36,683 nt of DNA. Source: Actinomycetes bacterium. GTDB taxonomy: Bacteria > Actinomycetota > Actinomycetes > S36-B12 > CAIYMF01. The notes under the pieces are model-generated. The model made no database searches, was not told the DNA's origin, and saw only the letters and a program-made list of their open reading frames with translations. The stretch's first letter is position 1. Every line of letters begins with the position of its first letter. Both the position numbers and the translations under genes were made by a program. The stretch is from the NCBI GenBank assembly GCA_021784035.1, contig JAJXTD010000005.1, positions 1 to 36,683 on the forward strand. Reading direction: 5' to 3'. Positions 1-36,683 of the stretch are shown here, one piece after another.

Positions 1-560
1 AGGCGCACTCGCTCGGGGTCGTCGGCGACCACGGCCGCGGCGCCGGCTGGTCCGCCGGCCTCGCGGGTCAGCCGCACGTCGTGCTCACCGCCACGCTCTC
101 CAAGGCGTTCGGCGCCCAGGGCGGGGCCGTGCTCGGCCCGCGCGCGGTGGTCGACCACGTCGTCGACACCGCGCGCCCGTTCGTCTTCGACACCGGCCTC
201 GCGCCCGCGGCGGTCGGCGCGGCGCACGCCGCGCTCGACATCGTGCGCACCGACCCGACGCTGCCGCGGCGAGCCCGGCAGCGCGCCCAGGACCTCGCGA
301 CCGCCGCCCGCGCCGCGGGGTGGGCGGCGTCCGAGCCGCAGGCAGCCGTCACGTCGCTGCCCGTCGGAGCCCCGGGTCCCGCCGTCGCCGCGGCCGCCGC
401 CTGCCTCGCCCGCGGCGTGCGGGTCGGCTGCTTCCGCCCGCCGTCCGTGCCCGACGGCGTCTCGCGGCTGCGGCTGACCGCCCGCGCCGACCTCACCGAC
501 GCCGACCTCGACCTCGTGATTCACGTGCTGACCGACGTACGCCGCGAGGTGCTCGGATGA
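1..560 (+). CDS. bioF: 8-amino-7-oxononanoate synthase, C-terminal part (5' end cut by window)
   Basis: BioF is a PLP enzyme that condenses pimeloyl-ACP (or -CoA) with alanine to give 8-amino-7-oxononanoate, the first ring-building step of biotin synthesis. The frame is open from base 3. It begins in the AHSLGVVG motif, which follows the PLP-contacting Asp in this fold-type I family. The Schiff-base lysine lies in LSKAFG (Lys codon 102-104), followed by the glycine-rich AQGGAV stretch. About 185 residues are present, so roughly the N-terminal half is missing to the left. The stop TGA overlaps the ATG of bioD (ATGA), indicating translational coupling. Confident from motifs and context. Confidence 0.93.
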   Translation, partial: AHSLGVVGDHGRGAGWSAGLAGQPHVVLTATLSKAFGAQGGAVLGPRAVVDHVVDTARPFVFDTGLAPAAVGAAHAALDIVRTDPTLPRRARQRAQDLATAARAAGWAASEPQAAVTSLPVGAPGPAVAAAAACLARGVRVGCFRPPSVPDGVSRLRLTARADLTDADLDLVIHVLTDVRREVLG

Positions 561-1288
561 GCGTCCTCGTCGTCACCGGCACGGGCACCGGGGTGGGCAA
601 GACCGTCGTCACGGCGGCGCTCGCCGCGCTCGCCCGCGACCGCGGCTCGCGCGTCGCGGTGGTGAAGCCGGGCCAGACCGGCGTCGCACCGGGCGAGCCC
701 GGTGACCTCGACGAGATCCGTCGCCTGTCGCTCGTCGACGACCTGCACGAGCACGCGCGCTTCCCCGACCCGCTGGCCCCGGCCGCGGCCGCGCGGGTGG
801 CCGGGCTCCGCCCGGTCGACGTCGCCGCGTCCGTCACGGAGGTCCGCGCGCTCGCCGACTCGCGCGACCTCGTGCTGGTCGAGGGCGCCGGCGGCCTCCT
901 GGTGCGCTTCGACGACGACGGCGCGACCATCGCCGACTGGGCACGCTCGCTGGGCGCCCCGGTGCTCGTCGTCGTCCACCCGTCGCTGGGCACGCTCAAC
1001 CACACCGCGCTCACCCTCGAGGCGCTGGCCCACCGCGGCATCGCCCTCGCCGGCGTGGTGCTCGGGTCGTGGCCGGCCGGGCCCGACCTCGCCGCGCGCT
1101 GCAACGTCCGCGACCTCGAGACCCTCGCCGCCCGGCCGCTGTCCGGGGCGCTGCCCGAGGGCGCGGGATCGCTCGAGCCGCTGGAGTTCCTGCTCGCCGC
1201 GCGCGCGGGCCTCGAGCCCGGGCTCGGGGGCACGTTCGATGCGCGAGACTTCCGCCGCAGGCACGACCCGATGGAGGGACCCCGATGA
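557..1288 (+). CDS. bioD: dethiobiotin synthetase
   Basis: BioD closes the ureido ring of dethiobiotin from 7,8-diaminopelargonate, CO2 and ATP in the cytoplasm. The 243-aa product starts [16 protein letters not shown], whose GTGTGVGKT (residues 8-16) is the P-loop typical of BioD. VVKPGQTG and VEGAGGLLV further along are also family motifs. The length fits the family (about 220-240 aa). The ATG at 557 is chosen because it overlaps the bioF stop as ATGA and places the P-loop at the very N-terminus; a longer upstream open frame is just bioF read in another frame. The stop again overlaps the bioB start. bioA is not in the window. Confidence 0.95.
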
Positions 1289-2331
1289 CCACGACGCACC
1301 CGACCGACGCGGTCGGCGACGGCACCGCCGCCGTCGGCTACCCCGTGCTCGAGGTCGCGCGCGACCAGGTGCTCGATCGGGGCGAGGGGCTCGACGAGGG
1401 ACAGGTCCTCGCCGTGCTGCGGCTTCCCGACGACGCGCTGCCCGAGCTGCTCGAGGTCGCGCACGAGGTGCGCATGCGCTGGTGCGGCCCGGAGGTCGAG
1501 GTCGAGGGGATCGTGTCGCTCAAGACCGGCGGCTGCCCCGAGGACTGCCACTTCTGCTCGCAGTCCGGCCTGTTCTCCTCGCCCGTGCGCTCCGCCTGGC
1601 TCGACATCCCGTCGCTCGTCCAGGCGGCCGTGCAGACCGCGGCGACCGGCGCGACCGAGTTCTGCATCGTCGCCGCGGTCCGCGGACCCGACGAGCGGCT
1701 CATGGCGCAGATGCGCGAGGGCGTCGCGGCCATCCGCGCCGCCGTCGACATCAACGTCGCGGCGTCGCTCGGCATGCTCACGCAGGAGCAGGTCGACGAG
1801 CTCGCCGACATGGGCGTGCACCGGTACAACCACAACCTCGAGACCTCGCGGTCGTACTTCCCGAACGTCGTCACGACGCACACGTGGGAGGAGCGCTGGT
1901 CGACCCTCGAGATGGTCCGCGACGCGGGCCTCGAGGTCTGCTGCGGCGGCATCGTCGGCATGGGCGAGACCCTCGAGCAGCGCGCGGAGTTCGCCGCGCA
2001 GCTCGCCGAGCTGGCCCCGCACGAGGTGCCGCTCAACTTCCTCAACCCGCGACCCGGCACGCCCTTCGGCGACGAGCCGGTGCTGCCGGCCACCGACGCG
2101 CTGCGCACGATCGCGGCGTTCCGCCTCGCGCTGCCGCGCACGATCCTGCGTTACGCCGGCGGCCGGGAGATCACGCTCGGCGACCTCGGGACGCGCGACG
2201 GCCTCCTCGGCGGGATCAACGCGGTCATCGTCGGGAACTACCTCACGACGCTCGGCCGTCCGGCCACCGACGACCTCGCGCTGCTGGCGGAGCTGTCGAT
2301 GCCGGTCAAGGCCCTCAACGCCACGCTCTGA
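1285..2331 (+). CDS. bioB: biotin synthase (radical SAM)
   Basis: BioB inserts sulfur into dethiobiotin using radical SAM chemistry with a [4Fe-4S] and a sacrificial [2Fe-2S] cluster. The 348-aa product has the radical-SAM triad as C84, C88 and C91 ([10 protein letters not shown]) and the typical YNHNLETS and [11 protein letters not shown] motifs. It starts at an ATG overlapping the bioD stop (ATGA), so bioF, bioD and bioB form one translationally coupled unit. The downstream neighbour is a small Cys-rich protein that in mycobacteria is needed for BioB turnover. The N-terminus has about 20 extra residues before the conserved core; an internal start is possible but the overlap supports this one. 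Confidence 0.97.
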
Positions 2332-2335
2332 CGTC

Positions 2336-2548
2336 GTGACCGAGGACTACTGCGCCCGCTGCGGCGAGCCACGCGACGCTGGCGAGCACCTCGCGTGCGA
2401 CGCGGCGCTCGTGCTCGAGCCGCCGCGCTACTGCGTCCGGTGCCGGCGCCGCATGGTCGTGCAGGTCGTGCCGACCGGATGGACGGCCCGCTGCTCCGAG
2501 CACGGCGAGCTCCGCGGCGGCGACGTCGTCGACCCCCTCGGGCGCTGA
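2336..2548 (+). CDS. bsaP: biotin synthase auxiliary protein-like small Cys-rich protein
   Basis: A 70-aa protein starting at GTG, 4 nt after the bioB stop. It carries six cysteines: C6-x2-C9, C21, C33-x2-C36 and C53, with H56 nearby (CxxC, C, CxxC, CxxH). This resembles the small protein encoded next to bioB in mycobacteria (BsaP, Rv1590-like), reported to be needed for biotin synthase activity, probably through an iron-sulfur cluster. The assignment rests on position, size and cysteine pattern, not on an alignment. Family knowledge suggests it helps rebuild or protect the BioB [2Fe-2S] cluster. A generic zinc-ribbon protein is the alternative. Coupling to bioB is evident from the short spacing. 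Confidence 0.75.
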   Translation: MTEDYCARCGEPRDAGEHLACDAALVLEPPRYCVRCRRRMVVQVVPTGWTARCSEHGELRGGDVVDPLGR

Positions 2549-2566
2549 GCCCGGGGCCGTGCGAGC
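2549..2566. terminator. weak short hairpin between convergent genes
   Basis: CCGTGCGAGCACGG just after the bsaP stop forms a 5-bp stem with a 4-nt loop. It sits in the 22 nt between two convergent genes. It has no T-run and is short, so termination is only a guess. Confidence 0.25.
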
Positions 2567-2570
2567 ACGG

Positions 2571-4211
2571 TCAGAACCTGAGGACCTTGTACCCGGACGC
2601 CCAGTACCTGTCGGCGACGGTCACCAGGCGGTAGGCCCCGCGCGGGAGGAGCCGCTTGCCGAAGCTGTAGACGCCCTTCGCCGAGATGGCGGCGACGCCG
2701 ACCTTCACCATCCGCGTGCCCACCTTGCGATAGAGCACCACGGCGCCGCCCACGCGCGAGGCCGCGCCGTAGACGATGCGGGACCGCCCGCTCACGGCGA
2801 CGCGGGCGCTCACCACGGGGACGACCTTGACCAGCCTCGTGGCCGACATGCCGCGCTTCGTGAACGCGTCGCCGGGGAACAGCCAGCGGAACCACGTGTT
2901 CCGGGTGAGCGCCTTGGCGTAGTAGGCGTTGTAGTACCGCGAGCCGATGATGACGGGGTGCGCGCCGGACGTCGCCGCGGCGGTGGACCAGTGCACGCCG
3001 TCGATCGAGCGCTGCAGGTAGCCCCGGTCGACCTCCGCGGCCCGGCTCGCGGCGTAGGACAGGCCGGGCAGGCCGCCGTAGTAGTTGTAGGCCGAGTAGG
3101 CCACCTTGCGGCCGTAGGCCACGACGGCGGCCGACAGCGCGAGCGAGGGGTGCGCCGCCGCCGGGTTCACGACCGGCTGCAGTGCCGGCGGCAGGTTGGT
3201 GGACGGCGCGTAGCGGTACGTCGTCGCGCCGTCGGTCCGCGGTGCGCCGACCGGGATCGGGGTGTCCACGAGCGGGTCCGCGAGCGAGTACGCGCTGGTG
3301 GCGGCCGGCGTCACCGACGTGTCGTCCTTCCACGTCCACCACGTGCCGCTCGCGTCCTGGCGCAGGTCGTAGAAGCCGTTGAGCGTGGGCCGCGGCGTCA
3401 CCGTCCGGACCGTCGAGCCGTCGGTCGGCAGCGTGACCGAGACCCCGTTCGTCGGGGCGCCGGCGACGGCGGAGTCGTACTCGGCCCAGACCAGCGTGTC
3501 GGCGCCGTCCCACACGAACGTGCTGTTGCTGGGCTGGGTGCCGCCGGGGCCGTAGCCGATCTCGGCGTAGCTGCCGGCCGACCTGCCGGTCGCGACGGGG
3601 GCCGCGAGGACGCGGGCCGTGCGCGCCGTGGCGTCCGTGTACATCACGGCGGCACGGGAGCCGTCGGAGGAGACGGCGAGGCGCGCCACCGTCTCGCCGG
3701 CAGCGGGGGCGAACGCGGTGATCGCCGGCTGCAGGCCGCCCGCGGCGGCGTCGTACTCGTACAGCGTGCCGCGGTAGAACCAGAACGCCTTCGTGCCGTT
3801 GCCGGCGAGGACGGGGTTGGCATCCCAGAAGACGCTCAGCAGGATCGACGACACCGCCTGCGTCCCTGGGTCGCGCCGCAGGAGCACCAGGCCGAACGTC
3901 GAGTCGTACGCGTCGGTCGTGGGCGTGCCGGTGCGGGCCGCCACGAGCGCGATGTCGCCGTCGGGGGCCACGTCGTAGCCGTAGACCTGGTACCCGGCGG
4001 GCGTCAGCGCGTGCGGGCCGGCACCGAGCACGTCGGCGACCGCGAGGGTCCGGTTCGGGGCGGCCGCGGCCCCGGAGGTGCCGACGTAGCTGAACACGGG
4101 TGGTGCCGAGGCGGAGGCCGCGGACGCCGGCAGCAGCGAGATCGCGAGCGCGCCGGCGACGGCCAGCACCGCTCCGTGCGTCCAGCTGCGCCGGCTGCTG
4201 CGTGACGTCAT
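2571..4211 (-). CDS. secreted protein of unknown function, propeller-like with C-terminal beta domain
   Basis: A 546-aa protein with a Sec signal: basic start (MTSRSSRRSWTHG), hydrophobic core (AVLAVAGALAISLLP), then an Ala/Ser-rich cleavage zone ending near residue 36. The body is rich in Ser, Thr, Ala, Gly and Tyr and contains repeated strand-like blocks (for example DGDIALVAARTG, DGSRAAVMYTD), suggesting a beta-propeller of TolB/WD type; this is inference. The last ~80 residues resemble the Ig-like tail common on secreted actinobacterial proteins (GGAVVLYRKVG, GVYSFGKRL, GAYRLVTV). The ATG at 4211 is preceded by GGGACGAG and begins the signal peptide; the frame stays open far upstream but without support. 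I do not recognise the family. It is divergent from the tocopherol-cyclase-like gene. Confidence 0.8.
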   Translation of the reverse strand: MTSRSSRRSWTHGAVLAVAGALAISLLPASAASASAPPVFSYVGTSGAAAAPNRTLAVADVLGAGPHALTPAGYQVYGYDVAPDGDIALVAARTGTPTTDAYDSTFGLVLLRRDPGTQAVSSILLSVFWDANPVLAGNGTKAFWFYRGTLYEYDAAAGGLQPAITAFAPAAGETVARLAVSSDGSRAAVMYTDATARTARVLAAPVATGRSAGSYAEIGYGPGGTQPSNSTFVWDGADTLVWAEYDSAVAGAPTNGVSVTLPTDGSTVRTVTPRPTLNGFYDLRQDASGTWWTWKDDTSVTPAATSAYSLADPLVDTPIPVGAPRTDGATTYRYAPSTNLPPALQPVVNPAAAHPSLALSAAVVAYGRKVAYSAYNYYGGLPGLSYAASRAAEVDRGYLQRSIDGVHWSTAAATSGAHPVIIGSRYYNAYYAKALTRNTWFRWLFPGDAFTKRGMSATRLVKVVPVVSARVAVSGRSRIVYGAASRVGGAVVLYRKVGTRMVKVGVAAISAKGVYSFGKRLLPRGAYRLVTVADRYWASGYKVLRF

Positions 4212-4316
4212 CTCGTCCCTCGATCCCGCTCCGGTCCGCGACACCGCGCTGTGCGCGGCACTCCGGGGAGTCTCGCACGTCGCCTCGCGCGTGGCCCGTA
4301 CGACGTGCGGCCGGGG

Positions 4317-4322
4317 TAGCGT
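4317..4322 (+). promoter_or_regulatory. -10 box of a probably leaderless gene
   Basis: TAGCGT ends 6 nt before the ATG at 4329, so the transcript would start at or next to the start codon. No Shine-Dalgarno is seen, which fits a leaderless mRNA. The -35 region is not clear. Confidence 0.45.
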
Positions 4323-4328
4323 CCACGC

Positions 4329-5303
4329 ATGGGTCTGCTCACCGGGGTCCGCCATCCGGAGGGCTTCCACGGCGCCGGCGTCACGTCGTCGTACTTCGAG
4401 GGCTGGTACGTCAAGCTCGTCTCCGCCGACCGGCGCTCGCGCTGGGCGGTGATCCCCGGGGTCTTCCTCGACCCGCGGGGCGGCGGCGAGGCGTTCGTGC
4501 AGGTGCTCGACGGCGCCACCGGCGCGAGCTGGTACCACCGCTACGACGAGTCCGAGTTCGGCGCCGACGACGACCGCTTCGCGGTCCGCGTCGGGCCCAA
4601 CCGCTTCTCCGACCGCGGCGTGGTCCTGGACCTCCCCTCCCTGGCCGGCGAGGTCCGCTTCGCCACGCCGCTGGACCCGTGGCCGGTCTCGTGGCGCTCC
4701 CCCGGGGTCATGGGCTGGTACGCCTGGGTGCCGCGGATGGAGTGCAAGCACGGTGTCGTGTCCCTCGGGCACGACCTCGCCGGCTCGCTGGAGCACGGTG
4801 GCGGCGCCGCGTCGTTCGACGGCGGGCGCGGCTACTGCGAGAAGGACTGGGGCGCGGCCTTCCCCGCCGCGTACGTGTGGATGCAGACCAACCACTTCGA
4901 CACCCGCGACACCTGCCTCACCGCGTCGGTCGCGCTCATCCCCTGGGTCCGCTCGGAGTTCCGCGGGCACATCGTGGGGCTGCTGCACCGCGGCGAGCTG
5001 CACCGCTTCGCGACGTACACCGGGGCGGTGACCACGCGGCTGGAGGTCGACGACGACGCGGTGCGATGGCACCTGCGCTCGAAGCAGGGCTCGGTCCTCG
5101 AGCTCACCGCGGACCGCCCGCGCGGCGGCCTGCTGCACGCCCCCGTGCGCACCGAGATGCACCGCCGCGTGGAGGAGACGCTCGACGCCACGATCCACGT
5201 CCGCCTCCTCGACCCCGGGGGCCGCGTGCTGCTCGACGACGTCGGCACGTGCGGCGGGCTGGAGGTCCACGGCGACCTCCCGCGGCTGCTCGCGTCCGAC
5301 TGA
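4329..5303 (+). CDS. tocopherol cyclase-like family protein
   Basis: A 324-aa protein with the signature of the tocopherol cyclase family (PF14249): an N-terminal YFEGWYVKL (residues 22-30), a central RGYCEKDWG followed by FP and a W-x-Q-x-N motif (VWMQTNHF), and a beta-rich C-terminus. Plant and cyanobacterial members close the chromanol ring of vitamin E. Actinobacteria generally do not make tocopherol, so the substrate here is unknown and may be a lipid or other hydrophobic compound. No signal peptide or membrane segment is seen. No other tocopherol genes lie nearby. The start fits a leaderless promoter. The family call is firm, the reaction is not. Confidence 0.8.
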   Translation: MGLLTGVRHPEGFHGAGVTSSYFEGWYVKLVSADRRSRWAVIPGVFLDPRGGGEAFVQVLDGATGASWYHRYDESEFGADDDRFAVRVGPNRFSDRGVVLDLPSLAGEVRFATPLDPWPVSWRSPGVMGWYAWVPRMECKHGVVSLGHDLAGSLEHGGGAASFDGGRGYCEKDWGAAFPAAYVWMQTNHFDTRDTCLTASVALIPWVRSEFRGHIVGLLHRGELHRFATYTGAVTTRLEVDDDAVRWHLRSKQGSVLELTADRPRGGLLHAPVRTEMHRRVEETLDATIHVRLLDPGGRVLLDDVGTCGGLEVHGDLPRLLASD

Positions 5304-5346
5304 CCCGGGCGGACGCCGCCGAACGGTCGGCCTCTTTACCGATCCC

Positions 5347-5376
5347 TTACCGGAGCGGCATCGGCGACACTAGGCT
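5347..5376 (+). promoter_or_regulatory. promoter of the small membrane protein gene
   Basis: TTACCG (5347-5352), an 18-nt gap, and TAGGCT (5371-5376) form a reasonable housekeeping promoter. The GTG start at 5385 lies 8 nt after the -10 box, suggesting a leaderless transcript. Confidence 0.45.
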
Positions 5377-5384
5377 GCGCCGCT

Positions 5385-5540
5385 GTGGGCAATCGATTGC
5401 GCGGGCCCGGGGCACGGGACGGCGGGCCGCGGTGGGTCCGCGTGCTGGCGCTGGCGGTCGGCGTGGTCCTGGTGGCCCTCGCGTTCTACCTCGCGATCCG
5501 CTGGAGCATGGACGTCGGGTACAGCGAGGGTGAGGGCTGA
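5385..5540 (+). CDS. small single-span membrane protein
   Basis: A 51-aa open frame starting with GTG. It has a basic, Gly/Arg-rich N-terminus (GNRLRGPGARDGG), one hydrophobic span of about 22 residues (VLALAVGVVLVALAFYLAIRW) and a short acidic tail. A good promoter ends just before the GTG, and a 12-bp hairpin follows downstream. It is not a family I recognise. The charge pattern suggests the N-terminus stays in the cytoplasm. The frame and promoter placement support a real gene, but without homologues this remains moderate. Confidence 0.5.
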   Translation: MGNRLRGPGARDGGPRWVRVLALAVGVVLVALAFYLAIRWSMDVGYSEGEG

Positions 5541-5583
5541 CCGCTCCAGGCCGACGCCGCGGACGACGTCGGCACCACGTGCG

Positions 5584-5621
5584 ACGACCCCGCGCCGACG
5601 GGGGAGACAGCGCGGGGTCGT
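5584..5621. terminator. 12-bp perfect hairpin upstream of osmC
   Basis: ACGACCCCGCGC (5584-5595) and its exact reverse complement (5610-5621) enclose a 14-nt loop. It lies 43 nt after the small membrane gene and 165 nt before osmC. With no T-run it could be an intrinsic-type terminator as used in GC-rich actinobacteria, or an attenuator for osmC. Confidence 0.5.
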
Positions 5622-5785
5622 GCGCGAGCACCGTACGGGTCCGAACATCTCCGGGTACAGCGGTCTTGACGAAGTCGTGACGCTCGACGTGCGGAACATC
5701 CCGGGCGCGGGGAAGGTTGCCCTGGTCGGTGCCTCGACGGCACCGGTGGGACCAGCGCCCATCCCCTCGACGCCCGGAGGCACCC
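5622..5785 (+). promoter_or_regulatory. osmC upstream region with repeated GAACAT motif
   Basis: TTGACG at 5667-5672 is a possible -35. A motif occurs twice, CCGAACATCTCCGGG (5642-5656) and CGGAACATCCCGGG (5693-5706), about 51 nt apart. This spacing is near five helical turns and could be an operator pair. Ribosome binding site GGAGG (5776-5780) lies 5 nt before the GTG of osmC. The regulator is unknown. Confidence 0.3.
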
Positions 5786-6220
5786 GTGACCGTCCGTACC
5801 GCAACGACCCAGTGGCAGGGCGACCTGCAGACCGGCTCCGGGGTCGCCACCCTCGACTCGAGCGGCTCCGGCAGCTTCCCGGTCACGTTCCCGGCCCGCA
5901 CGGGGGAGCCCGAGGGGCACACCAGCCCGGAGGAGCTCATCGCCGCGGCGCACTCGGCCTGCTTCTCGATGGCGCTCTCCGGCGGGCTCACCCGCGCCGG
6001 CACGCCGCCGACGGCGCTGACGGTGCGCGCCGAGGTCGAGCTCGGTCGCGACGAGGTCGGGCTCGCGATCGTCGCGGTCCGCCTCTCCGTCGAGGGCACG
6101 GTCCCGGGCGCGACGCAGGAGTCCTTCGCCGAGGCGGCCGCGGCCGCCAAGGCCGGCTGCCCGGTCAGCAAGGCGCTGGCCGGCGTCGCGGACATCTCCG
6201 TCACCGCGACCCTGCGGTAG
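5786..6220 (+). CDS. osmC: OsmC-family peroxiredoxin
   Basis: A 144-aa protein of the OsmC/Ohr family, cytosolic thiol peroxidases that reduce organic hydroperoxides. The two redox cysteines are C59 (AHSACFSMAL) and C125 (AGCPVSKAL), both in the expected helices. SPEELIAAAH is the family hallmark, and the length matches OsmC. The GTG at 5786 is chosen because GGAGG sits 5 nt upstream and the protein then starts at the first conserved strand (TATTQWQGDL). It is a single-gene unit behind a hairpin. OsmC rather than Ohr is suggested by overall sequence form, but this is not certain. Confidence 0.9.
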   Translation: MTVRTATTQWQGDLQTGSGVATLDSSGSGSFPVTFPARTGEPEGHTSPEELIAAAHSACFSMALSGGLTRAGTPPTALTVRAEVELGRDEVGLAIVAVRLSVEGTVPGATQESFAEAAAAAKAGCPVSKALAGVADISVTATLR

Positions 6221-6264
6221 CCGTCGTCACCGGCCGCGTCCCGCGGTCGAGGACCAGGCCGGGC

Positions 6265-7176
6265 TCAGCGCGGTGCCAGCGTGGTCAGCACCCGCTCGGC
6301 GTTCCCGAGCGCGACCGCGGGGTTCGCGGCGCCGACGGTGTCGTCGTCCCAGTTGAGGTCGAGGAACACCTCCGTCACCCCCTGCTCCTCGAGTGCGCCC
6401 AGGTCGGCGCGGATCTGGTCGGCGTCGCCCTGCAACGGGATCCGCGCCGCGCCCTCGGTCGGCGCCACGGTGAGCCGCACGACGCCGCGCACGACGAACC
6501 GCAATGCGGCCGGGTCGCGGCCGACCGCCGCGGCGGCCGCCCGCACGACCTCGATCGACGTCCCGATGGTCGTGAGATCGGTGCGGCTGCTGGAGATCCA
6601 GCCGTCGGCGATGCGGCCGACGCGCCGCAGCGCAGGCTCGGCGCCCCCGCCCATGAGGATCGGCGGGTGCGGCTCCTGCACGGGCTTCGGGTCGACGCGG
6701 GAGCGCGGCACGGCGTAGAACTCGCCCTGGTGCTCGACCGGGTCCGGGCCCCACACGGCCTTGAGGCACGCGACGGCGTCCTCGGCCCGCGCACCGCGAC
6801 GGTCCATGGGGACGCCGACCGCCGCGAACTCCTCGGCCGACCAGCCGAGGCCGATGCCGACGTCGAGCCGGCCCGCGGACAGGACGTCGATCGTCGTGAG
6901 CGCCTTCGCCAGCACGATCGGCGCGTAGTACGGCGCCATCACGACGGCGACGCCGAGCCTGATGCGCGACGTGACCGCGGCGGCGTAGGCCAGGGACGCC
7001 AGCGGGTCCAGGACCGAGTGGTAGGCCGCGCCCCAGTCGTCCTCGACCGGGTGCAGCAGTCGCTGGAAGGCCCATAGCGAGTCGAAGCCGAGCTCGTCGG
7101 CGCGGGTGGCGACGTGCCGCATCGCCTCCGGCGTGGCCCAGGTGCCGGACACAGGCAGGCCGAGACCGAGGCGCAC
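6265..7176 (-). CDS. LLM-class F420-dependent oxidoreductase
   Basis: A 303-aa member of the luciferase-like monooxygenase fold that in actinobacteria mostly uses F420. It begins RLGLGLPVSGTWATPEA; other motifs are DELGFDSLWAF, TSRIRLGVAVV and RLDVGIGLGWSAEEF, then PPILMGGGAEPALRRVGRIADGW in the C-terminal half. The GTG at 7176 is chosen because it puts the first beta strand at the N-terminus and lies 5 nt after the stop of the upstream VOC gene, so the two are probably cotranscribed. The substrate is unknown. FMN use instead of F420 is possible. Confidence 0.85.
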   Translation of the reverse strand: MRLGLGLPVSGTWATPEAMRHVATRADELGFDSLWAFQRLLHPVEDDWGAAYHSVLDPLASLAYAAAVTSRIRLGVAVVMAPYYAPIVLAKALTTIDVLSAGRLDVGIGLGWSAEEFAAVGVPMDRRGARAEDAVACLKAVWGPDPVEHQGEFYAVPRSRVDPKPVQEPHPPILMGGGAEPALRRVGRIADGWISSSRTDLTTIGTSIEVVRAAAAAVGRDPAALRFVVRGVVRLTVAPTEGAARIPLQGDADQIRADLGALEEQGVTEVFLDLNWDDDTVGAANPAVALGNAERVLTTLAPR

Positions 7177-7181
7177 GGCGG

Positions 7182-7700
7182 CTACTCCGCGTCCAGCCGG
7201 TGCCCGGCGAAGTACATGAGCGGGTCCGAGAGCAGCTCGATCTGGATGCCGTCGGGATCCCTGAGGTACATCGACTCGGGGATCCCGATGTCGGGTCCGG
7301 CGTAGGGGATGCCGGCGGCGTCGAGCCGGGCACGGAGCTCGTCCCACCGCTCCGGCGCGGCCGAGATCGCCACGTGCTGCACCGAGCCGATCGACTCCAC
7401 ACCCGGCTCGAGGCCGAGGCCGGGGAAGTCGAAGAAGCCGAGGAGCGTGCGGTTGCCGACGTCGAAGAACAGGTGCGACGAGCCGCGGTAGTCGCGGTTC
7501 TCGACGAGCTCGACGAGGGGGAAGCCGAGCAGCCCCTGGTAGAACTCGATCGTCCGCTCGACGTCGGAGCAGATGAGCGCCGCGTGGTGGATGCCACGAC
7601 CGGGCGAGGGGGGTCGCTCCGCCGGCGGGCGCAGGTAGCGGTCGCGGAGCTCCTGCCGGCGGGCCGCGAGCTCGCCGAGCTCGGCGTCCGTGGGGGGCAT
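7182..7700 (-). CDS. VOC family (glyoxalase/dioxygenase fold) protein
   Basis: A 172-aa protein with one vicinal-oxygen-chelate unit after a ~35-residue charged N-terminal helix (MPPTDAELGELAARRQELR). The metal ligands expected of the family are visible: H39 (GIHHAAL), H109 (VQHVAIS) and E155 (IQIELLSD). RDPDGIQIEL is the usual C-terminal motif. Start ATG at 7700 has GAAGGAGA about 5 nt upstream. It is first in a two-gene unit with the LLM oxidoreductase. The intact H/H/E site suggests a metal enzyme, but the substrate is not apparent. Confidence 0.85.
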   Translation of the reverse strand: MPPTDAELGELAARRQELRDRYLRPPAERPPSPGRGIHHAALICSDVERTIEFYQGLLGFPLVELVENRDYRGSSHLFFDVGNRTLLGFFDFPGLGLEPGVESIGSVQHVAISAAPERWDELRARLDAAGIPYAGPDIGIPESMYLRDPDGIQIELLSDPLMYFAGHRLDAE

Positions 7701-7731
7701 CGCGGTCTCCTTCGTCGGCCGGCTGCCGCGC

Positions 7732-7737
7732 AATCTA
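7732..7737 (-). promoter_or_regulatory. -10 box for the VOC-LLM operon
   Basis: On the minus strand TAGATT lies about 32 nt before the ATG at 7700, leaving a short leader that contains the ribosome binding site. No strong -35 is seen. Confidence 0.35.
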
Positions 7738-7823
7738 GCGCCGCCACCACGGTCCGGACCCGGGCTTGACCCGATCCGTCGCCGGCCGGTGGCGCGACTT
7801 GCGGAACAAGCCGGCGCCCTGGA

Positions 7824-7844
7824 TAGTTGACGATTGAACTACTC
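7824..7844. promoter_or_regulatory. operator-like palindrome before pirin, matching the MarR promoter
   Basis: TAGTTGACGATTGAACTA (7824-7841) is an imperfect palindrome (TAGTTnA/TnAACTA). With the following CTC it closely matches the sequence upstream of the divergent marR operon at 21998-22018 (17 of 23 aligned positions, including AACTACTC). It lies 21 nt before the pirin start, a likely repressor position. Binding by the MarR protein of this window is inference. Confidence 0.55.
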
Positions 7845-7864
7845 GGTTCGACCAGGAGGCCTGC

Positions 7865-8839
7865 ATGCCCGCCGTCACCGTCGACGACATCACCGTCCTG
7901 CCGCGCGTCCGCCGGCCGGACCCCGGACTCGTCCGGCCGCGCCCGGTCGCGTCGGTGACGACCGCGCCGAGCGGGCTCGAGGGCGAGGGGTTCCCGGTGC
8001 GCCGGGCGTTCGCCGGCGTCGACCAGACGCTGCTCGACCCGTTCATCATGATGGACCAGATGGGCGAGGTGGAGTACGCGCCGGGCGAGCCCCGCGGCAC
8101 CGCGTGGCACCCGCACCGCGGGTTCGAGACGGTCACCTACATCATGGACGGCTCGTTCATCCACCAGGACTCCCACGGTGGCGGCGGCGTCATCACCAAC
8201 GGCGACACGCAGTGGATGACCGCCGGCAGCGGGCTGCTGCACATCGAGACGCCGCCGGAGCAGCTGGTCATGAGCGGCGGGCTGTTCCACGGCCTGCAGC
8301 TGTGGGTCAACCTCCCGCGCACCGCCAAGATGAACCCCCCGCGCTACCAGGACCTGCGCGCCACCGGCGTAGCCCTGCTCTCCAGCGACGACGGCGGCGC
8401 CCTGCTCCGCGTGATCGCCGGTGAGCTCGGCGGGCACGCCGGCCCGGGCTCGACGTACACCCCCATGACGATGGTGCACGCGACGATCAGCCCCGGCGCG
8501 TCGATGACGATCCCGTGGCGTCAGGACTTCAACGCCCTCGCCTACGTCCTGTCCGGCCGCGGCACGACGGGCGAGGAGCGCCGGCCGGTGCGCACCGGGC
8601 AGCTCGCCGTCTTCGGCCAGGGCGGCAGCATCACCATCGCCGCCGACGCGAGCCAGGACGCCAACGCCCCGGCGCTCGAGGTCGTGCTGCTCGGCGGCGA
8701 GCCGATCCGGGAGCCGGTCGCCTGGATGGGCCCGTTCGTCATGAACACCCAGCGCGAGCTGATGCAGGCCGTCGAGGACTACCAGCGCGGCCGCCTCGGC
8801 GTCGTCCCCGCCGACGGCATCCAGCCCTTCCACGCCTGA
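7865..8839 (+). CDS. pirin family protein
   Basis: A 324-aa bicupin of the pirin family. The metal site is complete: H82 and H84 in WHPHRGFET and H126/E128 in GLLHIET, matching the His/His/His/Glu set of pirins. Some bacterial pirins have quercetin dioxygenase activity and others are linked to redox stress. Ribosome binding site AGGAGG lies 4-5 nt before the ATG. The gene stands alone behind a palindrome that resembles the operator of the MarR regulator encoded 14 kb away, suggesting a shared electrophile- or quinone-type stress role. A longer, ~324-aa form is common in actinobacteria. Confidence 0.92.
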   Translation: MPAVTVDDITVLPRVRRPDPGLVRPRPVASVTTAPSGLEGEGFPVRRAFAGVDQTLLDPFIMMDQMGEVEYAPGEPRGTAWHPHRGFETVTYIMDGSFIHQDSHGGGGVITNGDTQWMTAGSGLLHIETPPEQLVMSGGLFHGLQLWVNLPRTAKMNPPRYQDLRATGVALLSSDDGGALLRVIAGELGGHAGPGSTYTPMTMVHATISPGASMTIPWRQDFNALAYVLSGRGTTGEERRPVRTGQLAVFGQGGSITIAADASQDANAPALEVVLLGGEPIREPVAWMGPFVMNTQRELMQAVEDYQRGRLGVVPADGIQPFHA

Positions 8840-8854
8840 CCGCCTGCCCCCTTC

Positions 8855-8902
8855 CCCCGTGAATGTGCCCTGAGCTGCGCTAGAAGCAGGCAGGGCTCCC
8901 CC
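8855..8902 (-). repeat. dispersed hairpin repeat, copy R1 (inverted relative to R2, R3)
   Basis: Bases 8855-8889 are the exact reverse complement of 12241-12275 (35/35). The flanking CAGGGCTCCCC also matches the other copies. It folds as GCCCTG-AG-CTGC, loop GCTAGAA, GCAG-G-CAGGGC. It starts 15 nt after the pirin stop and ends 63 nt before the AbiEi/DUF559-like gene. Confidence 0.85.
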
Positions 8903-8965
8903 GCTCGTCCACAGGCCGGTCGCACCGGGATCCGCGACCCGAGTCGGACCGACCATCCTGGCGCG

Positions 8966-9991
8966 ATGCCTCGCCGTTCCTCCCGCGACGCCGACCTCGT
9001 GGCCGCCGCGGACTCGCAGCTCGGTCTCATCACCGCCGCGCAGCTCGCGCAGCTCGGCGTGCAGTCATCGACGGTCGCCCGCCGTCGGGCCGGTGGCATG
9101 TGGACGCGGGTGCTGCCCGGCGTACACCTCGTCGACGGCGGGCACCCGACCCGGACGCAGCGCCTCCTCGCTGCCCTCCTCTACGCGGGGCCCGACTCGA
9201 TGCTGACCGGGACATCGGCGCTCCGCCTGTACGGCTTCCGCGCCCTGCACCTGCAGGAGATCGCCGACGACGAGCCCGAGCGTCCCGAGCCGGTTCACGT
9301 CCTGGTCGCGCACGAGAGGCGCCGGCTCTCGACCGGGTTCGTGCGGATCGAGCGCACGCACCGGCTCCCGACGCCGGCACGGCGCCGCGGCCTCGCCGTA
9401 GCCCCTCTCCCCCGGGCGGTCGGGGACGCCGCGCGACGGTTCCCCCGCGAGTCCGACGCCGTCGCCGTCGTGACGGAGGCCGTGCAGCGCGGTTGGGCCG
9501 ACGTCGACGACCTCCGCACGGAGCTGCGCGAGGGCCCGACTCGCGGCAGCCGATACCTGCGCGGCGCCGTGGCGTCGGTCGCACGCGGAGCGCGCTCGGT
9601 GCCCGAGGTCGACCTCGCGAGCCTCCTGGAGGCGGCGCAGATCCCCGGGCTCGTCCTCAACGCGCGCCTCGTGACCGACTCGGGCGTCTTCGTCGCCGTC
9701 GCCGATGCCTGGCTGGACGACGTCGGTCTCGCCATCGAGGTCGACAGCCTCGAGTACCACTCGACCGGCGAGCACTTCGAGCGGACCGTACGCCGCAACG
9801 CCCGCTATGCCACGGCCGGCGTCCCCGTGTTCACCGTGCTCCCCTCCGACATCCGGGACCGGCCGAGCTCGGTCGTGGGTGACGTCCTGAGCGCCCGCGC
9901 CGCGGCCGCGCAGCGTCCACGCCCGCGGGTGCACGCCGACGGGCCGGGGACGGCGTCCGCCGGCCGGCTGGGGTGGCCCTGGGGAGCCTGA
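8966..9991 (+). CDS. AbiEi-type HTH protein with DUF559/Vsr-like nuclease domain
   Basis: A 341-aa protein. Residues 8-60 look like the winged-helix head of AbiEi-family proteins (LGLITAAQLAQLGV..TVARRRAGGMWTRVLPGVH). Residues 205-295 look like a DUF559/Vsr-type PD-(D/E)xK fold: E214 (SVPEVDLASLL), D247 (VADAWL), E258 and D260 (LAIEVDS) and H265 (EYH). The usual catalytic Lys is replaced by the ExD arrangement typical of DUF559. No AbiEii toxin partner is adjacent, so it is not a standard type IV toxin-antitoxin pair. The ATG follows a CATCCT box, perhaps leaderless. The stop codon lies inside repeat R2, and inverted repeat R1 lies upstream. Function unknown; a role linked to the repeats is hypothetical. 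Confidence 0.8.
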   Translation: MPRRSSRDADLVAAADSQLGLITAAQLAQLGVQSSTVARRRAGGMWTRVLPGVHLVDGGHPTRTQRLLAALLYAGPDSMLTGTSALRLYGFRALHLQEIADDEPERPEPVHVLVAHERRRLSTGFVRIERTHRLPTPARRRGLAVAPLPRAVGDAARRFPRESDAVAVVTEAVQRGWADVDDLRTELREGPTRGSRYLRGAVASVARGARSVPEVDLASLLEAAQIPGLVLNARLVTDSGVFVAVADAWLDDVGLAIEVDSLEYHSTGEHFERTVRRNARYATAGVPVFTVLPSDIRDRPSSVVGDVLSARAAAAQRPRPRVHADGPGTASAGRLGWPWGA

Positions 9992-10025
9992 GCTGCTTCT
10001 AGCGCAGTTCGGGGCACCTTGACGG
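9979..10025 (+). repeat. dispersed hairpin repeat, copy R2
   Basis: Bases 9993-10027 match R3 (12241-12275) at 30 of 35 positions, and the CTGGGGAGCCTG before it is identical in R3. It folds as CCTGAGCTGC, loop TTCTAGC, GCAGTTCGGG (10 bp with G-T pairs). The stop codon of the nuclease gene (9989-9991) lies within it. It is opposite in orientation to R1. Confidence 0.85.
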
Positions 10026-10048
10026 CGAACGGAGGTTCCGTCGCGTCG

Positions 10049-12205
10049 GTGCCCGCGGGTGCGGCAGAGTCGGGTCCCGTGACCCGCTCAGCTGCTTACG
10101 CCGTGCTGCAGTCGTCCACGTCGACCGTCGTGGTCACCCACGACGACGACGTCCCCCGCATCGTCCACTGGGGTGCCACGCTCCCCGCGGGCGTGGACGC
10201 CCCGGCGCTGGCGGCGCTCGACGACCCCGCGGTGCCGCAGGGCGGTCTCGACGTCGTACCCCCGCTGTCGCTGCTCCCCGAGCGGTCCCGCGGCTGGTCG
10301 GCGTATGGCGGGCTCGACGCGCACCGTGCCGACGGCCGCGACTGGGCGCCCCGCCTCGTCCGTACGTCGAGCACGCACCGGGACGGCACCCTCACCTGGG
10401 CCGGAGCGGACCCGACCGCCCGGGTGACGGTCACCGTCTCGCTCGCGCTCGGAGCCGACGGCGTGCTCGTGGTGTCGGCCGAAGTCGTCAACGACGGTGA
10501 CACCGACCTGCACGTCACCGCGCTCGCCCCGGCGCTCCCGCTGCCCGCGCGCGCGGACGAGTCGCTGACGCTCGTGGGCCGCTGGGCCAAGGAGCTGCAG
10601 GAGCAGCGCGCCGTCCTCGGCCGTGGCGCCCTCGTGCTGGAGAACCGCCGCGGGCGCACATCGCACGAGTCGGCGCCGACCGTGATGGTGGGGACGCGGT
10701 CGTTCGGCGAGCAGCACGGCGAGGTGTGGGCCGCGCACCTCGGCTGGAGCGGCAACCACCACCTGCGGGTGGAGTCCCTCCCGGACGGTCGCCGCTTCCT
10801 GTCGCTGGCCGAGCTGCTGCTCCCCGGCGAGGTCCGGCTCGCCCCCGGGGAGTCCTACGCCGCCCCGTCGCTGTACGGCGTCTACTCGGGCCACGGCCTC
10901 GGCGGCGTGTCCGACGCCTTCCACGCGCACGTCCGGGGCCGCGCATCGCACCCGGCCACCCCGCGGCCGGTCATCCTCAACACCTGGGAGGCCGTGTACT
11001 TCCGGCACAACGTGCCCGAGCTGCAGGGGCTCGCCGAGGTCGCGGCGTCGGTGGGCGTCGAGCGCTTCGTCCTCGACGACGGGTGGTTCCGGGGCCGCGA
11101 CGACGACACGACGTCCCTCGGCGACTGGTACGTCGACGAGCGCAAGTACCCGCACGGCCTCGGCGAGCTCGTCGACCACGTCGTGGGACTCGGGCTCGAG
11201 TTCGGCCTGTGGGTCGAGCCCGAGATGGTGAACCCCGACAGCGACCTGTTCCGCGCGCACCCGGACTGGGTCCTCGGGATCGACGGCCAGGAGCCCGTCC
11301 TCGGCCGGCACCAGCTCGTCCTCGACCTCGCGCGCATCGAGGTGTCGGCGTACCTCCTCGAACGGCTCGACGCCCTGCTCTCGGCGTTCCGCATCGGCTA
11401 CCTCAAGTGGGACATGAACCGCGACCTCGTCGCCGCCGGCCACCGCGGCGGTGCGGCGGGCGTGCACGCGCAGACGCTCGCGCTCTACGCGCTGCTCGAC
11501 GAGCTACGCCGGAGGCACCCCCGGGTCGAGATCGAGTCGTGCTCCTCGGGCGGCGCCCGCGTCGACCTCGGCATCGCAGCCCGCACCGACCGGTTCTGGA
11601 CGTCGGACTGCAACGACGCCCTCGAGCGCCAGCGCATCCAGCGGACGTTCTCCTACCTGCTGCCGCCCGAGCTCATGGGCGCGCACGTCGGGCCGACGTG
11701 GTCGCACACCACGGCTCGGACGCACACCCTGCCCTTCCGCGCGGCGACGGCGCTGTTCGGGCATCTCGGGTTCGAGTGGGACCTCGCCACGGCCAGCGCC
11801 GAGGACCGAGCGGGCGTGGCGCAGGTGATCGAGGTGCACAAGCGGTTCCGCCCGCTCCTGCACGGCGGGCGGACCGTCCGCGTCGACCACCCGGACGGCT
11901 CGGCGCTCGTCCACGGCGTCGTCGCGCCGGACCGCGGTGAGGCGCTGTTCTGCTACGCCCAGCTGTCGACGACCGACGCCACGACTCCGGTGCCCATGCG
12001 GCTCGTCGGCCTCGACCCGGCCCGCCGGTACCGGGTCGAGCGTGTCCTGCTGCCCGGCGCGACCTGGTCCCCCGGGAAGTCGGCGCCGCGGTGGTACGAC
12101 GCGGGGCTCGAGGCCGACGGCGCCCTGCTCGCGCAGGTCGGCGTACCCCTGGGCGTCCACGTGCCCGAGTCGGCGACGCTCGTCCACGTCACCGCGCTCG
12201 GCTGA
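10049..12205 (+). CDS. alpha-galactosidase, GH36
   Basis: A ~718-aa glycoside hydrolase of family 36, releasing terminal alpha-galactose from raffinose-type sugars or galactolipids. The nucleophile is D455 in KWDMNRD and the acid/base is D520 in TSDCND; RVEIESCSSGGARVD and WVEPEMVNPDSDL are further signatures. The domain order is an N-terminal beta supersandwich, TIM barrel and C-terminal beta domain. No signal peptide is seen, so it is probably cytoplasmic. The start is uncertain: TTG 10019 lies in repeat R2 and is unlikely; GTG 10049 has GGAGG (10031-10035) upstream; GTG 10079 is also possible. The Gfo/Idh oxidoreductase follows, and a sugar ABC transporter lies 3 kb further on. Confidence 0.93.
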   Translation: MPAGAAESGPVTRSAAYAVLQSSTSTVVVTHDDDVPRIVHWGATLPAGVDAPALAALDDPAVPQGGLDVVPPLSLLPERSRGWSAYGGLDAHRADGRDWAPRLVRTSSTHRDGTLTWAGADPTARVTVTVSLALGADGVLVVSAEVVNDGDTDLHVTALAPALPLPARADESLTLVGRWAKELQEQRAVLGRGALVLENRRGRTSHESAPTVMVGTRSFGEQHGEVWAAHLGWSGNHHLRVESLPDGRRFLSLAELLLPGEVRLAPGESYAAPSLYGVYSGHGLGGVSDAFHAHVRGRASHPATPRPVILNTWEAVYFRHNVPELQGLAEVAASVGVERFVLDDGWFRGRDDDTTSLGDWYVDERKYPHGLGELVDHVVGLGLEFGLWVEPEMVNPDSDLFRAHPDWVLGIDGQEPVLGRHQLVLDLARIEVSAYLLERLDALLSAFRIGYLKWDMNRDLVAAGHRGGAAGVHAQTLALYALLDELRRRHPRVEIESCSSGGARVDLGIAARTDRFWTSDCNDALERQRIQRTFSYLLPPELMGAHVGPTWSHTTARTHTLPFRAATALFGHLGFEWDLATASAEDRAGVAQVIEVHKRFRPLLHGGRTVRVDHPDGSALVHGVVAPDRGEALFCYAQLSTTDATTPVPMRLVGLDPARRYRVERVLLPGATWSPGKSAPRWYDAGLEADGALLAQVGVPLGVHVPESATLVHVTALG

Positions 12206-12226
12206 GACCCGGCCGGCGGCTCGGAG

Positions 12227-12275
12227 CTGGGGAGCCTGGACTGCTTCTAGCGCAGCTCAGGGCACATTCACGGGG
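12227..12275 (+). repeat. dispersed hairpin repeat, copy R3
   Basis: This copy begins CTGGGGAGCCTG and contains the 35-nt block that is an exact inverted match to R1. It folds as CCTGGACTGC, loop TTCTAGC, GCAGCTCAGG, with a small internal mismatch. It starts 21 nt after the alpha-galactosidase stop and lies in the same orientation as R2. Confidence 0.85.
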
Positions 12276-12306
12276 AAAGGTGGGGGCGGGAGGGTTGGAT
12301 GGGGGG

Positions 12307-13290
12307 ATGAGCGACACGTTCCGCTGGGGAGTCATCGGCACGGGCTTCATCGCCGACACGTTCGTCCGCGACCTGGTGCTGCTGCCGGACCACGCGGTCG
12401 TGGCCGTGGGGTCGCGGTCGCGCGAGGCGGCCGACACGTTCGCCGACCGGCACGCGATCCCGCACCGGCACGCGTCGTACGCCGACCTCGTCGCCGACCC
12501 CGAGGTCGACGCCGTCTACGTCGCGACACCGCACCCCGGTCACCACGACGCCGCGCTGCTCGGCATCGAGGCCGGCAAGGCCGTGCTCGTGGAGAAGCCG
12601 TTCACGATGGACGCCGACGAGGCCCGCTCGCTCGTGGCCGCGGCCCGGGCACGCGGCACGTTCCTCATGGAGGCGATGTGGACGCGCTTCCTGCCGCACA
12701 TGGCGGCGGTGCGCGACATCGTCGCGTCCGGCCGCCTCGGCGAGCTGGTCCTCGTGACCGCGGACCACGGCCAGTGGTTCCACGAGGACCCGGCCCACCG
12801 CCTGTTCGCCCCCGAGCTCGGTGGCGGCGCGCTGCTGGACCTCGGGATCTACCCCGTGTCGTTCGCGTCGATGGTGCTGGGCACGCCGGCGAGCGTGCAC
12901 GCCGTGAGCGACCCCTCCTTCACCCCCGTCGACGCGCAGACCTCGATGGTCCTGCGCTACGCCGGCGGCGCGCACGCCTCGCTCACGACGACGCTGCGCG
13001 CCTCGACGCCGTGCCTCGCGTCCGTCTCCGGCACCGAGGGGCGCATCGAGATCACGTCGACGTTCTACGCGCCCGCGCCGTTCCGCGTGGTCCCGCGCGA
13101 CGGCGCCGTCGAGATGCACAACATCCACGTCGCCGGGCACGGCATGCGGTTCGAGGCGGCCGAGGTCGGGCGCTGCGTCCGCGAGGGCCGCACCGAGTCC
13201 CCGCTCCTGCCGCTGGACGAGACCGTCTCGATCATGGAGACGCTCGACGAGGTGCGCCACCAGATCGGGCTGGTGTACCCGCAGTCCTGA
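12307..13290 (+). CDS. Gfo/Idh/MocA family oxidoreductase
   Basis: A 327-aa NAD(P)-dependent sugar or cyclitol dehydrogenase-type protein. The Rossmann N-terminus reads GVIGTGFIADTF, followed by DAVYVATPHPGHH, and the conserved catalytic EKP is at VLVEKPFT. GGGALLDLGIYPVSFA is the typical C-terminal-domain motif with the conserved Asp/His-equivalent region. A G-rich run just before ATG 12307 may act as the ribosome binding site. It lies 100 nt after the alpha-galactosidase but separated by repeat R3, so cotranscription is unclear. The trans-1,2-dihydrobenzenediol dehydrogenase/glucose-fructose type is a close match in form; substrate unknown. Confidence 0.9.
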   Translation: MSDTFRWGVIGTGFIADTFVRDLVLLPDHAVVAVGSRSREAADTFADRHAIPHRHASYADLVADPEVDAVYVATPHPGHHDAALLGIEAGKAVLVEKPFTMDADEARSLVAAARARGTFLMEAMWTRFLPHMAAVRDIVASGRLGELVLVTADHGQWFHEDPAHRLFAPELGGGALLDLGIYPVSFASMVLGTPASVHAVSDPSFTPVDAQTSMVLRYAGGAHASLTTTLRASTPCLASVSGTEGRIEITSTFYAPAPFRVVPRDGAVEMHNIHVAGHGMRFEAAEVGRCVREGRTESPLLPLDETVSIMETLDEVRHQIGLVYPQS

Positions 13291-13350
13291 CCGCCGCTCC
13301 GTGCGCCGTGCCGTCCCCGGCCGCACGTCCGCCGCACCCGACCACGTCAG

Positions 13351-13439
13351 GCCGCCGGGCCCGGGTGGGCGCGGCGTCAGATCGGTCGGGCGGTCCCGAC
13401 AACCTCCGCCCGCCGAGCACGGGTGCGGCGCGGCGTCAG
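13351..13439. repeat. two imperfect ~30-nt direct repeats
   Basis: CCGCCGGGCCCGGGTGGGCG followed by CGGCGTCAG (13352-13380) recurs as CCGCCGAGCACGGGTGCGGC plus GCGGCGTCAG (about 13410-13439). The second copy contains the stop codon of the PEBP gene. It looks like a local duplication of that gene's 3' end; no function is evident. Confidence 0.5.
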
Positions 13440-13969
13440 TGCGCGTACGTCGGCGTGATCGTCGCGCGACCGAGGGTGTGGAACGCGAGGTGGAAGCCGA
13501 CCACCGCCGGCGTCACCGTGGCGTCCACCCCGAGCGTCGGGACGTCGACCGCGTGCACGACGAAGAAGTAGCGGTGCGGCATGTCGCCCTGCGGCGGCGC
13601 GCAACCGCCGTAGTCGGCGGTGCCGAAGTCGGTCCTGACGTGGAAGCCGCCGGGCAGCGTCGCGTCGGACGAGCCGGCGCCGCGCGCCAGCGAGCGGGTG
13701 TCGCCGGGGAGGTCGACGGCGCACCAGTGCCAGAACCCCGACGGCGTGGGCGCGTCCGGGTCGAAGCAGGTGACGACGACGCTGCGCGTCCCCTCCGGGA
13801 CACCGCTCCACGCGAGCTGCGGCGACAGGTTCCCGCCGCCCACCGACCCGTGCACGTGCAGCGTCGGCGCCGGTGCCCCGTCGACGACGTCGGTGCTGGT
13901 GACCTCGAACGCGGGCACCGGGGGCAGGTAGTCGTAGGGGTTGACGGCGACGCGTCGGTCCAGGCTCAT
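13436..13969 (-). CDS. PEBP / YbhB-YbcL family protein (Raf kinase inhibitor-like)
   Basis: A 177-aa phosphatidylethanolamine-binding-fold protein. The ligand pocket motifs are present: CFDPDAPTPSGFWHW (DPD-x-P and HW), GGCAPPQGD and MPHRYFFVVHAVD. The length is typical of the bacterial YbhB/YbcL group, whose cellular role is not well defined. No signal peptide is visible, so it is cytoplasmic. Start ATG 13969 has GAGGAG about 6 nt upstream. It is convergent with the Gfo/Idh gene and preceded by a gene-free region. Confidence 0.92.
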   Translation of the reverse strand: MSLDRRVAVNPYDYLPPVPAFEVTSTDVVDGAPAPTLHVHGSVGGGNLSPQLAWSGVPEGTRSVVVTCFDPDAPTPSGFWHWCAVDLPGDTRSLARGAGSSDATLPGGFHVRTDFGTADYGGCAPPQGDMPHRYFFVVHAVDVPTLGVDATVTPAVVGFHLAFHTLGRATITPTYAH

Positions 13970-14056
13970 GACGTCTCCTCACGGCAGCGGACGATGGGTC
14001 CCAGCCAACCGCACGCCTCCCCCGGACGCGACCGGGTCCCGGCACCCGAGCTCGCT

Positions 14057-14125
14057 CCTGTGCACAGGACTGGGGACAACCTGGGGACGAACGCCCTCCG
14101 GCGGAGGACAAGCTGTGCACATCCT
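14057..14125. other. cluster of DnaA-box-like words
   Basis: CCTGTGCACAGG (14057-14068) is a perfect palindrome. On the minus strand TTGTCCCCA occurs at about 14072-14080, one base from the actinobacterial DnaA box TTGTCCACA, and GTTCGTCCCCA and CTTGTCCTCC follow the same style. A second TGTGCACA lies at 14114-14121. No dnaA or dnaN is near, so this is not the known oriC arrangement. Confidence 0.25.
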
Positions 14126-14335
14126 GTGGGTGGGAAAGATTCCTGGAAAACTTCGCGCAAACCCCTTGTGCCGCAGGCGAGAAGGCGCGTAGAACTACGC
14201 CCACGCCGAGCACGACGGGCGGGCCACTCGGAGGCGACTCCGGCGGCGGGAGGGATGCGGGCGACCGCGGACCACTCGACGCGGCCCGGTCCACGAGCCC
14301 GGCCACGCCGAGAACGATCGGCGGGTCAGGGAGTG

Positions 14336-14378
14336 GGTTCCTCGGAACCGGCTCCCGAGGGAGCGATCTCCTCGGAGA
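14336..14378. repeat. three tandem 15-nt palindromic units
   Basis: GGTTCC-TC-GGAACC (14336-14349), GCTCCC-GA-GGGAGC (14351-14364) and TCTCC-TC-GGAGA (14367-14378) have centres exactly 15 nt apart. Arm sequences differ between units but each stays self-complementary. Neighbouring 15-nt steps on both sides are degenerate. Confidence 0.6.
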
Positions 14379-14610
14379 CGGCTCCCCGATGACGGCAGGC
14401 GGGCGACCGCAGGCCGGAGCCGGAACCCGTCGGACGAGCACGGCGGCCGCCGATGCGATCGGCGGGCCACGGGACCGCGTCCTCGGACGCGCGACCACGG
14501 CGCAGCGAGCGGGAGACTGCGAGCGCGTCGTCGGCCCGACGGACGCACGGTTGCACGGACGCCTGTCCCGCTGGCCGGGGCAACCTGGCCGCAGGACGGG
14601 CGAACGTGCC

Positions 14611-14647
14611 GCGGGGCCCCTCGATCTCATACATCGAGGGGCCCCGC
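14611..14647. terminator. perfect 15-bp hairpin, possible terminator or structured RNA
   Basis: GCGGGGCCCCTCGAT (14611-14625) and its exact reverse complement (14633-14647) enclose the 7-nt loop CTCATAC. It is very stable and symmetrical, with no T-run on either side. No gene ends nearby, so what it would terminate is unclear; it may belong to an unannotated RNA. Confidence 0.5.
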
Positions 14648-14841
14648 ACCATGTCCAGGATGCCTGATGCCCGGCGCACCGCCCGCGCGACACGACGAGG
14701 TGTCGCTCACAGGTTCCCCGGCGCCACGGGGTGAACGTCGTACGGGCCGGCTCTCCCGCACTCGTCCGGCGGCCAGGGTGTCCCGACGTCGACGGTCCCG
14801 TCGGGGGCTCCCGTGACTGCTCCCGCCGACCCGCGTCCGGC

Positions 14842-14847
14842 TAGCCT
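14842..14847 (+). promoter_or_regulatory. -10 box of a probably leaderless gene
   Basis: TAGCCT ends 6 nt before the ATG at 14854, with no Shine-Dalgarno between. This fits a leaderless transcript. Confidence 0.45.
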
Positions 14848-14853
14848 GCCGCC

Positions 14854-15390
14854 ATGCCCGACGACGCCCGGCGCGCCCAGCTCGACCGCATCGCGGCCCA
14901 CGAGGCCGAGGTGCGGTCCGGTCCGCTGACCTCCCTCATGCGCCGGCTCGGCCGGACCGCGGGGTTCGCCGCGGTCTACCGCAGGATCGGTCCGGTCGTC
15001 GACCCGCGCATCGCGCGCATCCGGGACGGCCGGTTCATGGCCCAGGTGTACGGCTTCCCGGTGCTGATCCTGCACACCACGGGTGCCAGGAGCGGGCAGC
15101 CGCGGTCGTCCCCGCTGCTCTACGTGCGCGACGGCGACGACGTCCTGCTCCTCGGGACCAACTTCGGCCAGCCGAAGCACCCCGCGTGGACGGCGAACCT
15201 GCGCGCGCACCCCGACGCCGTGGTCGAGATCGGGCCCGAGCGCCTGCCCGTGCGGGCCGAGCAGGTGGACGTCGAGACCTGGGCCCGGCTGTTCCCGTCG
15301 TTCGTCGCCGTCTACCCCGGCTACGCGAACTACCTCGAGCGCAGGGGCGACCTGACGCCGCGGATGTTCCGCCTGACGCCGCGCGACTGA
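14854..15390 (+). CDS. Ddn-like deazaflavin (F420)-dependent nitroreductase family protein
   Basis: A 178-aa protein of the Ddn/FDOR split-barrel family that uses F420 as hydride donor in actinobacteria. Signature motifs are LILHTTGARSGQPRSSPLLYV (residues 68-88) and the cofactor-binding GQPKHPAWTANLRAHPDAVVEI. An N-terminal ~50-residue extension precedes the barrel, as in many members, and may contact the membrane. Physiological roles in the family include quinone reduction and other reductions, but the substrate here cannot be read from sequence. It is the last gene before a strong bidirectional terminator. Confidence 0.9.
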   Translation: MPDDARRAQLDRIAAHEAEVRSGPLTSLMRRLGRTAGFAAVYRRIGPVVDPRIARIRDGRFMAQVYGFPVLILHTTGARSGQPRSSPLLYVRDGDDVLLLGTNFGQPKHPAWTANLRAHPDAVVEIGPERLPVRAEQVDVETWARLFPSFVAVYPGYANYLERRGDLTPRMFRLTPRD

Positions 15391-15404
15391 CCGCACCCGC
15401 TCAT

Positions 15405-15441
15405 GACGACGGCCCGCGCACCTGGTGCGCGGGCCGTCGTC
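15405..15441. terminator. 17-bp bidirectional terminator hairpin
   Basis: Bases 15405-15421 pair perfectly with 15425-15441 around a CTG loop. It lies between the convergent Ddn-like gene (stop 15390) and the sugar permease (stop 15455), so it can serve both. Confidence 0.8.
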
Positions 15442-15454
15442 GTCCGTGTCGGCG

Positions 15455-16465
15455 TCAGCCCTTGACCGAGCCGGCGAGCAGGCCGCGGACGAAGAACCGC
15501 TGGAGCGCGAAGAACACGATGAGCGGGACGACGATCGCGATGAACGCGCCCGCGGTGATGAGGTGCAGCTGGGCGCCGTACGTCCCCTTGATGTTGGACA
15601 GGTACACCGTGATCGGTGCCACGTCGACCGTGCCTCCGGCGAACGTGAGGCCCACGAGCAGGTCGTTCCACACCCACAGGAACTGGAAGATCGCGAACGA
15701 CGCGATCGCCGGGACCGACAGCGGCAGCACGAGCCTGGTGAAGATCAGGAAATGGCTCGCACCGTCCACCCGGGCCGCCTCGAACAGGTCCTTCGGCAGC
15801 TGCGAGATGAAGTTGTGGATCAGGAAGATCGCGAGCGGGAGCGCGAACATCGTGTGGGCGATCCACAGCGGGGCGAAGCTCCCACCGCCGCTCGAGGCCA
15901 GCGACCCGAGGATCGGGACCTCCTTGATCGGCGGCACCAGGGTGACGTTCCCGAAGCCCCAGCCCTTGTTGAACATCTTGAGGAGCGGGAGCAGGGCCAT
16001 CTGCAGCGGCACGACCTGCAGTGCGAAGATCGCCAGGAAGACCGCGTTGCTCAGCCGGAACGGCACCCAGGCGAGCGCGTACGCCGCCATGCACGCCAGA
16101 ACGAGCGGCATGATCGCCGCCGGGATGGAGATCACGAACGAGTTGACGAAGTAGGGCGCGATACCGCCCGGGATGGTCTCCCCGCCGTTGAGCACCTCGG
16201 AGTAGTTGCTCAGGGTGAAGCCGGGGTTGCTCGTGAACGCCGTCCACCAGCCGGAGTCGCTGGCTACGTCCGCCGGCCGCAGCGACGTGACGAGCAGGCC
16301 GAACGTCGGGATCGTCCAGAGCACGGTGATGACCACGACCAGGGCGGTCGCCCACGGGCTGGACAGGTTGCGCCGGAGCGCCGAGGACATGCCGCCGTGA
16401 TCCGGAGCAGCCTTCGTCATCGTCTCTTCGAGCTGGCCCGTGAGGCCACCGGTCTCGACGCTCAT
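15455..16465 (-). CDS. carbohydrate ABC transporter permease (MalG/AglG-type)
   Basis: A 336-aa inner membrane permease of the CUT1 family. Six main membrane spans are visible, from ATALVVVITVLWTIPTFGLLV to the C-terminal AFIAIVVPLIVFFAL. The EAA loop that contacts the ATPase reads DLFEAARVDGASHFLIFTRLVLPLS. The C-terminus FFVRGLLAGSVKG is typical of MalG-like subunits. The ATG at 16465 overlaps the stop of the upstream permease (ATGA), so the two are translationally coupled. The set resembles AglEFG alpha-glucoside importers. It is the last gene of the transcript, followed by a strong terminator. Confidence 0.93.
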   Translation of the reverse strand: MSVETGGLTGQLEETMTKAAPDHGGMSSALRRNLSSPWATALVVVITVLWTIPTFGLLVTSLRPADVASDSGWWTAFTSNPGFTLSNYSEVLNGGETIPGGIAPYFVNSFVISIPAAIMPLVLACMAAYALAWVPFRLSNAVFLAIFALQVVPLQMALLPLLKMFNKGWGFGNVTLVPPIKEVPILGSLASSGGGSFAPLWIAHTMFALPLAIFLIHNFISQLPKDLFEAARVDGASHFLIFTRLVLPLSVPAIASFAIFQFLWVWNDLLVGLTFAGGTVDVAPITVYLSNIKGTYGAQLHLITAGAFIAIVVPLIVFFALQRFFVRGLLAGSVKG

Positions 16466-17436
16466 CGGATCGACTGCTCCTTCCGGAGTTGCACGACGTT
16501 GTAGGCGATCAGCGGCACGACCGCGACGAAGAGGACCACGGCGAGCGCGCTGCCGCGTCCGTAGTCGAACTGGACGAACGACTGCGCATACATCTCGTTG
16601 GCCACGACCTGGGTGCCGAAGTTGCCGTTCGTCATCGTGCGCACGATGTCGAAGACCTTGAGGACGCCGATGGCGATGGTGGTCAGCACGACCACGAGGG
16701 TGCCGCGGATCATCGGGACGGTGACCTTCTGGAAGAGCTTCCAACCGGTGGCACCGTCGAGCATGGCCGCCTCGGTGATCTCCATCGGGATCGCCTTCAC
16801 GGCCGCGGACAGCACGACCATCGCGAACCCGGTCTGGATCCAGATCATGATGATCATGAGGAAGAAGTTGTTCCACGGCTGCCACAGCAGCCAGTTCGGC
16901 GGGTTGCTGATCCCCAGCTTCATGACGATCGCGCTCAGGAGGCCGACCTGGTTGGCATCGACGCTGGGGTCGCGGTACTCGTAGACGAGGCCCCAGATGA
17001 TCGAGGCGCCGACGAACGAGATCGCCATCGGCATGAAGATGAGCGCCTTCGGCAGCGACTCGCGACGCATCCGGTCGAGGAGCAGGGCGAGGGTCAGGCC
17101 GAGTGCGGTGGACAGCACCGGCGTGATGAGGATCCACAGCACGGTGTTGATGAGGAACTGGCGGTTGTCCTCGGTGGTGAAGATCCAGGCGTAGTTGCTC
17201 AGGCCGACGGTCTTCGTGCCGGACGCGCTCTTGAAGCTGAGCAGGAAGGTCTGAATCGCCGGGACGACCAGACCGATGGTGAGCAGAACCACGGCCGGGC
17301 CCAGGAAGATCAGTCGTGCCAGCGGCGTTTGCCACTTCCCCCGCGACTTGCCCGCGAGCCACAGCACCAGGAGCAGCACACCGAAGAACACCAGGACCAC
17401 GCTGACCATGAGGCCCAGCTTGGAGGCTGTGTTCAT
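16462..17436 (-). CDS. carbohydrate ABC transporter permease (MalF/AglF-type)
   Basis: A ~324-aa CUT1 permease. It has two N-terminal spans (LGLMVSVVLVFFGVLLLVLWLAG and LIFLGPAVVLLTIGLVVPAIQTF) and the EAA loop ITEAAMLDGATGWKLFQKVTVPMI. FMPMAISFVGASIIWGLVYEY and the long NWLLWQPWNN-type periplasmic segment resemble AglF-like members. The start could be ATG 17436 (chosen, MNTASK, with AGAGGG about 11 nt upstream) or GTG 17448, which lies too close to that Shine-Dalgarno. It follows the binding-protein gene after 173 nt that contain two overlapping hairpins, which may lower its expression relative to the binding protein. Confidence 0.92.
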   Translation of the reverse strand: MNTASKLGLMVSVVLVFFGVLLLVLWLAGKSRGKWQTPLARLIFLGPAVVLLTIGLVVPAIQTFLLSFKSASGTKTVGLSNYAWIFTTEDNRQFLINTVLWILITPVLSTALGLTLALLLDRMRRESLPKALIFMPMAISFVGASIIWGLVYEYRDPSVDANQVGLLSAIVMKLGISNPPNWLLWQPWNNFFLMIIMIWIQTGFAMVVLSAAVKAIPMEITEAAMLDGATGWKLFQKVTVPMIRGTLVVVLTTIAIGVLKVFDIVRTMTNGNFGTQVVANEMYAQSFVQFDYGRGSALAVVLFVAVVPLIAYNVVQLRKEQSIR

Positions 17437-17488
17437 ACCGTCGACCACCCTCTCGATGAGTCGAGTCCGACGAAGGGGATGTAGGGGT

Positions 17489-17540
17489 CGGGCCCCGGGT
17501 ACGCGAACCGGGGCCCGGGAGAGTTTCTACTCTGCCCGGA
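17489..17540 (-). promoter_or_regulatory. overlapping, mutually exclusive hairpins between binding protein and permease
   Basis: Hairpin 1 pairs CGGGCCCCGG (17489-17498) with CCGGGGCCCG (17508-17517). Hairpin 2 pairs about 17514-17524 with 17529-17539 (CCCGGGAGAGT, loop TTCT, ACTCTGCCCGG, one bulge). They share 17514-17517, so both cannot form fully. In transcript order hairpin 2 comes first. Likely roles are partial termination or 3'-end protection of the binding-protein mRNA. Confidence 0.5.
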
Positions 17541-17609
17541 CCCCGGCCGGTGTCACTTCGTCACGGAAACCGTGGCGTCACTGGGTCGCAGTTGTGTCGT
17601 ACGAGCTGA

Positions 17610-18980
17610 TCAGCTCGACGGCCAGGCCGCGTCGATCGCGTCGAGGACGTCCTTGGTGGGCTTGTTCTCGGCGAACCACGCGGTCAGCTGCTTCCACTCC
17701 GCACCCGCACCGACGGCAGCCGGCATGAGGTCGGAGGCGTCGAAGCGGAACAGCGCGGTCGAGTCGGTGAGGTACTGCGCCGACAGCTTCGAGATCGGGT
17801 CCTGGTAGTTGCTCAGGTCCACCCCGCTGTTGGCCGACACCCAGCCGCCCAGCTTGACCTTCTCCGTCGCGAACTCGGCGGAGGAGAGGAAGGTCTGGAA
17901 GGCCTTCACCTCGGGACGGTCGGCAAACGCGGTGACGAACTCGCCACCACCCTCGACGGCCTTCTTCGCCGGGTCGATCGACGGCAGGTAGAACGCGAAG
18001 ACGTCGCCGTCCTCGGCGATCTTGACGTCCTTCTTGAACGACGGCCACTGGGCGGCGTAGAACGACGCCTGCTGGTACATGCCGCACTTGCCGGTCAGGA
18101 TCGGCTTGCCGCCGTCCTGGAACGCGGTCGTGGCGATCGTCGCGACGTTGCCGAAGCCGGCGTTGACGTACTTGTCGTTCTTCATCCACGCGGCCACCTG
18201 GTCCATGGCCTTGGTGATCTCGGGCGAGTCGAACTTGATGTCGTGCGAGATCCACTTGTCGTAGACGTCGCCGCCGGACTGGCGCAGGACGGTCTCCTCG
18301 AGCCAGTCGGTCGCGAGCCAGCCGGTCGCGCCACCGGACTCGATGCCACCGCACCACGGCTTGATGCCGTCAGCTGCCATCTTGTCCGAGAGGGTCCACA
18401 GGCCGTCCCAGGTGGTGGGGACGGTGTAGCCCTTGGCCTTGAACACGCTGGGCGAGTACCAGACGAACGACTTCATGTTCGAGCCCAGCGGAGCGGCGTA
18501 GAAGGTTCCGTCGACGGTGCCGTAGGTCTTCCACGCCGGGTTCCAGTACTTGTCGACGTTGGCCGCCACGTCGGCCGGCGCGGCCTTCGGGCCACCCTGC
18601 GCGACGAGCTTCTGCAGCAGACCCGGCTGCGGGATGAACGCGATGTCGGGGGCGTTGCCACCGGCGATGCGCGTCGGGAGCTGCGCCTCGAACTGGTCGC
18701 TGCCCTCGTACTTCACGGTGATGCCGGTGCACTTCTCGAACTGCGCCCAGGCCTGCTCGAACTTCTGCTGCTCCGGCGGCAGGATCGAGGTGAACACCGA
18801 GACCGAGGTGCCCGGGTGCGACCCGTACGCCGCGTAGGCCGCGCACGCCGGGTCGGTGTTCGTGGCGCTCGCGCTCGAGCTGGAGCCACTGTCGGTGCTG
18901 CTGCCGCACGCGGCGAGCAGCAGGGCGGTCGCAACGCCACCGACAACGGCGGCGGAACGACGACGGACGGGAACGGACAT
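17610..18980 (-). CDS. sugar ABC transporter substrate-binding lipoprotein (AglE-like)
   Basis: A 456-aa extracytoplasmic solute-binding lipoprotein of CUT1 type. The lipobox LLAAC puts the lipidated cysteine at C25, followed by a Ser-rich linker to about residue 40. Motifs such as GGNAPDIAFIPQPGLL and KPWCGGIESGGATGWLATDW resemble AglE, the alpha-glucoside (sucrose, maltose, trehalose) binding protein, from memory of that family. ATG 18980 has GGGAGA about 6 nt upstream. It heads the operon with the two permeases. No ATPase gene is nearby, as usual in actinobacteria where a shared MsiK-like ATPase serves many importers. LacI-type operator sequences lie upstream. Confidence 0.92.
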   Translation of the reverse strand: MSVPVRRRSAAVVGGVATALLLAACGSSTDSGSSSSASATNTDPACAAYAAYGSHPGTSVSVFTSILPPEQQKFEQAWAQFEKCTGITVKYEGSDQFEAQLPTRIAGGNAPDIAFIPQPGLLQKLVAQGGPKAAPADVAANVDKYWNPAWKTYGTVDGTFYAAPLGSNMKSFVWYSPSVFKAKGYTVPTTWDGLWTLSDKMAADGIKPWCGGIESGGATGWLATDWLEETVLRQSGGDVYDKWISHDIKFDSPEITKAMDQVAAWMKNDKYVNAGFGNVATIATTAFQDGGKPILTGKCGMYQQASFYAAQWPSFKKDVKIAEDGDVFAFYLPSIDPAKKAVEGGGEFVTAFADRPEVKAFQTFLSSAEFATEKVKLGGWVSANSGVDLSNYQDPISKLSAQYLTDSTALFRFDASDLMPAAVGAGAEWKQLTAWFAENKPTKDVLDAIDAAWPSS

Positions 18981-19393
18981 GCTGTCTCCCTCGAGCCGAT
19001 TGAGAAATCCGGGTGGCTGATCCCGGGGCTTGTAAGCGTTTCGCATCCTGGCCCGTGTCAGCCCCGTAAGCAAGGGGTTTCAGGCAAGTTTCGACCCTGC
19101 AAGCGATTACAAATTGGTCTCGGAACGGCAACGATGGAGCGCTCCCACAGGCGACCCTAGCGTGCCGGTCCGCGCGTGTCTCCCGACCCGACCGCCCGCG
19201 GCGGTCCCTCCCCGGCTCGACCACCCTGGCACGCCCGCGGCCGACGCGCGCGCGGACCGACGGACCGTCGCCGGGTCGTGACCGCACCGCGACCGCGGTG
19301 CCGGGGGCGACGGGACGCCGCCGCGTGGCAGCGCGGACGCCGATGCGCGCGCCGAATGTGCGCGGATCCCGCGCAGCGTGGTGGGATCGACGC
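18981..19393. promoter_or_regulatory. 413-nt divergent control region with LacI-type operators
   Basis: This region separates the sugar transporter from the Crp-type regulator. TGCAAGCGATTACA (19098-19111) fits the LacI-family pattern TGnAAnCGnTTnCA. A weaker relative, TGTAAGCGTTTCGCA (19031-19045), lies nearer the gene. The stretch 19060-19125 is locally AT-richer than its surroundings and is the likely promoter zone. No gene is seen in 19150-19393. No LacI gene is in the window. Confidence 0.55.
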
Positions 19394-20098
19394 GTGGACG
19401 TCGCCCTGCTCGCCTCCCTCCCCGAGCCCGAGCGCTCGCGGGTCCTCGACGCCTGCCGCACGTGCCGGTTCGCGAAGGGGGAGACGCTGTTCGCCGAGGG
19501 CGACCCGGGGGACAGCCTCCATGTCGTGGAGTCCGGCCGGCTCGCCGTCGAGGTGAGCACCGAGACCGGCGACGTCGTCATGCTCGACGTGATCGGCCCC
19601 GGGGGCGTCGTCGGCGAGGTCGCCCTGGTGCTGCCCGGCGCCCGCCGTACCGCGACGGTCATCGCTCTCGACGCCGTCACCACCCGGATGCTCACCTCGG
19701 AGGCGTTCGCCGAGCTGTGCCAGGAGCACCCGCCGGTGCGGGTCGCGGCGTCGCAGCTGCTCGCCGAGCGGGTGGAACGGCTCACCCACCACCTCGTCGA
19801 GGCGCTCTACGTGAGCGTCGACCGCCGGGTGGCCCGGCGCATCTGGACGTTGGCCTCGATGCACGGGGGCCCGGTCCCGGGGACCGAGCTCCCGCTCACG
19901 CAGCAGGACATCGCCGACCTCGCGGGCGCCACGCGCCCCACCGTGAACCAGTCGCTCAAGAAGCTCGAGGCGCAGGGCGCCGTCACGCTGTTCCGCGGCG
20001 GCGTGCGGATCGCCGACGCCGACCTGCTCCGCCGGCGCGCCGCGCTTCCGGCGCCCCGCGGGCCCGAGGGCACCGCGTCGGACGAACCCGCGGGCTGA
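19394..20098 (+). CDS. Crp/Fnr family transcriptional regulator
   Basis: A 234-aa regulator with an N-terminal cyclic-nucleotide-binding-type beta roll (residues ~10-115; GETLFAEGDPGDSLHVVESGRLAV, GPGGVVGEVALVLPGARRTATV) and a C-terminal winged helix (~168-197; LTQQDIADLAGATRPTVNQSLKKL). The GEVAL...RTATV segment is similar in layout to the phosphate-binding cassette, so a nucleotide effector is possible. There is no Fnr-type cysteine cluster. The GTG at 19394 sits 6 nt after TGGGAT, a possible -10 of a leaderless gene. It is divergent from the sugar transporter but 413 nt away; a regulatory link is plausible but unproven. Confidence 0.9.
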   Translation: MDVALLASLPEPERSRVLDACRTCRFAKGETLFAEGDPGDSLHVVESGRLAVEVSTETGDVVMLDVIGPGGVVGEVALVLPGARRTATVIALDAVTTRMLTSEAFAELCQEHPPVRVAASQLLAERVERLTHHLVEALYVSVDRRVARRIWTLASMHGGPVPGTELPLTQQDIADLAGATRPTVNQSLKKLEAQGAVTLFRGGVRIADADLLRRRAALPAPRGPEGTASDEPAG

Positions 20099-20105
20099 CC
20101 CGCGG
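20088..20105. terminator. hairpin overlapping the Crp-gene stop
   Basis: CCGCGGG (20088-20094), loop CTGA, CCCGCGG (20099-20105). The loop contains the stop codon. It lies between convergent genes and could terminate both. Confidence 0.5.
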
Positions 20106-20123
20106 TCGTGCGGTGCTCCGGCG

Positions 20124-20750
20124 TCATCCGGTACGGGCGCCGATCCAGTCCGCGAGCGCGCGGAGGGTCTCCGCGGTGATGCCGTGTCCTCCGGGGTCGC
20201 GTCGGGCCACCACGTCGGCCGCGGAGCCCTCGACGAGGTAGGACCACGTCCGGTCCAGCAGCTCGCGCGGGATCACCGTGTCGGAGTCGCCCTGCGCGAC
20301 GAACACGTGCGACCCGGCCAGGCGGTTCTCCGTCACGGGTACGCCGGCGTCGAAGGGCAGCGTGCCGTACAGGATCGCCGCGCCCGCGAAGCGGGACGGG
20401 TCGTCGAGCAGCAGTCCGCCGGCGAAGGCGGCGCCGCCGCTGAAGCCCACGAGCACGACCGGACGACCCTCCGGAGCCGCCTCGTCGAGCCAGGCGCGGA
20501 ACCAGTCCATCGTGTCGCGCAGCGACTCCGCCACCGGCCGCCCGATGCCTCGGTTGGCGAACCACGCGAAGCCGCCGCCCTCGGCGATCGGCGCGCGGAC
20601 CGCGGCGTACGCCGGCCCCTCGGGCAGCTCCGCCGCCAGGGTCAGGATCTCGCGCTCGCGCGACCCGCGGCCGTGGAGCAGGACGACGAGCGGCGCGGCC
20701 GGGTCAGCGGACCCGGCCGTCGCCACCACGGCGGGGGCGAAGGCGCTCAC
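20124..20750 (-). CDS. alpha/beta-hydrolase, carboxylesterase/phospholipase type (MhqD-like)
   Basis: A 208-aa cytosolic serine hydrolase. The catalytic triad is visible as S104 (GFSGG), D157 (QGDSD) and H189 (GGHGI); LLHGRGS near residues 24-30 forms the oxyanion region. The fold and length match the small phospholipase/carboxylesterase family that includes MhqD of Bacillus. GTG 20750 overlaps the stop of the VOC gene (GTGA), so it is translationally coupled as third gene of a MarR-linked operon. This set suggests hydrolysis of an ester or lactone formed during quinone or aromatic detoxification; that role is inference. Confidence 0.88.
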   Translation of the reverse strand: MSAFAPAVVATAGSADPAAPLVVLLHGRGSREREILTLAAELPEGPAYAAVRAPIAEGGGFAWFANRGIGRPVAESLRDTMDWFRAWLDEAAPEGRPVVLVGFSGGAAFAGGLLLDDPSRFAGAAILYGTLPFDAGVPVTENRLAGSHVFVAQGDSDTVIPRELLDRTWSYLVEGSAADVVARRDPGGHGITAETLRALADWIGARTG

Positions 20751-21259
20751 GACGCCGGACCGATCGGCCGCAGCTCGTCCGCCGTTCGGACGCCGCTCCA
20801 TCGCTCGACCTCGGCGCGCAGGTCGAGCGACTCGATCGGTGCGGCGTGCTCGAACTCGCCCCAGTCGGCCCGCGGGAGCATCCACTGCACCTCGAACTCG
20901 TTGTCGTCCGGGTCCTGCCCGTAGAGGCTCTTCGTGGCACCGTGGCTCGACTCGCCGGTGAGCGCGCCGAGCCGCGCCAGCGTGAGCTGCGCCTCGGCGA
21001 GCTCGTCGATGGTGTCGACCTGCCACGCCAGGTGGTAGAGGCCGATCCCGGGACGCTTCGGCCCGTACGACGCACCGATACCGAACAGCCCCAGGTCGTG
21101 GTGGTTCCCCGACCGGGGAAGACGCAGGAAGGCGGCGTTCGCCCTGGGTTCCCGGGCGATCACCTCCATCCCGAACGCCGCGCCGTAGAAGGCGATCGCG
21201 CGCTCGAGGTCGGCGACGAACAGCACGGCGTGGTTGAGCCGGACGGCGGCGATGGTCAT
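20747..21259 (-). CDS. VOC family protein, extradiol-dioxygenase/glyoxalase-like
   Basis: A 170-aa single-module vicinal-oxygen-chelate protein. The expected metal ligands H10 (LNHAVLF), H76 (LYHLAWQV) and E123 (EFEVQW) are all present, so it is likely a functional metal enzyme. GQDPDDNEFEVQ is the usual C-terminal motif. It has one module whereas MhqA/MhqO-type ring-cleavage enzymes have two. ATG 21259 has GAGAGG about 6 nt upstream. It lies second in an operon, between an F420/NADP reductase-like gene and a carboxylesterase, under a divergent MarR regulator. Confidence 0.88.
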   Translation of the reverse strand: MTIAAVRLNHAVLFVADLERAIAFYGAAFGMEVIAREPRANAAFLRLPRSGNHHDLGLFGIGASYGPKRPGIGLYHLAWQVDTIDELAEAQLTLARLGALTGESSHGATKSLYGQDPDDNEFEVQWMLPRADWGEFEHAAPIESLDLRAEVERWSGVRTADELRPIGPAS

Positions 21260-21348
21260 GTCGAACCTCTCGGTGGTTGGTGCCGTTGTCGCGTGTGCGC
21301 GGGCCCCACGGCGGGGTCGCACGCCCGCGACACGGGCGGGGCGGGCGG

Positions 21349-21984
21349 TCAGGACAGGGACGTCGGTCCGACCAGGGTCCAGGCGCTCTGCCAGGCCCAG
21401 CCGTTCGCGGCGTTGAGACCGATGTTGAGGAACGCGAGCTCCTCGAGCCCCCGCGCCTGGCGCAGCCCGCCGACGTCGAGGCTCTGGAACCCGAGCGAGG
21501 TGGCGAACTCGGCGACCTTGGCCTTGGCCTCGGCATCGTCGCCCGCGACGAGGACCGGCAGCGCACGACCGTCCTCGACGGGTGCGGCGTAGCGGCCGGC
21601 GAAGACGGTGTTGAACGCCTTGACGACGGGGGAGCCCGGGATGAGGGCCTGCAGGTCGCCGGCCGCCGAGACGCCCTCGATCACGAGGTCGCTGTATGTC
21701 GCGTTGAGCGGGTTGGTCGAGTCGACGACCGGGATGTCGGCAGCGGCGTCGCGGATCTCGGCGGCGACGTCGGCGATGGCGGCGTGCGGGACGGCGAGGA
21801 TGACGAGGTCCGCGCCCTCGACGGCGGCGGCGTTGGACGCGGCCCCGACGGCACCGGTGGCTCCGGCGACCTCGGCGGCCTTGCCGGGCGTGGCGGCGGA
21901 CAGGGTGACGGTGTGGCCCGCGGCGACGGCAGCACTGGCGAGCGAGGCGCCGACGTTCCCGGCACCGATGACGGCGATCTTCAT
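21349..21984 (-). CDS. NADPH-dependent F420 reductase-like protein
   Basis: A 211-aa Rossmann protein of the F420:NADP oxidoreductase-like family (PF03807). The nucleotide motif GAGNVGASLASA (residues 7-18) comes first, then VILAVPHAAIADV, and VVDSTNPLN and VVKAFNTVFAGRYA, all typical of the family. Members reduce F420 or NADP, or act as ferric or quinone reductases, so the exact electron partner is open. ATG 21984 has AAAGGAG about 6 nt upstream. It is the first gene of the minus-strand operon, directly behind a palindrome (GTTGA-N4-TCAAC) at 22000-22013 shared with the divergent marR. Confidence 0.88.
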   Translation of the reverse strand: MKIAVIGAGNVGASLASAAVAAGHTVTLSAATPGKAAEVAGATGAVGAASNAAAVEGADLVILAVPHAAIADVAAEIRDAAADIPVVDSTNPLNATYSDLVIEGVSAAGDLQALIPGSPVVKAFNTVFAGRYAAPVEDGRALPVLVAGDDAEAKAKVAEFATSLGFQSLDVGGLRQARGLEELAFLNIGLNAANGWAWQSAWTLVGPTSLS

Positions 21985-21997
21985 GATGGCTCCTTTG

Positions 21998-22020
21998 TGG
22001 TTGATCCTTCAACTACTCAA
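21998..22020. promoter_or_regulatory. probable MarR operator
   Basis: GTTGATCCTTCAAC (22000-22013) is a perfect palindrome with 5-nt arms and a 4-nt centre, followed by TACTCAA. It lies between the divergent reductase gene (start 21984) and marR (start 22080). A close relative lies before the pirin gene (7824-7844). Autoregulation by the MarR protein is the natural reading. Confidence 0.65.
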
Positions 22021-22066
22021 GAAGGCACGCTAGCCGAATATTCCTGCTCTGTCACTCTCTGACTGC

Positions 22067-22072
22067 TAAGAT
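22067..22072 (+). promoter_or_regulatory. -10 box of leaderless marR
   Basis: TAAGAT ends 7 nt before the ATG at 22080, without a Shine-Dalgarno. Surrounding sequence (22010-22080) is locally AT-rich, as expected for a promoter. Confidence 0.5.
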
Positions 22073-22079
22073 ATGTGCC

Positions 22080-22532
22080 ATGACAAGGAACACCGTGCGG
22101 ATCGACCCCCTGGTGACGACGTTCGGCCGGCTCCTCGAGGCGACCCACCGCCTCGAGGACCTGCTCGGCCGCGACCTCGAATCGACAAGCGACCTGACCA
22201 TCACCACGTTCGAGGTGCTTCTCCGGCTGTCGCGCAGCCCGGACGGTGCGCTGACGATGGGTGAGCTCTCCGACCAGCTGGTGCTCACCACGGGCGGCGT
22301 CACGCGGCTCGTGGACCGGATGACCGCGGCCGGCTACCTCGAGCGCCGGCCCTGCGCCACCGACCGGCGCGTCCTGTACGCCGCCATCACGCCCGCCGGC
22401 CGTGCGGCGCTCGCACCGGCCCTGCGCCACCACGCCGCGATGCTGCACGACGTCTTCGCCGGCTTCTCCCCCACGGACCTGGCCCGGCTCGACACGCTCC
22501 TCGACCGGCTCCGCGACGTCACCCGGGCGTGA
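22080..22532 (+). CDS. MarR family transcriptional regulator
   Basis: A 150-aa winged-helix repressor of the MarR family. The DNA-binding domain spans about residues 40-107 (ALTMGELSDQLVLTTGGVTRLVDRM as helix-turn-helix, then the wing with ATDRRV, the conserved D-R-R). There is a single cysteine, C92, at the tip of the wing; a redox role is conceivable but unproven. It is divergent from a reductase-VOC-esterase operon, across a palindrome that should be its operator. The gene set recalls MhqR-regulated quinone detoxification in Bacillus and Staphylococcus, although the operator sequence differs. Confidence 0.92.
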   Translation: MTRNTVRIDPLVTTFGRLLEATHRLEDLLGRDLESTSDLTITTFEVLLRLSRSPDGALTMGELSDQLVLTTGGVTRLVDRMTAAGYLERRPCATDRRVLYAAITPAGRAALAPALRHHAAMLHDVFAGFSPTDLARLDTLLDRLRDVTRA

Positions 22533-22656
22533 GCCGACCCACGACCGCGGCCTGACGAGGACGCGCGGAGGTCCGATATCCTGAGCAATCCGTGCCATCG
22601 GGGTCCGAGAAGGGAACGGAGCCATCACCGACATCCGTGTCCCGTCCACCCCCGCC

Positions 22657-23709
22657 GTGGCCGAGGTCTCCCCGCGCCGCCGCGCGGCCGGCCGTGTCGC
22701 CGTCGCCGTGTGGGTCGTCGGGCTCGTCTGGTTCTGCATCACGCAAGGCTTCCCGTTCGACCGCGCGAACCAGACGCTCTGGATCCTGTCCGGGCTGGTG
22801 GCCGCGACCATCGGCCGCCCGCTGGGGTCGGTGAAGCGCATCTTCCTCGACTGGATCCCGTTCATCCTCGTGCTCTACCTGTACGACTACTCGCGCCACC
22901 TCGCGGTGCTGCTCGGCCGCCCGATCCTCGAGACCTCGCAGATCAACTGGGACACCACGCTCTTCCTCGGCACGACCCCCGTCGTCTGGCTGCAGCAGCA
23001 CTTCTACGACCCCTTCGCGACGCACTGGTACGACTCTGTCGCGGCGGTGGTCTACGTCAGCCACTTCATCGCGGTGTGGGCCATCGCCGCCGTGCTCTAC
23101 ATGCGCAACCGGCGGGAGTGGTTCCTGTGGGCCCGGGCGCTGGTGGTCCTGTCCTTCGCCGGGCTGGTCACGTTCGCGATCATGCCGTCCGCGCCGCCGT
23201 GGTACGCCGCCCGCGACGGCTACCTCCCGCCGATCGACCGCATCGCCACGCGCGGCCTCGACGGCCTCGGCATCCACTGGGCTCGCCAGCTCATCGACGG
23301 TGGTGCCGCGGTGAGCAACGACGTCGCCGCGATCCCCAGCCTGCACACGGGTTTCGCGATCCTCATCGCTGTCTGGTTCTACCCGCGGATCCCGAAGCGG
23401 CACCGCGCGTGGGGCCGGCCGCTGCTCGTGGCCTATCCGATCGTCATGCTCCTCGTGCTGGTCTACGGCGGCGAGCACTATGTCGTCGACGGGCTCATCG
23501 GCGCGGTCTACGTGTTCGCGGTCGTCTACGGCCTCAAGCTCTGGGACCGCCGACGGGCCCGCGCCTCCCTCGACGACGAGGCCGCGGCGCTCGAGGCGGC
23601 CTCGTCGTCGGAGCACGTCTCGGTGGACCTCGAGACCGCCGGCGCCGTCGAGGGCGTGGCGCTGCCGCACGACGCGCTGCCGCGCTCCGCCGATCCGCTC
23701 GACCCCTGA
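22657..23709 (+). CDS. PAP2-superfamily membrane protein (inositolphosphotransferase/Aur1-like)
   Basis: A ~350-aa integral membrane protein with about six or seven spans (AVAVWVVGLVWFCI, FILVLYLYDY, AVVYVSHFIAVWAIAAVLYM, ALVVLSFAGLVTFAIM, LLVAYPIVMLLVLVYGG, GAVYVFAVVYG). The PAP2 catalytic motifs are SLHTG (H230) and GGEHYVVDG (H274, D278), facing outside the membrane in this family. Its form matches the PAP2_3 group that includes inositol phosphotransferases, so transfer of a phosphoinositol or similar lipid head group is plausible. The start is uncertain: GTG 22657 is used, but GGGAACGGAG at 22610-22620 hints at translation beginning slightly upstream. The decarboxylase gene follows after 8 nt. 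Confidence 0.85.
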   Translation: MAEVSPRRRAAGRVAVAVWVVGLVWFCITQGFPFDRANQTLWILSGLVAATIGRPLGSVKRIFLDWIPFILVLYLYDYSRHLAVLLGRPILETSQINWDTTLFLGTTPVVWLQQHFYDPFATHWYDSVAAVVYVSHFIAVWAIAAVLYMRNRREWFLWARALVVLSFAGLVTFAIMPSAPPWYAARDGYLPPIDRIATRGLDGLGIHWARQLIDGGAAVSNDVAAIPSLHTGFAILIAVWFYPRIPKRHRAWGRPLLVAYPIVMLLVLVYGGEHYVVDGLIGAVYVFAVVYGLKLWDRRRARASLDDEAAALEAASSSEHVSVDLETAGAVEGVALPHDALPRSADPLDP

Positions 23710-23717
23710 CGCGCGGC

Positions 23718-25190
23718 ATGACGCCGGACAACCCCCGGGTGGGCGACCAGGACTCCTCGCCGTACGCCGACGCCCTGCTCGCGTTCGCCGCTCGCGGCCG
23801 ATCGCGCTTCACGACGCCGGGCCACCACGGCGATCCCGACGGCCAGCCGCTGATCGCCGCGATGCTCGGCGAGGGCGTCCTGTCGCTCGACGTCCAGCCG
23901 ACGGTCGAGGGCATCGACCACGGGCCGGGCAACCCGATGCAGCGGTCGCTGGACCTCGCGGCCCGGGCGTGGGGCGCGCGCCGCACGTGGTTCCTGTCCA
24001 ACGGGTCGAGCCAGGGCAATCTGACCGCCTGCCTCGCGCTCGCGGGACTCGGGGACACGATCGTGGCGCAGCGCAGCGTGCACTCGTCCGTCGTCGACGG
24101 CCTCATGCTCTCCGGCCTCGCCGCCGGGTTCGTCCGGCCGACCGTCGACCACTCGCTCGGCATCGCGCACGGCGTGACGCCGGAGTCGCTCGACGCCGCC
24201 CTCGCGGCGCACCCGGACGCCGTCGCCGCGTTCGTCGTGACCCCGTCGTACTTCGGCGCCTGCGCCGACGTCGCAGCGCTGGCCGACGTCGCGCACCGGC
24301 GCGGCGCGGCCCTCGTCGTCGACGAGGCGTGGGGCGCGCACTTCGGCTTCCATCCGGGCCTGCCGGTGAACGCCGTCCGGCTGGGGGCCGACGTCGTCAT
24401 CGCCTCGATGCACAAGCTCGGCGGGTCGCTCGGCCAGACGGCGCTGCTCCACGTCGGCCACGGTCCGCTGGCACAGCGCCTCGAGCCGCTGCTCGAGCGG
24501 GCGTTCCGCTCGATGCAGTCGACGTCGGAGTCCTCGGTGCTGCTCGCGTCCCTCGACCTGGCGCGCCGGCAGATCGCGGTGCGCGGCGGGGAGACGATCG
24601 GGCGCAGCCTCGCGTCGGCGGCCCGGCTCCGCGAGCGCGTGGAGTCCGACGGCCGGTTCCGCGACGCCACCCCGCGCATCGCGGCGTTCCCCGACGTCGT
24701 CGGCGTCGACCCCCTGCGCGTCGTGGTCGACGTGCGCAGCGGCGGGATCAGCGGGCACGATGCACGGTCGCTGCTGTTCCAGGAGCTGGGTCACCACGTG
24801 GAGATGTCCACCGACGACGTGATCGTCGCGATCGTCGGTGCGGGCACCGCGCCCGACCCGGACGCGCTGGCGGACGCCCTGCTGCGGCTGCCCGAGCTGC
24901 CGGCGCCGACACGGCACCGCATCGAGCTGCCCGACCCCGGGCCGCGCCGGATGACCGTTCGGGAGGCGTGGTTCGCGCCCACCGAGGTCGTCGCGGCCGA
25001 CGCGGCGGTGGGCCGCGTGTCGGCCGACAGCGTCGCCGCCTACCCCCCGGGGATCCCGAACCTGATGCCCGGCGAGGAGATCACCGAGCAGACCCTGGAG
25101 TTCCTGCGCGAGACCGCCGCCGCACCCTTCGGCTGGGTGCGCGGCGCCCTCGACGACGACGTGTCGCACGTGCGCGTCGTGGCGCGCTGA
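23718..25190 (+). CDS. Orn/Lys/Arg decarboxylase-family PLP enzyme
   Basis: A 490-aa fold-type I PLP enzyme of the Orn/Lys/Arg decarboxylase family. The N-terminus TTPGHHGDPDGQPL is the family signature, SNGSSQGN binds phosphate, DEAWGAHFGFHPGLP carries the PLP-contacting Asp, and the Schiff-base lysine is K233 (SMHKLGGS). It lacks the N-terminal wing domain of the large inducible decarboxylases and resembles the short Gram-positive type, which makes cadaverine, agmatine or related amines. The C-terminal domain ends with AYPPGIPNLMPGEEIT. The ATG 23718 lies 8 nt after the PAP2 stop, so the two are likely cotranscribed. The substrate amino acid is not evident. Confidence 0.93.
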   Translation: MTPDNPRVGDQDSSPYADALLAFAARGRSRFTTPGHHGDPDGQPLIAAMLGEGVLSLDVQPTVEGIDHGPGNPMQRSLDLAARAWGARRTWFLSNGSSQGNLTACLALAGLGDTIVAQRSVHSSVVDGLMLSGLAAGFVRPTVDHSLGIAHGVTPESLDAALAAHPDAVAAFVVTPSYFGACADVAALADVAHRRGAALVVDEAWGAHFGFHPGLPVNAVRLGADVVIASMHKLGGSLGQTALLHVGHGPLAQRLEPLLERAFRSMQSTSESSVLLASLDLARRQIAVRGGETIGRSLASAARLRERVESDGRFRDATPRIAAFPDVVGVDPLRVVVDVRSGGISGHDARSLLFQELGHHVEMSTDDVIVAIVGAGTAPDPDALADALLRLPELPAPTRHRIELPDPGPRRMTVREAWFAPTEVVAADAAVGRVSADSVAAYPPGIPNLMPGEEITEQTLEFLRETAAAPFGWVRGALDDDVSHVRVVAR

Positions 25191-25219
25191 CTGAGCGCGA
25201 CCGGACGCCGGCGGAGGTG

Positions 25220-25486
25220 TCAGTCGCCCACGTGCGGGGCGGGCGCGTGCCGGTGGCGCAGCACGTTCACCACTCCGACGACGCCGACGAGCACCCACAC
25301 GCCGTTGATGAGCACCGGCTGCCAGGCCTGGGCCGCCACGGCCCACACGACGAGCGCAGCCGCGAACCCGGTGTTCGCCGCCTGGTAGACGAGCGAGTCG
25401 GACTGCCACCGGCCCGCCGTGAGCATCCCGTAGGCCACGAGCACGCCTGCCGCACCGATCCACCCGAGCACGTCCGTCGCCGACAT
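25220..25486 (-). CDS. CBU_0592-type small membrane protein
   Basis: An 88-aa protein with three hydrophobic spans (DVLGWIGAAGVLVAYGMLTAG, AALVVWAVAAQAW and VLINGVWVLVGVVGVVNVL). The SLVYQAANTGFA motif after the first span is typical of the small CBU_0592-like family, whose function is unknown. The ATG at 25486 lies 7 nt after TACGCT on the minus strand (25499-25494), consistent with a leaderless transcript and a divergent promoter shared with the SDR gene. Its 3' end is 29 nt from the decarboxylase end, convergent. Confidence 0.75.
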   Translation of the reverse strand: MSATDVLGWIGAAGVLVAYGMLTAGRWQSDSLVYQAANTGFAAALVVWAVAAQAWQPVLINGVWVLVGVVGVVNVLRHRHAPAPHVGD

Positions 25487-25493
25487 GGCCGTC

Positions 25494-25547
25494 AGCGTAG
25501 GTGGCCGCCGCGCTCGCGGCGGACGGTGGTCGGCCCACGGCTACGGT
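25494..25547. promoter_or_regulatory. back-to-back leaderless promoters
   Basis: On the minus strand TACGCT (25499-25494) lies 7 nt before the CBU_0592-type start. On the plus strand TACGGT (25542-25547) lies 7 nt before ATG 25555. Neither gene has a Shine-Dalgarno in the gap. Confidence 0.5.
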
Positions 25548-25554
25548 GTGCGCC

Positions 25555-26337
25555 ATGACGACGCCGTACTCGCTGCAGGGCCGCGGAGCACTCGTGACCG
25601 GCGCCGGTGCGCCCGACGGCATCGGCGTCGCGGTCGCGCGGCTGCTGGCCCGGCAGGGGGCACGCGTCGCGCTCGCGGCGACGACCGGACGCGTGCACGA
25701 CCGGGCCGCCGAGCTGCGGGCCGAGGGCCTCGACGCCCAGGGCTTGCTCGCCGACCTCACCGACCCGGACGCCGCGCGCCTGCTCGTCGACGCCGCCGCC
25801 ACGCACCTCGGGAGCCTGGACATCGTCGTCAACAACGCGGGCATGACGCAGACGGGGGTGGCGCTCTCCGCCGGCACGCTCGTGGACCAGCCGGCCGAGG
25901 ACTGGCTGCAGCAGCTCGACATCACGCTCATGACGGCGGTGCACGTGACGCGAGAGGCGATCCCGCGGCTGCGCGCGAACGGACGCGGCCGGATCGTCAT
26001 GGTCTCCAGCGTCACCGGCCCGTTCGTGTCGGCGTCGGGCAGCAGCGCGTACGCCGCGGCCAAGGGCGCGATCGACGGCGTGATGCGCACGGTCGCGATC
26101 GAGGAGGGGCCGCACGGGATCACGTGCAACTCGGTCGCCCCGGGGTGGATCCGCACCGGCTCGTCCGAGCCCGACGAGATCATCGCCGGCGGCTACACCC
26201 CGGTCGGCCGGCCCGGCACGCCCGACGAGGTCGCGGCCGTCGTCGGCTTCCTCGCCAGCGACGAGTCGTCCTACGTCACCGGCCAGACCTTCGTCGTCGA
26301 CGGCGGCAACATCGTCCAGGAGCACAAGGGCCCGTAG
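25555..26337 (+). CDS. SDR family oxidoreductase
   Basis: A 260-aa classical short-chain dehydrogenase/reductase. Cofactor motif TGAGAPDGIG (15-24), NNAG (93-96), Ser151/152 and YAAAK (Y166, K170) make a complete catalytic set. FVVDGGN near the end and PVGRPGTPDEVA are typical of the FabG-like group. The cofactor loop has an unusual AGAPDGIG instead of the common AsrGIG. ATG 25555 is favoured because a -10 box ends 7 nt before it. The substrate is unknown; the sirtuin gene follows after 89 nt with its own ribosome binding site. Confidence 0.93.
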   Translation: MTTPYSLQGRGALVTGAGAPDGIGVAVARLLARQGARVALAATTGRVHDRAAELRAEGLDAQGLLADLTDPDAARLLVDAAATHLGSLDIVVNNAGMTQTGVALSAGTLVDQPAEDWLQQLDITLMTAVHVTREAIPRLRANGRGRIVMVSSVTGPFVSASGSSAYAAAKGAIDGVMRTVAIEEGPHGITCNSVAPGWIRTGSSEPDEIIAGGYTPVGRPGTPDEVAAVVGFLASDESSYVTGQTFVVDGGNIVQEHKGP

Positions 26338-26426
26338 GCACGGGCCGGGTCATTCGCGCCGGAGCGCCCGCGCCTGCGGCGCCCGCCGGGGAGGCGGGTC
26401 GACACGTCCCGGGGGAGGATGTCGCG

Positions 26427-27275
26427 GTGAACCCGAGCATGGAGCCGTCCGCCGCCGGGCTCGCGGCTCTCGTCGGCCGGGGCGACGTCGTGGTCCTCAG
26501 CGGCGCGGGGCTGTCGACCGAGTCCGGCATCCCCGACTACCGCGGCCCGTCCGGCGCCGCCCAGCGGCGGCACGCCCCGATGACCTACCAGGCGTTCACC
26601 CGCGATCCGGTGGCGCGTCGGCGCTACTGGGCGCGCAGCCACGTCGGGTGGCAGCTGATGTCGCGCGCCGAGCCGAACGCCGGGCACCGCGCGGTCGCGA
26701 CGCTCGAACGGCGCGGGGTCGTCGTCGGCACGATCACGCAGAACGTCGACGGGCTGCACCAGGCCGCGGGCTCGCGCGACGTGATCGACCTGCACGGCCG
26801 GCTGGACCGCGTGGTCTGCCTCGGGTGCGGGGCGACGTCGAGCCGCGTCGCGCTGCGCGAGCGGCTGGACGCGGCCAACCGGGAGTGGCGGGCCACCGTC
26901 ACCGCCGTGAACCCCGACGGCGACGTCGACCTCCCCGACCAGCAGCTCGACGGCTTCGTCGTCGTCGACTGCCTCGGCTGCGGCGGACTGCTCAAGCCCG
27001 ACGTCGTCTACTTCGGCGAGAACGTGCCCGCCGCCCGGGTCGCCACGGCGTACGACCTCGTCGACCGCGCGGCCCTGCTGCTCGTGCTCGGGTCCTCGCT
27101 CACCGTGTTCTCCGGGCGCCGCTTCGTCCACCGCGCGGCGAGCGCCGGCATCCCGGTCGCGATCGTGAACGACGGGCCGACCCGCGGGGACGACGTCGCG
27201 GCGCTCAAGCTCGCCGCCCCGCTCGGGGAGACGCTCACGACGCTCGTCGGGGCGCTCGGCACCGCCGTCGCCTGA
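26427..27275 (+). CDS. Sir2 family NAD-dependent protein deacylase (sirtuin)
   Basis: A 282-aa sirtuin that removes acyl groups from lysines using NAD. The Rossmann motifs are GAGLSTESGIPDYRGP (26-41) and TQNVDGLHQAAGS (104-116); the catalytic base is H123 (LHGRL). The zinc cysteines are C131, C134, C182 and C185, so the zinc module is intact but its two CxxC pairs are 47 residues apart, longer than in many bacterial sirtuins; the insert includes VTAVNPDGDVDLPDQQ. GTG 26427 has GGGGGAGG 8 nt upstream. Family and activity are clear; targets unknown. Confidence 0.93.
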   Translation: MNPSMEPSAAGLAALVGRGDVVVLSGAGLSTESGIPDYRGPSGAAQRRHAPMTYQAFTRDPVARRRYWARSHVGWQLMSRAEPNAGHRAVATLERRGVVVGTITQNVDGLHQAAGSRDVIDLHGRLDRVVCLGCGATSSRVALRERLDAANREWRATVTAVNPDGDVDLPDQQLDGFVVVDCLGCGGLLKPDVVYFGENVPAARVATAYDLVDRAALLLVLGSSLTVFSGRRFVHRAASAGIPVAIVNDGPTRGDDVAALKLAAPLGETLTTLVGALGTAVA

Positions 27276-27447
27276 CTCCCGGTCGCGGGAGGCGCTCCCG
27301 CCGCTCGTCGGGTCGGCTGGTGCCGCCGTGGCCCTACCCCCGACCCGGGCCGCTCCCGACGGGGTGCGCGGCACCGGCGGAGCCCGTCGGCCGGGCCGTC
27401 TGCGCCGGGTGCGCGCGCCCGCACCCGCGTCTGGCACCCTGGGGGGT

Positions 27448-27675
27448 ATGGAGACCCCACCGGCACGGGAAGTCACGAGACACGGGGTCCGCAGACCCGC
27501 CAAACCGGTGGTCGTGCCCCACGACTGGGCGGTCGGCGAGCGGCTCACCCACGACTCGCACGGACTGGGCACCGTGGTCCGGGTCGAGGCCAGCTCCGTG
27601 CTCGTCGACTTCGGCGAGGGCGCCAACGCGGTCCGGCGCGTGAAGAAGGGCGACGAGCGGCTCAAGCCGCTCTAG
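27448..27675 (+). CDS. small Tudor-like domain protein
   Basis: A 75-aa basic protein. Residues 27-75 (WAVGERLTHDSHGLGTVVRV, then VLVDFGEG and VKKGDERLKPL) resemble the SH3/Tudor-like module found at the end of UvrD/PcrA helicases and in CarD-type proteins, which contacts RNA polymerase. The full-length protein is just this module plus a ~25-residue basic tail. ATG 27448 follows a GGGGGG run. It is convergent with the DUF4193 gene with a hairpin between. The function is unknown; RNA polymerase binding is only a family-based guess. Confidence 0.75.
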   Translation: METPPAREVTRHGVRRPAKPVVVPHDWAVGERLTHDSHGLGTVVRVEASSVLVDFGEGANAVRRVKKGDERLKPL

Positions 27676-27678
27676 CAC

Positions 27679-27723
27679 GCCGGCCGCCGCTACCCCCGCG
27701 GATGCAGCGGGGGAGCGGCCGGC
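27679..27723. terminator. bidirectional terminator hairpin
   Basis: CCCCCGC (27693-27699) pairs with GCGGGGG (27707-27713) around a 7-nt loop, and the outer arms GCCGGCCG and CGGCCGGC extend the stem with a few unpaired bases on the left. It fills the gap between the convergent Tudor-like and DUF4193 genes. Confidence 0.75.
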
Positions 27724-28014
27724 CTACGCGCAGTCGACGCAGATGTCGACACCGGGCTTCGCGCGGCGCGACCGGTGCACCACGAGGAAGCAACGCTCGC
27801 AGCGGAACTCGTCGGCGAGCTGGGGGACGACGTCGACGCTGAGGATCTCGTGCGAGAGATCGGCACCGGGGAGCTCGAGGTCCTCGAGCAGGTTCGCCTC
27901 GTCCTCGACGTCGGTGCGGACCGCGGGTGCCTGCGCGCGCAGCGCATCGAGGCTCGCCGTCTGCTCGGCAGCCGTCGCCTCGGCGTCTCGTGGTGCGTCG
28001 TAGTCGGTCGCCAT
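27724..28014 (-). CDS. DUF4193 family protein
   Basis: A 96-aa acidic protein of the actinobacterial DUF4193 family. It starts MATDYDAPR and has two zinc-ribbon-type CxxC pairs, C72/C75 (FRCERCF) and C92/C95 (ICVDCA), at the C-terminus. VEDEANLLEDLELPGADLS is the family's acidic centre. The function is unknown; zinc binding is probable. The ATG at 28014 has GAGGGG close upstream and a TAGCCT -10 box on the minus strand (28072-28067) about 55 nt before it. This gene is near-universal in actinobacteria, supporting the taxonomic reading. Confidence 0.9.
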   Translation of the reverse strand: MATDYDAPRDAEATAAEQTASLDALRAQAPAVRTDVEDEANLLEDLELPGADLSHEILSVDVVPQLADEFRCERCFLVVHRSRRAKPGVDICVDCA

Positions 28015-28095
28015 GACCCCTCGCAGTTCTGCCCACCCCGTGGGTCCGTGCTTCCCGGACCCCGCGAGGCTACCCCGTGCGCGGACCCACCCACG

Positions 28096-28123
28096 CCGCC
28101 GAGGTCCCCGCGGGGGTCGGCGG
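28096..28123 (-). terminator. hairpin just after the pucR stop
   Basis: CCGCCGA (28096-28102) pairs with TCGGCGG (28117-28123), with an inner CCCC-GC-GGGG. It begins 3 nt beyond the PucR-type gene's stop on the minus strand. Confidence 0.55.
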
Positions 28124-28126
28124 GGC

Positions 28127-29572
28127 TCAGCCGCGTCGCGAGTCGAGGTTCTGATAGGCCCACAGCGCGATCGCCAGCGCGACCCGGTCGTCGAACGCGA
28201 AGGGGTCGCGGCCGGTGAGCTGGCGCACCCGCGCGAGCCGGTGGCGCACCGTGTTGACGTGCAGGAACTCGGCGCGGGCGGTGGCCGTGAGCGAGCCGTC
28301 GCAGCGCAGGTAGGTGGACAGCGTCGGGACGTACGCCGTGCCGCGCCGCGCGTCGGACGCGAGGAGCGGGCCGAGCAGCTGGTCGACGAACGGCCGCAGC
28401 CGGTCCGGGGGCTGCTGCTCGAGGAGCCCGGCGAGGCTCGTGAGCCCCTCCGGCCCGACGCACCCGCCGTCGCGTCGGGCCATCTCGAAGGCCGCGCGCG
28501 CCTCGCCGAGCCCGCGCGCGCTGTCGGCGAGCGGCACGGACCGGCTCAGGCCGCACACGACGCCGAGCTGCTCGGCCGCCGAGCGCACCTGGTCGGCCGA
28601 CGCGGTGATGACCACGGTCGCCGAGGGCGTCTCGCCGAACACCACGGGGATCCCGACCAGCGAGGAGACCAGCACCCGCGAGGCACCGGGCGGCCAGACG
28701 GAGAAGACCAGGCCGGCGGCCGGCAGCCCGGCGTCGGCCAGGGTCTCGGTGAGCGCCGACGGGCTGGCCAGCCGGTCGGCCACGAGGGTCAGCAGCTGGC
28801 CGATGCGCTCGCGGTGCAGGTCCGCCTCGACGTCCCGCTCGTGCCGCGCCACGTCCAGGACGTGGGCGAGGCTCGCGACGAGCGTCGCCGAGGGCTCGGT
28901 TCCCGGTCCCGTCCAGGTCAGCGTCGCGCCGTCGGGGGAGCTCGCGACGACCGTGGCCAGGGAGTCGTCGTCCGCGTCGGCCCGGCCGTTCGACTCGAGG
29001 ACCCGGGCGCCCTCGCTCAGCACCAGCCGTCCGCCGAGCCGGGACACCGCGAGCTCGAGCAGCTCCGCGGTGGGGGCCTGCATCCGCACGCGGGCGAGCA
29101 GGTCGACGAGCAGCCGGGCGCCCCGCTCCCCGGCGTCGGACTCCGCGCGCACCCGGCTCTGGACCAGGTACTCGCTGAGGGCCATGAACGGCACGCCGAG
29201 CGGGGCGGCGAGCAGCGGGAGCCCGGCACGCCGGCAGGCCTCCACCAGCCCGGTGGGCACGGCCTCGTGCACGTCGCCGACCCCGAAACAGATCCCGCTG
29301 CCGTCCGCGCCGGCCACGGCGTCGACGAACCTCGCGCACGCCTCGTCGTCGTCGAACGACGTCCCGACGGTGCACACCAGCTCGTGGCCGCGTAGGTACT
29401 GCGCCGGGTCGAGGAGCTCGGTCGTGTGCACCCAGCGAACCGCGCGCCCGAGCGCGTCCGCGCCCGCGATGCACGTGAGCCGGAACTCGGGCACCGCCAG
29501 CAGGTCGGTCAGGGTCAGCTCCGGGGCGTGGGAGTCCGCCGCGCGCCCGACCCCCGCATCCCCCGTCACCAC
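28127..29572 (-). CDS. PucR family transcriptional regulator
   Basis: A ~481-aa regulator. The N-terminal PucR sensory domain (about residues 20-140) reads LTLTDLLAVPEFRLTCIAG and later WVHTTELLDPAQYLRGHELVCT, the family signature. A GGDEF-like middle and the C-terminal PucR helix-turn-helix follow (TYLRCDGSLTATARAEFLHVNTVRHRLARVRQLTG, about 420-455). Such proteins usually sense nitrogenous metabolites and control neighbouring catabolic genes. GTG 29572 is chosen because TAGCGT lies 7 nt upstream (leaderless); GTG 29569 or 29608 are alternatives. It is divergent from the permease operon across a perfect palindrome. Confidence 0.9.
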   Translation of the reverse strand: MVTGDAGVGRAADSHAPELTLTDLLAVPEFRLTCIAGADALGRAVRWVHTTELLDPAQYLRGHELVCTVGTSFDDDEACARFVDAVAGADGSGICFGVGDVHEAVPTGLVEACRRAGLPLLAAPLGVPFMALSEYLVQSRVRAESDAGERGARLLVDLLARVRMQAPTAELLELAVSRLGGRLVLSEGARVLESNGRADADDDSLATVVASSPDGATLTWTGPGTEPSATLVASLAHVLDVARHERDVEADLHRERIGQLLTLVADRLASPSALTETLADAGLPAAGLVFSVWPPGASRVLVSSLVGIPVVFGETPSATVVITASADQVRSAAEQLGVVCGLSRSVPLADSARGLGEARAAFEMARRDGGCVGPEGLTSLAGLLEQQPPDRLRPFVDQLLGPLLASDARRGTAYVPTLSTYLRCDGSLTATARAEFLHVNTVRHRLARVRQLTGRDPFAFDDRVALAIALWAYQNLDSRRG

Positions 29573-29579
29573 GGGTCCG

Positions 29580-29585
29580 ACGCTA
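29580..29585 (-). promoter_or_regulatory. -10 box of leaderless pucR-type gene
   Basis: TAGCGT on the minus strand ends 7 nt before the GTG at 29572. A Shine-Dalgarno is absent, supporting this start over the upstream GTG at 29608, which lies ahead of the box. Confidence 0.5.
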
Positions 29586-29615
29586 GGCGCTCGCGGCCCC
29601 GGTCGCACGGAACTT

Positions 29616-29635
29616 CGTTGGACGATCCTCCAACG
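29616..29635. promoter_or_regulatory. probable PucR operator palindrome
   Basis: CGTTGGA-N6-TCCAACG, with perfect 7-nt arms, lies between the divergent regulator and the APC permease operon. TTGGA/TCCAA resembles the TTGG core of known PucR sites. It sits upstream of both promoters, as expected for an activator or dual regulator. Confidence 0.65.
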
Positions 29636-29681
29636 CCTGGGGCTCGCCGTGGTGCGCTCGTCTCCTATCGACGCCCGGACC

Positions 29682-29712
29682 TTGTCCTGGCCGACAGGCG
29701 GCGCGCCATGAT
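29682..29712 (+). promoter_or_regulatory. possible promoter of the permease operon
   Basis: TTGTCC (29682-29687), a 19-nt gap and CATGAT (29707-29712). Spacing and -10 are suboptimal, fitting an activated promoter. The leader then carries AGGAGG 5 nt before ATG 29740. Confidence 0.3.
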
Positions 29713-29739
29713 CTGCGTCACAGCACCCCAGGAGGTCCG

Positions 29740-31236
29740 ATGTCCCACGCCCCGCTGACCACGACCGAGGAGCACACGCTCAAGCGCGAGTTCTCGCTGT
29801 GGTCGTCGTTCGCGTTCGCCTTCGCGTTCATCTCGCCGATCGTGGCGCTCTACGGCATCTTCGGGCTGGCCATCTCGACCGCGGGGCCGACGTTCTGGTT
29901 CGGTTTCTTCCTCGTGTTCGGCGGTCAGCTGCTCGTGGCGTTCGTCTTCGCCCAGCTCGTCTCGCGCTGGCCGATCGAGGGGTCGATCTACCAGTGGTCG
30001 CGCCGGCTCATCGGCAACGGGTACGGCTGGTTCGCCGGCTGGGCCTACATGTGGACCCTCGTCATCGCCATGGCCACGGTCGCGCTCGGCGCGGCCGGCT
30101 TCATGGCCAGCATCTTCGGCCTCGACGCGCCCACCGGCACGCAGAAGGCGCTCATCGCGTTCGTCATCCTGCTCGCCGGGACCGGCCTGAACCTCGTCGG
30201 CCGGCAGGCGCTCAAGGTCTTCATGACCGCCAGCATCGCCGCGGAGGTCATCGGCTCCCTCGGCCTGGGCACCTGGCTGCTGCTGTTCCACCGCAACCAG
30301 CCGCTCAGCGTCCTGACCGACGGGCTCGGCAGCGGCCTGGGTGACGGCTACCTCGCGCTGTCCGGCCCCTTCCTGGTCGCGGTCGCGTTCATCGGCTGGT
30401 CGTTCGTCGGCTTCGAGAGCGCCGGTGCCATCGCCGAGGAGGTGCACGAGCCGCGGCGCAACCTGCCCAAGGCGGTCGTCTTCTCGCTCAGCTTCATCGC
30501 CGTCGTGGTCATCTACTCGAGCCTCGCGATCATCCTGGCCATCCCCGACATGGCAGCGGTCACCTCGGCCCTGGACGATCCCAACCACATCGCCGACCCG
30601 GTGTCCTCGACGCTCACGGCGGCGCTGGGCGACACCATCGCCAAGCCGGTGGAGATCCTGTTCGTGATCGGGTTCCTCGCCAGCTTCCTCGCCCTGCAGA
30701 CCTCCGCCTCGCGCGTGATCTGGGCCTACGCCCGGGACGGCGCCCTTCCCGGCGCGCGAGCCCTCACCAGGCTGAGCAAGGTCCAGAAGCAGCCCGTGGT
30801 CGCGATCACGGTCACGACCGTGGTGGGTGCGCTGCTCTTCCTGCTGAGCAACCTCTCGCCGGACATCTACCTGCTCATGGTCAACTTCACGACCGGTGGG
30901 TTCTTCCTCGCCTTCCTCTTCCCGCTCGTCGGCGCGCTCGTCGTCCAGCTGCGCGGCACGTGGCGTCCTGGTCCGTTCACCCTCGGCCGCGGCTCGCTGC
31001 TCGTCACCGTCCTCGCGGTCGTCTGGGCCGCGTTCGAGTTCCTCAACATCTCCTGGCCGCGACCGGTCAACGCCGCACGCTGGCTCGACTGGTCGGTGTG
31101 GATCGCCGTCGCCGTCCTCGGCGTGCTCGGCGCGCTCATCTTCGCGAGCGTCCGGTCGCGCATCGTCACGGCCTCGCTCATCGACCAGGAGGAGCTCGCC
31201 GACGAGGTCGCCGACGAGATGACCCACCCGGTATGA
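29740..31236 (+). CDS. APC family amino acid/amine permease
   Basis: A 498-aa transporter with about 12 membrane spans, of the amino acid-polyamine-organocation superfamily (GABA/amine permease type). The N-terminal REFSLWSSFAFAFAFISPIVALYGIFG and the GWSFVGFESAGAIAEEVHEPRRNLPKA segment (typical FExx..EE.xxPxRxxP loop) are characteristic. AGGAGG is placed well before the ATG. It imports an unidentified substrate that the four downstream enzymes presumably degrade. Its stop overlaps the next ATG (ATGA). The C-terminus is acidic and cytoplasmic. Confidence 0.92.
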   Translation: MSHAPLTTTEEHTLKREFSLWSSFAFAFAFISPIVALYGIFGLAISTAGPTFWFGFFLVFGGQLLVAFVFAQLVSRWPIEGSIYQWSRRLIGNGYGWFAGWAYMWTLVIAMATVALGAAGFMASIFGLDAPTGTQKALIAFVILLAGTGLNLVGRQALKVFMTASIAAEVIGSLGLGTWLLLFHRNQPLSVLTDGLGSGLGDGYLALSGPFLVAVAFIGWSFVGFESAGAIAEEVHEPRRNLPKAVVFSLSFIAVVVIYSSLAIILAIPDMAAVTSALDDPNHIADPVSSTLTAALGDTIAKPVEILFVIGFLASFLALQTSASRVIWAYARDGALPGARALTRLSKVQKQPVVAITVTTVVGALLFLLSNLSPDIYLLMVNFTTGGFFLAFLFPLVGALVVQLRGTWRPGPFTLGRGSLLVTVLAVVWAAFEFLNISWPRPVNAARWLDWSVWIAVAVLGVLGALIFASVRSRIVTASLIDQEELADEVADEMTHPV

Positions 31237-31940
31237 AGGCGTCCACCCCGGGGGGCGTCGCGGTCGTCACCGGTGCGGCGAGCGGGATCGGGGCCGCCGT
31301 CGCGGTGGAGCTGGCCGACCGTGGCTGGACGGTGGCCGGTCTCGACCTGTCGTGGGCGCCGGGGTGCGCGTGGTCGGCCGAGGTCGACATGTCCGACGCC
31401 GTCGCGGTGCACGCCGCCGTCGCGTCCGTCGAGGAGCAGCTCGGTCCCGTCACCGCGGCGGTCTCGGCGGCCGGCTACTACGAGATGCTCGCCGTCACCG
31501 ACATCAGCGCGGCGGCCTGGGACCGCATGCTGCGCGTGCACCTCGGCGGGCTGGTCAACCTCAGCCGCGCGGTCCTCCCCGGGATGCTCGAGCGGCGCAG
31601 CGGCTCGGTCGTGGCGATCACCAGCGAGCTCGCGGTCGGTGGCGGCGCGGAGGACGCGCACTACGCCGCGGCCAAGGGCGCCATCATCGGCCTGGTGCGC
31701 AGCCTCGCCGCCGAGGTGGCCGCGGACGGCGTCCGGGTCAACGGCGTGGCGCCCGGACCCACGGACACGCCGCTGCTCGCGCCCGATTCCCCGTGGCGGG
31801 CGCCGGAGTACCTGGCGACCCTTCCGCTGGGGCGGCTCGGCAGCCCGGAGGAGGTGGCGCTCTGCGTCGCCTACCTCGTCGACGAGGGCGACTTCTGCGT
31901 CGGCGAGATCCTCAACCCCAACGCCGGGGCGGTGATCTGA
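31233..31940 (+). CDS. SDR family oxidoreductase (first of pair)
   Basis: A 235-aa short-chain dehydrogenase translationally coupled to the permease (ATGA overlap). Cofactor motif TGAASGIG is at 13-20; the catalytic set is S131, Y144 and K148 (HYAAAKG). The usual NNAG is replaced by S78-A-A-G81. Asp38 after the second strand (AGLDLS) suggests NAD preference. Substrate unknown; its operon position implies a role in breaking down the imported compound. Its tail ends NPNAGAVI, in place of the common DGG. Confidence 0.92.
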   Translation: MKASTPGGVAVVTGAASGIGAAVAVELADRGWTVAGLDLSWAPGCAWSAEVDMSDAVAVHAAVASVEEQLGPVTAAVSAAGYYEMLAVTDISAAAWDRMLRVHLGGLVNLSRAVLPGMLERRSGSVVAITSELAVGGGAEDAHYAAAKGAIIGLVRSLAAEVAADGVRVNGVAPGPTDTPLLAPDSPWRAPEYLATLPLGRLGSPEEVALCVAYLVDEGDFCVGEILNPNAGAVI

Positions 31941-31941
31941 C

Positions 31942-32709
31942 GTGGCCCGCAGCTCGCTCACCGGCCGCGTCGCGCTCGTGACCGGCGCCGCGCAGGGCAT
32001 GGGCACGGCGCACGCCCGCCGCCTCGCCGCCGACGGCGCGCACGTCGTCGTCAACGACCGCCTGGCCTCCCCCGGGCTGGACGCCGTCGCGGCGGAGCTC
32101 GGCGGCACCGCCGTGGCCGCGGACATGGCCGACCCCGAGGCCGTCGGAGCGCTCGTCCACGAGGTGCAGGAGCGGCTCGGTCGGCTCGACGTCGTCGTCG
32201 CCAACCACGCCTACATGACGATGGGGCGCCTCCTCGACCACGAGCCGGACGACTGGTGGCGCGTCGTCGACACGAACCTCTCCGGGACGTTCCACCTCGT
32301 CCGCGAGGCGGTGCCGCTCATGCGCGCGAACGGCGCCGGTCGCGTGGTCGTCATCGCGAGCGAGTGGGGCGTCACCGGCTGGCCCGAGGCGACGGCGTAC
32401 GCCGCCTCCAAGGCCGGGCTCGTCTCGCTGGTGAAGACGCTCGGCCGCGAGCTCGCTCCCGAGGGGATCATCGTCAACGGCATCGCACCGGGCGTCACGG
32501 ACACGCCCCAGCTGCAGGTCGACGCCGACGCCGCCGGGGTGTCGCTGGCCGAGATCCACCGCCGGTACGCCGCCGGCATCCCTGTCGGTCGCATCGGCCG
32601 GCCCGAGGAGATCTCGGCCGCGGTGTCGCTGCTCTGCGACTTCCGGCTGTCCTCGATGATCGGCCAGATCGTGCAGGTCAACGGCGGCACCACCCGCAGC
32701 AGGGTCTGA
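31942..32709 (+). CDS. SDR family oxidoreductase (second of pair)
   Basis: A 255-aa short-chain dehydrogenase starting at GTG 1 nt after the first SDR's stop. TGAAQGMG is at 14-21, S140 (IASEWG), Y153 and K157 (AYAASKAG) are intact. NNAG is replaced by A87-N-H-A90, a notable departure of a normally conserved structural motif. Asp39 after the second strand points to NAD. Two neighbouring but different SDRs suggest two oxidation steps or two epimeric substrates in one pathway; this is inference. Confidence 0.92.
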   Translation: MARSSLTGRVALVTGAAQGMGTAHARRLAADGAHVVVNDRLASPGLDAVAAELGGTAVAADMADPEAVGALVHEVQERLGRLDVVVANHAYMTMGRLLDHEPDDWWRVVDTNLSGTFHLVREAVPLMRANGAGRVVVIASEWGVTGWPEATAYAASKAGLVSLVKTLGRELAPEGIIVNGIAPGVTDTPQLQVDADAAGVSLAEIHRRYAAGIPVGRIGRPEEISAAVSLLCDFRLSSMIGQIVQVNGGTTRSRV

Positions 32710-32754
32710 CCCCCGCCACGCGGCGGGACCGACGAAACCTAAGGAGCGACGGCA

Positions 32755-33726
32755 GTGGCCGAGCAGTACGTGAGGTACGACGACGGGACCGTGGGGCAGG
32801 TCGACGGCATGGCCGTCCCCCGGTACGCCGGCCTCACCACCTTCGCCCGGCTGCCGCGCGCCGAGGACGTCGAGTCCTACGACGTCGCCGTGGTCGGGGT
32901 GCCGTTCGACAGCGGTGTCACCTACCGCCCGGGTGCCCGGTTCGGCCCGGCGGCGATCCGTCAGGCGTCCCGGCTGCTCCGCCCGTACAACCCGGCGCTC
33001 GACGTGTCGCCGTTCCGCGCGGCGCAGGTCGTCGACGCCGGCGACATCGCGTGCAACCCGTTCGACATCGTGGCGGCGCTGGCGCAGATCGAGGCCGGCA
33101 TCACCGGCCTCATCGGCTCCGGGCGCAGCGTGGTGTCCCTCGGCGGCGACCACACGATCGCGCTGCCCGTCCTGCGCGCGCTGCACGCCGAGCACGGGCC
33201 GCTCGCGCTGGTGCACTTCGACGCCCACCTCGACACGTGGGACACCTACTTCGACGCGCCCTACACGCACGGCACGCCGTTCCGGCGCGCGTCCGAGGAG
33301 GGACTCATCGTCAAGGGCAGCTCCGCCCACGTCGGGATCCGCGGGTCGCTCTACGACCGGGGCGACCTCGTCGACGACGAGGAGCTAGGTTTCACGATCG
33401 TGCACTGCCGCGACTTCGACCGGCTCGGCGCCGACGGGATCCTCGAGCGCGTCCTCGACCGGGTCGGCGACGCGCCGGTCTACGTGTCGATCGACATCGA
33501 CGTCCTCGATCCCGCGTTCGCGCCCGCGACGGGGACGCCGGAGGCCGGTGGCATGACGAGCCGCGAGCTGCTCGCGGTGCTGCGCGGGATGCGGCACACG
33601 AACCTCGTCGGCGCGGACATCGTCGAGGTGGCACCGGCGTACGACCACGCCGAGATCACCGCCGTCGCCGCGGCGAACCTCGCCTACGAGCTGGTGAGCA
33701 TCCTCGCCGACAAGAGGTCGGCGTGA
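32755..33726 (+). CDS. agmatinase/arginase family ureohydrolase
   Basis: A 323-aa binuclear Mn hydrolase that releases urea from a guanidino group. The metal ligands are all present: H133 (GGDHT), D156, H158 and D160 (FDAHLDTW), D247 and D249 (SIDIDVLDP). [18 protein letters not shown] and TGTPEAGG are further family motifs, closer to agmatinases and guanidinobutyrases than to arginase. GTG 32755 has AAGGAG 8 nt upstream. The gene belongs to the permease-SDR operon and its stop overlaps the next start (GTGA). The substrate is not clear; agmatine, guanidinobutyrate or another guanidino acid are options. Confidence 0.92.
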
Positions 33727-34595
33727 CCGTCCCGGCGGGCCCGGTCGGGTGGCCGGAGGGCCGCACGTCCGCAGCGGCGTTCACGTTCGACGTCGACGCC
33801 GAGTCCGCCGTCCTGTGGGGAGCGCCGCACAACGCCGACCGGATGAGCGTCATCAGCCACCAGGCGTACGGGCCGCTGGTCGGCGTACCGCGGCTGCTGT
33901 CGCTGCTCGAGAGGCACCGGATCCGCTCGACCTTCTTCGTGCCGGGGTACACGGCCCACCGCTACCCCGCAGTCGTGCGCGACATCGCCGCGGCCGGTCA
34001 CGAGATCGCCCACCACGGCTACCTGCACGAGCAGCCGACGGGCGTGACGGCGCAGGAGGAGGCGGACAACCTCGACCGCGGGCTCGACGCGCTCGAAGAG
34101 GTCGCCGGCGTGCGCCCGACCGGCTACCGCGCGCCGATGTGGGACCTGTCCTGGCGCAGCCCAGGTCTGCTGGCCGACCGCGGCTTCCTGTACGACTCCA
34201 GCCTCATGGACGCCGACGTCCCCTACGAGCTCGACGTCGACGGCACCCGGTCGCTGGTCGAGATCCCGATCCAGTGGGCGCTCGACGACTGGGAGCAGTA
34301 CTGCTTCCTCCCCGACATCACCGGCAGCGGACTCATCGAGACGCCGGCCAAGGCTCGCGAGCTGTGGGAGGCGGAGTTCGAGGGGCTGCGCTCGAGCGGC
34401 GGCTGCTGGGTGCTGACGAACCACCCGTTCCTGTCCGGGCGGCCGTCGCGGGCCGCGGCGCTCGACGGCCTCATGGCGCACGTCGCGTCCTGCGCCGACG
34501 TCTGGCTGGCCTCCCTCGACGAGATCGCCGCGCACGTGCGGACACTCGGGCTCGAGCCCCGCTCGGTCGAGCGCCCCCAGCTGCCCCCGGCCTAG
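33723..34595 (+). CDS. polysaccharide deacetylase-family protein, imidase/PgdA-like
   Basis: A 290-aa CE4-fold protein without a signal peptide, so cytoplasmic, unlike wall-acting deacetylases. The metal site appears as D23 (FTFDVDAE; D25 also), H98 and H102 (HHGYLH), with YRAPMWDLS and a late [12 protein letters not shown]. This form is near the HpPgdA/cyclic imidase/PuuE-allantoinase branch of the superfamily, which opens cyclic amides or imides. With a ureohydrolase, SDRs and a permease, ring opening of a cyclic ureide, imide or guanidine is a reasonable guess. GTG overlaps the ureohydrolase stop. It ends overlapping the stop of the convergent LysR gene. Confidence 0.88.
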
Positions 34596-35500
34596 CGCCT
34601 CGGCGCCCGCAGGGCGATCTCCAGCAGGTCCTGCGCCGCACCGGTGAGCCGGGCTCCGCGGGGCCACACGGCACGCAGGCGGCGCTCGAGGTCCATCCCC
34701 TCGACAGCGACCACGGCGAGCCGCCCGCCCGCCAGGTCCGGCTCGGCGGCGAGGCTGCTGATGACACCGGGCCCGGCGCCGGCCGCGATCGCCGAGCGCA
34801 CGGCGCCGGCGCTGGACAGTTCCAGCAGCGGAGGCGCGAACGGCGCGTGGGCAGCGAGCGCCGTCTCCCAGGACACGCGGGTCCCCGACGCGGGCTCCCG
34901 GTGGACGAGCCGCGTTGCCGCGAGCTCGGCCGCCGGCACCGGGCCGCGTCGTCGGGTCCAGGGGTGCCCCGCGGGGACGACGACGAGCAGACGGTCCCGC
35001 GCCACGGTCCGGGAGTGCATCCCCGCCGGGACGGACGGGCCCTCCACGAACCCCAGGTCCGCCCCGCGGTCGAGCACGGCACGCGCCACCGCGGCGGAGT
35101 TCATCGCGTCGAGGCTCACGACCGTGTCCGGGTGCTCGACGGCCAGCGTCACCAGCCAGCGGGGGAGCAGGTGCTCCGCCACCGTCAGGCTCGCCGCGAC
35201 CGGCAGCCGTACGTCGCGGTCGGCGCGCAGCGAGGCCGCGCCGGCGTCGAGGGCAGCGGCCGACGCGAGCAGGTCCCGGGCCCAGTCGGCCACGAGCGCC
35301 CCCTGCGGTGTCAGCCGCGACCCGGTCGAGCTGCGGACCAGGACGGGGAAGCCGAGGAGCCGCTCCATCCCGGCAATGCGCGCGCTCGCCGCGGGCTGGC
35401 TGACGCCGTGCTCGGCCGCCGCCCGGGTCAGGCTCCCGGTCGCGGCGACGTCGAGCAGGAGGCCGAGCGCGGCGAGGTCGGGAACCCGGTCGGGGAACAT
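34592..35500 (-). CDS. LysR family transcriptional regulator
   Basis: A 302-aa LysR-type regulator. The winged HTH occupies residues ~8-66 (LLLDVAATGSLTRAAAEHGVSQPAASARIAGMERLLGFPVLVR), followed by the effector-binding domain (VAASLTVAEHLLPRWL, GADLGFVEGPSV). The N-terminal form resembles the YeiE/CysL group. ATG 35500 has no strong Shine-Dalgarno. It is divergent from a YeiH-type transporter across the palindrome at 35520-35538, the classic yeiE-yeiH arrangement. The stop overlaps that of the deacetylase on the other strand. Confidence 0.92.
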   Translation of the reverse strand: MFPDRVPDLAALGLLLDVAATGSLTRAAAEHGVSQPAASARIAGMERLLGFPVLVRSSTGSRLTPQGALVADWARDLLASAAALDAGAASLRADRDVRLPVAASLTVAEHLLPRWLVTLAVEHPDTVVSLDAMNSAAVARAVLDRGADLGFVEGPSVPAGMHSRTVARDRLLVVVPAGHPWTRRRGPVPAAELAATRLVHREPASGTRVSWETALAAHAPFAPPLLELSSAGAVRSAIAAGAGPGVISSLAAEPDLAGGRLAVVAVEGMDLERRLRAVWPRGARLTGAAQDLLEIALRAPRR

Positions 35501-35519
35501 GACTCCATCCTACGGCTCG

Positions 35520-35538
35520 TCATAAGCAACCCTTATGA
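35520..35538. promoter_or_regulatory. LysR operator palindrome
   Basis: TCATAAG-N5-CTTATGA has perfect 7-nt arms and contains the T-N11-A layout of LysR sites. It lies 20 nt upstream of the LysR start and about 90 nt before the chosen transporter start. An ATG inside its right arm (35535) is in frame with the transporter but is probably part of the operator. Confidence 0.7.
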
Positions 35539-35627
35539 CCAGATCGGGACGTACCGCCTACCAGTGCGCGCTCGGGACGCGCATGATCGACGCTGACCGG
35601 TGGGCGTCCGAGGTGAAGGGCCGGGGC

Positions 35628-36683
35628 ATGGACGTAGGCACGCGGGAGCGGGCGACCCGCACCGTGCAGCGGCACGCCGGCAGCGCCACGGCGTTCGCGC
35701 GGCCGATCGCACCGGGGCTGGCGGTCGTCGCGGTCGGGTGCGCCGTCGCGTTCGCCGCGGCCGCCGTCGTGCCGTCGCTCAACCCCTCCACGGTCGCCGT
35801 GGTCCTCGGCGCGCTGCTGGCGAACTCCGGGCTGCACCGGACCGTCCTGCGGCCGGGCACCCGGTTCGCCGCGCACCGGCTGCTGCGCGTCGCCGTCGTG
35901 CTGCTGGGTCTGCAGCTCTCGCTGCGCCAGGTCGTCGCGCTGGGCGGACGCGGTCTGGCCGTCGTGCTCGTCACGGTGGCCCTCACGTTCGCCGGGACCC
36001 AGCTCCTCGGCCGGGCCCTCGGGGTCTCCCCGGCCCGTCGGCTCCTCGTCGCCACCGGCTTCTCCATCTGCGGCGCGTCGGCCGTCGCGGCGATGGAGGA
36101 GGTCGCCGGCGGGGACGAGGCGGACACGGGCGTGGCCATCGCGCTGGTGACGCTCTGCGGGAGTCTCGCGATCCTCCTCCTCCCCGCCCTACGCCTCCCG
36201 CTCGGCCTCGACGTGACCGCGTTCGGCGCCTGGGTCGGCGCGAGCGTGCACGACGTCGGACAGACCGTGGCGACCGCCAGCCGGGTGCCCGGCGCCCTGT
36301 CGACCGCCGTCGTGGTCAAGCTCAGCCGGGTGGTGCTCCTGGCGCCGCTGGTGACCGGGGTCGCCGTCGCGCGGCGTCGTCGCGGCGAGCTCGCCGCGGT
36401 GGGTGCGCGCCGTCCCCCCGTCGTGCCGCTGTTCGTGCTGGGCTTCCTCGCCTGCATCGCGCTGGCGAGCACCGGTCGGATACCGGCCGGGGTGCTCGGT
36501 GCGGCGACGGCCGTGCAGCAGGTGCTGCTCGTGGCCGCCCTGGTGGGTCTCGGCACCGGGATCCACGTGGCCACACTGCGCCGCACGGCCGGGCGGGCCA
36601 CGGTCCTCGGCCTGCTGTCCTGGGTTCTCGTCGCGGTCGTGGCGTACGCAGGCGTCCGGCTCGCCGGCCCCACGCTCGGCTGA
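35628..36683 (+). CDS. YeiH-type putative sulfur-anion exporter
   Basis: A ~351-aa membrane protein of the YeiH family (PF03601, putative sulfate/sulfite exporters), with about ten spans. Family motifs include VVLGALLANSG, RVAVVLLGLQLSL, GFSICGASAVAA and WVGASVHDVGQTVATA. ATG 35628 is chosen because it gives the usual family length with AAGGGCCGGGG upstream; ATG 35535 lies in the LysR operator, and ATG 35583 is also possible. The gene ends exactly at the window edge (TGA 36681-36683). Divergent LysR control and family knowledge suggest sulfite or sulfoacetate-type export; transport substrate unproven. Confidence 0.9.
   Translation: MDVGTRERATRTVQRHAGSATAFARPIAPGLAVVAVGCAVAFAAAAVVPSLNPSTVAVVLGALLANSGLHRTVLRPGTRFAAHRLLRVAVVLLGLQLSLRQVVALGGRGLAVVLVTVALTFAGTQLLGRALGVSPARRLLVATGFSICGASAVAAMEEVAGGDEADTGVAIALVTLCGSLAILLLPALRLPLGLDVTAFGAWVGASVHDVGQTVATASRVPGALSTAVVVKLSRVVLLAPLVTGVAVARRRRGELAAVGARRPPVVPLFVLGFLACIALASTGRIPAGVLGAATAVQQVLLVAALVGLGTGIHVATLRRTAGRATVLGLLSWVLVAVVAYAGVRLAGPTLG

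Follow-up and report, generated by a model that had tools for sequence, protein, structure and literature searches.

Among the described MarR-type regulators, SCO3205 and AbsC (SCO5405) from Streptomyces coelicolor (PDB 3ZPL and 3ZMD, respectively) are the closest known counterparts of the system analyzed herein. SCO3205 has the operator consensus TTnAAnnnTCAA, contacts the bases via Arg72, Ser73, and His77, and tolerates a C to A change in TCAA; the residues binding salicylate in AbsC are Trp18 and His120 (PMC3737563). That paper makes no mention of pirin, its tested targets being other genes. A second comparable system is the quinone repressor MhqR of Bacillus and Staphylococcus, a MarR protein encoded beside a dioxygenase-fold gene and the esterase gene mhqD, with a quinone reductase in its wider regulon (PMC6798810), and a third is RosR from Corynebacterium glutamicum, a regulator of the oxidative stress response that also belongs to the MarR type; its autoregulatory site, TAGGTGATATGACAACAC, has a similar layout (PMC7764795). 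Two other regulators of C. glutamicum were considered and set aside, as AcsR has a different operator (AATTTA-N-TAAATT) and the second repeat of AesR (CGACTA-N7-TAGTTG) is only loosely similar. On the promoter side, GGAAC/T-N18-GTT is the published consensus of the extracytoplasmic function (ECF) sigma factors SigR/SigH, and GGAAC is also read by SigE in Corynebacterium (PMC3489674; PMC10012870). In the SigR/SigH literature searched, pirin was not found as a target, and none of the papers searched connected pirin with SigR or an AbsC-type MarR, an absence that is weak evidence; a literature search with the operator letters returned only unrelated matches, apparently primer lists.

In the window, i.e., the whole 36.7-kb stretch of DNA analyzed in this study, two palindromes related to these operators were located in the following places:

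7824..7841, no strand assigned: putative pirin operator TAGTTGACGATTGAACTA, with the minus-strand core TTCAATCGTCAA at 7827-7838; kept upstream of the pirin orthologs of 105/118 genomes
7865..8839, plus strand: pirin gene, 324 aa; Pfam PF02678 (Pirin, 1.4e-30) and PF05726 (Pirin_C, 7e-29)
21998..22015, no strand assigned: putative operator lying between marR and the divergent operon, TGGTTGATCCTTCAACTA, with the minus-strand core TTGAAGGATCAA at 22001-22012

As pointed out in the initial annotation, the sequences at 7824-7844 and 21998-22018 are alike, 16 of the 21 bases being identical, including all of the last eight (AACTACTC). A search of the 36.7-kb window for TAGTTGANNNNTCAACTA with up to three mismatches retrieved these two sites only, with one mismatch apiece (0.05 expected in shuffles), and the published, experimentally derived SCO3205 consensus TTnAAnnnTCAA was matched exactly on the minus strand at 7827-7838 and 22001-22012 and nowhere else in the whole window (0.01 expected). 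A 20-bp matrix trained on the pirin sites of the window's own family gave 33 for the pirin site and 26 for the marR site, the next best score in the window being -2.5. Both sites belong to the class TAGTTGA-N4-TCAACTA, which no third place in the window fits, and they differ in one inner half (GTTGA..TGAAC for pirin and GTTGA..TCAAC for marR). The likeness of the two palindromes is thus real and far above chance, and their assignment to one operator class is supported. In the genome as a whole, the palindrome with up to two mismatches occurs at five sites (none in the reversed control); at three mismatches the signal came near the control (nine sites vs. five), and such matches were used only where relatives support them, namely for the second MarR gene (MarR2) and the proximal wrbA site.

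The pirin site proved to be widely conserved. It precedes the pirin ortholog in 17/17 genomes of the window's family at a variable distance from the ATG; the sites of G003 and G004 are degenerate, and the pirin gene of G014 is split across two contigs. Order-wide, it was detected in 105 of 118 pirin upstream regions by a matrix trained on the family sites, with the 99.9th percentile of shuffled upstream regions as the cut-off. The consensus TTnAAnnnTCAA itself was present within the proximal 100 bp of pirin in 55/118 genomes, while the region 150-250 bp upstream held none in 114 genomes. Sites in the window's family often depart in one half from the preference of SCO3205, with G in place of its C (or the tolerated A), and many pirin operators of family f5 read TAAA. 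Because the site stands upstream of the pirin ortholog in so large a share of the order, we regard it as a conserved operator, and the palindrome is very likely a genuine regulatory switch kept in more than 100 related bacteria.

The promoter of pirin also matches the SigR/SigH-type pattern GGAAT/C-N18-19-GTT at 7803-7828, giving two putative elements:

7803..7807, plus strand: putative -35 element GGAAC of a SigR/SigH/SigE-type promoter (GGAAC-N18-GTT; N18 in 28/118 pirin promoters vs. 0.2 expected)
7826..7828, plus strand: GTT as the putative -10 element of this promoter, located within the left half of the operator (consensus from PMC10012870)

The window holds two matches to GGAAC/T-N18-19-GTT against 0.42 expected, so a single match means little, and the support for the element comes instead from the comparison across genomes, in which GGAA[TC]-N18-GTT showed a sharp peak at N18, the next spacing, N11, occurring in five genomes and every remaining one in three or fewer. 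The upstream regions of MarR2 showed no spacing peak for this element. Since the GTT lies within the operator in G000, this peak could be taken to mean that the conserved sequence is mainly a core promoter, with GTTGA as its SigR/SigH-type -10 region, and no operator at all. This we hold to be very improbable, as the second half (TGAACTA, TCAACTA, or TAAACTA) is conserved as well, most genomes lacking GGAAT-N18-GTT keep the site, and the genomes of family f4 have the sigma element before pirin with little or no operator. A true operator overlapping a stress promoter is therefore preferred, and from the position of the -10 GTT a bound MarR dimer would be expected to block the polymerase. On the minus strand, divergent from pirin and sharing its upstream region, lie a glyoxalase-fold gene (7182-7700) and a gene for an F420-dependent LLM oxidoreductase (TIGR03619, approximately 6265-7176), and the operator could affect transcription in both directions.

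The second palindrome lies between the MarR gene of the window (hereafter MarR1) and a divergent operon:

22080..22532, plus strand: MarR1 gene, 150 aa; Pfam MarR_2 (1e-15)
21349..21984, minus strand: divergent gene 1, NADPH/F420 reductase-like; Pfam F420_oxidored (1.9e-16); ribosome site and start identified, the operator ending 13 bp upstream of the ATG
20747..21259, minus strand: divergent gene 2, glyoxalase/extradiol dioxygenase fold; Pfam PF00903 (9.4e-15)
20124..20747, minus strand: divergent gene 3, esterase; Pfam PF02230 (1.8e-9); best NCBIfam NF047577 (MhqD, 1.1e-12)

This arrangement recalls that of MhqR, but the MhqR operator TATCTCGAA-aTCGAaATA is unlike the TAGTTGA-N4-TCAACTA sites found here, and the esterase reached only 48 bits against the MhqD model NF047577, far below its cut-off of 325; the glyoxalase-fold protein likewise stayed under every equivalog cut-off. 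A contig search with MarR1 returned only a distant Acetobacteraceae protein. Downstream of marR is a long ORF (22710-25190) with an Orn/Lys/Arg decarboxylase domain.

The initial annotation had proposed that the likeness of the two sites reflects control of both by one regulator, the MarR of the window. The shared operator class, with no further matches in the window, and the site at the MarR1 promoter in G000 and G007, weaker in G011, are in line with that proposal. Close orthologs of MarR1, however, were detected in just 4/166 genomes of the order vs. 105/118 for the pirin operator, which makes it doubtful as the pirin regulator, and one of its carriers, G008, has no good site before MarR1. 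Its best PDB match (7e-12) is another MarR, neither AbsC nor SCO3205, and its recognition helix reads TTGGVT where SCO3205 has Arg72, Ser73, and His77, so that the base-contact residues are not kept, and the helix differs from that of MarR2. Moreover, the asymmetry of the pirin site is that of the MarR2 sites rather than of the sites before MarR1 and its other candidate target, the DoxX gene. We thus consider it distinctly improbable that MarR1 governs pirin as well as its own promoter; what stood of the proposal is the common operator class and the fit to a quinone/redox regulon described below, and the case illustrates how proximity within one window can lead to the choice of the wrong paralog.

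A better candidate for the pirin regulator was identified elsewhere in the genome:

contig C240, 19430-19912, minus strand: MarR2, second MarR gene, AbsC/SCO3205 group

The closest solved structures to MarR2 are AbsC (3zmd, 6.8e-39) and SCO3205 (3zpl, 2.1e-36). Its aligned orthologs carry the helix RSRLSH shared with these proteins (RSRLTH in three), all the matches to Arg72, Ser73, and His77 being kept, and MarR2 also keeps the Trp/His pocket pair. MarR2 is present in 105/166 genomes of the order, and the pirin operator was found in 79/81 genomes with MarR2 as compared with 26/37 lacking it (Fisher 4e-5, or 8e-5 when the window's family is left out); this co-occurrence covers only genomes with a readable pirin upstream region, is inflated by shared ancestry, and is blurred by incomplete genomes in the group lacking MarR2. 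In most family genomes, the promoter of MarR2 has a related site approximately 25 bp upstream of the ATG, and TTTCAA[CT] was present in 43/105 MarR2 upstream regions vs. 2.9 expected. In the window, a matrix built from 35 MarR2 operators of other families, picked solely by TTTCAAN near the start, scored the pirin site at 19.7, the marR1 site at 14.3, and the next best place at -1.2; as it accepts the marR1 site too, it does not sharply separate the regulators. Most MarR2 and pirin sites of the window's family have one asymmetric half in common (TTGA on one side, [CT]GAAC on the other), unlike the sites of MarR1 and DoxX, which show the symmetric form GTTGA-N4-TCAAC. The covariation of sites suggested in the initial annotation was looked for between the pirin and MarR2 sites, and no sharp base-for-base covariation was demonstrable beyond a few genera. 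There are also exceptions to the association: in G007, G013 (97% complete), G016, and G017, the pirin operator is present but no close MarR2 was detected; some MarR2 genes lack a recognizable operator (e.g., in G005, G011, and most of genus g17); and weak scores were obtained for the MarR2 site in several family genomes. The genome of the window is 88.6% complete, and thus another regulator may be missing from it. Taking the distribution and the DNA-contact residues together, the regulator of pirin is probably MarR2 rather than the neighboring MarR1.

Further sites of the class precede redox genes of the same genome. The gene for WrbA, an NAD(P)H:quinone oxidoreductase on contig C134 (NF002999 and TIGR01755 above cut-off), has two tandem sites upstream (3072-3113), the distal of which, along with its spacer, is the same in G000, G008, and G009. 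A DoxX gene on C124 (PF07681, 7e-22) and MarR2 itself on C240 also have operator-class sites upstream. DoxX occurs in all four MarR1 genomes and in one other of the 17 (hypergeometric 0.002), a confinement which suggests DoxX rather than pirin as the distant target of MarR1. MarR1 probably uses the same operator class and serves its own divergent operon plus the DoxX gene; in the window's genome, it may also cross-bind at the pirin site. The quinone/redox regulon envisaged in the initial annotation agrees with these data: the motif before WrbA and DoxX fits such a stress regulon, and the esterase of the divergent operon is MhqD-like, though below the cut-off.

The partition of targets between MarR1 and MarR2 might be less strict, with both proteins (and elsewhere the MarR3 paralogs) binding all the operators in a paralog network of overlapping specificity. 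Same-class sites do stand before many genes of all three paralog groups, and the SCO3205 study makes a case for overlapping regulons of SCO3205, AbsC, and SCO7727 (PMC3737563). The half-site details, on the other hand, differ between the MarR1/DoxX and the MarR2/pirin sites, and MarR1 is without the SCO3205 base-contact residues; shared control of this kind is consequently viewed as unlikely, albeit not negligible.

The explanation that we favor as a whole, and judge to be rather probable, is that MarR2 represses pirin via an operator placed over a stress promoter and is released by a phenol- or quinone-like ligand, with MarR1 attending to its own operon and DoxX. The pirin site would be an 18-bp MarR-type operator covering the -10 region of a SigR/SigH-type promoter, to which a dimer of MarR2, as an AbsC/SCO3205-type repressor, would bind so as to block RNA polymerase; MarR2 would similarly repress itself and WrbA. 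A phenolic or quinone-like ligand filling the salicylate-type pocket would cause the repressor to leave, whereupon pirin would be co-expressed with WrbA and further redox genes bearing the same operator, transcription of pirin being presumably driven at least in part by a stress sigma factor. MarR1, a relative of narrow distribution, would use this operator class for DoxX and for the divergent operon of reductase, dioxygenase-fold, and esterase genes; cross-talk between it and MarR2 may occur. As a more tentative proposal, which we regard as possible rather than probable, pirin might be a core target, ancestral and order-wide, of a repressor of the AbsC/SCO3205 type; in many lineages a SigR-type sigma factor would act on it as well, at one overlapping promoter element, forming an AND gate that demands both a thiol-stress sigma factor and the loss of the phenol/quinone-sensing repressor. 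If so, the poorly understood bacterial pirins would be tied to quinone/electrophile stress. Since the physiological role of these proteins is unsettled, the deeply conserved operator, the stress-sigma element, and a candidate repressor that can be named and has relatives of solved structure provide a direct handle on when pirin is made, with WrbA and DoxX as its predicted partners.

One further one-mismatch operator (C26:9508-9525 in G000) is accompanied by a GGAAT-N18-GCT element before a 26-codon ORF with no gene found behind it; an origin as the promoter of a pirin pseudogene was rejected, the ORF being unlike the start of this pirin. In related genomes, the MarR3 paralogs have two same-class operators before their own genes, which suggests repeated duplication of the regulator together with its operator.
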